NCBI RefSeq assembly: GCF_006704125.1
Contig: NZ_VIGH01000002.1
Coordinates: 310,001 to 374,000, forward strand
Length of the DNA: 64,000 bases
Direction of reading: 5' to 3'
Source: Rhodococcus spelaei
Lineage (GTDB): Bacteria > Actinomycetota > Actinomycetes > Mycobacteriales > Mycobacteriaceae
Shown here: in pieces, positions 1-64,000 of the stretch
How the letters are laid out: the number at the start of each line of letters is the position of its first letter
Numbering within the stretch: position 1 is the stretch's first letter
The notes under the pieces: model-generated
Seen by the model: only the letters and a program-made list of their open reading frames with translations
Database searches by the model: none
What the model was told of the DNA's origin: nothing
Made by a program: the position numbers and the translations under genes

Positions 1-440
1 CCGAGGAGGCGTCGGCGACGACGGCCAGCGAGATCGCAGTGGCCACCAGCGGTCCGGCGACCGCGGCACCGAGCACCCACCACCGCTCGTGCCGGGGACT
101 GGACTCGGTCACGGCCCGCGCACACCCGCGCGCGACCGCCCAGATCATCAGCAGGGTGGGCAGCAGCGGCAGCACGCCGAGTGACGCGCCGCCGATGGTC
201 AACTGCACCTGGTGCAGCGCCAGCCAACTCGCGGCGATGGCCCCGCTGGTCCCGGTGAGGTCGCTGTTCGCGGCGACCAGCGTCACCAGCACACAGGTGG
301 CGATCAGCACCAGCCCGACCAGCGTCGGACGCAACGCGATCCCGAGCAGGGTGCGGACCTGATCGGGTGTCGGCTGCGACGGCACCGGCCTCCGGCTCAG
401 TTTCGTCCGGGCGGTGTCGCGGCTCAGCAAGGAACTCATC
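1..440 (-). CDS. PerM-like polytopic membrane protein (DUF6350 family), C-terminal part outside window
   Basis: An open frame on the minus strand runs from an ATG at 440-438 off the left edge of the window, about 146 residues visible. The N-terminus is hydrophilic and proline/threonine-rich (about 30 residues), followed by a hydrophobic segment (LVLIATCVLVTLVAA), a second long one (LGVLPLLPTLLMIW) and a third near the edge. In mycobacteria the gene next to the DUF5336 protein is perM (Rv0955), an integral membrane protein linked to cell division under stress and acid. The family call rests mainly on this synteny plus topology. GAGGAG abuts the ATG directly, so a TTG at 431-429 with 9-nt spacing is an alternative start. 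It is transcribed away from the DUF5336 gene, which lies 147 bp upstream. Confidence 0.7.
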
Positions 441-587
441 TCCTCGAGGGTGGCATCTCGGCCGACGGCGGTCGGCCAGGCGCGCCGATCGGCCGGGGCC
501 GGGCGCGGCGGCGCCCGCCGATCGAGATGGCCGGGCGCGGCGGCGCCCCCCCCGGCGTTCACCGAGGGGCGCCATGCGGTCGGGCGG

Positions 588-1538
588 TCAGTCGTCCTTC
601 GGCTCGGACGCCGTGGGTGCGGCACCGAACGCCTGCGTCGGCGCGGGGGCGCCCGGCGTCTGCTCGGTCGGATTCGCGGACTCAGAAGGCTTCGGCACCA
701 CGACCGTCTCGTCGGCGGCGGGCGCGGCGTGCTGCGGCTGACCGTAGGCATGTCCGGACTGCGGGTACGACGGGGGCTGCGGCGGCGCGTACGGGTTGGG
801 CTGGCCGTAGCCGGGCTGTCCCTGCGCGGGCTGTCCCTGCGCGGGCTGTCCCTGCGCGGCCTGTCCCGGGGCAGGGTATCCGCCCTGGTACTGACCCTGC
901 GGGTAGCCCGGCGCCTGCGGCTGACCGTAAGGCTGACCGGCCTGCGGGTAGCCCTGCGGCGGCTGACCGTATCCCTGCGGCGGCTGACCCTGCGACTGAC
1001 CGAAGCTCGGCTGCGGCGGACCGTATCCGGTGGGCGGCTGACCGTAACCCGGCTGCGCGAAGCCGGCCGGCTTCGGCGCGGGAGGCTTGAGCAGGCCCAG
1101 TTCGTAGAGCACCACGGCGATCGCGAGCACGGTCTGGACGAAGCCGAGCACCAGGTTGAGCACGCCACCCCAGGCCAGGGTCACGCCCTCGGAGAGGCTG
1201 AACAGGAAGAACAGCCCGACGAGGAAGCCGACCAGCGAAGTGGCCGCGGCGATGCCCTTGTAGGGGTTGCCGGGCAGCAACGACAGCCCTGCCAGCAGTG
1301 CACCGACGAGCAGCAGCGCCAGTCCGATGACCGGGTAGCCGCCCTCGAACGAACTCTGGCTCAGCGTGGTGTCGCCGAAGGTGCTGACCTTCGCGAACGG
1401 GGCGAACCCGAACAGGAAGTTGACGATGCCCAGCCCCAGCACACCCAGCGTCAGCAGCTGCGGCAGACCCTTCGCCGCGAGTCCGCCGAAGGGCTGCGCG
1501 GGGGGACCGTAGCCGGGCCCTGCGGGCGGGTACGTCAT
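588..1538 (-). CDS. DUF5336 membrane protein with Pro/Gln/Gly-rich tail (Rv0954-like, 34 kDa antigen family)
   Basis: The product has 316 residues. After a short proline/glycine-rich leader, roughly residues 25-155 hold four hydrophobic segments. Residues from about 160 onward form a low-complexity tail rich in P, Q, G and Y, including three tandem copies of AQGQP; the DNA shows matching 15-bp direct repeats around 821-865. This arrangement is that of the mycobacterial 34 kDa antigenic protein family (DUF5336), whose M. tuberculosis member Rv0954 has been associated with the division complex. AAGGAG six bases before the ATG supports the start. Its neighbours (PerM-like gene downstream, sucCD upstream) repeat the mycobacterial order. 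The biochemical function is unknown. Confidence 0.85.
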
Positions 1539-1655
1539 GATCGGCTCCTTGCTGTCGTGCGCGGACGCGTGTCTTCTGAACGCTAGCGCACATTCCTGTG
1601 TTGAACCTGGGGCGTGTGTTCACGCTGTGACGGGCGGTGCGGGTCCGGAAACGGC

Positions 1656-1700
1656 CGAAGGGCACCCACGCTCGCGCGAAGCGAGTGCGGGTGCCCTTCG
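1656..1700 (-). terminator. Hairpin terminator downstream of sucCD
   Basis: A nearly perfect inverted repeat (left arm 1656-1675, right arm 1681-1700; arms begin CGAAGGGCACCCACGC and end with the complement) with a 5-nt loop GCGAA lies 16 bp after the sucD stop. There is no long U tract on either strand, as is usual for high-GC actinobacterial terminators. Confidence 0.8.
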
Positions 1701-1715
1701 ACAGGACTGCGGGTG

Positions 1716-2630
1716 TCAGGCGCCCACGGTCAGGCTCTCGAGGATCTCGCGCGCGAGGGCGGCGGTCTCGGACGGCGTCTTGCCGACCTTCACGCCGGCC
1801 GCCTCGAGGGCGTCCTTCTTGGCCTGCGCGGTGCCCGAGGAGCCGGAGACGATGGCGCCGGCGTGGCCCATGGTCTTGCCCTCGGGGGCGGTGAAGCCCG
1901 CCACGTAGCCGACGACCGGCTTGGTCACGTTGGCCTTGATGTAGTCGGCCGCACGCTCCTCGGCGTCGCCGCCGATCTCGCCGATCATGACGATGAGCTT
2001 GGTCTCGGGATCCTTCTCGAACGCCTCGATGGCGTCGATGTGGGTGGTGCCGATGACCGGGTCGCCGCCGATGCCGATGGCGGTCGAGAAGCCGTACTCA
2101 CGCAGCTCGAACATCATCTGGTAGGTCAGGGTGCCGGACTTGGAGACCAGGCCGACCGGGCCCTTGCCCGCGATGTTGGCCGGGGTGATGCCGACCAGCG
2201 CCTCGCCGGGGGTGATGATGCCGGGGCAGTTGGGGCCGATGATCCGGGTCTTGTTGCCCTTCTCGACGTTGTAGGCCCACGCGTACGCAGAGTCCTGCAC
2301 CGGGATGCCCTCGGTGATGACCACGAGCAGCGGGATCTCCGCGTCGATGGCCTCGACGATGGCGTCCTTGGAGAACGCCGGCGGGACGAACGCGATGGAG
2401 ACGTCCGCACCGGTCTTCTCCATGGCCTCGGCGACGGTCGCGAAGACCGGCAGCTCGACGTCGGAGCCGTCCGCGGCCTTGTGGGAGACGGTGGTGCCTG
2501 CCTTGCGGGCGTTGACGCCGCCGACGACCTGGGTGCCCGCCTTCAGCATCAGGGCGGTGTGCTTGGTGCCCTCGCCGCCGGTGATGCCCTGGACGATGAC
2601 CTTGGAGTCCTTGGTCAGGAAGATTGCCAT
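1716..2630 (-). CDS. sucD: Succinyl-CoA ligase (ADP-forming) alpha subunit
   Basis: The product has 304 residues, the usual length for SucD. It forms the alpha subunit of the TCA-cycle enzyme that interconverts succinyl-CoA and succinate with substrate-level phosphorylation. The N-terminal CoA-binding fold is visible ([17 protein letters not shown], around residues 13-30), followed by the ligase region with [12 protein letters not shown] (about 125-136), the segment [11 protein letters not shown], and the phospho-histidine motif [15 protein letters not shown] (about 255-270), whose His is the catalytic residue. It lies 12 bp downstream of sucC on the same strand and forms an operon with it; a hairpin terminator follows. 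Confidence 0.97.
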
Positions 2631-2642
2631 TGTTCTAGTCCC

Positions 2643-3812
2643 TTACTTCGCTGCGAACGCGAGTTCGGCGGCCTTGTCGGCGGCCTCGTCCATGGTGGCG
2701 ACGACCGTGACCAGCGGGTGGTTGGCCTCGGCGAGAATGCGGCGACCCTCTTCGACGTTGTTTCCGTCCAGGCGCACGACGAGCGGCTTGTTGGCCTCGT
2801 CGCCCAGGGTCTCCAGGGCGCCGACGATGCCGTTGGCGACCGCGTCACAGGCGGTGATGCCGCCGAAGACATTCACGAACACGCTCTTGACCTGCGCATC
2901 GTTGAGGATGACGTCGAGGCCGGCGGCCATGACCGCAGCCGAGGCGCCGCCGCCGATGTCGAGGAAGTTGGCGGGCTTGACGTTGCCGTGCTTCTCACCC
3001 GCGTAGGCGACGACGTCGAGGGTCGACATGACCAGTCCGGCACCGTTACCGATGATGCCGACCGAGCCGTCGAGCTTGACGTAGTTGAGGTCGTTCTCCT
3101 TGGCCTTGAGCTCGAGGGGATCGGTAGCGTCGCGATCCTCGAAGGCCTCGTGGCCGGCCTGACGGAAGCCTGCGTTCTCGTCCAGTGTGACCTTGCCGTC
3201 GAGGGCCAGGATCTGGTCGTCGGGGGTGCGCACGAGGGGGTTCACCTCGACGAGGAGGGCGTCCTCGTTGATGAACACCTCCCAGAGCTTCTGGATGGTG
3301 ACGGCGGCGGCGTCGAGCACCTCGGCGGGCAGCTTGCCGGCCTCGGCGATGCTGCGCGCGAACGCCAGGTCGACACCCTTGACGGCGTCCACCGGGATCT
3401 TGGCGAGAGCGTCGGGGTTCTCCTCGGCGGTGACCTCGATCTCGACGCCACCCTCGACCGAGCACATGGCCAGGTAGGTGCGGTTGGTGCGGTCCAGCAG
3501 GAAGGAGATGTAGTACTCCTCGGCGATGTCGCTCGCCTCTGCGACCAGCAGCTTCTTGACGACGTGACCCTTGATGTCGAGCCCGAGGATCGACTCCGCG
3601 TTGGCGACCGCCGCGTCGACGTCGGCGGAGTACTTCACGCCACCCGCCTTGCCACGTCCGCCGACCTTGACCTGCGCCTTGATCATCACGGGCTTGCCGA
3701 TTTCCTCGGCAATCTCACGTGCGCCTGCGACCGTGTCGGTAACACGTCCGGCCGACGTCGGCACTCCATGCTTGGCGAAGAGTTCCTTCGCCTGGTATTC
3801 GAAGAGATCCAT
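2643..3812 (-). CDS. sucC: Succinyl-CoA ligase (ADP-forming) beta subunit
   Basis: The product has 389 residues, typical for SucC. It carries the ATP-grasp nucleotide-binding domain at the N-terminus ([36 protein letters not shown] near 43-60) and the C-terminal ligase domain ([28 protein letters not shown] near 345-361). With SucD it makes the heteromeric TCA-cycle enzyme. The ATG follows GGTGAG at close spacing. It is the first gene of the sucCD operon; the upstream interval separates it from the 3' end of a membrane-protein gene on the same strand and contains a CRP-like half-perfect palindrome. Confidence 0.97.
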
Positions 3813-3916
3813 CTGCTCACCGTCTCGTCTGCGTTGACGCCCGCTCGAGGGGTAAGAGCGGGTCCGTTCGGACTGTATCTAGTTGAATCAATGACCCATC
3901 GGTCGCCTTGGTGCTA

Positions 3917-3932
3917 TGTGGCATATCTCACG
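3917..3932. promoter_or_regulatory. Possible CRP-type site upstream of sucCD
   Basis: The 16-mer TGTGGCATATCTCACG matches TGTGA-N6-TCACA at 8 of 10 specified positions and sits about 105 bp upstream of the sucC start. Actinobacterial CRP/GlxR proteins use this consensus. The match is imperfect and unproven. Confidence 0.35.
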
Positions 3933-3955
3933 GGGTCACACCGGTGCGCGGCAGG

Positions 3956-5842
3956 TCACCGCCGATCGACACGAACGGCCACGACAGCCGTCGCCGTCAG
4001 CGCCGCCACACCCAGGATCGCGGCCACACCACCGGGACCGACCACAGGATCGATCACCCGGCCGCTGGTCAGTGGCCACCCAATCAGGTATACGCCCATG
4101 CCCGCGGCCGCGCCCAACGACCCCGCCGCTGCCCGTGCGGGTCGCGCCTTCGCGGCGACCCAGACGGCGACCACCACGACGACCGCGAACAGGGCCCGCC
4201 CCCACATGTCCCACCCCCAGGGCCAGTGCGTCACCGAGTCCGGGCCGTAGCCGGTGCCCCGGTACAGCGGCAACGCCAGCGCGACCACCGACACCACCGC
4301 CGCGGGCATCCCGACCAGCAGCACCGCGCGCCGGGGCGGGGTGTCCACGGAGGTGTCGATGCCCTCACGCTCGGCGGACCCCGCGCACCAGGCGAGCAGT
4401 CCCGTCACCGCCGCCGCGACGGTCGCGAGCCCCAACACCCACGCGCCCGGGCCCGGGCCGACCCCGGGCAGGTCCGTCGCGACCACCACCGACTGCAGCA
4501 CCGCGGCGACGGCGGCGACGAGCGCCGCCCACAGCACCCCGACCGCCGGGCGCACCAGCGCGGCGAATTCCGACAGCAGCAGCCACGCCGACGCCACCAC
4601 CAGGACCGCCGCGGCGACCAGGGCCACGCGGGTGGCGAGGATCTGCGGCTGCGGGAGACCGTCGGGCACGGACAGCACCGGCAGTAGCGCACCGACCGCC
4701 GCGAGCAGGCCTGCGGCGATCCCGGCAAGGCCCGCGCGCCGGTGCCAGCGGTCGACCCGGGCGCGGGCCGCGGCCTCGGCGGCGGCCAGGGCCTTGGCCG
4801 TCGGCTTGCCGGACCTCCGGGTGGACGGCGCGGCGGACTGCGCGCCCGCGCCTCCGGCCAGCCCGGCGATCCCCCGCCGGGCGCGCGCGGCCGCCACCGC
4901 GGGAAGCGACACCCCGAGCGCGACCAGTGCGGCGCACGCGACCGCGGCGACCACGGACCCCGGCGCGAGGGCGACGCCGTCACCCGCTGCGGCGCCGGCC
5001 GCCAACCTGGACCCCGACAGTCCGAACGCGGCGGTGCCCGCACCGATCAGTGCGCCCGCCGCCACGCCGGGCGCGACCGACACCAGTGCCGCCGCGACCA
5101 CCACGAGCACCGCGACCACCACGAGGGCCGAACCGATCGCGGTCGCCGGGGGCGAGCCGACCAGGGGGTGCACCAGCAGCACCGGGTCGGACGAGCGCAG
5201 CGGTCCGGCCAGTGAGGCGACCGCGAAAACCAGTGCAGCCAAGACGATTCCCGCACCCCACCCGGCGCCGATCCGGCGGCCGACGGAAGCGCCGTCGTGG
5301 TCGGGGTAGCTGCTGTGGCCGTACCCGTCGCCGTGCGAGGCGCGCGCGACGGTCAGCATGCCCAGCAGTCCGGCGACCACACCGAGCGCGTGGCCGGCCA
5401 GCACCGCGTAGGCGCCGGGACCCGCACTCAGGTGGGCGGCGGTGAGTGGACGGAACAGTTCGAGCCGATTGGCGTCCACCGGTCGCGCCCACAGTTGGAG
5501 GTCGAGCACCAGCAGTCCTAGCGCGACCGCCCCGGCGCCTGCGGTCAGCGCCCCCGCGACCGCGGGACTGCGGCGCGCGGCGACCAGGGCTGCCACGGGA
5601 GCGGCGACGGCTCCCAGCACGGCGACCACGGCCGCGGCGGCCACGGCGGCGCCCGCCTCCGGCCGAACGACCCCGGCCGGTGCGGCCAGCGCGACGAGGA
5701 CGGCGCCGAGCAGGCCCGCCGCGATCGCCGCCGCCGCGGTCCGGCCGGGGTCGGCCGGGCCTCGGAGGTCGGGGCCGTTTGCCTCGGCCACACGTTGGGG
5801 TTCGGCACGGGTACGGGACCGGTCTCGGGGTGAGGACGCCAC
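3956..5842 (-). CDS. Large polytopic membrane protein of unknown function
   Basis: The product has 628 residues and is very rich in Ala, Val, Gly and Leu. A hydrophilic N-terminus of about 35 residues is followed by some 15 or more hydrophobic segments grouped into an N-terminal half (about 35-330) and a C-terminal half (about 370-625), separated by a basic alanine-rich linker around 330-370 (RSGKPTAKALAAAEAAARAR). A short acidic, aromatic loop (YRGTGYGPDSVTHWPWGWD) lies near residue 540. I recognise no catalytic motif. The gene ends about 140 bp before sucC and diverges from the M23 peptidase gene. Mycobacteria have no obvious counterpart at this position. It could be a transporter-like or envelope protein; no function is claimed. 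Confidence 0.75.
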   Translation of the reverse strand: MASSPRDRSRTRAEPQRVAEANGPDLRGPADPGRTAAAAIAAGLLGAVLVALAAPAGVVRPEAGAAVAAAAVVAVLGAVAAPVAALVAARRSPAVAGALTAGAGAVALGLLVLDLQLWARPVDANRLELFRPLTAAHLSAGPGAYAVLAGHALGVVAGLLGMLTVARASHGDGYGHSSYPDHDGASVGRRIGAGWGAGIVLAALVFAVASLAGPLRSSDPVLLVHPLVGSPPATAIGSALVVVAVLVVVAAALVSVAPGVAAGALIGAGTAAFGLSGSRLAAGAAAGDGVALAPGSVVAAVACAALVALGVSLPAVAAARARRGIAGLAGGAGAQSAAPSTRRSGKPTAKALAAAEAAARARVDRWHRRAGLAGIAAGLLAAVGALLPVLSVPDGLPQPQILATRVALVAAAVLVVASAWLLLSEFAALVRPAVGVLWAALVAAVAAVLQSVVVATDLPGVGPGPGAWVLGLATVAAAVTGLLAWCAGSAEREGIDTSVDTPPRRAVLLVGMPAAVVSVVALALPLYRGTGYGPDSVTHWPWGWDMWGRALFAVVVVVAVWVAAKARPARAAAGSLGAAAGMGVYLIGWPLTSGRVIDPVVGPGGVAAILGVAALTATAVVAVRVDRR

Positions 5843-5927
5843 GGGATTCGACGCTAGCCGCGTGGGTGTGACGGTCGGCGGGCCGACACGAATTCCGGGT
5901 CGTCATCCGCAAAGTCCGTGATCAATC

Positions 5928-5943
5928 TGTGATGCATCTCACA
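5928..5943. promoter_or_regulatory. Consensus CRP (cAMP receptor) box in divergent promoter region
   Basis: TGTGATGCATCTCACA is a perfect 16-bp match to TGTGA-N6-TCACA. It lies 86 bp upstream of the membrane-protein gene (minus) and 106 bp upstream of the M23 peptidase start (plus). CRP of mycobacteria and GlxR of corynebacteria bind this motif and control cell-wall enzymes among other genes. Confidence 0.6.
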
Positions 5944-6048
5944 ATCGCCCGGTCAGCCGCGCGGAAGAGTTGCGGGTCTCGCGACCGTTTCGTTACCGTC
6001 GCTTCGGTCAATGTCACAGGCAGGTCACGAGCGGAAGGGTTTTGAAGG

Positions 6049-7134
6049 TTGTCCAGACACCGCGCGCCCTCCGTAACCAGCCACTTCAGCGTCCAGCCGG
6101 TACCCGATTCGGGGCCCGCAACTGACCTGATCACCGCAGGTCACACCATCGATTCCCGCTTCGGGACGACGAAGGCGCCCAGTAGACCGGCCCTGCCCTT
6201 CACCGCCGATGACGCAACCACGCAGTCGTATTCGCAATACTCGGCACAGCGTTACACCGGGTCACCAAGTCTTGAGACCCCCCGCATGAACTTCCGATCC
6301 ACCTCGCTCGCCCAGCAGGACACCCCGTATGCCCCGGACACCGCGGCGTCGGACTTCGACTCGGACTTCGCAGCTCCCGCTCGACGCGGTGGAGCGCACC
6401 GGATCCCCACACCCCCCACCGCCCTCAAGGGCCGCGCCGCCGTAGTGGCGGTCGCCGCTGGTGCCGTCGTCGCCGCCGGACAGGCCGCGCTCGACAACGG
6501 ATCGTCCACGACCTCCGGGGTCACCCTCGCCGCCGACGACAGCGCGTCGAACATCGCCGCCACCGCCGAGCCGCAGGCCGCGCAATTCGGCGCCGGCTCC
6601 ACCGGGTCCCCGCAGGCGCCCCAGGTGCTCAACGTCGCCGACCCGGCCGACCTCAGCCAGTTCTCGAACCTGCTCGCCAAGGGCCAGCGGTTCAGCCAGG
6701 AGCGTGCCGCCCGTGAGGCCGCCGCCCGCCGCCCGCTGTTCGTCCTGCCCGCCGTCGGCACCTTCTCCTCGGGCTTCGGTTCACGGTGGGGCACGCTGCA
6801 CGCCGGCGTCGACATCGCCAACGCCATCGGCACCCCGATCTACGCGGTCGCCGACGGCGAGGTCATCGACTCCGGGCCGGCCTCCGGCTTCGGGATGTGG
6901 GTGCGCCTCAAGCACGCCGACGGCACCATCACCGTCTACGGCCACATCGACTCGTCCCTCGTGTCGGTCGGCCAGCACGTGATGGCGGGCGACCAGATCG
7001 CGCGGATGGGCAATCGCGGCTTCTCCACCGGCCCGCACCTGCACTTCGAGGTGCACCTCGCGGGCGACAACAAGATCGACCCGCTGCCCTGGCTGGCCAC
7101 CCGCGGCATCAGCCTCGGCGTCGAGCGCGACTGA
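6049..7134 (+). CDS. M23 family (LytM) metallopeptidase, membrane-anchored
   Basis: The product has 361 residues. About 125 hydrophilic residues come first, then one hydrophobic segment (AAVVAVAAGAVVAAGQAAL, about 130-150) that probably anchors the protein, a linker, and a C-terminal M23 domain (about 235-355). The zinc ligands are visible as HAGVDIA (H and D) and HLHFEVH (second H of HxH), with YGHID between them, so the domain should be an active peptidoglycan endopeptidase. It matches the mycobacterial Rv0950c position between pcrA and sucC. The chosen start is TTG, preceded by GGAAGGG at about 10 nt; an internal ATG at 6286 is an alternative. A consensus CRP box lies upstream. Confidence 0.85.
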   Translation: MSRHRAPSVTSHFSVQPVPDSGPATDLITAGHTIDSRFGTTKAPSRPALPFTADDATTQSYSQYSAQRYTGSPSLETPRMNFRSTSLAQQDTPYAPDTAASDFDSDFAAPARRGGAHRIPTPPTALKGRAAVVAVAAGAVVAAGQAALDNGSSTTSGVTLAADDSASNIAATAEPQAAQFGAGSTGSPQAPQVLNVADPADLSQFSNLLAKGQRFSQERAAREAAARRPLFVLPAVGTFSSGFGSRWGTLHAGVDIANAIGTPIYAVADGEVIDSGPASGFGMWVRLKHADGTITVYGHIDSSLVSVGQHVMAGDQIARMGNRGFSTGPHLHFEVHLAGDNKIDPLPWLATRGISLGVERD

Positions 7135-7158
7135 GCCGCGACCCGCGCCTCCACGACT

Positions 7159-7209
7159 GGGTGATGGGAACCGTCAACCAATCAGACCGAATGATGGTTC
7201 CCATCACCC
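7159..7209. terminator. 14-bp perfect inverted repeat after the M23 gene
   Basis: GGGTGATGGGAACC at 7159-7172 is exactly complementary to 7196-7209, with a 23-nt loop. It lies 25 bp after the peptidase stop and about 100 bp before the next gene, so a terminator is likely; an operator for the downstream small gene is possible. Confidence 0.55.
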
Positions 7210-7305
7210 GTCCGGTACGCCCCACCGCGCCTGGACCGGAAGCCACCGTTACTGCACTACCCTTCGGACAGTCGGAGCGTTGACGCCGCACTGCGAAGGG
7301 ATCGA

Positions 7306-7515
7306 GTGATGAACTACTCCCGTGGAACCGCTGTCCTGGCCGCAATCGTGGGCGCCGGCTCACTGGCGTTGGCACCCAGCGCATCCGCCGCCACCCGGGT
7401 GAACGAACCCGGGCGCTACGTAGCCGAATTCACCTTCGACGCTCCCGGCGGAAGTCCTGCCGCGACGACGCTGACGTTCGACGCGCTGCCCTCACCGCTC
7501 GGCAGTTCGTCGTAG
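7306..7515 (+). CDS. Small secreted protein of unknown function
   Basis: The product has 68-69 residues. It starts at GTG 7306 or, better placed after GAAGGGA, ATG 7309. A typical signal peptide is present (GTAVLAAIVGAGSLALAPSASA, cleavage after ASA near residue 29), leaving a mature chain of about 40 residues with APGG and a serine-rich end. I recognise no family. It stands alone between the M23 gene and the convergent pcrA gene. High third-position GC and a good signal peptide argue that it is real. Confidence 0.55.
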   Translation: MMNYSRGTAVLAAIVGAGSLALAPSASAATRVNEPGRYVAEFTFDAPGGSPAATTLTFDALPSPLGSSS

Positions 7516-7534
7516 CCCGAGCCCGACCACTGGG

Positions 7535-10012
7535 CTAGAGCTTGATCATGGGAACGCCGCCGATCAGCATCAGGCGGACCTTCCCCGCGGACCCGAAATC
7601 CACGGTCACCGTTGCCGTCGGCCCGGTCCCCTTGGTCTCGAGCACCGTGCCCAGGCCGTACTTGTCGTGACTGACGCGGTCACCGACGGCGAGCACCAGG
7701 TGGTTGTTGCGCGCCTTCGGCGCGCCGAAGCTGGGAGTCGACGCTCCCCCACCCGATCCGGCACCGTATCCACCGCCGCTGCCGTAGCCTCCGCCGTAGC
7801 CGCGACCGCCACGGTCCCGACCGCCGCCGATCGCGCCACCGCCCGGGCCCGGGTCTTCTCGGCGCCAGTGCAGCAGGTCGGACGGAATCTCCTGCAGGAA
7901 ACGCGATTCCGGATTGGTGATCGGCTGGCCCCAGGCCGAGCGCAACACCGCGCGGGTGACGTAGAGCCGGTGCCGGGCCCGGGTGATGCCGACGTAGGCC
8001 AGGCGCCGTTCCTCCGACAGTTCAGCGGGATCGCCGAGTGCGCGCATGTGCGGGAACTGGCCGTCCTCCCAGCCCGTCACGAACACCACCGGGAACTCGA
8101 GGCCTTTCGCGGTGTGCAGGGTCATCAGGGTGACCACGCCGTCGCCGTTGTCCGGCAACTGGTCCGAGTCCGCCACCAGCGACACCCGCTCCAGGAACGC
8201 GGCCAGCGAACCCGGATCCGGTTCGCCCTCACCGGGATTGGTGTCGTCCTCGTCTGCGGCCGCCAGCGCACCCTCGAGGCCCTCGTCCACCTCGTCCTCG
8301 ATGCCCGCGGCGTTGCGTGCGTCGGAACTGAATTCGCGGGCGACGCTGACCAACTCGTTGAGGTTGTCCAGCCGCGCGCCGTCCTGCGGATCGCTGCTGG
8401 CCTCGAGTTCGGCGCGGTAGCCGGTCTTGTCGAGCACCGCCTCGACCACCTCGCCGATGTCGATCAGCCCGGTCCCCTCGGGCTGGGCCTCGGGCGGTGT
8501 CCCCTCGGGCTGCATGCTCGAGCGGATCTCGTCCATCATCTCCGCGAACGCAGCGATCGCCTTCTGCGACCGGGTGTTCAGCAGCGGAACGGTGCCCGCG
8601 GCCGCGTCACGCAGGGCCGCGGCGAACCCGATACCGCGCTGCTCCGAGTGCACGGCGACGCAGGCCTCGGCGCGGTCGCCGATGCCGCGTCGCGGGGTGT
8701 TGAGGATGCGGCGCAGGCTCACCGTGTCGTCGGGGTTCGCCAGCACCCGCAGGTACGCGACGATGTCGCGGACCTCCTTGCGCTCGTAGAACCGCACCCC
8801 GCCGACCACCTTGTAGGGCAGGCCGAGCCGGATGAAGATCTCCTCGAGCGCCCGCGAGGAGTTGTTGGTCCGGTAGAACACCGCGACGTCGCCGAACTTC
8901 GCGTCACCGTTGTCGACGAGCCTGTCGATCTCCGAGGCCACGAACGATGCTTCGTCGTGCTCGTTGTCGGCGACGTAGCCGGTGATCAGCTCGCCCTCGC
9001 CGGAGTCCGTCCACAGCCTCTTCTCGCGGCGGCCGGTGTTTCGGGAGATCACCGCGTTGGCGGCCGAGAGGATGTTCTGGGTGGAGCGGTAGTTCTGCTC
9101 GAGCAGGATGGTCCGGGCGTCCGGATAGTCGCGCTCGAATTCCTCGATGTTGCGGATCGTCGCGCCGCGGAAGGCGTAGATGGACTGGTCCGCGTCGCCG
9201 ACCACGCACAGTTCCGACGGCGGGACCGGCCCCTGCCCCTCGTCGCCGACCAGGGTGCGTACCAGTACGTACTGCGCGTGGTTGGTGTCCTGGTACTCGT
9301 CGACAAGCACGTGCCGGAACCGGCGCCGGTAGTACTCGGCCACCTGCGGGTGAGCCTGCAGCAATGCCACCGTCTCGCCGATCAGGTCGTCGAAGTCCAT
9401 CGCATTGGCCGCGCGCAGCCGCGCCTGGTAGTGGCCGAACACCTTCGCCACCAGCCGGACCAGCTCGTTCGGGGCCTTGTCGGCGTCCGCCGCGGCCTGC
9501 TCCGGCCCGACCAACTCGTTCTTGAGGTTCGAGATGTGGGTGGCCAGCAGTCGTGCCGAGTATCGCTTGACGTCGATCTCGAGGTCCTTGGAGATCATCG
9601 TCAGCAGCCGGCGCGAATCGTCCGCGTCGTAGATGGTGAAGTTCGAGTTCAGTCCCGGCAGCAGCGCCGCCTGCATCCGCAGGATCCGCACGCAGCTCGA
9701 GTGGAAGGTCGAGACCCACATGTTGTTCGCGCGCGGGCCCACCAGTTGCGCGACCCGCTCTCGCATCTCCGCGGCGGCCTTGTTGGTGAACGTGATGGCC
9801 AGGATCTGGCCGGGCGAGACGTCACGCTCGGCGAGCAGGTACGCGATCCGGCGGGTGAGCACCGCGGTCTTGCCGGATCCGGCACCCGCCACGATCAGAA
9901 GCGGAGAGCCGGTGTGCACGACCGCCTCGCGCTGCTGCGGATTCAGTCCGTCGAGAAGTGCGGCCGAGGACGTGCGGGCACCCGCGTGAGCTGCTGCTGA
10001 GAATGTGTTCAT
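7535..10012 (-). CDS. pcrA: ATP-dependent 3'-5' DNA helicase PcrA/UvrD
   Basis: The product has 825 residues, the size of actinobacterial UvrD1/PcrA. It unwinds DNA in nucleotide excision repair and resolves replication-blocking structures. Superfamily I motifs are clear: Walker A GAGSGKTAVLTRR near 45-57, motif Ia TFTNKAA, Walker B VDEYQDTN, motif III GDADQSIYAFRGA, motif IV QNYRS, motif V TLHTAKGLEF and motif VI AYVGITRA. After the helicase core the C-terminus is a glycine/tyrosine-rich linker (about 715-765) followed by a small domain (GDRVSHDKYGLGTVLE), the RNA-polymerase-interacting tudor-like region of PcrA. It is convergent with the small secreted gene and divergent from the chorismate mutase leader. 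Confidence 0.96.
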   Translation of the reverse strand: MNTFSAAAHAGARTSSAALLDGLNPQQREAVVHTGSPLLIVAGAGSGKTAVLTRRIAYLLAERDVSPGQILAITFTNKAAAEMRERVAQLVGPRANNMWVSTFHSSCVRILRMQAALLPGLNSNFTIYDADDSRRLLTMISKDLEIDVKRYSARLLATHISNLKNELVGPEQAAADADKAPNELVRLVAKVFGHYQARLRAANAMDFDDLIGETVALLQAHPQVAEYYRRRFRHVLVDEYQDTNHAQYVLVRTLVGDEGQGPVPPSELCVVGDADQSIYAFRGATIRNIEEFERDYPDARTILLEQNYRSTQNILSAANAVISRNTGRREKRLWTDSGEGELITGYVADNEHDEASFVASEIDRLVDNGDAKFGDVAVFYRTNNSSRALEEIFIRLGLPYKVVGGVRFYERKEVRDIVAYLRVLANPDDTVSLRRILNTPRRGIGDRAEACVAVHSEQRGIGFAAALRDAAAGTVPLLNTRSQKAIAAFAEMMDEIRSSMQPEGTPPEAQPEGTGLIDIGEVVEAVLDKTGYRAELEASSDPQDGARLDNLNELVSVAREFSSDARNAAGIEDEVDEGLEGALAAADEDDTNPGEGEPDPGSLAAFLERVSLVADSDQLPDNGDGVVTLMTLHTAKGLEFPVVFVTGWEDGQFPHMRALGDPAELSEERRLAYVGITRARHRLYVTRAVLRSAWGQPITNPESRFLQEIPSDLLHWRREDPGPGGGAIGGGRDRGGRGYGGGYGSGGGYGAGSGGGASTPSFGAPKARNNHLVLAVGDRVSHDKYGLGTVLETKGTGPTATVTVDFGSAGKVRLMLIGGVPMIKL

Positions 10013-10117
10013 CGCATCCCAACGCTACCGCCGGGCACCGACAGTGATGCCCCCGGCCGTGGCCCGACCAGGCACCCGACCGTGGCTGGACGTCGCGGTC
10101 CGTGGCAAACTGGAATC

Positions 10118-10189
10118 ATGCTCAGTGTCGACCCTCGCCAGAGCTGGCGATTTTTCTACGGGTACCGGACTCCGGTGCCCGTGGCCTGA
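10118..10189 (+). CDS. Aromatic-rich leader peptide upstream of chorismate mutase (candidate attenuator)
   Basis: A 23-codon frame opens with ATG at 10118 and stops with TGA at 10187-10189. Codons 10-16 read Trp-Arg-Phe-Phe-Tyr-Gly-Tyr, so five of seven consecutive codons are aromatic. A hairpin (GGTACCGGA 10161-10169 with TCCGGTGCC 10171-10179) overlaps the second Tyr codon, and a terminator hairpin with five T residues follows at 10200-10235, before the chorismate mutase gene. This is the architecture of ribosome-mediated attenuation in pheA-type leaders: stalling at scarce Phe/Tyr codons would change RNA folding and permit read-through. There is no strong Shine-Dalgarno, so the peptide may be translated from a leaderless transcript. 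The peptide frame and hairpins are seen; the regulatory role is inferred. Confidence 0.7.
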   Translation: MLSVDPRQSWRFFYGYRTPVPVA

Positions 10190-10199
10190 ACATCCCACG

Positions 10200-10235
10200 A
10201 GCCCCGCGGTCCGCTTCAGCGATCCGGGGCTTTTT
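10200..10235 (+). terminator. Rho-independent terminator of the aromatic leader
   Basis: AGCCCC at 10200-10205 pairs with GGGGCT at 10226-10231 (the G-C pair 10206/10225 extends it), and TTTTT covers 10231-10235. A run of U after a GC stem is rare in this genome's other hairpins, which marks it as a genuine intrinsic terminator. It lies 76 bp before the chorismate mutase start. Confidence 0.8.
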
Positions 10236-10310
10236 CGTGAGAAGGGCCTGGATCGGGTAACGACCCGCGGGACCGAAAACGATCCACAGAATTGACACGA
10301 GGAGAAGTAC

Positions 10311-10637
10311 ATGGGCGCCCACACTTCGCCGAACGACGCTTCGAACGAGGCAACCCCGGCCGAGGCCACGGCCGCTACCGACCTGCCCGCCAGCGAGGCC
10401 GAGATCAACGAGCTCCGCAAGGAGATCGACCGGCTCGACGCCGAGATCCTGGCCGCGATCAAGCGGCGCAGCGAGGTCTCGCAGATCATCGGCCGCACCC
10501 GGATGGCGTCGGGCGGACCGCGACTGGTGCACAGCCGGGAGATGAAGGTCCTCGAGCGCTTCAGCGACCTCGGCCAGGAGGGCCACACCCTGGCCATGCT
10601 GCTGCTGCGCCTCGGCCGCGGCCGGCTGGGGCGCTGA
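10311..10637 (+). CDS. Chorismate mutase, short actinobacterial AroQ type
   Basis: The product has 108 residues and converts chorismate to prephenate, the committed step to Phe and Tyr. After an Ala/Thr-rich leader (about 1-30) comes the all-helical AroQ domain: EINELRKEIDRLDAEILAAIKRRSEVSQIIG (split here only by eye), then RLVHSREMKVLERF and a C-terminal helix ending RLGRGRLGR. That end is like M. tuberculosis Rv0948c, which is a poor enzyme alone and is activated by complex formation with DAHP synthase through its C-terminus. The ATG follows AGGAGAAG. It is divergent from pcrA as in mycobacteria and is preceded by a candidate attenuator. Confidence 0.93.
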   Translation: MGAHTSPNDASNEATPAEATAATDLPASEAEINELRKEIDRLDAEILAAIKRRSEVSQIIGRTRMASGGPRLVHSREMKVLERFSDLGQEGHTLAMLLLRLGRGRLGR

Positions 10638-10640
10638 CGC

Positions 10641-10687
10641 GCCCGTGCGCGCGGTTCACCCCGGTTGGGGTACACGGCGCGCACAGT
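10641..10687. repeat. 47-bp palindromic repeat, copy 1
   Basis: The element starts GCCCGTGCGCG, has a nested palindrome TTCACCCCGG...GGGGT, and ends CGCGCACAGT. Two other copies of identical length occur at 29661-29707 and 35201-35247. This copy begins 3 bp after the chorismate mutase stop and could also act as its terminator. Confidence 0.75.
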
Positions 10688-10714
10688 CGGCGCAGCCGGA
10701 CAAAACGGTCAGCG

Positions 10715-10845
10715 ACTGCCGATATACGGTGACCACGGCCGTCCGTGCGGCCACGGTCGGCGAGGGAACCCGGTGCGATTCCGGGACTGACGCGCAACGG
10801 TAACGGTCCTGTCCAGGAGCGAAGTCCGAATGCTCGCCGATCGAG
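10715..10845 (+). promoter_or_regulatory. Cobalamin riboswitch upstream of the permease gene
   Basis: The plus strand contains the conserved series GAGGGAACCCGGTG, GATTCCGGGACTGACGC, GCAACGGT and AGTCCGAATGCTCGCC in the order and spacing of the cobalamin (B12-box) riboswitch, beginning after an ACGGTGACC element near 10725. It ends about 50 bp before the BtuC-like start. Adenosylcobalamin binding is expected to repress the transporter. Boundaries are approximate. Confidence 0.9.
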
Positions 10846-10898
10846 TTCGGTGACATTCCGGCCCCGCGACTGGGCCCTGGACCAGGAGTTACCGCTTC

Positions 10899-12023
10899 AT
10901 GCGACTTCGTCCCCTCCGCTGTACCGCTGCGCCGGCCGCGGCCAACGCGACGGACGTCTCCTCGCGCGCACGCGTTCCCAGTCCGCGGGCGGGGTCGACC
11001 CGCACCGATTCGAGAGCGCTGCTTGCCGCGATCCTCGCGGCAGGACTGGCTGCACTCGTCGTCTCGATCGCAGTCACCATCACGATCGGGCCGGCCGACC
11101 TGTCGGTCCGGGACGTCTACGCGGTGGTACTCGAGCACGTCGGTATCGGCTCGTCCGGGTTGAGCCGTCTGCAGGACGGCATCGTGTGGGAACTGCGGCT
11201 CCCGCGGACACTGCTGGCTGCGGTGTGTGGGGCCGGCCTGGCACTGTGCGGTGCGATCATGCAGTCGCTGCTGCGCAATCCTCTCGCCGATCCGTTCGTG
11301 CTGGGCATCTCCTCCGGTGCGTCGACCGGGGCGGTGCTGGTGGCGGTCGTCGGCATCGGCGGCGGCGCGATCTCCCTGTCGACAGGCGCGTTCGCGGGCG
11401 CGGTGGTGGCCTTCGCCGCGGTGGTCGCGCTGGCCGCGGGATCGGGTGGTGGCACCGCGCGGGTGATTCTCGCGGGAGTCGCCGGCACCCAGTTGTTCTC
11501 CGCGTTGACCTCGTTCATCGTCATGTCGTCGGCTGACGCCGAGCAGACGCGCGGGGTGCTGTTCTGGCTGTTGGGTTCGCTCAGCGGCGCGGACTGGACC
11601 GATGTGCTGTTGTGCGGCAGCGTGACTGCGCTCGGCATCGTCGCCTGCCTGGCTGTGGCGTCGTCGCTGGACGCGCTGACCTTCGGGAACTCCGCGGCTG
11701 CATCCCTGGGGGTGTCCGTGCGCAAGATCCGCGTCCTCCTGCTCACCGTCACCGCGCTGATCACCGCGGCGCTGGTCAGTGCCGCCGGAGCGATCGGTTT
11801 CGTCGGGCTGGTGCTGCCGCACGCAGCACGGTTCCTCGTCGGCCCCCGGCACAGTCGGCTGCTGCCGTCGACCGCGCTGATCGGCGCGGTCTTCATGGTG
11901 TGGGTGGACGCGATCGCCCGCACCCTGTTCGCGCCGCAGGAGATTCCGGTCGGTGTCGTCACCGCACTGATCGGCGTTCCCGCGTTTGCCCTCATCCTCT
12001 TTCGCATGCGGCGGACCTCGTGA
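10899..12023 (+). CDS. btuC: ABC transporter permease, FecCD/BtuC family (probable vitamin B12 import)
   Basis: The product has 374 residues. After about 40 basic/proline-rich residues come the ~10 transmembrane segments of the FecCD family. Family landmarks include WELRLPRTLLAAVCGAGLALCGAIMQ (positions about 95-120, shown here in part), NPLADPFVLGISSGAS, and GAIGFVGLVLPHAARFLVGPRH, where the GLxxPH segment contacts the ATPase. AGGAG lies about 10 nt before the ATG. A cobalamin riboswitch directly upstream argues that the substrate is B12 or a corrinoid rather than iron-siderophore. The next gene, convergent and 15 bp away, is the matching binding protein. No ATPase gene is adjacent, so the ATP-binding subunit must come from elsewhere. 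Confidence 0.88.
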   Translation: MRLRPLRCTAAPAAANATDVSSRARVPSPRAGSTRTDSRALLAAILAAGLAALVVSIAVTITIGPADLSVRDVYAVVLEHVGIGSSGLSRLQDGIVWELRLPRTLLAAVCGAGLALCGAIMQSLLRNPLADPFVLGISSGASTGAVLVAVVGIGGGAISLSTGAFAGAVVAFAAVVALAAGSGGGTARVILAGVAGTQLFSALTSFIVMSSADAEQTRGVLFWLLGSLSGADWTDVLLCGSVTALGIVACLAVASSLDALTFGNSAAASLGVSVRKIRVLLLTVTALITAALVSAAGAIGFVGLVLPHAARFLVGPRHSRLLPSTALIGAVFMVWVDAIARTLFAPQEIPVGVVTALIGVPAFALILFRMRRTS

Positions 12024-12038
12024 CGTGGCGGGCGGTGG

Positions 12039-13097
12039 TCACCGCCCGGTGGAACGCAACCCGTCGGCCAGCTTCTCCACCGCGTCGACCGCACGGATAC
12101 CGGGGTCCAGTTCGGAGCCGGTGAGCACCACGTAGCGGCGTTCACGCACCGCGGACAGCTCCTTCGTCACCGGATTCGATTCCAGGAAGGCTATCTTCGT
12201 GTCCAACGAGTCTCCGTCGACCCGCTTGCGGCTGAGATCACCGAGCACCAGTACGTCCGGATCGCGGTCCGCGAGGATCTCCCAGTTCACCTCCGGCCAG
12301 TCGTCCCGCGCGTCTGCGAACACGTTGACCGCGCCCACCTCGGCTGCGAGCAGACCTGGGGCGGAACAGCATCCGGCCATGTAGGGGGTGTCGATTCCGG
12401 AGAACCAGAAGGCGACGGTGGGCCGCTCGGCCCCCACCCCGGCGGCCGCAGTGGCAGCGTTCATCCGCGCCCGCAGTGTGTCGACCAACGCGGAGCCGCG
12501 CTCCTGGACATCGAAAATCGCAGCCAGTTCCCGAATTTCCCGGTACAGCGTGTCGACCGTGAGCGGCCGGTCACGGGTGACGTCCTCCCCCGCGACGGTA
12601 GCGTCCACGCACACCGAGGGCGACTGGTAGGTCGGCACGCCGAGTTGCGCGAAGCGGTCGCGGTCGGCGACGACCGCGGGTGTGAAGGTGTGTGCACTCG
12701 CGGAGGTCACCAGGTCGGGCTCCACACCCAGCACGGTTTCGAGCGAGGCGTCGTTGTCGGCCAGTCGCGGCACGGTCGCGTCGGACTCGACGAGATGTCC
12801 GAGCACCGGGTCGAACCACGTGGAGGTCCCGACCATCCGGTCCGCGAGGCCCAACGACAGCAGGATCTCGGTCGAGCTCTGATAGAGCGAGACCGCCCGC
12901 CGCGGTGCGGCACCGAAAGTGACTGTCTCGCCGCAATTGTCGAGGGTCAGCGGATATGCCGTGGCGCCGGGCTCATCCGGCACACCGCTGGATCCGACGA
13001 CGGATCGGTCGTTGCTCGCACATCCCGCGACGAGGGCGGCGCCGCAGATGAGGGTGGCGGCGGCGAGCACGCCGCGGTTGGCCGTGAATCTGGACAC
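12039..13097 (-). CDS. btuF: ABC transporter substrate-binding lipoprotein, BtuF/FepB-like (probable B12)
   Basis: The product has 352 residues. The N-terminus is a lipoprotein signal (hydrophobic stretch then LVAGC near residue 26), so the mature protein should be lipid-anchored outside the membrane. The rest is a periplasmic-binding fold of the helical-backbone class: VTFGAAPRRAVSLYQSSTEILLSLGL near 60-85 (key RAVSL...E), LETVLGVEPDLVTSAS near 118-133, and DPDVLVLGD near 280. It is transcribed toward the permease gene and has its own cobalamin riboswitch, so both halves of the uptake system answer to the same ligand from separate promoters. Siderophore binding cannot be excluded from the fold alone. 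Confidence 0.86.
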   Translation of the reverse strand: MSRFTANRGVLAAATLICGAALVAGCASNDRSVVGSSGVPDEPGATAYPLTLDNCGETVTFGAAPRRAVSLYQSSTEILLSLGLADRMVGTSTWFDPVLGHLVESDATVPRLADNDASLETVLGVEPDLVTSASAHTFTPAVVADRDRFAQLGVPTYQSPSVCVDATVAGEDVTRDRPLTVDTLYREIRELAAIFDVQERGSALVDTLRARMNAATAAAGVGAERPTVAFWFSGIDTPYMAGCCSAPGLLAAEVGAVNVFADARDDWPEVNWEILADRDPDVLVLGDLSRKRVDGDSLDTKIAFLESNPVTKELSAVRERRYVVLTGSELDPGIRAVDAVEKLADGLRSTGR

Positions 13098-13139
13098 GAG
13101 GGCACGTCCTTCGGTTGAGGGCCCGGTCGCGGGGCCCGT

Positions 13140-13290
13140 CGACGATGTAGGTCGGCATCTCTCGACGCCATGCCCGGCAAGCAGTCGGACTCGGGGCGGA
13201 GCCCCTCACCGTTGCGCGTCAGTTCCGGATTCGCACCGGATTCCCTCGCTGGACGGTTCGACCGTAGCAGTCAGCGGCTCGACCGCCCGC
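13140..13290 (-). promoter_or_regulatory. Cobalamin riboswitch upstream of btuF
   Basis: Read on the minus strand the segment gives CGAGGGAATCCGGTGCGAAT, CCGGAACTGACGCGCAACGG, then GAGTCCGACTGCTTGCC, the conserved core of cobalamin riboswitches. It lies 45-190 bp upstream of the binding-protein start. Its 5' part overlaps the 3' end of the hypothetical gene at 13206-13613. Confidence 0.9.
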
Positions 13291-13613
13291 CGCCAGTGCG
13301 GCCCCAGGGCCTGCTCGAGGCAGACCCCGTCGATCACGGTGTCACGCAGAACGGCCGCCAGTTCGTCCGTCGTGTGACCGACCGTGGAGTGCCAGGCCGC
13401 GCAGACAGAGGTGCGCCGGAACACCTGCAACACCAACTGTGCCGCCCCACGGCTCGGCGCCGACCGTAGCAGCGCATGCGCGATCAGCCGACGGCGGGCG
13501 GACAACGTCAGCGCGGACCTCGTCCACAGGTGTCGGTCGATGTAGTCCGCAGCCAACGCCGGGGTCACCGCAACGGCCGCGACGGCGCCGCTCGTACTGC
13601 GCGGGATGTCCAC
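13206..13613 (-). CDS. Hypothetical protein downstream of prpR
   Basis: The product has 135 residues from a GTG at 13613-13611 preceded by GGAGGG. I recognise no family. The codon third positions are strongly GC-biased in this frame from the start to about 13290, and the sequence looks protein-like (for example ALAADYIDRHLWTRSALTL and HTTDELAAVLRDTVIDGV), suggesting a small helical protein. It follows prpR by 19 bp on the same strand and probably shares its transcript. The last 25 or so codons run through the start of the cobalamin riboswitch of btuF, so the C-terminus either is real and overlaps the RNA element, or the true gene has been eroded. Confidence 0.5.
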   Translation of the reverse strand: MDIPRSTSGAVAAVAVTPALAADYIDRHLWTRSALTLSARRRLIAHALLRSAPSRGAAQLVLQVFRRTSVCAAWHSTVGHTTDELAAVLRDTVIDGVCLEQALGPHWRRAVEPLTATVEPSSEGIRCESGTDAQR

Positions 13614-13632
13614 GATCCCTCCGAATCTCGTG

Positions 13633-15069
13633 TCAGGAATGCGGGTACGGCAGGTTGCTACTTCTGTCCTCGTCCACCCGGATCGGCCTCCCGAGTTGCG
13701 GGAACGCACGCTGGGCGCACGCGGGCCGGTCGCACACCTTGCAGCCGGCTCCGATCGGGACCGGGGTCGCCGGATCGTCCACCTGGAGGCCGTGTGAGTA
13801 GACCAGTTTGTGGGCGTAGCCGATGTCGCAGCCGAGGCCGATCGCGAAGTTCTGTTCCGGCGCAAGGTATCCGATTCCGCCACTGTGGGTGGTCCGGGCG
13901 ATCCACAGGTAGGTGCGACTGTCGGGCATCTGGGCGACCTGGGTGAGCACTCGCCCCGGGTTGACGAAGGCCTCGTGCACGACCCAGAGCGGACAGCTAC
14001 CGCCGACACGAGAGAAGTGAAAGGCAGTGGCGGACTGTCGCTTCGAGATGTTTCCGGCCCGATCGGTACGCACGAAGAAGAACGGCACCCCGCGGTGCCC
14101 CTTACGTTGGAGGGTGGAGAGTCGATGACAGATCGTCTCGAATCCGACCTCGAACTCGATCCCGAGCAGGTCGATGTCGTAGCGCAGCGACTCCGCAGCG
14201 CGGAGGAACCTGGTGTACGGCAGGATCAGTGCACCAGCGAAGTAGTTCGCCAACCCTATCCGGGCAAGGGCGGCCGATTCCGCGTTGAGCGAATCATCCT
14301 CGGCAACAAGCGAATCGAGTAACGTTGCGTGAGCGAGAAACGCCAGCTGCGTGGCCATCTGGAAGGCGCGCTGCCCCGGCGTCAGTCGACGGGCAATGGT
14401 CAGCGTGCGCCCACGCGCGTCGAACGCGCGCTTGGGACCGAAGGCCACACCGTCCCCCGTGCCCGTTTCGTCGGCCCGGATCTGCACGGTAACCCCGAAG
14501 TCCGAGCGCAACAGTTCCGCCAACTGCAGGTCGAGCGCACCCACGCTCAGGCCACTGCCGGTGAACATCTCCTCCGCCGCCTCGTCGAGCTCGGGGATGT
14601 GATTACGGCGGTCGTAGAAGAAGTCGCGCACCGCCTCGTAGGGCATCGGAGCGTATTCCGCGCCAGTCGGCTCGCCACCGGACAGTTGCGCAGAGAACTG
14701 CTCGATCTGGTCGTTCGCGGAATGCAGCCGCCGGTGCAGGGCCACCAGGGTGCGACCGATCGCGGGCATCCGGGCCACCAGTTCCTCGACCTCGCCGGGC
14801 GTCGCCTCGCCGGCCTCCGCGGTCTCGGTGAGCACCTCGTGCAAGTCCGCGACCAACCGGGCATCCTCGTCCGTGGCGAAGAACTGCACATCCAGGTCGA
14901 ACGCCGCGTTCAGCTTCATGAGAACCGGCACCGTCAGCGGACGCTGGTCGTTCTCGAGCTGGTTCAGATAGCTCGGCGAGAGTCCCAGCCGCTTCGCGAG
15001 CGCAAGCTGAGTCAACCCACGCTCCTCACGCAGTCGCCGCAGTCGAGCACCGGCGTACATCTTCCGCAT
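13633..15069 (-). CDS. prpR: Transcriptional activator of the methylcitrate cycle, PrpR/RamB family
   Basis: The product has 478 residues from an ATG at 15069 with GGGAGGA five bases before it; the frame is open further upstream but that start lacks support. Residues about 5-60 form an XRE helix-turn-helix ([31 protein letters not shown] region). The middle is the IrrE/ImmA-like domain and the C-terminus the ScfR/DUF2083 domain, ending with CKVCDRPAC, the cysteine cluster that binds an iron-sulfur centre in M. tuberculosis PrpR. It is divergent from prpDBC, the arrangement of Rv1129c with prpC/prpD, and the shared promoter holds TTTGCAA boxes. RamB, its paralogue, controls acetate genes, but context favours PrpR. 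Confidence 0.92.
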
Positions 15070-15120
15070 CACTGTCCTCCCGAGGGCCCCGAGTCGTCGC
15101 TGCCGCGAGCGTACCCGTAC

Positions 15121-15184
15121 ACATTTGCAACATTCGCAAATGTTGGTCGGTTCGACCGCAAACATAGTCATTTGCAACATATTT
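15121..15184. promoter_or_regulatory. Cluster of TTTGCAA-type PrpR/RamB boxes
   Basis: ATTTGCAA at 15123-15130 is followed by its inverted partner CGCAAATG at 15135-15142, and TCATTTGCAACAT recurs at 15168-15180, 68 bp before prpD. PrpR and RamB recognise TTTGCAAA-like half sites. The cluster lies between prpR and prpD and could serve both autoregulation and activation. Confidence 0.65.
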
Positions 15185-15247
15185 CAGGTCGTCAAAGGAG
15201 TGTGTAGCGTGCGAAATATCGGCTGGACATCGCTACTCGGAGGTTTG

Positions 15248-16750
15248 ATGAAGATCCATCCCGTTCGCACCCGCCGCTCTGCGGAGGAATTCCCGCAATC
15301 GGAACACCTGGCCTGGAAGATCGCGGAGGTCGCAACCGACCCCGTGGACGTCCCGGAGGCTGTATCCGAGATGGTGATCAACCGCATCATCGACAACGCC
15401 TCGGTCGCCGCGGCTTCGCTGGCTCGGCGCTCAGTGTCGAACGCGCGCGCCCAGGCGAAGGCGCATCCCCACACCCCGGGTGCGACCGTGTTCGGCATCG
15501 GCGGCACCTTCTCCCCGGAATGGGCGGCCTGGGCGAACGGGGTCGCCGTGCGCGAACTCGACTTCCACGACACCTTTCTCGCCGCTGACTACTCGCATCC
15601 CGGCGACAACATTCCACCGATCCTGGCCGTCGCCCAGCACGCCGGCCGCAGCGGCGCCGACCTGATCCGGGGGCTGGCAACGGGTTACGAGATCCAGATC
15701 GACCTGGTGCGCGCGATCTGCCTGCACGAGCACAAGATCGACCACGTCGCACACCTCGGCCCGTCCGCCGCCGCCGGCATCGGCACCCTTCTCGGCCTGG
15801 ACATCGAGACGGTGTATCAGGCGGTCGGACAGGCGCTGCACACCACGACCGCGACGCGTCAGTCCCGCAAGGGTGCGATTTCCAGCTGGAAGGCGTACGC
15901 GCCGGCCTTCGCGGGGAAGATGGCGGTCGAGGCAGTCGACCGTGCGATGCGCGGCGAAGGCGCACCATCTCCCATCTGGGAGGGCGAGGACGGCGTCATC
16001 GCCTGGTTGCTCGGCGGTGCGACCGCCGAGTACGACGTACCTCTGCCCGGCGTCGGTGAGGCCAAACGCGCGATCCTCGACAGCTACACCAAGGAGCACT
16101 CGGCCGAGTACCAGAGCCAGGCCCCGATCGACCTGGCTCGTCGCCTGCGCGGGCGAATCGGCGACCTCGAGCAGATCGCCTCGATCGTGTTGCACACCAG
16201 CCATCACACCCACGTGGTGATCGGCACCGGCTCGAACGATCCGCAGAAGTTCGATCCCACGGCTTCCCGAGAGACGCTGGACCACTCGGTGATGTACATC
16301 TTCGCCGTCGCCCTGCAGGACGGCACCTGGCACCACGAGCACTCCTACGCGCCGTCGCGCGCACAGCGGCCCGACACGATCGACCTCTGGAACAGGATCT
16401 CGACGGCCGAAGACCCGGAATGGACGCGGCGCTACCACTCCACCGACCCGGACGAGAAGGCGTTCGGGGCCCGCGCGGTGGTCACGCTGAAGAGCGGCGA
16501 AGTGATCGTCGACGAGCTCGCGATCGCCGATGCACATCCGCTCGGTGCCCGTCCGTTCGCGCGCGAGCAGTACATCGCCAAGTTCCGCACGCTCGCCGAG
16601 GACGTGATCGCGCCAGCCGAGCAGGACCGCTTCCTCGACGCCTCGCAACACATCGCGGACCTGAAGGCCGGCGAACTCGGGCAGCTCACGTTCAGCGTGA
16701 GCGAGAACGTGCTCGCCCGCGCACCGAAGCTGCCGAAGGGACTGTTCTGA
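15248..16750 (+). CDS. prpD: 2-methylcitrate dehydratase
   Basis: The product has 500 residues from ATG 15248, with GGAGG four bases upstream; an in-frame earlier start at 15125 would begin inside the operator cluster and is rejected. PrpD dehydrates 2-methylcitrate to 2-methyl-cis-aconitate in propionyl-CoA catabolism. MmgE/PrpD family features are visible: the helical N-terminus ([17 protein letters not shown]), [29 protein letters not shown] (about 80-108, shown in part), HSHPGDN-type motif here [10 protein letters not shown], and [20 protein letters not shown]. Length is normal. It is the first gene of prpDBC and its stop overlaps the prpB start (ATGA). Confidence 0.95.
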
Positions 16751-17667
16751 TGCCGGGCCTGATCGCCGCTGCCACCTCGGCAACCGACAAGCGAATCGCG
16801 TTCCGGCTCGGGCTCGCCTCGGGCTCGATCCAACGGTTGCCGGGGGCGATCAATCCGCTGACCGCCAAGTTGATCCAGGAAATCGGCTTCGAGGGCGCCT
16901 ACGTGTCGGGCGGTGCATTCTCGGCGAGCATGGGGTTGCCCGATATCGGACTCACCACGTTGACCGAGGTCGCCACCCACAGCGCCCAGATTGCCCGAGT
17001 CACGGACCTTCCCGTGCTCGTCGATGCCGACACCGGGTTCGGTGAGCCGATGAGCGCGGCCCGTACCGTCACCGTCCTCGAGGATTGCGGCGTCGCCGGA
17101 CTGCATCTCGAGGATCAGGTGAACCCCAAGCGGTGCGGTCACCTCGACGGCAAGGCGATCGTGTCGACAGACGAGATGGTGCGGCGGCTGCGCGCCGCGG
17201 TGTCGGCCCGGCGCGACCCGAACTTCGTCATCTGCGCCCGCACCGACGCAGCCGGGATCGACGGGATCGACGCGGCGGTCGACCGTGCCAAGTCGTACGC
17301 CGCCGCCGGCGCCGACCTCATCTTCACCGAGGCCCTGCACACCGAGGCCGACTTCGAGAAGTTTCGCGCCGCCGTGGACATTCCCTTGCTGGCGAACATG
17401 ACCGAGTTCGGCAAGTCGCAGCTGATCCCCGCGCAGACGCTCGAGGACATCGGCTACAACGCGGTGATCTACCCGGTCACCACGCTGCGCCTGGCAATGG
17501 GTGCGATCGAGTCCGGTCTGCGGGAGATCCACGCGACGGGAACACAGTCGGGCATGGTCCCTCGGATGCAGACCCGCTCCCGGCTGTACGAACTGCTCGA
17601 GTACGAGCGCTACAACGAATTCGACTCGGGGATATTCAATTTCACCATCGGGGAGGCACGGACATGA
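16750..17667 (+). CDS. prpB: 2-methylisocitrate lyase
   Basis: The product has 305 residues. It cleaves 2-methylisocitrate into pyruvate and succinate. The isocitrate-lyase superfamily barrel is recognisable from VDADTGFG (metal-binding Asp92 and Asp94) and HLEDQVNPKRCGHLDGK (about 119-135), where K127-R-C129-G-H131 is the catalytic loop with the active-site cysteine (KKCGH in most relatives). The ATG overlaps the prpD stop, and the 3' end overlaps the prpC start, so the three genes are translationally coupled. Confidence 0.95.
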   Translation: MPGLIAAATSATDKRIAFRLGLASGSIQRLPGAINPLTAKLIQEIGFEGAYVSGGAFSASMGLPDIGLTTLTEVATHSAQIARVTDLPVLVDADTGFGEPMSAARTVTVLEDCGVAGLHLEDQVNPKRCGHLDGKAIVSTDEMVRRLRAAVSARRDPNFVICARTDAAGIDGIDAAVDRAKSYAAAGADLIFTEALHTEADFEKFRAAVDIPLLANMTEFGKSQLIPAQTLEDIGYNAVIYPVTTLRLAMGAIESGLREIHATGTQSGMVPRMQTRSRLYELLEYERYNEFDSGIFNFTIGEART

Positions 17668-18782
17668 CCGAAACGACAACCATCTTCAAGGGCCTGGCCG
17701 GGGTGGTCGTCGACACCACCGCGATCTCCAAGGTGGTACCCGAGACCAACTCGCTGACCTACCGGGGCTATCCGGTGCAGGATCTCGCCGCGCACTGCAG
17801 TTTCGAACAGGTGGCGTACCTGCTGTGGAACGGTGAACTGCCCACGGACGCGCAACTCGAGATGTTCACCCAGCGCGAGCGGGCGAACCGGCGCGCGGAC
17901 CGTTCACTGCTGTCCCTCGTCGCCAAGATGCCCGACAGCTGTCACCCGATGGACGTGGTGCGCACCGCCATCAGCTTTCTCGGGGCGGAAGATCCTGCCG
18001 AGGAGGACAATTCGCCGGCCGCGAACCGTGTCAAGGCGCTGCGCATGATGGCGGTGCTGCCGACCATCGTGGCCGCGGACCACCGTCGCCGCCGGGGACT
18101 GGACCCCGTCGCCCCGCACAGTCATCTCGGGTTTGCCGAGAACTTCCTGAACATGTGTTTCGGTGCGGTGCCGGCCCCGGCGATCGTCAGGGCCTTCGAG
18201 GTGTCGCTGATCCTGTACGCGGAACACAGTTTCAATGCGTCCACCTTCGCCGCACGCGTGGTCACCTCGACCCTGTCGGACATCTACAGCGCCGTCACCG
18301 CCGCGATCGGCGCGCTCAAGGGCCCGCTGCACGGGGGAGCAAACGAGGCCGTCATGCACGACATGCTGGAAATAGGTGAGCCCGCCCGGGCGGAGGTGTG
18401 GATACGCGACAAGTTGGCGCGAAAGGAGAAGGTGATGGGGTTCGGCCATCGCGTGTACCGCAGCGGCGACTCCCGAGTGCCCACCATGCGCGCAGCCCTT
18501 GCCGACGTCGCCGCGCACACCGGCGGGGACAAGTGGGTACAGATGTACGAGACCCTCGAGCGCACCATGAACGGGGCCACCGGAATCAAGCCCAACCTCG
18601 ACTTCCCCACCGGGCCTGCGTATTACCTGATGGGCTTCGACATCGAAGTGTTCACCCCGATCTTCGTGATGAGCCGCGTCACCGGGTGGACAGCGCACAT
18701 CATCGAGCAGGGCGAGTCCAACGCACTGATCCGGCCGCTCAGCGAGTACACCGGGGTCGCGCAGCGTCCGGTGGTCGCCTGA
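17664..18782 (+). CDS. prpC: 2-methylcitrate synthase
   Basis: The product has 372 residues from ATG 17664, overlapping the prpB stop by 4 bp. It condenses propionyl-CoA with oxaloacetate. The citrate-synthase fold is clear: LTYRGYPVQDLAAHCSFEQVAYLLW near 30-55, AEHSFNASTFAARVVTSTLSD near 190-210 (catalytic His), GPLHGGANEAV (His), and MGFGHRVYRSGDSR with the third catalytic region. Short length and company of prpD/prpB indicate 2-methylcitrate rather than housekeeping citrate synthase. A hairpin terminator follows. Confidence 0.95.
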   Translation: MTETTTIFKGLAGVVVDTTAISKVVPETNSLTYRGYPVQDLAAHCSFEQVAYLLWNGELPTDAQLEMFTQRERANRRADRSLLSLVAKMPDSCHPMDVVRTAISFLGAEDPAEEDNSPAANRVKALRMMAVLPTIVAADHRRRRGLDPVAPHSHLGFAENFLNMCFGAVPAPAIVRAFEVSLILYAEHSFNASTFAARVVTSTLSDIYSAVTAAIGALKGPLHGGANEAVMHDMLEIGEPARAEVWIRDKLARKEKVMGFGHRVYRSGDSRVPTMRAALADVAAHTGGDKWVQMYETLERTMNGATGIKPNLDFPTGPAYYLMGFDIEVFTPIFVMSRVTGWTAHIIEQGESNALIRPLSEYTGVAQRPVVA

Positions 18783-18813
18783 GGCATGCAGATCCACGAA
18801 TCCGGCGACCGAC

Positions 18814-18848
18814 GGGCGGCCGCACCACGGTAGGTGGCGCGGCCGCCC
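18814..18848 (+). terminator. Hairpin terminator after prpDBC
   Basis: GGGCGGCCGC (18814-18823) pairs exactly with GCGGCCGCCC (18839-18848) around a 15-nt loop, 31 bp after the prpC stop. The next gene is convergent, so it may serve both directions. Confidence 0.75.
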
Positions 18849-18894
18849 GCGGAATCGGGTCGGCCGATGTCGAACGGCTGACCCCACAACGGCG

Positions 18895-20367
18895 CTAGGT
18901 ACGACGGCGGTGTCGGGCACGCAACCCGACGAGGACGTCGACCAGCAGGAAGGCGATCAGGCTGAGTCCGAGCAGCGGAACGAACCACCCCACGGCGGCC
19001 GCTCCGGCGGCGAGGCCGATCGCCAGGGCCGGACGGACCTGCCGCAGCGCACCGCGCAACGGCGGTCGGCCGACCGCCCAGTCGGACCCGCGGGTGGGCC
19101 TTCGTCGCCACCACATGAGGTAGCCGCGCACGATGACCGTCACCAGGGCGACGGCGAGCGCGGCGAGGGCGAGCTGATTGAGCAGCCCGAACTGCAGCCC
19201 CATGTGCAACTGGATTCCCCAGGACGTGAGCTTCGCGGCGAGCGGCCACGTCGAGAACCGCAGCACGTCGGTGACCTGACCCGATGCGCCGTCGACGGCG
19301 AGCGAGTCCGTGGCGAACACCCAGGGCTGACGGGTCTGGGCGACCGTGAACGCCGTCGTGGACGTCGCCGGGATCGACGCCTCGACGGCGCCGTCGACGC
19401 CGTTCTCCCGCGCCGTCGCGAGCACCGAGTCGATCCGCGTCACATTCGCGGCAACGAGATCGGCACCGTTCCCCGACGCGACGCCGTGCCCCCCGTGCTC
19501 GGCATGCCCACCCGGCGCAGCAGCCGCGGGCGCCCCGAGGGTGTTGTCGATCTGCGGCGTGGTCCAGCTCAGTGCGGTCCGGAGCTCACTGACGTTCTCC
19601 CCCGCGTACTTTGACCAGGTCAGGCCGGTCGCGGAGAGGAAGACCAGGCCGACGGCGATCCAGATCCCGACCACGCCGTGCCAGCTCGACGTTCGCGCAC
19701 GCTCCGACGTCGAGCGGTCCACGGTGAGCAGTCGCGCCTCGGATCCGTTGCGTTGCCGGACCTTCCGGTAACGGTCCCACCAGAGGTAGACGCCGCCGAG
19801 GGCGACGACCCACATCCACGAGGCCGCGAGTTCGCTGTAGATCCGGCCCGGCTCACCGAGATGCAGGTGGCGGTGGAGCTGCGAGATCCAGGTCCGCAGT
19901 GGCAGAGCGCTGCTGCTGCCGTAGACGGTCTGCTCGCCGACCGGGTGCGCAGTGGCCGGGTCCACGAAGACCGCTCGCCGCTCGGACTCGCCGAGTCCGG
20001 GATCGCTGAACAGGACCCTGGTGGTGTCGCCGGGTTCGGGTGCGGGACGCACCGCGGCGACGGTCAGGTCGGGACGGACCTGTTGCGCCGCGCGGACCTG
20101 GTCCGCGACGGGCAGGGCGGGCCCGGTCGAGTCCACGTGCAGGTATTCGCGGTAGACGAGTTGTTCCAGCGAGGGCGCGACAGCGTAGAGCCCGCCGCTG
20201 ACGGCGGCGATCAGGATGAACGGCGCGATCAGGATGCCGGCGTAGAAGTGCAGCCGCATCATCACCGGACGGATGCTGCGGGCCGGGGCGGAGCCGGGGC
20301 GTTTCGGAGGTGGCGAGGTGTCGTTGAGCGTGGATGCGCGTTCCCGCTCGACTTCGGGTGCAGACAT
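18895..20367 (-). CDS. PepSY-associated transmembrane protein
   Basis: The product has 490 residues. It opens with a hydrophilic segment, then a first membrane helix (MMRLHFYAGILIAPFILIAAVSG, about 36-58, with the typical RLHFYAG entry), a large extracytoplasmic PepSY region, a helix pair near 200 (LHRHLHLGEPGRIYSELAASWMWVVALGGVYLWW region), another PepSY region with a His/Gly-rich stretch (GGHAEHGGHG near 285-295), and final helices near 390 and 440-480. Conserved His residues on helix ends suggest haem or metal handling; relatives are often called iron-uptake or reductase-like membrane proteins. The His-rich loop suits metal binding. The next gene upstream on this strand is another membrane protein 333 bp away. 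Confidence 0.85.
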   Translation of the reverse strand: MSAPEVERERASTLNDTSPPPKRPGSAPARSIRPVMMRLHFYAGILIAPFILIAAVSGGLYAVAPSLEQLVYREYLHVDSTGPALPVADQVRAAQQVRPDLTVAAVRPAPEPGDTTRVLFSDPGLGESERRAVFVDPATAHPVGEQTVYGSSSALPLRTWISQLHRHLHLGEPGRIYSELAASWMWVVALGGVYLWWDRYRKVRQRNGSEARLLTVDRSTSERARTSSWHGVVGIWIAVGLVFLSATGLTWSKYAGENVSELRTALSWTTPQIDNTLGAPAAAAPGGHAEHGGHGVASGNGADLVAANVTRIDSVLATARENGVDGAVEASIPATSTTAFTVAQTRQPWVFATDSLAVDGASGQVTDVLRFSTWPLAAKLTSWGIQLHMGLQFGLLNQLALAALAVALVTVIVRGYLMWWRRRPTRGSDWAVGRPPLRGALRQVRPALAIGLAAGAAAVGWFVPLLGLSLIAFLLVDVLVGLRARHRRRT

Positions 20368-20700
20368 GGTTCAGTTCTCGATTCGATTCGGCCGCCGGCC
20401 CGAGGCACCACACGGCGGCACCCGACCACCGAGGGTGGGGCGCAGGCGCGGGTACCGCCGCGGGTGCGACGGACAGAGGATGCGGCGTCGCCGTGCACAC
20501 GACTCTGGTGTGGCGGTCCGCCGGTGAAAGGGTGCGCCGGGCGCGGCAGGGCGCGGTCGGACGACAGCGATGCCAGCGGTAGCGGCGTGATCAGGGCGCG
20601 ACGTCGGACCCGTGACGGGTCGTATCCCCCGTCTACGGTGCATGTACGCGCCGAGGAGCGTCTCGCGGTTCCGTGCGAAGCGCGAAAGGAGAGACGTGCC
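20368..20700. other. 333-bp interval without a convincing gene
   Basis: Short frames exist on both strands, but none combines a start with a ribosome-binding site and a recognisable protein. One minus frame of about 90 residues is arginine/proline-rich and unlike the neighbours. A purine run GAAAGGAGAGACG near 20688 reads as a ribosome-binding site only for the plus strand, where no gene follows. Confidence 0.4.
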
Positions 20701-21231
20701 CTAGTGGGCGGGCAGCGGTGGGCCGCGGGTCCCGACGCTCGAGCCGACCAGCAGCCGGCGGGCAACTCTCGGGCGATACTCGGGGACGACGGCGGCGATG
20801 GGGGCGACCACCGGAATCGCGGCGAACAGCGCCGGCAGAATCCGGCGCAGCGCGGAGACGGCCGATGCGCATCCTCGCTCGCCCGCTCTGATGAGCACCG
20901 CCGACACCACGACGGCGAGCGCGTGCATGGCCACCATCGCGGGGCTGAGGGCAAGCCCATGACGGTGGGCCGCGCCGAGCGCCAGCGTGGTGTGGCCGAT
21001 CACCTGGCCCAGGGTCAGCGCCCCGGCGAGGAACAGCACGGTGTGGCTGGCGATGCGGGCCGACGCGACGACGGCACCGACCGCGGCGCATCCAAGCACC
21101 AGCAGCACCATCGAACTCTCGGCGGGGACCGTGCCGCCGCCCATCGCGTGGGCCGCGACGCTGACCGCGCCGGACAGCGAGCCCACGAAGGCGCCGCGCA
21201 TCCGCGCGGTCACTGCCTCCCGTGTGCTCAC
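20701..21231 (-). CDS. Small polytopic membrane protein, possible metal-stress gene
   Basis: The product has 176 residues from GTG 21231. Five or so hydrophobic segments cover residues 12-140 (for example FVGSLSGAVSVAAHAMGGG, SMVLLVLGCAAVGAVVAS, TVLFLAGALTLGQVIGHTTL with His residues inside, and LALSPAMVAMHALAVVVSAVLI). The His-containing helices resemble membrane proteins found with copper-handling genes, but I cannot name a family with certainty. A perfect TACTAC-N5-GTAGTA palindrome lies 21-37 bp upstream of the start, the place for a repressor of the BlaI/CopY type. The PepSY gene lies downstream on the same strand. Confidence 0.7.
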   Translation of the reverse strand: MSTREAVTARMRGAFVGSLSGAVSVAAHAMGGGTVPAESSMVLLVLGCAAVGAVVASARIASHTVLFLAGALTLGQVIGHTTLALGAAHRHGLALSPAMVAMHALAVVVSAVLIRAGERGCASAVSALRRILPALFAAIPVVAPIAAVVPEYRPRVARRLLVGSSVGTRGPPLPAH

Positions 21232-21251
21232 CGGCAGAGACTACAACGCAC

Positions 21252-21268
21252 TACTACCGCGAGTAGTA
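21252..21268. promoter_or_regulatory. BlaI/CopY-like operator palindrome
   Basis: TACTACCGCGAGTAGTA is a 17-bp perfect palindrome apart from its 5-bp centre and lies just upstream of the GTG start at 21231. BlaI/MecI/CopY repressors bind TAnTAC/GTAnTA-type sites. No such regulator gene is in the window. Confidence 0.55.
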
Positions 21269-21323
21269 CAGGGATGACGGCGCGCGCGCCCCGACACCGT
21301 CGAGGGCACGCGCGCCCACCTCG

Positions 21324-23612
21324 CTACAGCTCGGATCGCACCGCTTCCGCGGCGGCGACGAGGTTCCGCAGCGAAGCCCGAACCTCGTCGATGCCGCGGG
21401 TCTTGAGGCCGCAGTCCGGGTTCACCCAGAGCCGTTGCGCAGGAACGGCCTTCAGTGCTTCACGCAACGACTCGGCGACCTCCTCGACCCCCGGAACACG
21501 CGGTGAGTGGATGTCGTAGACACCGGGGCCGACTCCGAGGTCGAAACCGACGGCGTTCAGGTCGTCGAGCACCTCCATGTGCGAGCGTGCCGCCTCGATC
21601 GAGGTGACGTCGGCGTCGAGACCGACGATCGCGTCGATGACCTCACCGAACTCGGAGTAGCACAGATGGGTGTGCACCTGAGTGGAGTCCGCAACGCCGG
21701 AACTGGCGAGGCGGAACGCGCCGACCGACCAGTCCAGGTACTCGGGCCGATCAGCGGCCCGCAGCGGCAGCAGTTCCCGCAGGGCGGGTTCGTCGATCTG
21801 GACGATCGCGGCGCCGGCCGCCTCGAGGTCGACGGCTTCGTCGCGGATCGCGAGCGCGATCTGGCGCGCACTGTCAGCCAGCGGTTGGTCGTCCCGGACG
21901 AACGACCACGCCAGGATGGTCACCGGACCGGTCAGCATGCCTTTGACGGGCTTGTCGGTCAGTGACTGAGCGTAGGTCGTCCAGGCCACGGTCATGGGCC
22001 GCGGCCGGGAGACGTCACCGAACAGGATCGGGGGCCGCACGCAGCGAGACCCGTAGGACTGCACCCAACCGAACTCGGTGGCCGCGAAACCGTCGAGTTG
22101 CTCGGCGAAGTACTGGACCATGTCGTTGCGTTCCGGCTCCCCGTGCACCAGCACGTCGAGCCCCAGCTTCTCCTGCAGGACAACCACATCCGAGATCTCG
22201 GCGCGCATCCGGTCGAGGTACTCCTCACGGCTGATCTCCCCCGAGCGCAATCCGGCCCGGGCCACCCGAATCCGCGAGGTCTGCGGGTACGAACCGATGG
22301 TGGTGGTCGGCAGCACCGGAAGCTCGAGCCGCTCGGCCTGCAGCTCGCGACGTTCCGCCGCGGGTGCCCGACCGCCCGCGGCCGCGATGTCCGCCAGTCT
22401 GTTCCGGATCTCGTCGTTGCGCAGCCGCGCGTCCGACCTGCGCGAGGCGGCCGCGGCGGACGATGCCGCCAGTGCATCGACGACCGCGTCGCGCCCGGCC
22501 GTCAGTGCGGTGGACAGGGTGACCACCTCGGAGACCTTCTCGGTTCCGAACGCCAGCCACGAGCGCAGCGTCTCGTCGAGTCCGGTCTCGGGGTCGAGGG
22601 TGTGTGGCACGTGCAGCAGCGAGCATGACGTGGACACCGCCAGCGATCCCGCCGATCCCACCAAGCCGCCGAGCGCGACGAGGGCCGTCTCCAGATCGGT
22701 GCGCCAGATGTTGCGGCCGTCGACGACACCCGCGACCACCAGCTTGCCGACCAATGCGGGCACGGCGGCAACCGCATCGACCGATCCCGCGACCAGGTCC
22801 AGCGCGATCCCCTCGACCCCGGTGCTCGCCAACGCCGGCAAGGCCGGACCGAGGTCCCCGAAATAGGACGCGACGAGGACGGCCGGTCGATCGACCGCCG
22901 CGGAGAGCCGGTCGTACACGCGCCGAGCGGTCTCGATCTCGGCCTCGGATCGGTCGGCCACCAGCGCGGGCTCGTCGATCTGCACCCAGCTCGCGCCGGC
23001 TGCGGCGAGGGTGCGCAGCAACTCCGCATACAGCGGGAGCAGCTCGTCGATCCGGTCGAGTAGGTCGGCGGACCCGTCGACCGGTTTGGACAGCAGCAGG
23101 AAGGTCACCGGGCCGAGGATCACAGGCCGTGCCGCAATGCCCAGCGCGAGCGCCTCTTCGAGCTCACCGACCACTTTGCTCGAGTCGAGCGCGAATGCGG
23201 TGTCGGGACCGATCTCCGGCACCAGGTAGTGGTAGTTGGTGTCGAACCACTTCGTCATCTCGAGCGGTTGTACGTCCGCGGTGCCGCGGGCCGCGGCGAA
23301 GTAGCGGTCCAGTTCGTCGGGGATCCCCTGCACCCGCGGCGGCAGCGCGCCGACCATCGCGGCCGTGTCGAGAACCTGGTCGTAGTAGGAGAAGGTGTTC
23401 ACCGGTATCGAGTCCAGTCCGGCGTCGCGCAGTCCGGTCCAGGTCTGCGCTCGCAGGGTCCGCGCGACGTCCTCGAGCTCGGGCCGGTCGATCCGGCCGG
23501 CCCAGTAGGCCTCGACGGCTCGCTTGAGTTCGCGGCGCGGTCCGATCCGCGGCGACCCCAGGACCGTGGCGGCGAAGTGCGGGAAAGTCAGATTTTCGGG
23601 TGTTGCGGTCAC
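21324..23612 (-). CDS. metE: Cobalamin-independent methionine synthase
   Basis: The product has 762 residues, the usual MetE length. It transfers the methyl group of methyltetrahydropteroyl-triglutamate to homocysteine without B12. The two-barrel structure is evident: N-terminal half beginning [25 protein letters not shown] (about 10-34, in part) and C-terminal half beginning [19 protein letters not shown] (about 428). Zinc/homocysteine residues lie in the C-terminal half: HTHLCYSEF (His and Cys) and [11 protein letters not shown] (Cys). A cobalamin riboswitch precedes it, so it should be silenced when B12 permits the B12-dependent MetH route. Confidence 0.96.
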
Positions 23613-23754
23613 GACAGTGCTCCATGGAAAACGTAGGAGTGGTCACCACCGGAAGACGGGTACACCTGACGAAGCCCCGGGCCCACTCGCACGAGGGAGC
23701 CACACACTGCCATCTGTCAGGCCCACACGCCCAGTCCACGAGGCGGCAAACCGC

Positions 23755-23985
23755 CGGGCACGGCGTGCCCGGCGCAGACGGCAGGTCTTCGGACTCGCGG
23801 GCACCGGGTTCTCACCCGACCTACTGGCCGTCGCTTCCCAGGCTGGGCGCCCAGTGCTGATGACGGCGGTCGTTCCTGCATACCGCTGCGGGACAGTCCC
23901 GGATTCTCACCGGGTTCCCTCTCACCCCTCGGACACGTCCGAGGCGCTTCGACGCCGCGCCCGACCTTCGGGGCTCCTCACGATC
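23755..23985 (-). promoter_or_regulatory. Cobalamin riboswitch upstream of metE
   Basis: On the minus strand: GTGAGAGGGAACCCGGTGAG, AATCCGGGACTGTCCCGCAG, CGGTATGCAGGAACGACCGC, then a long insert with a second AGGTCGGGTGAGAACCCGGTG and GAGTCCGAAGACCTGCC, matching the conserved core of the cobalamin riboswitch with a peripheral extension. It ends about 145 bp before metE. Approximate limits. Confidence 0.92.
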
Positions 23986-24105
23986 ACGCACGGCGAACCA
24001 ACTGCATCCACCAGACTAGCGGCTGGACGTCCTGGTTCGATTCAGCCTTCTCAGGTGGTGGAAGTACTCCCGCACTCGCGAACTGTGACCACTAATGTCG
24101 AGCAC

Positions 24106-25755
<1,650 letters not shown>

Positions 25756-25915
25756 CTACTCGATCGTCGGCGCGCCCGCGCTCTGTCCTCGGTTCGGATG
25801 AATGTCCAGCGAATCCAAGCCGCATCACAAACGATGCCGTACCGTGATCGAATCATTGGCCGGCCTGGACGTTTGTCCAGCTAACGGTCACGGCATCGCG
25901 AGAAGGGGTTCGAGA

Positions 25916-27307
25916 GTGTCGAAGGACAGGAATCTGCGGCGGCTGGTCGCCGGCGCCAGTACGGCAGTGATGGCGGTCGGCATCGCCGCGACGTTCGGCG
26001 TCGCCGAGGCATCCGCCGCACCGGTGAACCAGTCGACGGACTCCGGCCAGTGGACGTTCAACCGGACGATCAGCAACGGCACCCCGGCTCCGGGCGAGAC
26101 GATCACCGTCACCAACGCCATCCGCTGGAACGGCGGCCTCGCCCCCACCATCAGCTCCTTCAAGGACATCCATCCCGCCTGCCTGACGTACGTCACCGAT
26201 TCGTCGAGGGTCAACGGCAAGGGCGTCGGCACCACCAGCGACGCCACCTCCGTGAACATGAACGGCTCCTGGATCCGCAGCGCCGTCGACCGCAACATCG
26301 ACTACTCGGTCCAGTACACGGTCGGCGCGGACTGCGCCCGCGACACCGCCCTGATGACCGGCGCCGGGATCAGCTCGAACCAGGGCCTGGGCTCCCAGAA
26401 CACCAACGCCGGCCCCACGCTCAGCGTCACGAAGAACGCCACCTCGACCACCGTCGCGGTCGCACCCGCCCCGCAGGCCACCAAGGCCTCGACCCTGACG
26501 GCCAAGGTGACGAACAACGCCACCGGCACCGTCGAGTTCGCCAACAACGGCACCGTCCTCGGCACCGCCGCCGTGAGCAACGGCACCGCCGTCTACGCCT
26601 GGACCCCCGCCGCCGCGGATGCAGCCAAGGCGTTCTCGGTCACCGCGAAGTACCTCGGCGATGCCACCAACGCGGTGTCGGTCTCCCCCGCGCAGACCGG
26701 GATCGTCGGCGCAGCCCCGGCTGTGCCCGCCGCCCCCACGGGCGTCACGGCCACCCCGACCTCGGTCGTGGCCGGTAACGCCGTCACCGTGTCCGGCAAT
26801 GCCGAGGCCGGCTCGACCGTCAAGGTCACCGCAGGTGACAAGACCTGCACCGCCACCGCCGACGGCGCGGGTGCCTTCCACTGCAACATCGTCTCCACGA
26901 CCCCCGGCACCCTGACCGTCACCGCCGTCGCCACGAACACCGTCGGCACCTCCCCGGCATCTGCCCCGGTCACCGTCACCGTCACCCCGGTCCAGGCCGG
27001 CACGGCGCTGATCAACGTGGACCCGGCCTCGCCGATCGCGAACAACCCGGCGACCATCTCGGTCATCGGCGCCGACGCCAACTCACACGTCACGGTCAAG
27101 AACGGCGCCGACACCGTCTGCACCGCCACCGCCGACGCGAACGGCACCGCCGTCTGCACCTGGACGCCGGCCGCAGGTAGCCAGACCCTGACCGCCGAGG
27201 TCACCGTCGGCGGCACCGCGACCACGGTCACCAAGACCGTCACCGTGGAGGCCGTCTCGACCGGCCCCGGCACCGGTTCGCTGGCCGGACTGTTCGGATC
27301 CAGCTAG
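25916..27307 (+). CDS. Secreted Ig-like repeat protein
   Basis: The product has 463 residues from GTG 25916, with AGAAGGGG 7 nt upstream. A signal peptide (LVAGASTAVMAVGIAATFGVAEASA, cleavage near residue 36, cut here for length) leads to an N-terminal beta domain with four Cys-bearing segments (DIHPACLTYV; GADCARD), then three Ig-like repeats at about 180-260, 275-355 and 360-455. Two of the repeats share a paired-Cys pattern KTCTATADG...FHCN and TVCTATADANGTAVCTW. Such proteins sit on the cell surface or are released; binding function is unknown. A strong bidirectional terminator follows. Confidence 0.85.
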   Translation: MSKDRNLRRLVAGASTAVMAVGIAATFGVAEASAAPVNQSTDSGQWTFNRTISNGTPAPGETITVTNAIRWNGGLAPTISSFKDIHPACLTYVTDSSRVNGKGVGTTSDATSVNMNGSWIRSAVDRNIDYSVQYTVGADCARDTALMTGAGISSNQGLGSQNTNAGPTLSVTKNATSTTVAVAPAPQATKASTLTAKVTNNATGTVEFANNGTVLGTAAVSNGTAVYAWTPAAADAAKAFSVTAKYLGDATNAVSVSPAQTGIVGAAPAVPAAPTGVTATPTSVVAGNAVTVSGNAEAGSTVKVTAGDKTCTATADGAGAFHCNIVSTTPGTLTVTAVATNTVGTSPASAPVTVTVTPVQAGTALINVDPASPIANNPATISVIGADANSHVTVKNGADTVCTATADANGTAVCTWTPAAGSQTLTAEVTVGGTATTVTKTVTVEAVSTGPGTGSLAGLFGSS

Positions 27308-27326
27308 TCCCCCCACCGAGAGTACG

Positions 27327-27364
27327 GTCGAGCCCCCACCGGCGAAATCCGGTGGGGGCTCGAC
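27327..27364. terminator. Bidirectional 16-bp hairpin terminator
   Basis: GTCGAGCCCCCACCGG at 27327-27342 pairs perfectly with 27349-27364 around a CGAAAT loop, followed by CTTTTCG. It separates the convergent Ig-repeat and ApbE-like genes. Confidence 0.88.
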
Positions 27365-27376
27365 CTTTTCGACTGG

Positions 27377-28192
27377 CTACGCGACGTGCCCGTGCGGGCA
27401 CAGGTGCGACCACGCGTCGGTGGTGCGCACACTGCCGCGACGGTAGGCGACCCGGGCCGCCAGGTCGTTCTCGGTGAGCCAACGCAACGCGGCCACCCCG
27501 CGACCGAGCGCAGCGGTCGCGGCGGCGTAGGCCCACAGTCCGTCCTCGGCAATCACCGTCACGCTGTCGACCCCGCCGTCCGCCGCGTCCTCGCCGGGCA
27601 CCGCCGCGCGGGCCGAGGCCATCGTCCGCCCCGACACCACCTCGACCTGTTCGCCCTCGCCGAGACGGCACCCGCCGAGACCGACCTGCCAGCCACCGAT
27701 CGGGCAGTGCCCGGAGGTCGCGACGATGTCGTCGACCCGCACCATCACGCCGCATTCGAGGTTGTCGGCGGCGACGCGGGCCGCGTGGTGCGCGGTGCCG
27801 GCCTTCGCGGTTCCGGTGATGTCGAGAAACACCCCGAACGGCGCGAACACGGTGTCACCGTGCACTCGGACGTCCGTGAATCCCGGCGCCGGATGCGTAC
27901 CCGGGACCTCTCCGGCCTCCAGCGACAACGGTGAGACCGCGCCCGCGGTCATCCGGGCTGCCCACAGGGCCGATCTGATCAGTTCGGTCAGGCGCGCGCT
28001 GACCTTCACCGGCGTGCCCTGCGCCAGATTGACCGCATGGATCTCGGCGTCGCCGCGCGAGAGGTCGCACACGGCCTGGACGTCCGACAGGGTGGCCGAC
28101 ACCATCTCCGCCGCAGCGGTCAGCGCCGCCCACTCGGTGACGCGCACCTCGACCTCGCTCCCCCAGGTGCTCCATTGCGTGCTCGGGACCAT
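27377..28192 (-). CDS. ApbE-like FAD:protein FMN transferase family protein
   Basis: The product has 271 residues from ATG 28192, with GTGGAG 7 nt upstream; the frame continues far upstream but only as an antisense shadow. ApbE proteins move FMN from FAD to a Thr or Ser of a target flavoprotein. Here the family's order of blocks is visible: STWGSEVEVRV at the N-terminus, a helical region, GVFLDITGTAKAGTAHHAAR near 145-165 (usual D-GG-AKG), and DDIVATSGHCPIGGWQVGLG near 178-198. The usual NLGGD is degraded to VRVDD, so catalytic competence is uncertain. It is shorter than typical ApbE (about 300). It is convergent with the Ig-repeat gene. Confidence 0.72.
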   Translation of the reverse strand: MVPSTQWSTWGSEVEVRVTEWAALTAAAEMVSATLSDVQAVCDLSRGDAEIHAVNLAQGTPVKVSARLTELIRSALWAARMTAGAVSPLSLEAGEVPGTHPAPGFTDVRVHGDTVFAPFGVFLDITGTAKAGTAHHAARVAADNLECGVMVRVDDIVATSGHCPIGGWQVGLGGCRLGEGEQVEVVSGRTMASARAAVPGEDAADGGVDSVTVIAEDGLWAYAAATAALGRGVAALRWLTENDLAARVAYRRGSVRTTDAWSHLCPHGHVA

Positions 28193-28306
28193 GATCGTGC
28201 TCCACGGAATTCGGGCGCTGATGTCGCTCAGCTGATGTTGAACCTCCAGTATGCGCCCGGATCCTGTGGGTGGCCTGTGGGATTTTCCGCGGGGTAGCGT
28301 CAGCGC

Positions 28307-29068
28307 ATGGCTGTGCGCACCGAACGAAACGGGCCCGTGACCACCGTCGTCCTCGACCGGACCGAGGTCCGCAACGCCGTCGACGGGCCGACCGCCGCGG
28401 CACTCGTCGAGGCCTTCACTGCCTTCGACGCGGACCCCGAGGCCGCGGTGGCGGTCCTCTGGGGCGAGGGCGGTACGTTCTGCGCCGGGGCCGACCTCAA
28501 GGGGCTCGGGACCGACCGGTCGAACCGCCTCGACCCGGACGGCGACGGCCCGATGGGACCCACCCGGATGCGCCTGTCCAAGCCGGTGATCGCCGCGATC
28601 TCCGGGCACGCGGTTGCCGGCGGCCTCGAGCTTGCCCTGTGGTGCGATCTGCGGGTCGCCGAGGAGGACGCGGTGCTCGGGGTGTTCTGCCGCCGCTGGG
28701 GAGTGCCGCTGATCGACGGCGGCACGGTTCGCCTGCCGCGGCTGGTCGGCAGCAGCAGGGCGATGGACCTGATCCTCACCGGCAGGCCGGTCGACGCCGC
28801 GGAGGCGCTGGCGATGGGTCTCGTCAACCGGGTGGTCCCGACCGGTGCGGCGCGCACCGAGGCCGAGGCCCTCGCCGCGCAACTGGCCGCGTTCCCCCAG
28901 ACCTGCATGCGCCAGGACCGGCTCTCGCTGCTCGAACAGGAGGGTCTGGGTGAGAGCGACGCGCTGCGTCGGGAGTTCGAGCACGGCCTGCTGTCGGTGC
29001 AGTCCGACGCGCTCTCGGGTGCGGCCCGCTTCGCGGCGGGCGAAGGCAGGCACGGGAGCTTCGACTGA
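28307..29068 (+). CDS. Enoyl-CoA hydratase/isomerase (crotonase) family protein
   Basis: The product has 253 residues. Crotonases act on acyl-CoA thioesters in fatty-acid and related catabolism. The CoA-binding/oxyanion loop GTFCAGADLKGL near 63-74 and the second oxyanion motif ISGHAVAGGLELALWCDLR near 98-116 are clear; CRRWGVPLIDGG near 131-142 carries an Asp where catalytic acids can occur. The specific substrate cannot be told. The following acyltransferase-like gene begins within 25 bp and probably shares the transcript. Confidence 0.9.
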   Translation: MAVRTERNGPVTTVVLDRTEVRNAVDGPTAAALVEAFTAFDADPEAAVAVLWGEGGTFCAGADLKGLGTDRSNRLDPDGDGPMGPTRMRLSKPVIAAISGHAVAGGLELALWCDLRVAEEDAVLGVFCRRWGVPLIDGGTVRLPRLVGSSRAMDLILTGRPVDAAEALAMGLVNRVVPTGAARTEAEALAAQLAAFPQTCMRQDRLSLLEQEGLGESDALRREFEHGLLSVQSDALSGAARFAAGEGRHGSFD

Positions 29069-29091
29069 ACACCCCACCGGACCGCCTGTCG

Positions 29092-30327
29092 GTGGTCGAC
29101 GAGATGTTCCTGCGCACCCACCACGGCTTCGGCACCCCGGTGGTGATGCAGGGCCTGTGGCGCAGCGAGGGCGAGGTGGACCCCGCGGCCCTCGCCGGTG
29201 TGCACCATCTGCTGTCGTTGGGCCCCTTGAGCCGCACCGTGATTCGCCCCCGCATCCCGGGCGCCCGGCTCCGCTGGCGGTCGGGCGCAACCCCGTGGCC
29301 GCTGGACTACCCGACCGCCCCGATCGCCGCCGGCGCGGTGGTCGACTGGGCGGACCGCGTGGCCGGCGAACCGGTCGACCCCGAGGCAGGCGCGGGGTGG
29401 CGACTGGCCGCCGCCCGGATCGACGGCGGCGGGACGGTGGTCTCGCTGCTGTGCTCGCACGTGCTGGCGGACGCCCGCGGCCTGGCCGGGGTGCTGGCCG
29501 AGGCGATGTCCGGGTCCGCCGCAGCGGTCGCCCCCGGGCCCACGCACCCGCGGCGCGCCGACCTGGCCGACGCGATCGCGATGTACGCCTCGGTCGGCGC
29601 CCGGACGCTGCGCGCCGTGGCGGGGTTGGCGCTGCATCCCTCGAGGAAGGCAGCGCTGCTGCCCGTGCGCGCCGTTCACCCCCACCGGGGTGCACAGCGC
29701 GCACAGTTGCCGGAGGCACTGGTCGTCGAGGTGGACGCCGCGCACTGGGATGCCGCGGCGGGCCGGGACGGGGGCACCCCGAACTCGCTGCTGGTGGCGC
29801 TGGCCGGGGCGATCGCGGGCTCGGGCGTCCCGTTGCAGGTCAGCGTGCCCGTCGACCGCCGCACCGACCCCGGCTCCGCGTCGAACGCGGTGGACATGGC
29901 AGAGGTGACGGTCGCGCCGGGCGACTCCCCCGCCACGGTGCGTACGGCGCTGCGCCAGGCGTACGCCCGACCACCGATGTCCAGCCCGGCCGGGTTCCCG
30001 CCGGAACTGCTGCAACTGCTGCCCGACGCGACCGCGTACCGGCTGGCGCCGAACCCCGGCGAACGGGACGTGCTGTGCTCGAACGTCGGCACGGTCCCCG
30101 ACACGCTCGGCATGCTCGGCGCGTGCCGGGCGAGCGGGATCGCCACCAGGGCGGTGCACCCCGGGGTCACCCCCGCACGGGCCGCGGAAATACGAAACCG
30201 CTTGTCCGCGTACCTGTGCCGCTTCGGCGACCGCTACACCCTGGCGCTGGTCTCGATGGACGGCGAGCTCCGCGAGCGGGCCGAGATGGCACTGACCGCG
30301 TTCGGGTTGACTGCGCGCTACTGGTGA
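29092..30327 (+). CDS. Acyltransferase-like protein (wax ester synthase/condensation fold)
   Basis: The product has 411 residues from GTG 29092; homologous-looking residues (DRLSVVDEMFLR) extend a few codons upstream, overlapping the crotonase stop region, so the true start may be slightly earlier. The two-domain CoA-dependent acyltransferase fold is suggested by SLLCSHVLADARGLAGVL near 120-137, in the place of the HHxxxDG catalytic motif but reading SHVLADA, and by VPVDRRTDP near 258 and SNVGTVPDTLG near 327. The changed His motif may mean lost or altered activity. A copy of a 47-bp palindromic repeat lies in frame at 29661-29707, between the two domains. Confidence 0.65.
   Translation: MVDEMFLRTHHGFGTPVVMQGLWRSEGEVDPAALAGVHHLLSLGPLSRTVIRPRIPGARLRWRSGATPWPLDYPTAPIAAGAVVDWADRVAGEPVDPEAGAGWRLAAARIDGGGTVVSLLCSHVLADARGLAGVLAEAMSGSAAAVAPGPTHPRRADLADAIAMYASVGARTLRAVAGLALHPSRKAALLPVRAVHPHRGAQRAQLPEALVVEVDAAHWDAAAGRDGGTPNSLLVALAGAIAGSGVPLQVSVPVDRRTDPGSASNAVDMAEVTVAPGDSPATVRTALRQAYARPPMSSPAGFPPELLQLLPDATAYRLAPNPGERDVLCSNVGTVPDTLGMLGACRASGIATRAVHPGVTPARAAEIRNRLSAYLCRFGDRYTLALVSMDGELRERAEMALTAFGLTARYW
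29661..29707. repeat. 47-bp palindromic repeat, copy 2 (inside a coding sequence)
   Basis: Same length and pattern as copies at 10641 and 35201: GCCCGTGCGCG, nested TTCACCCC...GGGGTG, CGCGCACAGT. It encodes the stretch around LPVRAVHPHRGAQRAQL of the acyltransferase-like protein, at the probable linker between its two domains. Confidence 0.75.
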
Positions 30328-30396
30328 ACGCACGACCGGTCCGGCCTATGGTGGAACCGAACCCGTGATCTTTGTCGAGACGAGTGGAGTTCCCCG

Positions 30397-30642
30397 ATGA
30401 GCGAACAGGACATCCTCGCGCGCATTCGCGAGCTCGTGGACACCGAACATTCCCTTCGAGCGAAGACCGAAGCGGGCGAGCTGGACCCCGACACCGAGCA
30501 GGCACAGCTCGCCTCGGTCGAGCAGACCCTGGACCAGTGCTGGGACCTGCTCCGCCAGCGCCGCGCCCGCGCGGATGCCGGCCTGCCGCCGGACGAGGTG
30601 CCGGTCAGCCCGGCCGGGCAGGTCGAGGGCTACCTCCAGTAA
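30397..30642 (+). CDS. DUF2630 family protein
   Basis: The product has 81 residues and is predicted to be a small helical, highly charged protein: ILARIRELVDTEHSLRAKTE, then EQAQLASVEQTLDQCWDLLRQRRARADAG, ending PVSPAGQVEGYL. This matches DUF2630, a conserved actinobacterial family without known function. The ATG at 30397 follows a weak purine stretch. It lies between the acyltransferase-like gene and the flavoprotein gene on the same strand. Confidence 0.85.
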   Translation: MSEQDILARIRELVDTEHSLRAKTEAGELDPDTEQAQLASVEQTLDQCWDLLRQRRARADAGLPPDEVPVSPAGQVEGYLQ

Positions 30643-30680
30643 CCCGCTTTCGGGACCCGGGTCCGTTCTACGGTGGATGC

Positions 30681-32150
30681 ATGGCCACACAGTCGGAGTA
30701 CGACGTCATCGTTATCGGTGGCGGACCTGCGGGCGAGGTCGCAGCCCAGTACGCCGTCGCCGGTTCGGACCGCACCGCGGTGATCGTCGAACACGAACTG
30801 CTCGGCGGCGAGTGTTCCTACTGGGCCTGCATGCCCAGCAAGGCCCTGCTGCGGCCCGCGACGGTGGCGGCCGCGGCGCGTGCCATGCCCGGCGTCCGGG
30901 AGGTCGTCGGCGACGCCGGGCTCGACGTCACGGCGGTCCTGCGTCGCCGCGACGAATTCACCAGCCACCACAACGACTCCGGGCAACGCTCGTGGTCCGG
31001 CTCGCTGGGGATCGACGTCCTGCACGGTTCGGCGCAGCTGACCGGCGAGCGAACGGTCGAGGTCTCGACCGGCGGTCACGGCGACCCGCCGACCGGCACG
31101 CTGCGGGCGCGCCACGCGGTGGTCCTCGCGACCGGCTCCCGGCCCGCCGTCCCGTCGATACCCGGACTGCGCGGGGCTCTGCCCTGGACGTCCCGGGACG
31201 CGACGAACCTGCGCGAGGTGCCCGCCCGGGTCGCGATCATCGGCGGCGGCGTGGTGGCCACCGAATGCGCGACCTGGCTGCTCGCCCTCGGTGCCCGCGA
31301 GGTCACACTGATCGTCCGCGGGAGTGCGCTGCTCGCGTCCGCCGAACCGTTCGCGGGCGAACTCGTCGCCGGGGCTCTGCGCGCGGCGGGCGCGACCGTG
31401 CGCTTCGGCACCAGCCCGACCGCCGTGCACCGCGACGGCCCGCACGACACCGGCGAGGGCCGGATCCACGGCGGCCCGGTGACGGTGACGTTGGACGACC
31501 CGGCGCGGACCGAACTCACCGTCGACGAGTTGATCGTCGCGGCCGGGCGCAGGCCCGCGACAGCCGGACTGGGTCTCGCGGCGGTCGGTCTGGGCGACGA
31601 CCGACTGTCCACCGACGACCGTCTCGCGGTCCAGGGTGTGCCCGGCGACTGGCTGTACGCGATCGGCGATGTCAGCGGCCGCGCCCCGCTGACCCACATG
31701 GGCAAGTACCACGGCCGGGTGTGCGGCGACGTGATCGCCGCACGCGCCGAGTCCCGCCCGCTCGACGGCCCGCGCTACCTCGCGAGCGCCGACCACGGCC
31801 GGGTCCCCCAGGTGGTGTTCACCTCCCCGGAGGTCGCGTCCGTCGGCCGCACACAGCGTCAGGCCACCGCCGACGGGTTCGACGTCGAAGCCGTCGAGGT
31901 GGACATCGCGGTGGCCGGATCATTGCTGCTGCGAGACGATTTCGCCGGCCACGCCAAACTGGTGATCGACCGCGCCACCGACACGCTGATCGGCGCGACG
32001 TTCGTGGGCACCGAGGTCGCCGAACTCGTACACGCGGCGACGGTGGCGGTGGCGGGCCGGGTGCCGATGGAATCGCTGTGGCACGCGGTGCCCGCGTACC
32101 CGACCGTCAGCGAGGTCTGGCTCCGACTGCTGGAGGCGCGTCGTGGTTGA
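30681..32150 (+). CDS. FAD/NAD(P)-dependent disulfide oxidoreductase (class I, lipoamide dehydrogenase/mercuric reductase-like)
   Basis: The product has 489 residues. The FAD-binding Rossmann motif is VIVIGGGPAGEVAA near 10-23, and the redox-active disulfide is in GGECSYWACMPSKAL near 44-58 (Cys-x4-Cys). The NAD(P) motif is VAIIGGGVVATECA near 189-202, the second FAD motif LYAIGDVSG near 330, and the C-terminal dimer domain begins PQVVFTSPEVASVG near 380. The usual C-terminal His-Pro-x4-E active-site motif is here HAVPAYPTVSE. Relatives reduce diverse disulfides, quinones or metals; the substrate is not deducible. The carboxylesterase gene overlaps its 3' end by 8 bp. Confidence 0.88.
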   Translation: MATQSEYDVIVIGGGPAGEVAAQYAVAGSDRTAVIVEHELLGGECSYWACMPSKALLRPATVAAAARAMPGVREVVGDAGLDVTAVLRRRDEFTSHHNDSGQRSWSGSLGIDVLHGSAQLTGERTVEVSTGGHGDPPTGTLRARHAVVLATGSRPAVPSIPGLRGALPWTSRDATNLREVPARVAIIGGGVVATECATWLLALGAREVTLIVRGSALLASAEPFAGELVAGALRAAGATVRFGTSPTAVHRDGPHDTGEGRIHGGPVTVTLDDPARTELTVDELIVAAGRRPATAGLGLAAVGLGDDRLSTDDRLAVQGVPGDWLYAIGDVSGRAPLTHMGKYHGRVCGDVIAARAESRPLDGPRYLASADHGRVPQVVFTSPEVASVGRTQRQATADGFDVEAVEVDIAVAGSLLLRDDFAGHAKLVIDRATDTLIGATFVGTEVAELVHAATVAVAGRVPMESLWHAVPAYPTVSEVWLRLLEARRG

Positions 32151-33627
32151 CCCCCTGGTGGTGACGACCGCCGACGGTGCGCTGCTCGGTCGCGAACAGC
32201 ACGGCCTGCGGACCTGGCGCGGGATCCCCTACGCCGCACCGCCGGTCGGCGAACTCCGGTTTCGCGCCCCGCGGCCGGTGGTCGGTTGGCCCGGGGTCCG
32301 CGAGGCGCTCGAGTTCGGCTCGGCCGCGCCGCAGTCGGGCCGCGGCGGCCGGCGCGGCACCGACGAGGACTGCCTCACCCTGAACGTGACGGCACCCGCG
32401 ACGCGCAGCGACGCCCGCCGGCCGGTGATGGTGTTCCTGCACGGCGGCGCCTACAGCGGCGGGACGGCGTCCATGTCGTTGTACCGCGGGGACTCGCTGG
32501 TGCGCCGTGGCGATGTCGTGTACGTGTCGGTGAACTACCGCCTCGGCGCCCTCGGCTACCTCGATTTCAGCGAATACTCCACCCCGGAAACACCTTTCGA
32601 ATCCAACCTGGGCCTGCGAGACCAGCTCGCCGCGCTGCACTGGGTGCGCCGCAACATCGCCGCGTTCGGCGGCGACCCGGACAACGTCACCCTGTTCGGC
32701 GAGTCCTCGGGCGCCAACGCGGTCACCACCCTCATGTGCGTCCCTGCCGCCGAGGGACTGTTCGCCCGTGCGATCGCCGAGAGTCCGCCCGCCGCCTCCG
32801 CGTACGGGCCCGACCGCGCGAAGGCGTGGGCCACCGAGTTCCTCGACATCCTCGACGGCCCATCCGATCCTGCCCGCGCCCTGACCGAGGCCGACACCGA
32901 CGCGCTGGTGCGCGCCGGCGATGCGCTGGCCGCGCGCGGCGCCGACGAGGTGCCGGGCACCAGGGCGTTCGCGCCGGTGGTGGACGGCGACCTGGTTCCA
33001 CTCCACCCGCTCGACACGTTCGCGTCGGGTCGTCAGCACCGTGTCCCGCTGATCATCGGCACCAATGCCCATGAGGGCACGCTGTTTCCGCGCTTCCTCG
33101 ACATCATTCCGACCGATCCGGCGCGGATCGAGAAGATGTTCGCGGAGACCGACCCCCTCCTGAAGTCCCGCATCCAAGCGGCGTACCGGGGCTACCCGAA
33201 CAGGCGCGCGGCGGTCCGACTCGGCGGCGACGTCACGTTCTGGGAGCCGTCGATCCTCGTCGCGCAGGCCCACACGACCGCCGCCCCGACCTACGCGTAT
33301 CGCTACGACTTCGCGCCGCGCCTGTTCGACGTCGCCGGGTTCGGCGCCACCCACGGAACCGAGATGCTGGCCGTGTTCGGGGCCGCCGACGAACCGCTCG
33401 GCCGGGCCGCGACCGTGCTCGGCGGCCGCCGCGGGCTACGCGCGACGACCGCCGTCGTGCAGTCGCACTGGCTGCACTTCGCCCGGTACGGTGCGCCCCG
33501 GTCGAGTTGGCCGGTGTACTCGACGCAGCGCCGCGAGACGCTGATCCTCGACTCGGTGCCGCGGATCGAGGATGATCCGGACGCCGAACTGCGGAAGGCC
33601 TGGATCGGCTACCGGCACCGGCGTTGA
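32143..33627 (+). CDS. Type B carboxylesterase
   Basis: The product has 494 residues from GTG 32143, overlapping the oxidoreductase stop. It hydrolyses carboxylic esters. The alpha/beta-hydrolase type B family is clear from GIPYAAPPVGELRFRAP near 25-41, EDCLTLNV near 75, MVFLHGGAYSGG near 97-108 (oxyanion hole), and the nucleophile elbow FGESSGANAV near 186-195 (Ser in GESSG). FGATHGTEM near 402 holds the likely catalytic His region, and ARYGAP...WPVYSTQ is the typical C-terminus. No signal peptide, so probably cytoplasmic. Confidence 0.9.
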   Translation: MVDPLVVTTADGALLGREQHGLRTWRGIPYAAPPVGELRFRAPRPVVGWPGVREALEFGSAAPQSGRGGRRGTDEDCLTLNVTAPATRSDARRPVMVFLHGGAYSGGTASMSLYRGDSLVRRGDVVYVSVNYRLGALGYLDFSEYSTPETPFESNLGLRDQLAALHWVRRNIAAFGGDPDNVTLFGESSGANAVTTLMCVPAAEGLFARAIAESPPAASAYGPDRAKAWATEFLDILDGPSDPARALTEADTDALVRAGDALAARGADEVPGTRAFAPVVDGDLVPLHPLDTFASGRQHRVPLIIGTNAHEGTLFPRFLDIIPTDPARIEKMFAETDPLLKSRIQAAYRGYPNRRAAVRLGGDVTFWEPSILVAQAHTTAAPTYAYRYDFAPRLFDVAGFGATHGTEMLAVFGAADEPLGRAATVLGGRRGLRATTAVVQSHWLHFARYGAPRSSWPVYSTQRRETLILDSVPRIEDDPDAELRKAWIGYRHRR

Positions 33628-33633
33628 GCGGGG

Positions 33634-34179
33634 CTACCCGCCGGCTCCGTTGTTCGGGTTGGTGCAGATCGTGCCCTCGCATGGCACCACCGTGCCGTCG
33701 CCGTTCGGATTCTGCATCACCGTACCGCCGTTCTGCTGGGGGTCTGTGCCCGCACCGTGGTCGGGATTGGTGCAGATCGTGCCCTCGCAGGGAACGAAGT
33801 TGCCGCTGCCGTCGGGGTTCGGAATCGCGCCGGCACCGACGTAACTGCCCGCGGGGCAACCGGGATCCTGGTTCTGGGCACAGTACTGGGGACTCAGGTT
33901 GTTGCCGGTGGAGCCGTCCGCGCCGACGGGACCCGCCGCGGGAGTGACCACCGGAGTGGGCGCAGGCATGTGCGCCTGGGCCCCGGGCTGGACCGTCGGT
34001 GCCTGCTCGTGTTGGGTCGGGTTCAGCATCGGCATGGTGGTAGTGGTCGTGCTGGGCGCGGTGGACGACGTGGCGGACGGCGACGTGGTGGTGTCGGTGT
34101 TCGACGAGTCGTCGCTACACCCGGCCGCGAAGGCCGTCAGAGTAAGTGCGGCAAGGACAATCACACTGCGTTTGAGCAT
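33634..34179 (-). CDS. Lipoprotein with duplicated cysteine motif
   Basis: The product has 181 residues. The signal peptide ends in a lipobox (TAFAAGC near residue 21), so it should be lipid-anchored. A Ser/Thr-rich spacer (about 25-50) and a Pro/Gln-rich linker follow. The C-terminal third contains two near-identical units of the form NPxGxGxxVPCEGTICTNPxxGAG (about 123-146 and 155-180), preceded by YCAQNQDPGCPAGSYVG. The paired cysteines could form disulfides or a metal site. DNA of the two units is also near identical, indicating recent duplication. No known family recognised. It is convergent with the esterase, 6 bp away. Confidence 0.8.
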   Translation of the reverse strand: MLKRSVIVLAALTLTAFAAGCSDDSSNTDTTTSPSATSSTAPSTTTTTMPMLNPTQHEQAPTVQPGAQAHMPAPTPVVTPAAGPVGADGSTGNNLSPQYCAQNQDPGCPAGSYVGAGAIPNPDGSGNFVPCEGTICTNPDHGAGTDPQQNGGTVMQNPNGDGTVVPCEGTICTNPNNGAGG

Positions 34180-34300
34180 GTAGTACTCCTACCGAGACGT
34201 CTGCCCCCGAGGCCTCGAGGGCACCTCGGACGGTAGCCGGTACAGCCCCAGGATTCGTCGAATCCGACCGGATGTCGCACGACACCGTCACGACGCGAGG

Positions 34301-35176
34301 CTATTTCAGCAATCTGGACATGCGGCGGTCGGCGAGGATCTTGCCGCCGGTCTGGCAGGTCGGGCAGTACTGGAACGACCGTTCGGCGAACGACACCTCC
34401 CGCACCGTGTCCCCGCACACCGGGCAGGGCAGGCCGGTGCGCGCATGCACCCGCATCCCGGACCTCTTCTCCCCCTTGAGTCGAGCCGCGTCCTGCCCGA
34501 CCGACCGCTGCACCGCGTCAGTCAACGTCGAGCGCATCGCGCCGTGCAGGGCGGCCACTTCCTCGGCACCCAGCTTGTTCGCGGTCGCGAACGGGCTGAG
34601 CTTGGCCACGTGCAGAATTTCGTCGGAGTACGCGTTGCCGATCCCCGCCAGCACCGACTGATCGGTCAGCGCGGTCTTGATCCGCTGCGATGACTTCGAA
34701 AGAAGCTCGGCCAGAGCAGGTTCCGTGACGTCGAGGGCGTCGGGACCGAGCCGGGCGATGCCGGGCACCTCGGCGGGGGTGCGCACCAGCCAGACCGCGA
34801 GCCGCTTCTTGGTGCCCGCCTCGGTGAGGTCGAACGCCGGAGTGCCGCCGTCGGGAGCGAACAGGTGCACCCGCAGTGCCAACGGCCCCTTACCCGGTTT
34901 CGGTGGCGTCGCACTCGGGTTGTCGCTCCAGCGCAGCCAACCGGCCCGCGACAGGTGCGTGATCAACCACAGCCCGTCCTCCTCTCCGCACCGGATCCCG
35001 AGATGCTTGCCGAACCGCGCGGCGCCGCTCACGTCGCGGCCCTGCAGGTCGGAGATCGGCGGGTCGAAGGTCTTGAGCACGCTCAGCGCGGCGACGTCCA
35101 CCCGTCCGACCACCGCACCCACCGCGTGGGCGCGAAGAAACTGTGCCAGGGCCTCTACCTCGGGCAGTTCGGGCAT
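34301..35176 (-). CDS. Fpg/Nei family DNA glycosylase/AP lyase
   Basis: The product has 291 residues. It should excise oxidised bases in base-excision repair. The N-terminus PELPEVEAL provides the catalytic Pro2 and Glu3 after Met removal; the H2TH region lies around LTDQSVLAGIGNAYSDEILHVAKLSPF (about 170-196, in part), and the C-terminal zinc finger CPVCGDTV...YCPTCQTGGKILADRRMSRLL is complete. Which substrate class (Fpg or Nei type) cannot be decided. It lies 75 bp downstream of cobF on the same strand, with a 47-bp repeat in the gap. Confidence 0.92.
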   Translation of the reverse strand: MPELPEVEALAQFLRAHAVGAVVGRVDVAALSVLKTFDPPISDLQGRDVSGAARFGKHLGIRCGEEDGLWLITHLSRAGWLRWSDNPSATPPKPGKGPLALRVHLFAPDGGTPAFDLTEAGTKKRLAVWLVRTPAEVPGIARLGPDALDVTEPALAELLSKSSQRIKTALTDQSVLAGIGNAYSDEILHVAKLSPFATANKLGAEEVAALHGAMRSTLTDAVQRSVGQDAARLKGEKRSGMRVHARTGLPCPVCGDTVREVSFAERSFQYCPTCQTGGKILADRRMSRLLK

Positions 35177-35200
35177 GAAGACAGGGTATGCGCCTGCGGC

Positions 35201-35247
35201 GCCCGTGCGCGTTCTTTACCCCGGTCGGGGTGAATCGCGCGCACAGT
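35201..35247. repeat. 47-bp palindromic repeat, copy 3
   Basis: GCCCGTGCGCG, nested TTTACCCCGGTCGGGGTGAA, CGCGCACAGT; same 47-bp length as the other two copies. It fills the interval between the cobF stop (35252) and the glycosylase start (35176), so it might form a terminator hairpin. Confidence 0.75.
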
Positions 35248-35251
35248 CGCG

Positions 35252-35992
35252 TCAGCGACTTCGGACGAGGTACGTATCCATGATCCAGCCCTTGCGCTCG
35301 CGCAGTTCGGCGCGCACCCGGACGATCTCCTGCGAGACGTCGGGCAGGTCCCCGGAGATCAGCACCTCGTCGGGCGTACCGAGGTAGGCGCCCCACCAGA
35401 TCTGCCAGTCGCCGCTCAACTGCGCGAAACTGCAGTCCGCGTCGAGCATCACCACGGCGTCGCGCACGCCGTCGGGCAGGCCCTCGCGCAGCCGGCGGCC
35501 GGTCGTGATGTGCACCGGTTCGCCGATCCGGTTGAGCACGATGCGGTGCTGGGCGGCCAGCGACTGCACGCTCGTCACGCCGGGGATCACCGAGTACTCG
35601 AACGTCTCGATGCCCCGGGCGAGCACGCGCTCGACGATCCGCAACGTGCTGTCGTACAGCGACGGGTCGCCCCACACCAGGATCGCGCCGACACCCTCGA
35701 CTGCGCCGAACTGCTCCTCGAAGATCGCAGCACGTCGGTCGTGCCAGTCGTCGACCACGCCTTCGTAATCCGACGGGGTCCGGTCCCTCGGCGGGTCGAC
35801 GATGTCGACGATCCGGTAGTCACCACGCATGTGCTCGTCGAGGATGCCGGTGCGCAGGTCGACCAGGTCCTGCTTCTCGGCGCCCTTGCCGATGACGAAG
35901 AACACCTCCGCCCGATTCATGGCCTTGATCGCCTGCACCGTCACCTGGTCGGGGTCGCCGGCGCCGATGCCGATCACGAGGAGTTCACGCAT
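35252..35992 (-). CDS. cobF: Precorrin-6A synthase (deacetylating)
   Basis: The product has 246 residues. CobF uses S-adenosylmethionine to methylate C1 of precorrin-5 with loss of acetate in aerobic cobalamin synthesis. The tetrapyrrole-methylase fold is visible: [23 protein letters not shown] near 4-27 (SAM-binding GxGxGD, in part), [23 protein letters not shown] near 108-122 and the central [18 protein letters not shown] near 134-151. [16 protein letters not shown] is typical of CobF. It stands apart from other cob genes in this window. It is divergent from thyA across an interval with a 13-bp inverted repeat. Confidence 0.93.
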
Positions 35993-36007
35993 GCGCGCAG
36001 GCTATCG

Positions 36008-36053
36008 CCCGTGAGTCCTTCTGGTCCGCGACGGGGCCGAAAGGACTCACGGG
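36008..36053. promoter_or_regulatory. 13-bp perfect inverted repeat between cobF and thyA
   Basis: CCCGTGAGTCCTT at 36008-36020 is exactly complementary to 36041-36053. It lies in a divergent promoter region only 87 bp long, where a terminator is not needed, so an operator or RNA element is possible; it may equally be a genome-wide hairpin repeat. Confidence 0.45.
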
Positions 36054-36079
36054 CGGCGCAGCCGCCTAAACTTGCCCCC

Positions 36080-36874
36080 GTGCACACCCCCTACGAAGAC
36101 CTGCTGCGACTCGTCATGGAGACCGGCACCCCGAAGGCGGACCGCACCGGCACCGGCACCCGCAGTGTGTTCGGCCACCAGATGCGATTCGACCTGTCCG
36201 AGGGTTTCCCGCTGATCACCACCAAGAAGGTGCACCTCAAGTCCATCGTCTACGAGCTGCTGTGGTTCCTGCGCGGCGAGTCGAACGTCAAGTGGCTGCA
36301 GGACCGCGGCGTCACCATCTGGGACGAGTGGGCCTCCCCCGAAGGTGAACTCGGCCCGGTCTACGGCGTGCAGTGGCGCAACTGGCCGACGCCGTCCGGC
36401 GAGCACGTCGACCAGATCACCCAGGTCATCGAGACGCTGCGGACGAACCCGGACTCGCGCCGGATGATCGTCTCGGCCTGGAACGTCGGCGAGATCCCGC
36501 AGATGGCGCTCGCCCCCTGCCATGCCTTCTTCCAGTTCTACGTCGCCGACGGCAAGCTCAGCTGCCAGCTGTACCAGCGCAGCGCCGACCTGTTCCTCGG
36601 GGTGCCGTTCAACATCGCCAGTTACGCGCTGCTCACCCACATGGTCGCGGCGCAGACCGGCCTCGAGGTCGGCGACTTCATCTGGACCGGCGGCGACTGC
36701 CACATCTACGACAACCACACGTCGCAGGTCACCGAACAGCTCGGCCGCGAGCCGTACGAGTACCCGACCCTGAAGCTCGCCAAGCGCGACTCGATCTTCG
36801 ACTACGAGTTCGAGGACGTCGAGATCGTCGGCTACCGGCACCACCCCGCCATCAAGGCGCCGGTGGCCGTCTAG
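36080..36874 (+). CDS. thyA: Thymidylate synthase
   Basis: The product has 264 residues from GTG 36080. It methylates dUMP to dTMP using methylene-tetrahydrofolate. The signature around the nucleophile, [19 protein letters not shown] (Cys147), is intact, as are [19 protein letters not shown] near 21-39, [20 protein letters not shown] near 81-100, [19 protein letters not shown] near 165-183 and [14 protein letters not shown]. The stop codon overlaps the folA start, so the methyl-donor recycling partner is co-translated. Confidence 0.97.
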
Positions 36875-37359
36875 TGCTGGGACTGATCTGGGCGCAGGGC
36901 CTCGGCGGCGTCATCGGTCGCGACGGCGCCATCCCGTGGCGGATCCCGGAGGACATGGCGTACTTCAAGTCCGTCACCACTGGACATCCCGTGGTGATGG
37001 GCCGCAAGACCTGGGACTCGATCCCTCCGAGGTTCCGTCCGTTCAGCGACCGCCGCAACATCGTGGTCACCCGCGACCCATCCTGGTCCGCCGACGGCAC
37101 CGACGTCGCACACTCCCTCCCGGAGGCGCTGAAGTTCGCCGGGCCCGGCGACGTCTGGGTCGTCGGTGGCGGCCAGATCTACGCGGAGGCGCTGCCGGTC
37201 GCCGACCGGTTGGCGGTGACGGAGGTGGACCTCGACGTCGCGGGCGATGCCTACGCCCCGCCGATCGGGCCCGAGTGGTCGCCCGAGACCACGGGCGAAT
37301 GGCAGAAATCGACACGCGACGGCGTCCGGTTCCGGTTCCGCACCTACGTCCGCAGCTGA
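36874..37359 (+). CDS. folA: Dihydrofolate reductase
   Basis: The product has 161 residues from a GTG that shares its G with the thyA stop. It reduces the dihydrofolate made by thymidylate synthase back to tetrahydrofolate with NADPH. The DHFR pattern is clear: IWAQGLGGVIGRDGAIPWRIPEDM near 5-28 (folate pocket with W and D27-like position), VVMGRKTWDSIPPRFRPF near 43-60, VWVVGGGQIYAEALP near 95-109 (NADPH). Coupling with thyA is usual in actinobacteria. Confidence 0.96.
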   Translation: MLGLIWAQGLGGVIGRDGAIPWRIPEDMAYFKSVTTGHPVVMGRKTWDSIPPRFRPFSDRRNIVVTRDPSWSADGTDVAHSLPEALKFAGPGDVWVVGGGQIYAEALPVADRLAVTEVDLDVAGDAYAPPIGPEWSPETTGEWQKSTRDGVRFRFRTYVRS

Positions 37360-37445
37360 CCGGTTCGGCGAGTACTGCGCCACGCGGCGTGACGTGGGCC
37401 ATACTGCAGGGGCAGGTCTTTCCCCAGCCACCGGAGAGGCATCAG

Positions 37446-37772
37446 ATGGACAAGAAGTCGCTGACCGCCGTTGCCCGCCAACAGCTCAAGCTCGCCGCCG
37501 CGGCATCGAGCGGTCGCAGTTCCCAGACGATCTACGGCGGCCATCAGCGCAGCCTCCGCCAGACGGTGGTGGCGTTGCGCGCCGGTGAGGCGCTCGCCGA
37601 GCACGACAGCCCGGGCGAGGCCACGCTACTGGTGCTCAGCGGGACGCTGTCACTGGTCGCGGGCGACGACTCCTGGAAGGGGTCGACCGGCGACATGCTG
37701 ATCATCCCCGCCTCCCGGCACAGCGTCGAGGCGCTCGAGGACGTCGCGTTCCTGCTGACGGTCGCGAAGTAG
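37446..37772 (+). CDS. Small cupin-domain protein
   Basis: The product has 108 residues with GGAGAGG 8 nt before the ATG. Residues 35-108 form a single cupin barrel: VALRAGEALAEHDSPGEATLLVLSGTLSLVAGDDSWKGSTGDMLIIPASRHSVEAL (given here as the span 42-96 in effect). Metal ligands expected in cupin motif 1 and 2 are visible as H53, E58 and H92. Close relatives are annotated as LuxR-type or general cupins without known substrate. It stands alone downstream of folA. Confidence 0.85.
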   Translation: MDKKSLTAVARQQLKLAAAASSGRSSQTIYGGHQRSLRQTVVALRAGEALAEHDSPGEATLLVLSGTLSLVAGDDSWKGSTGDMLIIPASRHSVEALEDVAFLLTVAK

Positions 37773-37939
37773 TCACCCGACAACATCGGCTGTGAATTTC
37801 GGTCACAGATACCTATTGACCATCGCACCGAGCGGGTTTACGTTCTGACCGAGGACGGAAATCGCAGCGAATCAGCTGGGACCGCAACCACGAATGGGGT
37901 TCGTGGCGGTTCGCATCGATGCCGATGGAAGGACAGGCG

Positions 37940-38836
37940 ATGACCCGAATCATCACGCCGACCGACCGCGAAACGGTCGCCGGACGACTGCTCGAGGGAT
38001 CGGTCAAACGCTCCTACGATCCCGTCGTCGACCTGGACTGGGACGCACCACTCGAGGACGGCAAGTACTTCCTGCCGCCGTACGTACTCTCGCTCTACGG
38101 CACACCGATGTGGGAGTCGATGAGCGAGACGCAGCGCGTCGAACTGTCCCGCCAGGAGTCGGCGAACATCCTCAGTGTCGGGTACTGGTTCGAGAACATC
38201 CTGCTGCAGGCGCTGCTGCGCAACCTGCTGCATCACGACCCCACCTCGCTGCACACCCGCTACGCACTCACCGAGATGGGCGACGAGTGCCGGCACATGA
38301 CCATGTTCGGCCGGGCTGTCGAGAAGATGGGCGCCAAGCCCTACCAATTGAGGTGGTACCAGGCCATCGCGGCCAACCTTCTGCCGAAGACGTTCCGCGG
38401 CACCATGCTGTGGGTTGCCGCACTGATCGGCGAGGAGATCTTCGACGCCACCCAGCGCCGTGTGCTCGACGACCCGCAACTGCAGCCGATGATCTCGCGC
38501 GTGATGCGCATCCACGTCACCGAGGAGTCGCGTCACATCCGCTTCGCCCGCGAGGGTGTGCGCCGACGAGTCGCGGAGAGTCACCGGCTCGAGAGGTTGT
38601 GGGTCGGTTCCGTCCAGGGCCTCGGCGGTCTGCTGCTGCAGCGACTGTTCACCAACCCCGCCATGTATCAGCGCGCCGGACTCGACCCCAAGCAGGCCCG
38701 TCGGCAGGCGCTGGCCAATCCACGCTTCCGCGAGAACCAGCGGCGCGGCTTCGACAGCCTCGCCGAGTTCCTCGAGGACACCGGGCTGATGCGCGCGAGT
38801 TCGCGGGCGATGTGGCGCCGGGGAGGGTTCCTGTGA
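37940..38836 (+). CDS. AurF-type diiron oxygenase (p-aminobenzoate N-oxygenase family)
   Basis: The product has 298 residues from ATG 37940. AurF-like enzymes oxidise arylamines or related substrates with a dinuclear iron centre. The family ligand pattern is present: Glu85 (WFEN), Glu116-x-x-His119 (ECRH), Glu165/166 (GEEIFD), His192 (IHVTEE) and Glu196-x-x-His199 (ESRH). All seven expected positions have a suitable residue. The next gene (DUF4873) overlaps its stop by 4 bp, the pairing commonly seen in actinobacteria, and hydrolase and SRPBCC genes follow. The promoter region holds CTGTGA-N7-TCACAG at 37789-37807. Confidence 0.88.
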   Translation: MTRIITPTDRETVAGRLLEGSVKRSYDPVVDLDWDAPLEDGKYFLPPYVLSLYGTPMWESMSETQRVELSRQESANILSVGYWFENILLQALLRNLLHHDPTSLHTRYALTEMGDECRHMTMFGRAVEKMGAKPYQLRWYQAIAANLLPKTFRGTMLWVAALIGEEIFDATQRRVLDDPQLQPMISRVMRIHVTEESRHIRFAREGVRRRVAESHRLERLWVGSVQGLGGLLLQRLFTNPAMYQRAGLDPKQARRQALANPRFRENQRRGFDSLAEFLEDTGLMRASSRAMWRRGGFL

Positions 38837-39201
38837 GGTGGTCGCGGCGGCCCACGTCCGCCGACACCTGGACCGCCGCGGACGAACTCGAGCCGGACAC
38901 CCTGTACTCCGGCGCGGCGACACTCTCGCGCGGTGAGGTGGCGCTCGCCGTCACGGTGCACCTCAACGGCCACTTCGAACCGCTCGACGGCAAGTACCAC
39001 TGGCACGGTCGGATCGTCGGCGACGGCGTCGAGACCCTCAAACTGCCCGATCGGCACCCGCTGCTGCTCACCCTCGTCGGCGGACCCGCGACGCCGGCGA
39101 CGCTGGCCGAGCAGGACCCGTGGGGAAACTATCGGATCGCCGGAACCGGTACGCCCCCGTACCGGCTCGAGCCGGTCGAGGTGGACGTGCCGCTGCGTTA
39201 G
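38833..39201 (+). CDS. DUF4873 protein
   Basis: The product has 122 residues from GTG 38833, overlapping the diiron-oxygenase stop. Recognisable elements of DUF4873 are VTVHLNGHFEPLDGKYHWHGRI near 40-61 and DPWGNYRIAGTGTPPYRLE near 97-115. The family is small, probably beta-rich, and is often fused to or next to flavin monooxygenases or diiron oxygenases, suggesting an accessory role in handling the oxygenase substrate; that role is inferred from context only. Confidence 0.85.
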   Translation: MRWSRRPTSADTWTAADELEPDTLYSGAATLSRGEVALAVTVHLNGHFEPLDGKYHWHGRIVGDGVETLKLPDRHPLLLTLVGGPATPATLAEQDPWGNYRIAGTGTPPYRLEPVEVDVPLR

Positions 39202-39210
39202 CGTGGACGC

Positions 39211-39867
39211 ATGAGCGAGCCGTTCGAACGCGAGGACGTGCGTGGCGATCTGCACCGCCCCGATGCAGATCCGGCGGGGGCCCTGCTGTTGACGCACGGC
39301 GCAGGAGGCAATCGCGACGCGAGGTTGTTGCTGCGCGCCGCCGAGGAATTCGCCGCCCAGAGACTACTGGTGCTGCGCTACGACCTGCCCTTCCGGCAGC
39401 GCCGCCCGAAGGGGCCGCCCAGCCCTTCGACCGCCGAACGGGATCGCGAGGGCATCGCGAGCGCGGTCGCCGCGATGCGCGAATTGTGCACCGGCCCACT
39501 GATTCTCGGTGGTCACTCGTACGGAGGCCGGCAGTCGTCGATGCTCGCGGCGCAGCGACCGGAGGTCTGCGACGGCCTGCTGCTGTTCTCCTACCCCCTG
39601 CATCCGCCCGGCAAGCCCGAGAAGGCCCGCACCGCGCACCTGCCGGACCTGCGCAGCCCCTGCGTGTTCGTACACGGCACCCGCGACCCGTTCGGCAGTC
39701 CTGACGAGATGCGCGCGGCCCTCGACCTCGTCACCGCGCCGACCCGACTGGTGCTGGTCGAGGGCAAGGGCCACGACCTCGCGCCGGACCGCAGCGAGGC
39801 GGTGCCGCTCGCGGTCGAGGCAGCCAGGGCGACATTCGGATTCTGTGACCGGGCAGGCCGGCCGTGA
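39211..39867 (+). CDS. Alpha/beta hydrolase (dienelactone-hydrolase-like, KAT8-regulatory-subunit type)
   Basis: The product has 218 residues. The nucleophile elbow is GGHSYGGRQSSM near 96-107 (Ser in GHSYGG); LLLTHGAGGNRDARL near 24-38 is the oxyanion region; VHGTRDPFG near 152 carries the acid and EGKGHDL near 187 the catalytic His. All triad positions are present. The substrate is unknown. It starts 9 bp after the DUF4873 gene and its end overlaps the next gene by 4 bp, so it belongs to the AurF operon. Confidence 0.9.
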   Translation: MSEPFEREDVRGDLHRPDADPAGALLLTHGAGGNRDARLLLRAAEEFAAQRLLVLRYDLPFRQRRPKGPPSPSTAERDREGIASAVAAMRELCTGPLILGGHSYGGRQSSMLAAQRPEVCDGLLLFSYPLHPPGKPEKARTAHLPDLRSPCVFVHGTRDPFGSPDEMRAALDLVTAPTRLVLVEGKGHDLAPDRSEAVPLAVEAARATFGFCDRAGRP

Positions 39868-40592
39868 CCGCCGACGAGACCGTCGTCGAGACCGCCGTCG
39901 CGGCACCCGCGGCGCGGGTGTGGCGCGCGCTCCGCGACCCGACGCTCATCCGGCGCTGGCACGGGTGGGAGTACGACGACGAGCACGGGCTGGACGAGGA
40001 GATCCGCCAGATCTTCGTCGACGGCGTCGTCGAGGACGCGGCGGCGATGGTCCTGACGGTCCACGGCGGCGACCGCTTCACCGTGACGCCGGGCGCCGAG
40101 GGCGCCGTGGTCCGAATCGTACGGGCCGCCAAGGGATCCAACCCGGAATGGGACGACTGGTACGACGACGTCACCGAGGGCTGGACCAGCTTCCTCCAGC
40201 AGCTCAAGTTCGGTCTCGAACGCCATGACCTGGCCGAGCGCTGCACGCTGTACCTCGACGGCCCGACCGGCGGCGCCACCGTGATGGAACTGCTCGGTGT
40301 GGCCGGGGTGACCGGGCCTCCCGGCTCCGCGTACACAGCGCTGGTCTCGACCGGGGACGCCCTGAGCGGCACGGTGTGGTTCCGCTCCCCGAAACAACTG
40401 GGGCTGACCGTCGACCAACTCGGACCGGGACTGCTGGTGCTCGCCATCCAGCCGGAGAACGCGCAGCGCCCCGGCGGCGGCGCCCAGATGATTCTGAGCG
40501 CCTACGGCCGGGGCGCCGAGGAGTTCGCGGCCCTCAGCGACCGCTGGACGAACTGGTGGAACGCCCGCGATCAGGCCGCGGGGTGCTGCTGA
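39864..40592 (+). CDS. SRPBCC (polyketide cyclase/START-like) domain protein
   Basis: The product has 242 residues from GTG 39864. The N-terminal pattern VVETAVAAPAARVWRALRDPTLIRRWHGWEYDD (about 7-39, in part) is the classic start of SRPBCC/AHSA1 folds, with beta strands following (GDRFTVTPG; VVRIVRAAKGSNPEWDDWYDDVTEGW). The C-terminal third (from about 150) looks like a second, related half. These proteins bind hydrophobic ligands. It is the last gene of the diiron-oxygenase operon. Confidence 0.85.
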   Translation: MTADETVVETAVAAPAARVWRALRDPTLIRRWHGWEYDDEHGLDEEIRQIFVDGVVEDAAAMVLTVHGGDRFTVTPGAEGAVVRIVRAAKGSNPEWDDWYDDVTEGWTSFLQQLKFGLERHDLAERCTLYLDGPTGGATVMELLGVAGVTGPPGSAYTALVSTGDALSGTVWFRSPKQLGLTVDQLGPGLLVLAIQPENAQRPGGGAQMILSAYGRGAEEFAALSDRWTNWWNARDQAAGCC

Positions 40593-40611
40593 CCGGTCGG
40601 CTCGCCGCCGA

Positions 40612-41241
40612 TCAGCTCATCACCACGCCCATGCTCGGCCACCAGATGGTGCTCTTGACGACGTCGGTGTCGTTCGGCCCGACCTTGTGCCACAGCGAGC
40701 CGTAGACGGCGCCGACGACCATGCCGTTGCCCACGTTCAGCGGGGCGGTGGAGATGACGGTCGGGATCACCTTGTTGTTCTGGTCCAGTCGGGCGATGCC
40801 GCTGGTGCCGTTGGCCAGGCTGTACCAGACCACGTTCAGCTCGGCGCCGGTCTGGTTGTCGGCGATGCTGCCGGGACCGCCGAAGAAGCCGAACCGGAAC
40901 TCGTTGTTCATGTTGGTGGCGACGCCGGCGCCGTAGAGCTGGCCGAGGACGTCGCCACCCTGGCCGGTGTCGGAGTAGGCGGGGATCGGGAAGATCTGTC
41001 CGGGCAGGGACAGCACGGGGGTGGCGATGTCCTTGGGCGCGCCGATCAAGCGCTCGACGGCATCCTGGGCCTCCGGGTTGCCTGCCGCCGCGGCGCGCAG
41101 TTGGACCGCGGCACCGGCGAGGTCGACGGTGGGCGCGGGAGCGGGGGCCGCTGTCGCGGTCCCGGTGAACAGCACCGCCACCGCGGCGCAGACGGACGTG
41201 ATCAGTGCGGCCAGGCGGCCGAGGGTGGATCGCTGCATCAT
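40612..41241 (-). CDS. Secreted protein of unknown function
   Basis: The product has 208-209 residues; two consecutive ATG codons follow GAGGAG, and the second (41238) has the better spacing. A clear signal peptide (ALITSVCAAVAVLFTGTATAAPA, cleaved near 34) precedes a helical segment (VDLAGAAVQLRAAAAGNPEAQDAVERLIG, about 40-68) and a beta-rich C-terminal part with aromatic residues (NNEFRFGFFGGPG; VVWYSLANGTSG; KSTIWWPSMG). I recognise no family, though similar exported proteins are common in Rhodococcus and Nocardia. It is convergent with the SRPBCC gene. Confidence 0.75.
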   Translation of the reverse strand: MMQRSTLGRLAALITSVCAAVAVLFTGTATAAPAPAPTVDLAGAAVQLRAAAAGNPEAQDAVERLIGAPKDIATPVLSLPGQIFPIPAYSDTGQGGDVLGQLYGAGVATNMNNEFRFGFFGGPGSIADNQTGAELNVVWYSLANGTSGIARLDQNNKVIPTVISTAPLNVGNGMVVGAVYGSLWHKVGPNDTDVVKSTIWWPSMGVVMS

Positions 41242-41428
41242 GGTCTCCTCACCGATGACTTAGGTACCCGAAACATCGGTTCCGGTCGGTTTCCCGTTAC
41301 AAGCCAGCACACTGGACGGACTCTCTAAGTGACTCCTAATGTTCCGTCAAGGATCGCTGAGTTCTCCGTCCATAGCGTGGTTCCCGTCGAACCCGATCGG
41401 GTCGACCACCACGAACGAGGAGATCCTC

Positions 41429-41797
41429 ATGGGCCAGTTCCACGCCACCACCACCCGAATCCGCCGAATCACGATCGCCGCCCTCGGCGTCAGCGCGGCC
41501 GCGGCGCTCGCGGTGCCCGGCGCCGCGTGGGCGTCCACCGGCGTGCCGACCGGTGACCCGGTGGCCGCCGTCGCGTCCGCGCTCGGCGCCGGCTCCTCCG
41601 ACGCCGCCACCAAGTCGTGCGGCGGGGTGGTGAAGCCGGTCTCGGAGGCGGAGATGCAGAAGCTGCTCGGCGGCGGACTACCCCTCACCGAGGACGCGGG
41701 CGCGTTCAGCCTGGACGTCCATGGCACCGACAAGGTCGACCTCAACTTCGACGAGTCCGGCGTGAACGTCATCGAGATCACCCCTCGGAACTGCTGA
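41429..41797 (+). CDS. Secreted small protein upstream of prrAB
   Basis: The product has 122 residues from ATG 41429, with GAGGAG 7 nt upstream. The signal peptide ([23 protein letters not shown]) ends near residue 36. The mature part has two cysteines (KSCGGVV and the C-terminal NC), consistent with one disulfide, and an acidic C-terminal half ([16 protein letters not shown]). No family recognised. It lies 22 bp before prrA on the same strand and is likely co-transcribed, so it may be a sensed or regulated envelope factor of the PrrAB system; that is inference. Confidence 0.7.
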
Positions 41798-41819
41798 GCA
41801 CCCTGGAGGGACGGGCACC

Positions 41820-42527
41820 ATGGACCGGGTGACCGACCACGCCCGCATCCTGCTCGTCGACGACGACCCGAAGGTCCTCTCGTCCCTGACGCGGGGGCTC
41901 CGCCTGCACGGTTTCGACCTCGAGACCGCGCAGGACGGCGCCTCCGCGTTGCGGGCGGTCACCGCATCGACGCCCGATGCGATCGTGCTGGACGTGAACA
42001 TGCCGGTCCTCGACGGGGTGAGCGTCGTCACCGCACTGCGGGCGATGGGGAACGAGGTGCCGATCTGCGTGCTCAGCGCGCGCACCACCGTCGGCGACCG
42101 GATCGCCGGACTCGAAGCCGGCGCCGACGACTACCTCACCAAGCCGTTCGAGCTCGGTGAACTGGTGGCCCGGTTGCGGGCACTGCTGCGCCGCGTCCCC
42201 CGCACGTCCGCCCCCGCGGGCACGGGCGCGGTCACCGTCGGCGCACTGACCGTGGACCTGCCCGGACGACGGGTCCACGTCGACGGCCGGCGTGTCGACC
42301 TGACCAAACGCGAGTTCGACCTGCTCGGCGTGTTCGCCGAGCACGCCGGCATCGTGCTGAGCCGTCCGCAACTGATGCGGTTGGTGTGGGGCTACGACTT
42401 CAACGCCGACACCAACGTGGTGGACGTCTTCATGACCTATCTGCGCCGCAAGCTGGAGGCGAACGGGATGCCACGGGTGCTGCACACCGTGCGCGGGGTC
42501 GGGTTCGTGCTCAGGGAACAGCCGTGA
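41820..42527 (+). CDS. prrA: OmpR-family response regulator PrrA
   Basis: The product has 235 residues. The receiver domain has the phosphorylatable Asp58 ([12 protein letters not shown]) and Lys108 (YLTKPF); the winged-helix effector occupies about 135-233 ([33 protein letters not shown]). Stretches such as [17 protein letters not shown] and [20 protein letters not shown] closely follow mycobacterial PrrA. PrrA with PrrB controls essential metabolic and respiratory adaptation in mycobacteria. It overlaps prrB by 4 bp. Confidence 0.92.
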
Positions 42528-43804
42528 GCCGCCGCTCGCCGTCGCTGCGCACCCGGGTCGCTCTGGTGTCGGCGCTGGCGGCCGCCGTGGTGATCGCCGC
42601 GATCGGGGTGGCGTTCGCCGTCTTCCTGCGCGTCAACGGATCTGCACAGCTCGACCGCACACTCGACTCGCTGTCGCTGCACATCTCGCCGGACTCCGCG
42701 CTGCAAGGCGAGGGCATCGTGATCGCGGGGCTGCCGGTCGCCGACCCGGCGGCGGATGGGGTGCGCACGACATCGATCGACGGCACGGCGGTTCGGGCGA
42801 AGGAGGTGCCGGTTGACGGCACCGCGGGGCAGGTCCTCGCCGTCTCGGTGCCCGAAGACGCCTTGACCCGGGCGATCCGTGAGCAACAGTGGCAGGTCGC
42901 CGGAACCGCGGCAGCGGCGATCGTCGCTGCCGCGGGACTCGGATGGCTGCTGGCCGGGCGCGCGGTGCGGCCACTGCAACGACTGGCCGCGGCCACCCAC
43001 ACTATTGGAGACCACCCCGGCGCCCGGCGACCGAACGTGCGCGGCGCGCGCGAAGCCGAGGAGCTGTCGGAGGCGATCGGCCACATGCTCGAACGAATAG
43101 CCAAGGCGCAGAATCGAACCGAGGAGGCACTCGGGTCGGCCCGCGACTTCGCCGCGGTGTCCGCCCACGAGCTTCGCACTCCGCTCACCTCGATGCGCAC
43201 CGACTTGGAGGTTCTCACAACCATGCAACTCTCGGATGAGCAACGCGGGGAGATCCTGCGCGATCTGGTCGCCACGCAACGTCAGGTGGAGACGACGTTG
43301 ACCGATCTCGAGCGCTTGGCGGTGGGCGAGCTGTCCGATGCCGAAGACCACGAGGAGGTCGATCTGGCCGAGCTCGCCGATCGATGCGCACAAGAATCCG
43401 CACGTGTCCACCGCGGGCTCGACGTCGATGTCTCGGCTCCCGAAAGCCTTGTGGTGCGGGGAATTCCCACCGGGCTGCGGCTCGTTCTCGACAACGCCGT
43501 CACCAACGCAGCGCGGCATGGCGGCGCCCGGCGGGTGCGCGTCACCGTCGACAGGGACACGCGCGACTCCTCCGTCGTCATCCTGGTGGACGACGACGGG
43601 ATCGGAGTGCCGCACGCCGAGCGCGCGACCGTGTTCGAGCGGTTCGTCCGCGGCGTGGGCTCGCGCACCGACGGGTCCGGGCTGGGTCTCGCACTGGTCG
43701 CCCAACAGGCCGCACTGCACGGTGGCACCGCCGAGCTGGTCGACAGCCCGCTCGGCGGCGCCAGACTGTCGTTGCGGCTGCCGCTGAACGGTCGCGAGGC
43801 GTAG
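42524..43804 (+). CDS. prrB: Sensor histidine kinase PrrB
   Basis: The product has 426 residues from GTG 42524. Two membrane helices (about 12-36 and 124-145) enclose a sensor domain of about 85 residues; a HAMP region follows ([15 protein letters not shown]). The dimerisation box has the phospho-acceptor His215 ([19 protein letters not shown]), and the ATPase domain shows the N box ([15 protein letters not shown]), G1 (VDDDGIGVP), F (FERFVRG) and G2 ([13 protein letters not shown]). The pattern follows mycobacterial PrrB. The short sensor domain is poorly conserved, so the signal is unknown. Confidence 0.92.
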
Positions 43805-43829
43805 TTCTCGACGACTCGACGAGGTCGGT

Positions 43830-44732
43830 CTAGTCGGCCTCGACCGGGCGCACGATGAGCACCGGGCAGTCGGCGCTGTTCATCAGCGCGGTGCTGGTCG
43901 ATCCGAGCAGCATGCCCGTGAATCCGCCCCGGCCGTGGCTGCCGACCACGAGCAGTTGTGCCCGTTCGGAGTAGTCGCTCAGTACCCGCACCGGACGGTC
44001 ACGACCGACGACCCGCTGCACGGACACGTCCGGGTACTGCTCGATCCAGCCGGCCAGCCGTTCGGAGAGCACGGCCTCCTCGGCGGCCTGGATCGAGCTC
44101 CAGTGCGGGTCCTCGGCGGTCGCACCGAGCGAGGGCTGCACGGACACGTCGCTCCACACGTTCACCGCGATCAGTGGTGCGCGGCGGGCCGAGGCCTCCC
44201 GGAACGCCGCGGCGAGCGCGGCCTCACTGATCTCGGAGCCGTCCACGCCGACGACCACGGGCCCCTCGGTCGGCGGCCTGCCGTCGAGCGTGCGCCCCCG
44301 GATCACCGCGACCGGCGCCGTCGAATGCGCTGCGACACTGCGGGTCACCGAGCCGAGCACCGCACCGGTGAACTCACCGAGGCCGCGGCAGCCGAGGACG
44401 ATCATGCTGGCGGTCGGCGAGTACTGCAGCAGGATCTCGGCGATCCGGCCCTCGTGCAGCTTGGTGTCGACGATCAGGTCTCCGACGTCCTCGGCGGCCT
44501 CCTTGGCCAGCACCGCGGCGCCGTCGAGGTGCGCCCGACCGGCGTTCGTCAGCTCGTCGCCGTACCCCCGGGCCAGGTAGGGCTCGGTGTAGTAGTACGC
44601 GGGCACGTGCACCACGGAGACCAGCAGCAGCGGCAACTTGCGCGCCGCGGCCGTACGTGCGGCCCAGACCACCGCCGCCGATGCGGATTCCGATCCGTCC
44701 ACTCCGACCACGATCGGCTTGCCTGCGCTCAT
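43830..44732 (-). CDS. Tandem-domain universal stress protein
   Basis: The product has 300 residues made of two UspA domains (about 5-145 and 156-297). The ATP-binding G-2x-G-9x-G-S/T motif is present in both: GCRGLGEFTGAVLGSVT and GSHGRGGFTGMLLGSTS. Each domain begins with IVVGVDGSE or VVVGVDGSE. In mycobacteria such proteins are induced by hypoxia and bind ATP. No DosR-type box was found in the short upstream region. It is convergent with prrB, 25 bp away. Confidence 0.94.
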   Translation of the reverse strand: MSAGKPIVVGVDGSESASAAVVWAARTAAARKLPLLLVSVVHVPAYYYTEPYLARGYGDELTNAGRAHLDGAAVLAKEAAEDVGDLIVDTKLHEGRIAEILLQYSPTASMIVLGCRGLGEFTGAVLGSVTRSVAAHSTAPVAVIRGRTLDGRPPTEGPVVVGVDGSEISEAALAAAFREASARRAPLIAVNVWSDVSVQPSLGATAEDPHWSSIQAAEEAVLSERLAGWIEQYPDVSVQRVVGRDRPVRVLSDYSERAQLLVVGSHGRGGFTGMLLGSTSTALMNSADCPVLIVRPVEAD

Positions 44733-44818
44733 GCTGCACCCTCACTCATCGACGACAACTACCCGACCATTGTCGCCCGCCCGTGCCGAGTGTGCAGTTC
44801 CCGACGCTCGACCGAGCC

Positions 44819-45601
44819 TCAGCCACGCTGCGGGTCGGTCAGGTACGCCTCGAGCCGCCCCGACCGACGCTTGGTCAGCGTCGCCGCACCACGCAACGCG
44901 GCGAACCAGATCGCCAGCGAGACCACGGTGCTCGTGAGGACCAGACCGAGCAGGCCGTCCCCGGTCAGCGAGTTCGCGTTGATCGGCAGCCGCACGTGCA
45001 CGACCAGCAACGGCACCAGCAGCACCACGACCACGGCCGCGGGGAACACCGCGTACGGCAGCACGACCAGCACGCCCCACCGCACGATCACGGACCGGAA
45101 CCGCCGCCGGTTGTCCCAGCGCCACCGCAGCGGATTCTGGTGGTACGGGAGGAACACTCCCACCCAGGTCGACAGGCCCAGCGCGCCGAACGGTGCCACG
45201 CAGATGATCGCCGTGACCGCCGCGGCGAGGGACAGGTCGTGCTCGACGAACCCGACCGCCAACGCCACCAGCACGCAGACAGGCGCCACCAGGATCCACA
45301 GCACGACGGTCTTGGCCCAGAGCAGTCGCTCGAGCGCGCCGGTGTCCGTGAGCTTGTCGAGCACGTCGAGCGGGTCCTGGGCCAGCACGTTGGTCGCGGA
45401 GACGTCCGCGTACATCCAGCCGGCGAGGGCCGCGGGGAATCCCCACGGGCCGGTGAACTCGAACAGCCAGCTGCGTGGGAGGAGAAACCAGGCCGCGGTG
45501 ACCAGCAGGGCGTTCCCGAACACCGTCAGTGGGACCTCGGCGGGCCGCCGCCAGGCCCGACTCCATTCCGAGCGAACGGTGGTGGCCAGGGTCCGGCGCA
45601 T
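44819..45601 (-). CDS. ABC exporter permease (second subunit)
   Basis: The product has 260 residues from ATG 45601; an earlier GTG at 45634, 4 bp after the preceding stop, would add 11 residues. Six or so membrane segments are visible (PLTVFGNALLVTAAWFLLP; LLWAKTVVLWILVAPVCVLV; AAAVTAIICVAPFGALGL; WGVLVVLPYAVFPAAVVVVLL; LLGLVLTSTVVSLAIWFAA). It is the last of a three-gene ABC cassette (ATPase, permease, permease). Such cassettes export peptide antibiotics or lipids; here the divergent two-component system suggests inducible resistance. Confidence 0.8.
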   Translation of the reverse strand: MRRTLATTVRSEWSRAWRRPAEVPLTVFGNALLVTAAWFLLPRSWLFEFTGPWGFPAALAGWMYADVSATNVLAQDPLDVLDKLTDTGALERLLWAKTVVLWILVAPVCVLVALAVGFVEHDLSLAAAVTAIICVAPFGALGLSTWVGVFLPYHQNPLRWRWDNRRRFRSVIVRWGVLVVLPYAVFPAAVVVVLLVPLLVVHVRLPINANSLTGDGLLGLVLTSTVVSLAIWFAALRGAATLTKRRSGRLEAYLTDPQRG

Positions 45602-45637
45602 CCCTCGACAATAGGCACCCTCGCCGGGCCGCACAGC

Positions 45638-46492
45638 TCAGTCGACGTCGCGTCGGCGCAGCACCACCGCGGTCGCGACCACGAACACCACCAGGTAGAC
45701 CGCCAACACCGCGGCCGCGAGACCGGGGCCGAGCACGGTCAGGACGCCCGGCGTCCGCTCGGCGTCGGACGCGGCGCCGCCCAATCCGCCCGCCAGCGAT
45801 CCGGCGGCGGTCCCGGGCAAGTAGTCGGTGACGAACCGGATCGGGTCCAGCACGGCGCCCACCCCGCGTAGCAGGTTCTCCACCACCAGCACCCACACCA
45901 GACCGAGCCCGACTGCCAGGGCCGGGCCGCGGGCGAGGGTCCCGATCAGCACCCCGCACGCCGTCCACATCCCGAGGATCAGCATCCCGGCCCCGATCGC
46001 ACGCGCCGAATCACCCACCCACGGCAGCCGCATCGGTTGCGACTCCGCGCCGGCGACGATCGAGGACACCCCCAGGTCGACGGCGAACACCACGACCACC
46101 AGCGCGGCGACCACCACCGCCAACGCGACGAGGGTGCCGCCGATGGCGGTCAACCGTCCGGGGCCCTGGGTCAGCGCCGTCTTCCAGGTGCCCCACCCGT
46201 ATCCGCTGCCCGCGGCGAGCGCGCCGAGGGTCAGGATCAGTGCGCCGCCGAACATCGCCATGCCCTGGGTCAGCACCTCGGGTACCGCGCCGGGCAGCAT
46301 CCGTGCGAGCAACACCGACCGCGGCACGGCCGCACCGAATCCGGTGCCTCCGTCGCTGCGATAGGTCAGGTAGTTGAACACGTAGACGAAGGTGAGGTTG
46401 AGGACCAGCCAGGCTGACAGCAGGACCCACAACGAGGGCCACGTCCGCAGCCGCAGGAACTCCGCCCGGGAACTCGCGGTCAGTGTGTTCAT
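45638..46492 (-). CDS. ABC exporter permease (ABC-2 type)
   Basis: The product has 284 residues with about six membrane segments: TWPSLWVLLSAWLVLNLTFVYVF near 17-39, MAMFGGALILTLGALAAGSG, LTAIGGTLVALAVVVAALVVVVF, ARAIGAGMLILGMWTACGVLIG, LAVGLGLVWVLVVENLL and a final one near the C-terminus. The GWGTWKTALTQGPGR loop is characteristic of ABC-2 permeases of the BcrB/NatB kind. Its start overlaps the ATPase stop by 4 bp. Confidence 0.88.
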   Translation of the reverse strand: MNTLTASSRAEFLRLRTWPSLWVLLSAWLVLNLTFVYVFNYLTYRSDGGTGFGAAVPRSVLLARMLPGAVPEVLTQGMAMFGGALILTLGALAAGSGYGWGTWKTALTQGPGRLTAIGGTLVALAVVVAALVVVVFAVDLGVSSIVAGAESQPMRLPWVGDSARAIGAGMLILGMWTACGVLIGTLARGPALAVGLGLVWVLVVENLLRGVGAVLDPIRFVTDYLPGTAAGSLAGGLGGAASDAERTPGVLTVLGPGLAAAVLAVYLVVFVVATAVVLRRRDVD

Positions 46493-47424
46493 CGTGAAAC
46501 CTCCGGGTCGTCTCCGGTGGAGTCCGAGCCTCGCGTCATGTCGAAGAAGGCCTCCTCGAGGGACCGTTCGCTGCTGTGCACGTCGAACACCTCGATGCCG
46601 GCGCCGACGAGTGCACGCACCAACCTAGGGGCGACACCGGCATCCGCGTCCACCCGGATGCCCGTGTCGGTCGCGGCGACGCGGTTCGCACCCGCGACGT
46701 CCCGAGCCACCGCCAGGGCCCGCGGATACGGCGTCGCGCGCACGACAATGGTTGTCCCGCCTCGTAGTTCGGACACCGTGGACTCGGCCACCAGGCTGCC
46801 CGCAACGATCACGCCGACACGGTCGCAGGTGTCCTGGACCTCGTCGAGCATGTGACTCGACAGCAGGACGGTGTGTCCGTCGGCTGCGAGATCGGTGATC
46901 AGGGAGCGCATCTCGGCAACGCCGGCCGGATCGAGCCCGTTCGTCGGCTCGTCCAGGATCAGCAGGTCCGGGTCGCCGAGCATTGCCGCCGCCACGCCGA
47001 GACGCTGCTTCATGCCCAGCGAGTAGCCGCGGAACCGGTCGTGTGCCCGTGCCCGCAGACCCACTCGCTCGAGCGCGGATTCCGCGGCGGCATCGGACAG
47101 TCCGCGGTACCGGCACAGCACACGCAGGTTGTCGCGACCCGACAGGTACGGGTAGAAGCCGGGCCCCTCGATGAGCACCCCGATGCGGGCGCACGCGGAC
47201 GGATCGCCGGGGTCACGGCCGAGCACTGTCGCGGTTCCGGCGGTCGGGCGCACCAGACCCACCAGCATGCGTAGGGTCGTGGTCTTGCCCGCGCCGTTGG
47301 GGCCGAGGAACCCGTAGACCTCCCCCGCCCGGACGGTCAGGCTGACACCGTCCACCGCGGCCCTCCCGCCGTACCTCTTGGTCAGGCCGTCCGTGGCCAC
47401 CCGCAACTCGGTTGTCGTCGTCAT
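46489..47424 (-). CDS. ABC exporter ATP-binding protein, BcrA/CcmA family
   Basis: The product has 311 residues from ATG 47424; the open frame upstream is not protein-like. Walker A is GPNGAGKTTTLRM near 42-54, the signature YSLGMKQRLGVAAAML near 137-152, Walker B LLILDEPTNGLDP, and the His switch LLSSHMLDE. The C-terminal 90 residues form the DUF4162-like domain common in drug exporters. It is the first gene of the exporter operon and diverges, across 110 bp, from a NarL-type two-component system, so the pair probably forms a sense-and-export module. Confidence 0.93.
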   Translation of the reverse strand: MTTTTELRVATDGLTKRYGGRAAVDGVSLTVRAGEVYGFLGPNGAGKTTTLRMLVGLVRPTAGTATVLGRDPGDPSACARIGVLIEGPGFYPYLSGRDNLRVLCRYRGLSDAAAESALERVGLRARAHDRFRGYSLGMKQRLGVAAAMLGDPDLLILDEPTNGLDPAGVAEMRSLITDLAADGHTVLLSSHMLDEVQDTCDRVGVIVAGSLVAESTVSELRGGTTIVVRATPYPRALAVARDVAGANRVAATDTGIRVDADAGVAPRLVRALVGAGIEVFDVHSSERSLEEAFFDMTRGSDSTGDDPEVSR

Positions 47425-47534
47425 GGCTTCCAGCCTTCGCCGCGTACGCACCGAGCACATCCGCCGCGCGGCGACATTCGAGCTACGCCCGCAGGACGAC
47501 GCCGCGGGCCCCCGCGCGGGGCTAGGTTGGGGCC

Positions 47535-48704
47535 ATGCCCAGACCGTTCGACGTCGCGCTCGCGGGAGTCGTCGGCGTGGTGTCGGTGCTCGGCTCGGTG
47601 GCCGCGGCACGGCACGGGCATCCGGCACGCCCGCTGGACTGGTTCGCCGTTGCAATGCTCGTGGTCGGCGCGGTCGCGTTGCTGTGGCGGCGGGTCGCAC
47701 CCAACGCGGTGCTGGCGGTGACGCTGGTCGCGACGTTGACGTATCTGCTGCGCGGGTACGGGATGGGTCCGATCTTCCTGTCGCTGGTCGTCGCGTACCT
47801 CACGGCGGCGCCCCGAGCACGGCGGTGGCCGATGTACGCGCTGCCCGCGGTCGGGTTCGCCGTGGTGCTGTGGCTGGTGCCCTGGGTCACCGGACAGGAC
47901 GCCGTGCCGGCCGCCGCGATGGTCGGCATCGGCGCGTGGCTGCTGACATTGGTGGCGATCGCCGAGGGGATCCGACAGCGCCGGGAGGCGATCCGGGCGC
48001 GCCGCCAGCGTGCCCGCGAGGCCGCCCGCAGCGCCGAGGAGGAGCGCCTGCGCCGCGCCAGCGAGGAGCGCCTCGACATCGCCCGGGAACTGCACGACGT
48101 TCTCGCACACAGCCTTTCGCTGATCAATGTGCAGTCGGGCGTGGCACTCGAACTGCTCGACAGCAAGCCCGAGCAGGCCGGCGTCGCGCTGGCCTCCATC
48201 AAGGACGCGAGCCGCGAGGCGCTCGTCGAGGTGCACTCGATGCTGCGGACCCTGCGCCGCGGAGGTGAGCTCGCCCCGCTCGCACCCGCTCCTTCCGTCG
48301 CCGACCTCGACGCACTCGTCGAACGCGCCCGCGGCGCCGGAATCGACGTGACGACAATCGTTTCCGGCACCTCACGACGTCTGCCCTCGGCGGTCGACCT
48401 TGCCGCCGCCCGCATCGTCCAGGAGGCGCTGACCAACGTGGCACGGCACTCGGGACAGTCCGCGGCCCGGGTGCGGGTGGAGTACCGGCCGGACCGGCTC
48501 GAGGTGCGCGTCGACGACGACGGCCACGCCGCCGGATCGTCCGAAGGCGGCGTCGGCGGCGTCGGCGGCGGCATCGCGGGTATGACCGAGCGCGCGCACG
48601 CCCTCGGCGGCACACTGAGCGCGGGCCGTCGCACCGACGGCGGGTTCCGCGTCGAGGCGCGACTTCCGCTCTCCGACAGCGACTCCGGAGAGGACGTGAC
48701 GTAG
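47535..48704 (+). CDS. NarL-type sensor histidine kinase
   Basis: The product has 389 residues. Four or five membrane helices span about 5-147 without a large extracellular domain, then a charged coiled-coil (RQRREAIRARRQRAREAARSAEEERLRR, about 147-175, given in part), and the HisKA_3 dimerisation domain with His187 (ARELHDVLAHSLSLINVQSG). The ATPase domain shows EALTNVARHSG and VDDDGHA, GIAGMTERA and GFRVEARLPL. Intramembrane sensors of this type often watch their ABC transporter or cell-envelope antibiotics. The partner regulator starts directly after its stop. Confidence 0.9.
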   Translation: MPRPFDVALAGVVGVVSVLGSVAAARHGHPARPLDWFAVAMLVVGAVALLWRRVAPNAVLAVTLVATLTYLLRGYGMGPIFLSLVVAYLTAAPRARRWPMYALPAVGFAVVLWLVPWVTGQDAVPAAAMVGIGAWLLTLVAIAEGIRQRREAIRARRQRAREAARSAEEERLRRASEERLDIARELHDVLAHSLSLINVQSGVALELLDSKPEQAGVALASIKDASREALVEVHSMLRTLRRGGELAPLAPAPSVADLDALVERARGAGIDVTTIVSGTSRRLPSAVDLAAARIVQEALTNVARHSGQSAARVRVEYRPDRLEVRVDDDGHAAGSSEGGVGGVGGGIAGMTERAHALGGTLSAGRRTDGGFRVEARLPLSDSDSGEDVT

Positions 48705-49373
48705 GTGAGCATCCGGGTGATCGTCGCCGACGACCAGTCCCTGGTACGGGCCGGGTTTGCCGCGCTGCTCGAGGCGCAGGACGGCATCGAGGTGGTCGGG
48801 CAGGCCGAGGACGGCGCGCAGGCCGTCGCACTGACGACGGAGTTGGCGCCGGACGTCGTGTTGATGGACATCCGGATGCCGGTGCTCGACGGACTGGAGG
48901 CCACCCGGCGGATCGTGGCGCGACCCGAACTGTCGGCCGTGCGGGTGGTGGTGCTGACCACCTTCGAACTCGACGAGTACGTCTTCGAGGCGATCCGCGC
49001 CGGCGCCGCCGGGTTCCTGGTCAAGCACACCGAGCCGGCCGACCTGGTACGCGCGGTGCGGGTGGTGGCCGACGGCGAGGCCTTGCTATCCCCCGGCGTC
49101 ACCCGCCGCCTGCTCGCGGAGTTCGCCACCCGCGCCAAGGAGGCCCCCGCACCGCGCCTGCTGGCCGAGCTGACCGACCGCGAACGCGAGGTGATGACGC
49201 TCGTCGCCGAAGGCCTGACCAATGCCGAGATCGCCGAGCGACTGGTGCTCAGTCCGGCCACCGCCCGCACCCACGTCAGCCGGATCCTGCTCAAACTCGG
49301 TGCCCGCGACCGCACCCAACTGGTCGTGCTGGCCTACGAGTCGGGCCTGGTCCGGCCCGGTTGGCGGGGCTGA
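48705..49373 (+). CDS. NarL/LuxR-family response regulator
   Basis: The product has 222 residues from GTG 48705, immediately after the kinase stop. The receiver has Asp55 (VVLMDIRMPVLDG) and Lys107-region FLVKHTEPADL; the LuxR helix-turn-helix covers about 150-215 (LTDREREVMTLVAEGLTNAEIAERL, in part; SPATARTHVSRILLKLGARDRTQLV). It likely activates the divergent exporter operon. Confidence 0.92.
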   Translation: MSIRVIVADDQSLVRAGFAALLEAQDGIEVVGQAEDGAQAVALTTELAPDVVLMDIRMPVLDGLEATRRIVARPELSAVRVVVLTTFELDEYVFEAIRAGAAGFLVKHTEPADLVRAVRVVADGEALLSPGVTRRLLAEFATRAKEAPAPRLLAELTDREREVMTLVAEGLTNAEIAERLVLSPATARTHVSRILLKLGARDRTQLVVLAYESGLVRPGWRG

Positions 49374-49684
49374 CGCCGGTCACCGGAAGGCGGACGACTC
49401 GTGTCGAGCGAACTCACCCTCGCGGAGAACCTCGCGGAGAACACCCATGAGACGGCGAATCGAAAAGGTACAGATCGTGCAGTCTGTACAGATCATGCAG
49501 TCTGTACAGATCGTGCAGTCTGTACCTTTCGACTTTCGTGCGGATGGAGACATTCCGGCCCGAGCGACGTCCCCCGGCCCGCCATTCGACCGCCCTGGCG
49601 CACCCGGTGTACGCGCCGGTGCGTACCGGCGGTGCCGCCTGCCGACCGATGCGCCGACCGTCCGCCGCCGAGCAGGCTGGATGC
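49374..49684. other. Interval with short tandem repeats, no convincing gene
   Basis: About 310 bp between the response regulator and the SHOCT gene. It contains CCTCGCGGAGAA twice in tandem near 49420-49443 and the 18-bp triple repeat described separately. Short frames exist in all plus frames because the 18-bp unit is a multiple of three; one starts at GTG 49401, but its later part is arginine/proline-rich and not protein-like. Confidence 0.5.
49467..49526. repeat. 18-bp tandem repeat array with TCTGTACAGA palindromes
   Basis: Three units GTACAGATCRTGCAGTCT at 49468-49485, 49486-49503 and 49504-49521, closed by GTACC. Junctions create perfect 10-bp palindromes TCTGTACAGA at 49483-49492 and 49501-49510, with half copies at both ends (AAGGTACAGA and TCTGTACCTT). 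Confidence 0.85.
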
Positions 49685-49948
49685 ATGAACACTCTCGGAG
49701 CACAGACCGCACTGATCCTGGCCGACAACTGGGACGGCCGCTACGGACCCGGGTGGGGACCCGGGCCGTGGTTCTTCCTGATCCCCCTGACCTTCTGGAT
49801 CGCGGTGATCGTGATCGTCGTGCTCGCGCGCCGGCGCTGGCGCGGCCGGCACGGCGAGTCCACGCTGCGCGACGTCTACGCGCACGGCGAGATCACCGAG
49901 GCCGAGTACCGGGCCCGCCTCGCGGTCCTGCGGGAGACCCGACGATGA
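49685..49948 (+). CDS. SHOCT-domain small membrane protein
   Basis: The product has 87 residues. A glycine/tryptophan-rich N-terminus (GRYGPGWGPGPW) leads to one membrane helix (FFLIPLTFWIAVIVIVVLA, about 30-48), a basic stretch, and the SHOCT motif STLRDVYAHGEITEAEYRARLAVL near 58-81 (given in part). SHOCT domains are oligomerisation modules on many actinobacterial membrane proteins. Its stop overlaps the next gene start (ATGA). Confidence 0.85.
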   Translation: MNTLGAQTALILADNWDGRYGPGWGPGPWFFLIPLTFWIAVIVIVVLARRRWRGRHGESTLRDVYAHGEITEAEYRARLAVLRETRR

Positions 49949-50739
49949 GGGTTGTCGTGGTCGAGGCGCCCACCGGGTCCGGCCGGCAGTGGGCCGAGCG
50001 CGCCCGAGTGCTCGACGAGCAGGGGTTCGATGCGCTGCTGGTGCCCGACACCCTGTGGACGCCGTCGCCCTTCCCCGCGCTGGCGGCGGCCGCGGCTGTC
50101 ACGCGGACGCTGCGGCTCCGCACCTGGGTGGCCGCGGCGCCGCTGCGCACGGCGGCGGCGTTGACCAGGGAATGCCGTGCGCTGCAAGCATTGTCGGACG
50201 GACGTTTCGAACTGGGCATCGGCGCGGGACGTCCCGACGCGGAGGCCGAAGCCGGCCGGCTCGGGACGTCGTGGGGCACCGCCGCGCAGCGGATCCATGC
50301 GGTGGAGGAGTCGGTGGCCGCGGTGCGCGCCGGCGTCGACCCCGTGCCGGAGGTGGTGGTCTCGGCCGCCGGGCCGCGGATGCTGGCCGCCGCTGGACGG
50401 GTGGCAGACCGGGTCGCGCTGGCGCTCGGCCCGACCACGACGGAGGCGGATCTGGCCGACGCGGTCGAGCGCGCACGCGAAACATGTGGCCGAGCAATGA
50501 CGTTCACCCAGTCATTGGTGGGCATCGGCGACGCGCTGCCGTCGTACTTCGCCCGAACCGGCGGCCCGACGCTCGCGGAGCTGCTGCAACTGGGGTCGGC
50601 CGGACTGCTGCCCGCAGACCCCGGCCGGGCCGCGGACGTCCTGTGCACACGGGAGGAGGAACTCGGAATCGCCGAGGTGACGGTGCCGGGCGAACTGTCC
50701 GAGGCCTTCGCCCCGGTGCTCGCCCGGCTCCGCCGCTGA
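49945..50739 (+). CDS. Luciferase-like (LLM) F420/flavin-dependent oxidoreductase, short form
   Basis: The product has 264 residues. The LLM barrel pattern is visible: WAERARVLDEQGFDALLVPDTLW near 15-37, RTWVAAAPLRTAAALTRECRALQALSDGRFELGIGAGRP (about 51-89, in part), and PEVVVSAAGPRMLAAAGRVADRV near 131-153. It is shorter than typical family members (about 300-350) because the central insertions are missing. Translationally coupled with the SHOCT gene. The substrate is unknown. Confidence 0.82.
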   Translation: MRVVVVEAPTGSGRQWAERARVLDEQGFDALLVPDTLWTPSPFPALAAAAAVTRTLRLRTWVAAAPLRTAAALTRECRALQALSDGRFELGIGAGRPDAEAEAGRLGTSWGTAAQRIHAVEESVAAVRAGVDPVPEVVVSAAGPRMLAAAGRVADRVALALGPTTTEADLADAVERARETCGRAMTFTQSLVGIGDALPSYFARTGGPTLAELLQLGSAGLLPADPGRAADVLCTREEELGIAEVTVPGELSEAFAPVLARLRR

Positions 50740-50752
50740 ACGTGTCGGGAAC

Positions 50753-51793
50753 TCAGTCGATGAGGTTGCGGAAGTCCTCGATCAGCTTGACCCGACCGGC
50801 CGAGTCGCCGGCCAGCGGGCTGACGGTCAGGGTGGTCACGCCCGCCTCGGCGAACGCCGCGACCCGCTCCTTGACGTACCCGGCGGGACCGATCAGCGAG
50901 ATCGCGCGGACCAACTCGTCCGGCACGGCCGCGGTGGCTTCCTGCTTCTTGCCCGACAGGTACAGCTCCTGGATGGTCGCGGCCTCCTTCTCGTAGCCGT
51001 ACCTGCAGGCGAGGTCGTTGTAGAAGTTCTTGCCCTTGGCGCCCATGCCGCCGATGTACAGGGCCAGGCTCGGCTTGACCCACTCGAGCATGTGGTCGAC
51101 GTCCTCGCCGATGGCCAGCGCAGGGCCCGCGTAGATCTGCAGCTCGCCCAGGCTCGGGTCGCGCTTGGCCTTGCCCGCCGCGAGGGACTCGCCCCACACG
51201 TCGCCGGCGCGCTCGGGGTCGAAGAAGATCGGCTGCCATCCCTCCGCGATCTCGGCGGTCAGAGCCACGTTCTTCGGGCCGAGGGCGGCGATGACGATCG
51301 GGATGCGCTCGCGCACCGGGTGATTGATCAGCTTGAGCGGCTTACCGAGTCCGGTGCCCTTCTCCGCGGGCAGCGGCACCTGGTAGTACTTGCCGTCGTA
51401 CTGGACCTTCTCCCGCCTCCACACCTGACGGCAGATGTCGACGATCTCGCGGGTCCGGCCGAGCGGGGCGGTGTAGGGCACGCCGTGGAAGCCCTCGATC
51501 ACCTGCGGTCCGGACGCGCCGAGGCCGAGCACGAACCGGCCGTCCGAGACGAAGTCCAGGCCCGCCGCGGTCATCGCCATGAGCGACGGGGTACGGGTGT
51601 AGATCTGGAAGATGCCCGACGCCAGTTCGATCGTCGAGGTTTTCGCCGCCAGGAAGCCGAGCTGACTGACCGCGTCGAAGGAGTAGGCCTCCGCGAGGAA
51701 GACGATGTCGAGACCGGCACGCTCGAGGTCGGCGACCTCCGCGACGGTCTCGGCGAACCCGCCGCTGTAGGTGATCTGCATTCCGACTCGCAC
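50753..51793 (-). CDS. LLM class F420-dependent oxidoreductase
   Basis: The product has 346 residues from GTG 51793 (MRVGMQITYSGGF), with AGAGG 7 nt upstream; a start further upstream is unsupported. The barrel segments are typical of mycobacterial Rv3520c/Rv0953c-like proteins: VADLERAGLDIVFLAEAYSFDAVSQLGFLAA (about 18-48, in part), LGLGASGPQVIEGFHGVPY near 92-110, EIVDICRQVWRRE, HPVRERIPIVIAALGPKNVALTAEIAEGWQPIFF. It is expected to use coenzyme F420. It is convergent with the shorter LLM gene, 13 bp away, and divergent from the SDR gene. Confidence 0.9.
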   Translation of the reverse strand: MRVGMQITYSGGFAETVAEVADLERAGLDIVFLAEAYSFDAVSQLGFLAAKTSTIELASGIFQIYTRTPSLMAMTAAGLDFVSDGRFVLGLGASGPQVIEGFHGVPYTAPLGRTREIVDICRQVWRREKVQYDGKYYQVPLPAEKGTGLGKPLKLINHPVRERIPIVIAALGPKNVALTAEIAEGWQPIFFDPERAGDVWGESLAAGKAKRDPSLGELQIYAGPALAIGEDVDHMLEWVKPSLALYIGGMGAKGKNFYNDLACRYGYEKEAATIQELYLSGKKQEATAAVPDELVRAISLIGPAGYVKERVAAFAEAGVTTLTVSPLAGDSAGRVKLIEDFRNLID

Positions 51794-51910
51794 CCGGACA
51801 CCTCTAATCGACTCGATGTGACACTTCTCCACGAAGCCTACGCATGCCCGCACCCAATCCGAATGACAGAACCGACCACCATTTGTGACCGAAACTCCTA
51901 CGATCGCGCC

Positions 51911-52714
51911 GTGACGAGGAGACCGGTCGACTGGCAGCGCTCACACGTGATCGTGACGGGCGGTTCGCAGGGCATCGGTGCCGCGGTCGCGCGGGCCGCG
52001 GCGGGACGGGGCGCGGCGGTGTCGATCCTCGCGCGCGGCGAGCAGCAGCTGCGTGCGACGGCCGAGCCGATCGGCGCACACTGGGCGTCCGTCGACGTCA
52101 CCGACCCGAAGGCACTACAGCGGGCCGTCGAGGACGTGGAGGCTCGGTCCGGGCCGTGCGACGTGCTGGTCGCGTGCGCGGGCACCGCGCTGCCCGGGCG
52201 GTTCCTCGAGGTACCGATCGACGAGTTCGAGTCGCAGATGCGGCTGAACTACCTCGGCGCGGTGCACGCGGCCCGGGCGGTACTGCCGTCGATGGTCGCG
52301 CGCGGGCGCGGTCACGTGGTGCTGACCAGTTCCACCGCCGGGCTGATCGGTGTGGTCGGATACAGCGGCTACGGTCCCACCAAGGCCGCGGTCCACGAGC
52401 TCGCACACTGCCTGCGTTACGAGGTGGAGCCCGCCGGCGTGACGGTCTCGGTGCTCTACCCGCCGGACACCGACACGCCCGGTTTCGCCGTGGAGAACAC
52501 GCGCAAGCCGGTCGAGACGTCCGCCGTGTCCGGTGCCATCACACCGGTCAGCGCGGACGTCGTCGCCGCCGCGGTGATCGCGGGTATCGACAAAGGGCGC
52601 CATCACATTTCGGTCGACCCTCTCACGCGGGTCCTGGTCCGCGCCGGGGGCATCGTGGAGCCGGTGATCCGGCCGTTCCTGACCCGGACCATCCGGAAGT
52701 CGCTCGGGACGTGA
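51911..52714 (+). CDS. Short-chain dehydrogenase/reductase
   Basis: The product has 267 residues from GTG 51911; the large upstream open frame is antisense to the LLM gene and rejected. The classical SDR motifs are VTGGSQGIGAAVARA near 18-32 (TGxxxGIG), ACAGTALPG near 88 (NNAG-like), the catalytic Ser in TSSTAGLIG near 140, and Tyr/Lys in YSGYGPTKAAV near 152-162 (YxxxK). The hydrophobic C-terminus (TRVLVRAGGIVEPVIRPFLTR) resembles 3-ketodihydrosphingosine-reductase-like SDRs, which often attach to membranes. Substrate unknown. Confidence 0.9.
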   Translation: MTRRPVDWQRSHVIVTGGSQGIGAAVARAAAGRGAAVSILARGEQQLRATAEPIGAHWASVDVTDPKALQRAVEDVEARSGPCDVLVACAGTALPGRFLEVPIDEFESQMRLNYLGAVHAARAVLPSMVARGRGHVVLTSSTAGLIGVVGYSGYGPTKAAVHELAHCLRYEVEPAGVTVSVLYPPDTDTPGFAVENTRKPVETSAVSGAITPVSADVVAAAVIAGIDKGRHHISVDPLTRVLVRAGGIVEPVIRPFLTRTIRKSLGT

Positions 52715-52718
52715 GCAA

Positions 52719-53483
52719 CTAAGGCAGCGTCCAGAACACCCTCGTGACAAGCCAGAAGACGATCGCGGCGACGGCGAGGAAGGCCACCGAGATCGCCACA
52801 CCGAGTCGCTCCGTGCGCAGGTCCCGGGGATCGTCGGGCTCGAGCCAGAACCGCAGGGCACGGGTGACCACCGGCATGACGACCCACGTCAGGATCGTCA
52901 CCGACAGCACGTTGCCGACGAGCAGGCCGAGCCACAACGGTGCGCCCGGCCAGATCTCGGCGATCAGGAGGGTCAGGATCACCACGGTCGGGTACAACCC
53001 GATCAGCACGGACAGCGCGGTCTTCCACTGCGCCGCGGGTGCCGCGTCGGGACCGCCCGCGGGGAACCACGACCCGAACGGGTTCGCGATGGGGTGGACC
53101 TCGAATCCTCGGAACTCGCGGCCCTCCTCGAGCAGGGCCGCCCGCTCCGGCGACGACAACCACCGCTCGAGGTTCTCCGAGGAGTCGAAGGTGAACAGGA
53201 TCGTCCAGTTCTCCTGGATCCCCGTCACGGGGCGACGCGTCTGCGACCCCCGAAAACCGGGAAAAGCCTTCTCCGCCTCCACGACCCGCTGCTGCCAGGC
53301 GAGGAACTCGGCCTCCCTGCCGGACACCGACGGGTGCGAGACCGCGACGGTCACCGCGTCGTCATTGCCCGAGGCTCCGCCCGAGGTGTCGTCATTGCCC
53401 CAGGCTCCGCCCGAGGTGTTGTCGCGGACCTCGTCGATCAGCACGTATTGGCCCAGTACTCCCGAAGCTGACCCGAAGTGCAA
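52719..53483 (-). CDS. Antibiotic-biosynthesis-monooxygenase (ABM) domain membrane protein
   Basis: The product has up to 254 residues. An ABM-type ferredoxin-like domain spans about 43-135 (VAVSHPSVSGREAEFLAWQQRVVEAEKAFPGFRGSQ region; WTILFTFDSSENLERWLSSPER), followed by three membrane helices (about 152-175, 182-205, 226-250). N-terminal to the ABM domain are two imperfect repeats NTSGGAWGND/DTSGGASGND, encoded by a roughly 27-bp tandem DNA duplication at about 53363-53420; a start after this repeat is possible. ABM-plus-membrane proteins are common in actinobacteria without known function. Confidence 0.8.
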   Translation of the reverse strand: MHFGSASGVLGQYVLIDEVRDNTSGGAWGNDDTSGGASGNDDAVTVAVSHPSVSGREAEFLAWQQRVVEAEKAFPGFRGSQTRRPVTGIQENWTILFTFDSSENLERWLSSPERAALLEEGREFRGFEVHPIANPFGSWFPAGGPDAAPAAQWKTALSVLIGLYPTVVILTLLIAEIWPGAPLWLGLLVGNVLSVTILTWVVMPVVTRALRFWLEPDDPRDLRTERLGVAISVAFLAVAAIVFWLVTRVFWTLP

Positions 53484-53517
53484 AGTAGCGTTCGTTCAGG
53501 GGGGGCGACCTCGGTGA

Positions 53518-54573
53518 CTAGCTGCTGCCGCTGCTTCCGAATGTCGGCGGGTCCGGGTCGGGTGTGGGTGTATCGATCTCGATCACCGACACCGCGTCAG
53601 ATTCCTGGTTTGCCACGTAGGCGCGGGTGCCGTTGGGGGTGATCGCGACACCGTTCGGGAACTTGCCGACGGGGATGGGGGAGCCGATGACCGTGTTGGT
53701 GGCGGTGTCGATCACCGACACTGTCGCCGAGTAGAGGTTGGTGACGTAGGCGCGGGCACCGTTGGGGGTTATCGCCAGTTGATACGCGTGGCCGCCGATG
53801 ACGGGGATGGGGGTGCCGATGACCTTGTTGGTGGCGGTGTCGATCACCGACACCGTCCCGGCGTTTTCGTTGGCCACGTATGCGCGGGCACCGTTGGGGG
53901 TGATCGCCACACCTTCCAGACCTCGGCCGACGGTGATGGGCGTGCCGATGACCTTGTTGGTGGCGGTGTCGATCACCGACACCGTCCCGTCCGAATAGTT
54001 GGTGACGTAGGCGCGGGCACCGTTGGGGGTGATCGCCACACCGGCCGCGCCGCTGGGGCCGCCAACGTCGATGGGGGAGCCGATGACCGTGTTCGTGGCG
54101 GTATCGAACACCCACACCGATCCGTCCGAATAGTTGGTGACGTAGGCGCGGGCACCGTTGGGGGTGAACGCCACACTCTGCGCGATACCGCCCATGTCGA
54201 TAGGGGTGCCGATGACCGTGTTGGTAACGGTGTCGATCACCGACACCGTCCCGTACGCAGAGTTGGTGACGTAGGCGCGGGCACCGTTGGGGGTGATCGC
54301 CACACCGTCCGCGCCGACGCTGCCGTCGACGGTTATGGGGGTGCCGATGACCGTGTTCGTGGCGGTGTCGATCACCGACACCGTCCCGTCCAGATGGTTG
54401 GTGACGTAGGCGCGGGCACCGTCCGGGGTGATCGCCACACCGCGTGGGTGATCGCCGACGGGGGTGGTCGTGACCACGCTGTCAGCCCACGCTGCGGGGG
54501 AACCAGTGGGTGGCGCGATGGTCAGGGTCAGCGCGGCGAACGCGACGAGGGGCACGACAGCGCGGTGGCGCAT
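53518..54573 (-). CDS. Secreted YVTN-family beta-propeller protein
   Basis: The product has 351 residues. A signal peptide (LVAFAALTLTIAPPTGSPAAWA, about 8-30) precedes seven repeats of about 42 residues, each with the pattern AITPNGARAYVTN...GTVSVIDTATNTVIGTPI. Seven units fit a closed seven-bladed propeller. The repeats are nearly identical at DNA level (about 126 bp apart), pointing to recent expansion and to a risk of assembly error. The end (DPDPPTFGSSGSS) is a short Pro/Ser tail. Surface adhesion or ligand binding is typical for the fold; nothing specific can be said. Confidence 0.9.
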   Translation of the reverse strand: MRHRAVVPLVAFAALTLTIAPPTGSPAAWADSVVTTTPVGDHPRGVAITPDGARAYVTNHLDGTVSVIDTATNTVIGTPITVDGSVGADGVAITPNGARAYVTNSAYGTVSVIDTVTNTVIGTPIDMGGIAQSVAFTPNGARAYVTNYSDGSVWVFDTATNTVIGSPIDVGGPSGAAGVAITPNGARAYVTNYSDGTVSVIDTATNKVIGTPITVGRGLEGVAITPNGARAYVANENAGTVSVIDTATNKVIGTPIPVIGGHAYQLAITPNGARAYVTNLYSATVSVIDTATNTVIGSPIPVGKFPNGVAITPNGTRAYVANQESDAVSVIEIDTPTPDPDPPTFGSSGSS

Positions 54574-54718
54574 CGGATGTCCTTACGGATGGAAGGGACT
54601 GCTGCACGATCGGGTGGTTCGGTTGCCGCCGAAGGCGGTGGCTCCGGGTGCTGACGACCCAATCGTCTGAAGAGAGTAAACGACCAGGCCACGGAGACCT
54701 CTCGGTAGTGTTGCCGCC

Positions 54719-54838
54719 GTGTTCCGTGTTCCGACTATGGAGGTTGTTGTGGAGGTGGGCGGAGCTTCCACATACTGCTGCGGGGCCATATACGAAGACG
54801 GCGAGGACACCTGCGGGAGCTGCGGCGAGCCCCTCTAG
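54719..54838 (+). CDS. Possible tiny zinc-ribbon protein
   Basis: A frame of 39 codons from GTG 54719 (or 33 from ATG 54737) ends at TAG 54838. It encodes ASTYCCGAIYEDGEDTCGSC in its middle and ends GEPL, giving CC-x10-CxxC spacing like half of a zinc ribbon. There is no good ribosome-binding site, so support is the Cys pattern and the acid-rich, protein-like composition. It lies at the left edge of the mobile region, 92 bp before the left inverted repeat. Confidence 0.35.
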   Translation: MFRVPTMEVVVEVGGASTYCCGAIYEDGEDTCGSCGEPL

Positions 54839-55016
54839 GCCGAACTACCGATTAGCAGTGGCTGCCTCCTTCGGCAGTTCAGATCAGAGGTTGTTCGGCT
54901 CCGTAACTTCCGCCGATCGTCCAGTCGTCTTCTGAAACTGACACACGAACAGTGCGAGGACAGGTCCGGGGCGTCCTGTTTGCCTGTCCTGCAAGCCGAT
55001 GCCGGACGGGTCGCTC

Positions 55017-55637
55017 CTACAGGACCTCGACTCCGGCCGACCCAATCGGGTCGAGGACGAGCTTTCCCCGGATGTGCTCGGCAGCATGATCGTTGATGTA
55101 GCGGTAGAGGGTGGCGCGGCTGAATCCGAGGACTTTGGCGATCTCGGCCTTCGGGGTGCCGGCCTCGAGCATCTGCTTGATCGCACGCGCCTTCTCCGGG
55201 GTGATCTTCGTAGGCTGACCGCCGACCCGACCTCGAGCTCGGGCCGCCTCGAGACCAGCCATCGTGCGTTCCCTAACCAGTTCTCGTTCGAACTGAGCGA
55301 GCGCCCCAAACAGGTGAAAGGTGAAACGCCCGTTCGGTGTCGAGGTGTCGATCCCATCAGTGACGCTTCGGAGAGCGGCCCCGGCGTCCTCGATGCGCTG
55401 CACCGTCTCGATCAGATGCGGGAGACTCCGACCCAACCTGTCCAAGCGCCACACGGCGAGCGAGTCCCCCGGGCGAAGGGCGTCGAGCACCTTTTCCAGC
55501 TCTGGTCGATCGCGGCGGGAACCGGACGCCGTTTCTTCCCAGATCCGCAAACAGCCGATCGCCTCCAGTGCGTCCATCTGAAGATCGAGGGACTGATCGG
55601 CGGTGGAAACCCTGATGTACCCGAGAATGGCGCTCAC
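55017..55637 (-). CDS. Serine recombinase (resolvase/invertase, Tn3 type)
   Basis: The product has 206 residues from GTG 55637, chosen because the catalytic domain begins at once (ILGYIRVSTADQSLDLQ, nucleophile Ser11); the frame extends 15 codons upstream without support. The resolvase domain spans about 3-135 (DSLAVWRLDRLGRSLPHLIE with active-site Arg residues; NGRFTFHLFGALAQFERELVRERT), followed by a helix-turn-helix (TPKAEIAKVLGFSRATLYRYI, about 165-185). It should cut and rejoin DNA at res-like sites. A palindrome upstream (55649-55710) is the likely target. It sits inside inverted repeats. Confidence 0.93.
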   Translation of the reverse strand: MSAILGYIRVSTADQSLDLQMDALEAIGCLRIWEETASGSRRDRPELEKVLDALRPGDSLAVWRLDRLGRSLPHLIETVQRIEDAGAALRSVTDGIDTSTPNGRFTFHLFGALAQFERELVRERTMAGLEAARARGRVGGQPTKITPEKARAIKQMLEAGTPKAEIAKVLGFSRATLYRYINDHAAEHIRGKLVLDPIGSAGVEVL

Positions 55638-55648
55638 AGGACAAGACC

Positions 55649-55710
55649 GTCTCAGAAACGTCCGACAGCCTCCAGTGGGCACCTGAGAGCGTGAGACAGG
55701 TTTCTGAGAC
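55649..55710. repeat. res-like inverted repeat upstream of the serine recombinase
   Basis: GTCTCAGAAAC at 55649-55659 is exactly inverted as GTTTCTGAGAC at 55700-55710, with an extra GTGAGACAGG copy at 55691-55700. It lies 12-73 bp upstream of the recombinase start, where resolvases have their res/crossover and autoregulation site. Confidence 0.6.
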
Positions 55711-55773
55711 AGGTCACGAAATGATCACAACTGCCGCTGTTTCGAGTGAGGCAGCTGTTCGAGGCTGTCAGTT

Positions 55774-56841
55774 TCAGAAGTCGGCTGCACTGGGTGTCAA
55801 CAGTGGGCTGCACTGGCTGGGATCGTCTGCCTCGGGCCAGTCTTCGATGATCGCGAGGGTCTGTTCCAGGAGTCGGTCGGCGTGGTCTTCGACGGTGTCG
55901 AGCAGGTCACCGACATCGGAGAGTGCGGTGTGGGCGGCGCGGCGGGCGGCGATGCCGTGGTCGAAGTACTCGCCCAGCGGTGCAGAGATGCACTCGGGGT
56001 TCTCGGCGCGCTCGGGCTCGGGCGTGGTCGCCGTTCCTGCGCGGCGGGCGGGAGCGGTGTGCGTGGGCGCTCGTCCGTTCAGGTGCGCCTCGGCGATGGC
56101 GGCGACCGACGCGGCGGTCAGCGGTATCGGTTGCAGCGGCAGGTACCCCCACCGGTCGATGCTGGTCAGCAGCGGTGCATCCGAATCGGGAAGGGGCGTA
56201 CCGCCGGGGATCTCGCCGCGCTCAAGGTGATGGGCGAGGAGGCGGGTGCTGGGGTGCCGGTCGGTGAAGGCGAGGACGTCGGCCCACCGCCGGTAGACCG
56301 CGGCGGGTGAGAGACGCGGGTCGGGGTGTGCATCCAAGCGCACCGGATGCGCACCGGCGACGAACAGCGTGTCGTTCTCGACGCTCACCTCGCTGCGCCG
56401 CAGTCTGCTGATCCGCTCGAACCCGAGCCCGGAGGCGGCCAGGACCAGCAGCAGTCCGTCGCGGCGGCCGAACAATCCCTGCGGCCACCCCGCCGTGGGG
56501 ACCTCCGGGAGGCGTTGACGCACCTGGTGTTTCGCCCTCGCCAGACGCGCCGAACGGTTGGTGTCGAGTGCGCTCCGGATGGTTTCGGCCCGGCCCGGGG
56601 CGGGCAGACCGACCCGCTCGTGCACGTGGTTGACCGCGCTGACCCGCCGCCGGTGGGTTGCCGGCGCGGCGGGGTTCTCGGCGAGAAACGTCGCGAGGGT
56701 GGTCGGGTCGGCCGGCAGCGTGTCGAGATTCGCCGCGGCGGCCCAGTCGGCGAACAACGCCCAGTCGTGCCGGTAACGCCGGTCGGGCCCGCTCCGCGGG
56801 GCGTCGCGGCCGGCAATCACCGAGGCGAGGCCGTCGCGCAT
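55774..56841 (-). CDS. Tyrosine-recombinase-like protein lacking the catalytic C-terminal motif
   Basis: The product has 355 residues. Residues 20-85 resemble the helical core-binding domain of XerC/D-type integrases (RRYRHDWALFADWAAAANLD; PTTLATFLAENPAAPATHRRR). Residues about 130-150 (RDGLLLVLAASGLGFERISRLRRSEV, in part) align with the first catalytic box, keeping an Arg. I find no H-x-x-R box and no convincing Tyr motif afterwards; instead there is an Ala-rich tail to the C-terminus. It begins 1 bp after the stop of the complete recombinase, so the two are coupled. It may be a partner subunit rather than a recombinase itself. The 3' end overlaps the right inverted repeat of the serine-recombinase cassette. 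Confidence 0.7.
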   Translation of the reverse strand: MRDGLASVIAGRDAPRSGPDRRYRHDWALFADWAAAANLDTLPADPTTLATFLAENPAAPATHRRRVSAVNHVHERVGLPAPGRAETIRSALDTNRSARLARAKHQVRQRLPEVPTAGWPQGLFGRRDGLLLVLAASGLGFERISRLRRSEVSVENDTLFVAGAHPVRLDAHPDPRLSPAAVYRRWADVLAFTDRHPSTRLLAHHLERGEIPGGTPLPDSDAPLLTSIDRWGYLPLQPIPLTAASVAAIAEAHLNGRAPTHTAPARRAGTATTPEPERAENPECISAPLGEYFDHGIAARRAAHTALSDVGDLLDTVEDHADRLLEQTLAIIEDWPEADDPSQCSPLLTPSAADF

Positions 56842-56842
56842 G

Positions 56843-58015
56843 TCAGAGCCCGATGGTGGTGACGGCGTTGCCGATCAACGGGGCGTGCTCGCGGGCGTAC
56901 ACCTCGAGCATCCCGACGGTGGTGTGCCCGGTCTGACGCATGATCGCGTGCGCGTCCGCGCCGTTGCGGAAGGCCTGGGTGACGAACCCGGCCCGCAGCG
57001 AGTGTCCGCCGAGGCGGGCGATGAGGTGCTCGTCGTAGCCGGCTTGCTCGGCGAGGCGGCGGATCGCCTTGTGCACCGCCGCCCCGGACAGGGCCGTGTC
57101 GGAGAGGTTGCCGTTGCCCCGGATCGACCGGAACAGCGGTAGCTCGGGGAGGGTGAGCGGGTGTGGGCCGCGGCACACGTGTGCGTCGAAGGCCGGGGTG
57201 GTCCGCAGCAGCGCGATCACCGCGGGCCGGCCGCCGGTGTCGGAGGCGGCGACGACCTGTGCCCACCGCAGGTAGGCGCACGGCGGGCAGCTGAGGTGGC
57301 CGGTCGTGAACGGCAGGGCCCGCACGGTGCCGGTTCCCTCCTGGTCGGTCTTCGAGCGGCGCAGCGCGACGTGCAGCCCGTCGAGCCGGTGCACGCGCAC
57401 GTCCCCGCAGGCCAGTCCGACGAGTTCGCTGCGCCGGAAGGCGCCCGCGAACCCCATCAACAGCAGCGCGCTGTCGCGGCGCTCGAGGATCTCCGACGCC
57501 CAACCGGTGACCCCGCGCCGGACGGCGGCGACGAGGGTGACGACGTCCTCGACCAGCAGCGGGGCCCTCGGCGTGCGGGGGCGGTCCCCGGCGCCGGCGT
57601 AGTCGCGGCGGATTCCGGACAGGGTCGTCCGGACGATCTCGTCGCCGGTGGGGACCGGGTGGCGGGCGGTGCGGTGGTGGTGGGCGATCGCGGCAACCCA
57701 GCGGGCCAGGGTGGCCGGGGCGTAGGCGCGCCGGCCGTCTGGGGTGAGAGTGTCGGCGGTGTCGACGAGGTAGGCGGCGACGGTGACCGGGTGCGCCGGC
57801 AGCGCGGGGTGTCCGTGGGCGGCGCACCAGCGCTCGAAGCGGCGCCACGCCGAGGCGTAGGTGCGGTAGGTGCCGGCGGCGCGGGCGGAGGTCATCGACG
57901 CCGCGATGCGGTCGGCCACCCCGGCCGGCACATCCGGCACCCGCGGGGCGACATGGGCCGCGACCTGCGACAGACCGGCGCGGCTCGCGGTGTCGTGGTC
58001 GATCGTCATGGCCAC
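56843..58015 (-). CDS. Tyrosine recombinase/integrase
   Basis: The product has 390 residues. The N-terminal core-binding domain covers about 35-135 (TYRTYASAWRRFERWCAAHG) and the catalytic domain about 150-378. All catalytic residues are present: Arg194 (GAFRRSELVGL), Lys222 (RRSKTDQEG), His338 and Arg341 (GGHSLRAGF), His364 (QTGHTT) and Tyr373 (EVYARE). It should integrate or excise a mobile element. A CxxC pair (LSCPPCAYL, about 241-249) is additional. It is transcribed toward its degenerate partner. No tRNA or duplicated att sequence was recognised in the window. Confidence 0.92.
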   Translation of the reverse strand: MAMTIDHDTASRAGLSQVAAHVAPRVPDVPAGVADRIAASMTSARAAGTYRTYASAWRRFERWCAAHGHPALPAHPVTVAAYLVDTADTLTPDGRRAYAPATLARWVAAIAHHHRTARHPVPTGDEIVRTTLSGIRRDYAGAGDRPRTPRAPLLVEDVVTLVAAVRRGVTGWASEILERRDSALLLMGFAGAFRRSELVGLACGDVRVHRLDGLHVALRRSKTDQEGTGTVRALPFTTGHLSCPPCAYLRWAQVVAASDTGGRPAVIALLRTTPAFDAHVCRGPHPLTLPELPLFRSIRGNGNLSDTALSGAAVHKAIRRLAEQAGYDEHLIARLGGHSLRAGFVTQAFRNGADAHAIMRQTGHTTVGMLEVYAREHAPLIGNAVTTIGL

Positions 58016-58035
58016 GGACGCTACAAGCGCCCACC

Positions 58036-58065
58036 GACACCCCCCCGTTCTGCCCGGGGGGTGTC
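58036..58065 (-). terminator. Hairpin between the unknown gene and the integrase
   Basis: GACACCCCCC at 58036-58045 pairs with GGGGGGTGTC at 58056-58065. It lies just after the stop of the 404-residue gene and just before the integrase start on the minus strand, so it likely ends the upstream transcript. Confidence 0.6.
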
Positions 58066-58077
58066 TTTCAGGGCCGG

Positions 58078-59292
58078 TCAGGCGACCTTCCGGGATCGCC
58101 GGTCCTGACGGCGCTGGTGCGCGACTGCCTGGATCGCCGTGACGGCGCTGGTGTCGATCCGTGCCATGTCGGCACTCGTCTCACCCACGCTATTGATCTT
58201 GTCCGCGAGCTCTTTCGCCTTGTCGGAATGCTCGGCGAGGCGATTCCACCGCCACACTGCGCGGGGCATCGCGGCGAGCTCGTGAGCTGCCTTGGCGCGA
58301 CTGACGATTGCGTGCGCTCGGGCGTCGCCGAGCATGGCGGTGCCGGCGGGTGGACAGCACTGGGGATCGGCGCACGCCACTTGCGACCACAGCGCTCGAT
58401 GCGAACGGAGGGCGGTCAGGGTCTTCGCCGGGATGCTCCGGCCCAAGGCGGGAACGAACACCGGCCGGCGCCCGAACCCGCCGTCGGTCGGAGCTTCCCG
58501 GTGTCTGGTCATCTCGACACGAAGGTCGCATTTCTCGCGCCACCCGATGCCGGTTTCGTATCCTGCGGCCCCAGCTGCAATGCACGCTTCGCCGAGAAGG
58601 CCCTGCTGCCAGGCGATGACCGGGTATCTGGAACTCAGTCGCTCGATCATCAGGACCAGGTCCATCAGACGGTCCTCGGGCTTCACGCCGGCGGCGACCT
58701 TCGACGCGGCCACGGCGACCTCTGTGGGGCGGAGGGCCTCGAGCGCCGCGAACGCCGCTCCGAGCACTTTCGGGCCCTGGACCGGGTGCAGCAGGCGCCA
58801 TCCCGGGGCGAACACGGCCGTCACCGGCAAGGTCACTCGGTGGTCGTCGAGGTAGCGGCGAGTGCCGCGCCACAGACTCGCCTGCACCTCGATCCAGCCG
58901 CCTGTGGCGTTCTCGAGATGGACATACGGAGGGATGATCGACGTGGCGCCGTTGGCGATCTGGTGGTTGACGCTTTCGCGGATGAGGTCCTGCTGCCGCG
59001 CCGGCGACAGGGCATCGGCAGGAGTCCAGATCTTCGGGTCGCCGAACGGCAGGTTCGCCCACTTGTCTCCGGGGTGCTGGAAGTCCTGGAGGAAGTACGT
59101 CTGCGGGTCGATCAGGAACGGGACACCCGCACGGCGGGCCGTGTCGCCGATCCCGGGTGCGGAGTTCGGTGTGTGGGCGTCGACGACGATGCGGCTCGGC
59201 ACCGCCGCCGCACGGCGCGGCCCGTCGAAGCCGAAGATTCGCCGCAGCAGGGCCGCATCCGTCGACAGTGCTCGAATCAGCAGTTCAGCCAT
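58078..59292 (-). CDS. Unrecognised ~404-residue protein of the mobile region, divergent from Xre-RES
   Basis: I do not recognise this family. The start is taken as ATG 59292, preceded by GAGG at about 6 nt; GTG 59298 would add two residues. Alternating strand/helix segments suggest a TIM-barrel-like core: VPFLIDPQT (about 57-65), TSIIPPYVHLEN (117-128), VTAVFAPGW (157-165), TEVAVAASKV (190-199), YPVIAWQQGLLGEACIAAGA (223-242) and GYETGIGWREKCD (244-256). A CADPQCC cluster (Cys307, 312, 313) with His327 and His337 downstream could bind metal. The C-terminus is basic (HQRRQDRRSRKVA). It shares a 110-bp promoter region with the Xre antitoxin gene. A tRNA-guanine-transglycosylase-like barrel is one thought, not a claim. 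Confidence 0.7.
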   Translation of the reverse strand: MAELLIRALSTDAALLRRIFGFDGPRRAAAVPSRIVVDAHTPNSAPGIGDTARRAGVPFLIDPQTYFLQDFQHPGDKWANLPFGDPKIWTPADALSPARQQDLIRESVNHQIANGATSIIPPYVHLENATGGWIEVQASLWRGTRRYLDDHRVTLPVTAVFAPGWRLLHPVQGPKVLGAAFAALEALRPTEVAVAASKVAAGVKPEDRLMDLVLMIERLSSRYPVIAWQQGLLGEACIAAGAAGYETGIGWREKCDLRVEMTRHREAPTDGGFGRRPVFVPALGRSIPAKTLTALRSHRALWSQVACADPQCCPPAGTAMLGDARAHAIVSRAKAAHELAAMPRAVWRWNRLAEHSDKAKELADKINSVGETSADMARIDTSAVTAIQAVAHQRRQDRRSRKVA

Positions 59293-59305
59293 GTCCACAC
59301 CTCGT

Positions 59306-59336
59306 TTCTGTCACAAGAGTAGCATGTGACTGAGAA
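59306..59336. promoter_or_regulatory. Palindrome in the divergent promoter of the unknown gene and xre
   Basis: GTCACA (59310-59315) and TGTGAC (59325-59330) are inverted about a 9-bp centre, with TTTCT and GAGAAA extending the symmetry outward. It lies 14-44 bp upstream of the minus-strand start and about 75 bp from the antitoxin start; an Xre operator is the obvious candidate. Confidence 0.45.
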
Positions 59337-59408
59337 AGTCAAACCGCAACTTGCGCAGCAACTCAATCTGCACAAGTATGACGGCATGATGGAAAGGGAG
59401 CGGCGGCG

Positions 59409-59771
59409 ATGACAGACAGGAACCGTCGACACGAAGCCGGGGGGTCGTTGACATACATGCGGGTGATCGAGGACATCACCCGTTCCGGGATCACCCAAGG
59501 GGAGCTCGCCAAGGCGGTCGGCGCCGGATCACGCTCGGTTCAGAACTGGGCGAGCGGTCAGAACTCGCCTCGCGGGAAGTCGGTCACGAAGCTGCTCGAT
59601 CTCCGCAGCATCGTCGACCTCCTCGGAGAGTCGTACACAGAGGAGGGGATCGACATCTGGCTGCACTCGCGTAACCGCAATCTCGACATGCAGCGACCGG
59701 TCGACCTCCTCGTCGAAGGACGAATAGACGAAGTACTCGACGAGGCCCGTTGGGTCGCAGGAGGAATGTGA
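59409..59771 (+). CDS. Xre/ParS-type antitoxin of a RES toxin system
   Basis: The product has 120 residues. Residues about 18-60 form a helix-turn-helix (VIEDITRSGITQGELAKAVGAGSRSVQNWASG), and the C-terminal 50 residues match the toxin-binding domain of the Xre-MbcA-ParS family (GIDIWLHSRNRNLDMQRPVDLLVEGRIDEVLDEARWVAGG, in part). GGAGCGGCG precedes the ATG. The partner toxin starts 1 bp after its stop. The antitoxin normally neutralises RES and represses the operon. Confidence 0.9.
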   Translation: MTDRNRRHEAGGSLTYMRVIEDITRSGITQGELAKAVGAGSRSVQNWASGQNSPRGKSVTKLLDLRSIVDLLGESYTEEGIDIWLHSRNRNLDMQRPVDLLVEGRIDEVLDEARWVAGGM

Positions 59772-59772
59772 C

Positions 59773-60372
59773 TTGGATTCCCTACCCGCACGCCTGTCCC
59801 AGGCGACGCCGATCAGTGTGACGGGGACGTGGCAACGGCACGTGCCCGCCAAATTCGCACAAGCTGCGTTGGACGGTCGGTCCGCCGTCGGGCGGTGGGG
59901 AACGGAAGACTCGTTCCCGGTGCTGTACCTCGGCCAGCCCCTGGACTCGGTGGTCGTCGAAGCCTATCGACACCTGGTCGACCCGGTGGACAACCCCGCG
60001 ATGGCCTCGGCGATCCGGCCTCGGGTACTGGTCACGTGCGCCGTGGACGTCACCGAGATCCTCGACCTGCGCGGTGCGGCCAATCGTTCGCTCGCCCAGC
60101 TCACGATGGCGCAGCTGCAGTCGCCGACTCGGGATCGCCAGTCGTACGCCGCGTGCCAGAACGTATCGGCCGCAGCCCATCAGCTCGGCTTTCACGGGAT
60201 TGTCACACCGGCCGCGACCGAACGGGGTGAGACGCTCGTGCTGTTCACGGACATCCTGCCCTTGCCGGAGAAGCCGACGGTGATCGCGGACGAGACCTGG
60301 ATGCAGTTGCCCGCCGACCCTCGCCGGGAGCGGGGAGAAGATCGGCTCCGGATCGTCCGGGACCCGAACTGA
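59773..60372 (+). CDS. RES-domain toxin (NAD-degrading)
   Basis: The product has 199 residues from TTG 59773, 1 bp after the antitoxin stop. RES toxins (MbcT in M. tuberculosis) deplete NAD+ in growth-arrested or dying cells. Family features are GRWGTEDSFPVLYLGQPLDSVVVEAYRHL near 39-67 (the Arg, Tyr and Glu of the active site, in part) and the C-terminal Ser-containing LRGAANRSLAQLT and GIVTPAATERGETLVLF segment. Length and order are normal, so the toxin looks intact. Confidence 0.9.
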   Translation: MDSLPARLSQATPISVTGTWQRHVPAKFAQAALDGRSAVGRWGTEDSFPVLYLGQPLDSVVVEAYRHLVDPVDNPAMASAIRPRVLVTCAVDVTEILDLRGAANRSLAQLTMAQLQSPTRDRQSYAACQNVSAAAHQLGFHGIVTPAATERGETLVLFTDILPLPEKPTVIADETWMQLPADPRRERGEDRLRIVRDPN

Positions 60373-60569
60373 TCGACCGAGGGCGCGTACAGCCGAGCAG
60401 AAAGCAATGCCACACCGAGAAGAAGTAGGTGCGGTGCGTGCCGGCTACGGGGGTGTGCCGGTCGACGGTCGGCGTTTTGAGGCCACAACCGCCTGCCGGC
60501 ACCCCCGTTCCCGCGAAAACGCGGTGAGGTGGGGTTTCGCCGGGGTGGGTGCGGAAATCCGTTTTTCCG
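60373..60569. other. Intergenic hairpins after the RES toxin
   Basis: An 11-bp perfect inverted repeat CGGGGTGGGTG (60541-60551)/CACCCACCCCG (60571-60581) encloses a smaller CGGAAATCCG/TTTTTCCG element, and an imperfect one ACGGGGGTG...CACCCCCGT spans 60447-60508. CGCGAAAACGCG adds another small palindrome near 60512. They may terminate the toxin operon and the convergent zinc-ribbon gene. No gene seen. Confidence 0.5.
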
Positions 60570-60890
60570 TCACCCACCCCGCGCAAACCGAGAGTGACGC
60601 GGAGGCAAGGCGCATTTCTTGGACCGGTGGCGAGCGGAATCGTGCGGATAGATCAACTCGAGGTTGCAGTAGTACTCGCCGAAAATCGGGCGCCGCGGCG
60701 AAGAAACCCGCAGGAAAGTGGTCGGCCAGCCGTGGCTGCGTAGCCATCGTTGGGCTCCCGAGGGCAGGTCATCGGTCGACCGCATCTCCGGTCCATCGGG
60801 CACGGCCAGCAGCGGGTCGTCTCCACAGACGGTGCAGGCGATGTCGGCGACTGCGTGGGCTGGTGCGCATTCGGCGCAGTGATGGATGGC
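60570..60890 (-). CDS. Small zinc-ribbon protein, start not identifiable
   Basis: On the minus strand a GC3-biased frame encodes HHCAECAPAHAVADIACTVC (CxxC-x13-CxxC, a probable zinc ribbon), then GDDPLLAVPDG and LPSGAQRWLRSHGWP, a pattern I associate with small proteins of actinobacterial plasmids and phages. It ends at 60570. No ATG, GTG or TTG lies in frame near 60890; the frame only continues into the coding region of the opposite gene, so the 5' end may be missing or use an unusual start. It overlaps nothing else convincing. Confidence 0.5.
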   Translation of the reverse strand, partial: AIHHCAECAPAHAVADIACTVCGDDPLLAVPDGPEMRSTDDLPSGAQRWLRSHGWPTTFLRVSSPRRPIFGEYYCNLELIYPHDSARHRSKKCALPPRHSRFARGG

Positions 60891-60895
60891 GGTGA

Positions 60896-61160
60896 GTGTC
60901 CCGGCACCGTATCCGCGGCACCCTCCACCGCAACGACAACCGCACCGTCGGCGACGCCGGGGCTGACCGAAACTTCGACCGCCTCGTCGTCGTCGACGAC
61001 CTCGCCGCAAATCCCGCCCGGTGGCACGACTGCACCTGGCGCCGACCGCTATTCGGCGGTCGCGACACCATCCCCGGCGAAACCGACGACTGGCGCGGAG
61101 GCTACGACCTCCACCCCCGTGGCGTCGAGCTCATCGCCCGATCCGGCGCGGGCGCCCGCG
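60896..61160 (+). pseudogene. 5' fragment of a mobile-region gene, interrupted by LGFP sequence
   Basis: From GTG 60896 the frame is strongly GC3-biased and protein-like (FDRLVVVDDLAANPARWHDC; RPLFGGRDTIPGETDDW; RGGYDLHPRGVELIA) until about 61150. Beyond that, the same frame turns into an out-of-frame reading of the LGFP gene. So this gene appears cut at its 3' end by a recombination junction. The family is not recognised; the Trp/Asp-rich composition suggests a soluble enzyme or DNA-binding protein. Confidence 0.5.
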
Positions 61161-62478
61161 CCGGTCCCAGGCGTTGCCCGGGAACGGCAAGAAGATTCCG
61201 TACACGGGCAAGCCCACCGAGAACCCGAACGCCACGGTCGTCCCGGGCAAGATGCGCTCGGATCGGGAGGAGATCCCGGAGGACTTCACCAAGGAGGACG
61301 CCGACAAGGCGGAAACCATGGAGGCCCGGATCATTCAGCAGCAGTCGGCACGCGGCGCCACGCTGTTCCTGACCCCGGGCTGTCAGGTGTACTGGCCGGC
61401 ACCGTACGAGGTGTGCGGCGCGATCAAGGACAAGTACAACTCCCTCGGCGGCCCGTCCAGCTTCCTGCTCTGGCCCACCACCAACGAGCTGACCAATCCG
61501 GACGGGGTCGGCAAGCGCACCCAGTTCATGAACGGGCCGATCTACTGGTCACCCACCGGCGGCGCGCACCCGGTCGTCAACAGCTTCCTCAACCGGTGGG
61601 GCGTGTACGGCTACGAGGCTGGATTCATCGGGTACCCGACCACCGACGAGATAGTGCACCCAGATGGTGTCGGCAGGAGGCAGGAGTTCCAGAACGCCAC
61701 GATCTACGTGTCGACCCCGAACGCAATCGGGTCGGTCGTGCGCGGCGCGATCCGCGACAAGTACAACTCTCTCGGCGGCTACAGCGGGACCTTGGGCTAT
61801 CCAATGACCGATGAACAGGCCTCGGTTCAGCTGCTGCAACCGACCGGCGGGACGACGCAGGTCTTCCAGCACGGAATGCTCGTATGGAACACCCAGACGA
61901 ACGCCGTCGCGATCGCGGGTTGGCAGGACATGTCCCAGATCCCGAGTGCGGCGGCATCTGCCCCGGCCACCCAACCGTCTGCGGCTGCAGGTGGTGGAGT
62001 AACCCCGATGTTCCAGTCAGGATGCCCGGCCGGCACGACCGGGTACACCGGCGCTCAGGCGGCGTTCAACTGCGTCGTCCGGTACCAGGACCAGGGTGGC
62101 ACCTGGATCAATCTTCGAAGTGGGAAGGGCGATCCGAACGGCTTCGGGCAGTTGCACTACAAGACCGATCATCAGGTCAAGGATCGCTGGGTGGAGCTCC
62201 TGCTGCAGGACAGCTACGGAGTTCCGACCTCGTTCAACGCAGAAGGGACGGGCGTTACCGCCAACCCTGATCGATACAGGTATGCGCAGGGGTTGTACAC
62301 CGATTTCGCTGGGCAGCGAAACTATCTCATCGCGCTGCAGGTGATCGTCGACTTCGCCCCCACCAATCAGGTGTCCGACAACACGCAGTTCGGGATCGTC
62401 ACCTCGTACTGCTCGGATCCGAACAACAACGACAACATCATCCAGTTCTGCCCTCAGCTACCGCCCCCGTACCTGTGA
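61160..62478 (+). pseudogene. 5'-truncated LGFP-repeat secreted protein
   Basis: About 435 codons in frame from LPGNGKKIPYTGKP (near 61170) to TGA 62478. LGFP repeats are evident: GAIKDKYNSLGGPSSFLLWP, TTNELTNPDGVGKRTQFMNG, FIGYPTTDEIVHPDGVGRRQ, GAIRDKYNSLGGYSGTLGYP. A C-terminal domain with conserved cysteines follows (SGCPAGTTGYTGAQAAFNCVV to IVTSYCSDPN). LGFP repeats anchor proteins to the mycolate-arabinogalactan wall. No signal peptide is encoded: upstream sequence belongs to a different, strongly coding frame. The only in-frame start (61021) lies in that foreign sequence. I infer loss of the 5' end; a fused protein remains formally possible. Confidence 0.7.
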
Positions 62479-62964
62479 GGTAACAAATGTCTTCGGGTTG
62501 GGCGCAGAGATGCGCTCAACCCGAAGACATTTCGCATAGACGCGCCACCCGGTCGGCACCACACTCGGTGACTCGTGCAGCACGAGTTCTCGGCCAACTC
62601 CGCCTGGCATCGCTCGCGATTGCGTGGCCAGCAATCCGGTCCCGGCGACAGTTGCCGCGAACACGGGAACCACGGGACTGTAGTCGCCGATGCGCCGCTC
62701 CTCGCTCAAGGTGCCAGCAAGGGTATGGATCCCCTCGGCAATGCTGGTATGCCGGACGACAGCCTGGAATCCGTCCTCACCGGTCACCAGTGACACGCCT
62801 GCATCCGCTGGCGTGGCCGGCGCAATGTGGCGAACCTCAGCTGTCACCGTGGAAACCAAGCCCGCGGGCGCCCCGTGAACGAGTGTGTTAAGCAGGCAAC
62901 TGAGCGCCACTCGGTCACCGACCGCGTACTCGCGAGCAGGATTCGCGTCGAGGACGACCCACAT
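62458..62964 (-). CDS. Hypothetical protein
   Basis: The product has 168 residues from ATG 62964 (GGTGAGG upstream); GTG 62973 is an alternative. The sequence looks natural (VVLDANPAREYAVGDRVALS; TAEVRHIAPATPADAGVSLV; SPVVPVFAATVAGTGLL) and may be a beta-rich protein, but I do not recognise it. Its last 25 codons run through a strong hairpin (62485-62532) and overlap the 3' end of the LGFP gene by 21 bp, so the C-terminus may be an artefact of a lost stop. Confidence 0.45.
   Translation of the reverse strand: MWVVLDANPAREYAVGDRVALSCLLNTLVHGAPAGLVSTVTAEVRHIAPATPADAGVSLVTGEDGFQAVVRHTSIAEGIHTLAGTLSEERRIGDYSPVVPVFAATVAGTGLLATQSRAMPGGVGRELVLHESPSVVPTGWRVYAKCLRVERISAPNPKTFVTSQVRGR
62485..62532. 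terminator. 16-bp hairpin after the LGFP gene
   Basis: AAATGTCTTCGGGTTG (62485-62500) is exactly complementary to 62517-62532; the loop can pair further (GCGCA/TGCGC). It begins 7 bp after the LGFP stop. Confidence 0.8.
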
Positions 62965-62989
62965 GGACCTCACCTAACCCACGTTAGCG

Positions 62990-63243
62990 CGCGCATTTGC
63001 GCTGCTGAACCGGGCGCGAACAGGGTGCCGGGGGCCATCCGTGACAAGTGTTGTCAAACAGGCTCGGAAGGAGGCCATCTCGGGTATCCGACCAGCGATG
63101 AGATCAACACCCGCTGAGCTAGCAGCGTTGGGAACTCGTATGAACGTGTTCCAGGCGGGGATATCGTCTGGAACGCGATTCAAGGAGCAGCCGATGGCGT
63201 CTGGGTTCGGGCGGAGAACATGTTGGTCGAACTCCGTGGATTC
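62990..63243 (+). pseudogene. Remnant of a second LGFP-repeat gene
   Basis: In one frame the sequence reads NRVPGAIRDKCCQTGSEGGH, LGYPTSDEINTR, then a TGA at 63115-63117, and continues in the same frame with VGNSYERVPGGDIVWNAIQG and VWVRAENMLVEL. These are LGFP-repeat motifs (GAIRDK, LGYPTSDE, RxxGGxIxW) with a nonsense codon and no start or signal peptide. It is a decayed fragment. Confidence 0.65.
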
Positions 63244-63496
63244 ACATGCGCGAGATCGAGCGCCCATCGGAACAACGATTGTGCTGTCGTTCCGATGGGC
63301 GCTCGATCACATCGGTGATCGGCGGTACATCCTGCCGATCGAGGCACCCGACTGGGATGCGGCGACGGGATCCGACCACCTGATCACCCGGCTCGACTTG
63401 TTCTTGTATGCCCCTGGGTGGCAGGAGCGAAGTGCACACCCGATCAGCGAGGCAGTCTCCGTGGTGGTGATGCCCCCGCCTCCAGCTAACCGTTGA
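63041..63496 (+). other. Open frame of doubtful status overlapping the LGFP remnant
   Basis: A 151-codon frame whose first two thirds are an out-of-frame reading of the LGFP remnant and of a 20-bp hairpin. Only the last 65 codons (IGDRRYILPIEAPDWDAATG, HLITRLDLFLYAPGWQERSA) look protein-like. It may be the 3' end of a lost gene. No family recognised. Confidence 0.3.
63254..63308. terminator. 20-bp perfect inverted repeat
   Basis: GATCGAGCGCCCATCGGAAC at 63254-63273 is exactly complementary to 63289-63308 around a 15-nt loop. No T run follows. It ends the LGFP remnant. Confidence 0.6.
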
Positions 63497-63510
63497 AACA
63501 GGTCGTGTCA

Positions 63511-63552
63511 CGAGCGAAGCTCCCAACCGGTGATGGTTGGGAGCTTCGCTCG
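63511..63552. terminator. 18-bp perfect inverted repeat
   Basis: CGAGCGAAGCTCCCAACC at 63511-63528 is exactly complementary to 63535-63552 with a 6-nt loop, 15 bp after the stop at 63496. The following 280 bp up to 63836 hold no gene I can support, but a lower-GC, T-rich stretch (63700-63780) suits a promoter. Confidence 0.7.
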
Positions 63553-63835
63553 TCGGCAGGCACGTAACTCTCGGCGCACGTACGCACGTCCACGCAGAAG
63601 GAGAGCTCACACGCCGATCTCGTTCCGGTTCGGCCGCAAAGGATCGTTGGCGGCCGACAGCCTGACGGGGCTGACGCAAATTGGAGTTTCACCTCAAACG
63701 TACTGGCCAGTACTTTTTGTAACCAAAGCGAGACTTGTCAATTAAGTCCGAGATGTGAAGTTTACCTTTAGGTTCAGCAATGAACGACCCAGTTCACAGG
63801 TACCTCCCAGGAGCATTCCAGGAAAGCAGGTGCAG

Positions 63836-64000
63836 TTTGAACCAGAGTTCATGGCGCGGGCATGAGTACCGTCGCCGACATCGGAAGGGCGCCGCGCGGG
63901 CGCTCGGAACCCTCGCCGTCACCGCCACGCTCATGGTGACCGGCGTGAGCACCGCGATCGCAGCACCGACTACCTCGCCCTCGCCGACTCCGGTCGAAGT
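63836..64000 (+). CDS. Start of a secreted protein, cut by the window end
   Basis: From TTG 63836, with AGCAGG 6 nt upstream, the frame encodes a basic N-terminus (SSWRGHEYRRRHRKGAAR), a hydrophobic core (ALGTLAVTATLMVTGVSTAI) and a cleavage site AIAAP, then a Pro/Ser/Thr linker (TTSPSPTPVEV). This is a full signal peptide plus linker. By neighbourhood it may be an intact LGFP-repeat or related wall protein; only about 55 residues are visible. Confidence 0.65.

Follow-up and report, generated by a model that had tools for sequence, protein, structure and literature searches.

Aromatic leader peptides are known to control chorismate mutase in Escherichia coli, where pheL-pheA is a Phe leader attenuator of the bifunctional chorismate mutase-prephenate dehydratase (PMC11802643). 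In Corynebacterium glutamicum, a leader carrying Phe-Tyr-Phe, aroR, precedes the DAHP synthase gene aroF, which is induced on Phe limitation (Neshat et al. 2014, as described in PMC11802643). Within the Mycobacteriales, ilvB leader attenuators are known in Corynebacterium and Mycobacterium (PMC5784534, PMC13236596), and that of C. diphtheriae is leaderless (PMC5784534). In M. tuberculosis, attenuators have also been linked, through ilvB1, to side-effects that rifampicin-resistance mutations carry (PMC13236596). Polycysteine leaderless short ORFs have been reported as mycobacterial attenuators (Canestrari 2020, as cited in PMC9094748), with candidate ORFs listed in PMC4633059; no conserved terminator was seen at the mycobacterial cys operons (PMC1262725). 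In Actinobacteria, a survey published in 2005 saw no conserved RNA structures ahead of the genes for Phe or Tyr (PMC1262725). The short Rv0948c-type chorismate mutase itself gains activity in its complex with DAHP synthase, according to PMC4281200.

The element described here lies upstream of such a chorismate mutase in Rhodococcus spelaei, within a window of 64,000 nucleotides (contig NZ_VIGH01000002.1, positions 310,001 to 374,000; all coordinates below are those of the window). It shares with pheL-pheA the aromatic leader peptide, the terminator/antiterminator switch and a chorismate mutase target, but the target is a monofunctional AroQ-type enzyme, the start appears to be leaderless and the control codons are a mixture of Phe and Tyr. 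As described in the source cited above, aroR-aroF is likewise an actinobacterial Phe/Tyr leader in the aromatic pathway, but there it is DAHP synthase that is controlled. The ilvB leaders combine a leader peptide with an intrinsic terminator within the same order, for branched-chain amino acids and another gene. The Cys-rich ORFs resemble this leader in being conserved, leaderless and rich in codons of the pathway, Cys codons in their case. No Rfam family matched positions 9900-10400 at E values up to 1. The literature yielded no report of attenuation before an Rv0948c-type chorismate mutase, nor the peptide motif in text (supplementary tables, subscription papers and preprints lay outside the scope, and an unlabelled Ribo-seq entry may exist). 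The comparative sequence data point to a real and conserved Phe/Tyr attenuator of a kind already known from pheL-pheA and aroR-aroF, for which member we found no earlier description.

The leader ORF and the regulated gene

The following features were located, all on the forward strand:

10106-10111 (+), −10 element CAAACT of the upstream promoter P1, with the ATG 6 nt further on
10118-10189 (+), leader peptide ORF, MLSVDPRQSWRFFYGYRTPVPVA*, 23 codons and TGA
10151-10159 and 10163-10165 (+), control codons TTT TTC TAC and TAC in the leader ORF
10300-10304 (+), Shine-Dalgarno sequence AGGAG of the chorismate mutase gene
10311-10637 (+), regulated gene, short AroQ-type (Rv0948c-type) chorismate mutase of 108 aa (NCBIfam PRK07857/TIGR01808; PDB relatives 2qbv and 6ygt)

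The 23-codon frame with Trp-Arg-Phe-Phe-Tyr-Gly-Tyr, on which the original prediction was built, reads as stated, the run starting at W10. Among 41 leaderless-type short ORFs in the window, this leader is the only one with at least five F/Y/W in nine codons. Chance rates were computed on the same 64 kb, and 30 Markov-shuffled windows contained zero ORFs of such aromatic density. Since the start codon follows the P1 −10 element by 6 nt, the leader is probably translated leaderlessly, as had been suspected. A scan for leaderless short ORFs before the class II DAHP synthase, the prephenate dehydratase and four chorismate-binding enzymes gave no aromatic run.

The gene upstream of the leader encodes a PcrA-type helicase on the minus strand and is divergent. 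Two cobalamin riboswitches (Rfam RF00174) were also observed in the window, at 10723-10876 (+) and 23763-23954 (−). The former closely follows the chorismate mutase and precedes a gene for an ABC permease of the BtuC/Fe-siderophore/F420-0 type.

Three mutually exclusive helices

Folding of the leader region gave three helices, all on the forward strand:

10158-10182 (+), helix 1:2, anti-antiterminator, arms 10158-10168 and 10172-10182, −20.0 kcal/mol, z −5.0
10167-10212 (+), helix 2:3, antiterminator, arms 10167-10184 and 10195-10212, −21.2 kcal/mol
10199-10235 (+), helix 3:4, intrinsic terminator, −20.9 kcal/mol, hairpin end at 10230 and U tract TTTTT at 10231-10235

The three are mutually exclusive and near-equal in energy. 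Helix 2:3, in which GGACU.CGG.GC.CGUGG pairs with CCACG.GC.CCG.GGUCC, is incompatible with both helix 1:2 and the terminator. The region 10119-10240 as a whole folds 4.4 standard deviations below its dinucleotide shuffles. TTT TTC TAC leads up to arm 1 and reaches into its foot, and the stop codon immediately follows arm 2. The hairpin that had been proposed to overlap the last Tyr codon in fact overlaps both (TAC 10157-10159 and 10163-10165), and the proposed terminator does end in a genuine U tract, 75 nt short of the ATG (10311) of the chorismate mutase. The claim that all pieces of an attenuator are present in order held for the ORF, the hairpin and the terminator; the antiterminator was missing from that first list, yet it is present as helix 2:3.

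Control codons at arm 1 and a stop codon after arm 2 make up the trpL/pheL layout. Attenuators of this type have a short ORF with end-product codons between promoter and gene, an intrinsic terminator before the structural gene, an antiterminator that excludes this terminator, and control codons just 5′ of the stem with a stop beside arm 2. All four are recognizable here from the sequences: F/Y codons, in frame at all fitting loci; the terminator of helix 3:4; helix 2:3, with two compensated pairs; and an F/Y codon always ahead of the stem, with the stop at +39, +45 or +48.

Conservation and covariation

Chorismate mutase loci were collected by protein, and 13 Rhodococcus sequences were aligned (alignment A1) to build the covariance model R1. 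At an E value of 0.01, R1 matched in 103 of 401 family genomes, the weaker matches including false ones; at 33 bits or more it matched in 83 of the 401, counted among the matches listed. When matches above 33 bits were followed downstream, the chorismate mutase came next in every case. Among the regions followed up, all genus-g29 matches, plus the g12, g18 and strong Rhodococcus-type matches, lie directly before it. Matches with no chorismate mutase nearby stayed below 33 bits and resemble ordinary hairpins or terminators. R. spelaei itself has a single credible R1 site and, among leaderless short ORFs before the aromatic-pathway genes named above, no aromatic run; on these grounds reuse of the element before other genes was rejected.

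The original prediction had named a lack of conservation of the aromatic codons or the terminator in relatives as one outcome that would refute it. Both are conserved in Rhodococcus sensu lato and, at an E value of 1e-4, 241 of the 297 genomes in a genus that we infer, in part from its size, to be Mycobacterium gave an R1 match. Chorismate mutases of this genus share up to 93% identity with the Rv0948c sequence and carry an MRPEP..HENAE N-terminus, which we take to resemble that of annotated Rv0948c. M. tuberculosis itself was not among the chorismate mutase matches listed, where the best identity was 93%. R1 had no credible match in what we take to be Corynebacterium, the weak ones scoring below 26 bits. 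Conservation on this scale rejects an accident at a single site. The expected conservation stands as regards the covarying helices and the Phe or Tyr at the slot before stem 1; it fails in the close relatives R. oryzae, R. tukisamuensis and R. maanshanensis, which have no element.

The reading frame is conserved as well. In 85 of 87 scored loci the start codon (57 GTG, 28 ATG) lies 6 or 7 nt past a listed −10-like hexamer, which supports the leaderless start. Of the two exceptions, L200 fits by inspection with TACACT and L142 does not. At all 85 loci the start and the control codons are in frame, over ten different distances from 12 to 63 nt; where a locus offered several such starts, the one nearest the element was used. 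The first control slot, unpaired and outside the helix, is Phe in 60 and Tyr in 8 of 68 distinct peptides, with TTT to TAC changes seen, and the second is Phe in 53 of the 68. The stop codon ends 39, 45 or 48 nt past the anchor in all loci scored, i.e. beside arm 2. Trp is unlikely to be sensed: the anchor is W in only 30 of the 68 peptides and the control codons are Phe/Tyr; Trp sensing was therefore rejected. In the R. equi group few control codons are left, with F2 replaced by Pro and Y1 by Ser.

Covariation was observed in all helices. In A1 (13 sequences) compensated pairs occur in helix 1:2 at columns 14-38 (AU, GC) and 17-35 (GC, UA, AU), and in the antiterminator at columns 38-58 (UA/CG) and 40-56 (GC/AU). 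The two compensated sets share columns, so that the same changes are demanded by helices that exclude each other. In the antiterminator 92.6% of cells are paired, against 31-51% in slid controls. In A2, with 77 distinct sequences, helices 1:2 and 3:4 have both-side changes at 10 pairs against 3.2 in shuffles (0/500), in an alignment that, having been fitted to the model, is biased in its favor, and with shuffles that take no account of relatedness. The 2:3 pairing is still foldable in the Mycobacterium sequences examined, where it is built differently.

Proposed mechanism and alternative explanations

We consider it very probable that the element is a ribosome-mediated transcription attenuator that senses the charging of tRNA-Phe and tRNA-Tyr. 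RNA polymerase would start from P1, at or beside the leader ATG, and a ribosome would load on the bare 5′ end of the leader transcript. With Phe and Tyr plentiful, this ribosome would pass the FFY-Y codons and reach the stop codon beside arm 2. Arm 2 would then be unavailable to arm 3, the terminator 3:4 would form and transcription would end 75 nt before the chorismate mutase. With charged tRNA-Phe or tRNA-Tyr scarce, the ribosome would stall at the control codons and, given the usual size of a ribosome footprint, cover arm 1. Arm 2, together with some loop nucleotides, could then pair with arm 3 and keep the terminator from forming, and the enzyme that takes the first step committed to Phe and Tyr, chorismate mutase, would be made. 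The response would thus be an increase in the enzyme on Phe or Tyr limitation.

A leader that is translated and relevant, but acts on translation or via Rho in the manner of a uORF and not through the intrinsic terminator, a mode that has been considered for the Cys-rich mycobacterial leaders, is improbable, though it is the rival that fares best. Four mycobacterial loci (L187, L196, L198 and L201) keep the leader and helix 1 with the terminator deleted or truncated, and the polycysteine ORFs reported as attenuators in mycobacteria, as far as the sources cited above describe them, could be read in its favor. In most loci, however, the terminator is present and covarying and the antiterminator that excludes it is conserved; moreover, the Shine-Dalgarno sequence in the window lies about 65 nt past the terminator, outside the modelled helices.

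Taken alone, the covariation in helix 1:2 could have its cause in a DNA inverted repeat, and the long near-palindrome ACGGGTACCGG-ACT-CCGGTGCCCGT does lie just downstream of a promoter, where a transcription factor might use it as an operator and the peptide would be incidental. This explanation is very unlikely, as an operator would account neither for an ORF kept in frame at ten spacings and a Phe/Tyr codon beyond the repeat nor for the terminator and its antiterminator. In addition, the foot of helix 1:2 is rewritten in the Rhodococcus-type loci L160 and L161, whose arms differ in sequence yet stay complementary. GC-rich DNA commonly holds short ORFs and hairpins, and a simple scan expects 0.7 terminator-like sites per 2.5 kb, but a chance ORF next to the ordinary terminator of an upstream transcript is refuted by conservation in hundreds of genomes. 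The chance scans, too, came out empty, and the divergent helicase gene leaves the terminator without a co-directional gene upstream that it could serve.

If the attenuator operates as proposed, it would be a second, transcriptional layer of control over chorismate mutase in most examined mycobacteria and many rhodococci, and attenuation in the mycobacterial aromatic pathway becomes directly testable in M. smegmatis. A conserved switch at this gene would also contradict the lack of Phe/Tyr RNA control in Actinobacteria in the 2005 survey (PMC1262725).

A putative second promoter downstream of the terminator

Between the terminator and the gene a further conserved block was found:

10257-10284 (+), putative promoter P2, GTAACG-N17-CGATC, matching the ECF sigma-D consensus

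The conserved GTAACG block had been considered as an RNA hairpin, a candidate that was dropped as the block matches a sigma-D promoter. The predicted P2 motif agrees with the C. glutamicum sigma-D consensus, GTAAC(A/G) and GAT (PMC6338062). It occurs at most Rhodococcus loci, at a near-constant distance to the Shine-Dalgarno sequence. By count it was present at 42 of 43 Nocardia loci, 26 of 37 other loci and 0 of 35 Mycobacterium loci, and the reversed control gave 0. The R. spelaei genome encodes RsdA, and a P2-type motif also precedes the adjoining ECF-like sigma gene. As P2 lies downstream of the terminator, its transcripts would bypass the attenuator. The rhodococcal chorismate mutase may therefore be fed by two promoters, a housekeeping one acting via the Phe/Tyr attenuator and an ECF sigma-D one escaping it, with the attenuator alone in mycobacteria and the sigma-D promoter without an aromatic leader in Nocardia. 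On this motif-based proposal our judgment is evenly balanced. If true, stress could raise the capacity of the Phe/Tyr branch whatever the amino-acid supply.

Loss and variation of the element

The three Rhodococcus species without the element are represented by loci L002/L010 (R. tukisamuensis), L003/L011 (R. oryzae) and L005/L007 (R. maanshanensis). In the latter two the P1 motif TGGCAAACTG is kept, and the leader, the terminator and the sigma-D motif are gone; the P1 −10 region there stands directly before the Shine-Dalgarno sequence, as after one deletion. R. tukisamuensis lacks the same three features and its P1 motif is degenerate. In many mycobacteria the U tract is weak (CTCGTCTCTT). 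Since the terminator is lost in some mycobacteria and the element is absent from these three species, it is dispensable.

In Nocardia, P1 is followed by a leaderless ORF that often has 23 codons and lacks a consistent aromatic run. A consensus fold was sought among the Nocardia loci and none came out, and Nocardia was not supported as having the same attenuator. At many of these loci (among L021-L086) a different hairpin, CTGGGGGG...CCCCACCAG GTCTGTTT, follows the short ORF. In Nocardia the distance from the P1 motif and ORF to the chorismate mutase match downstream is about 130-210 nt.
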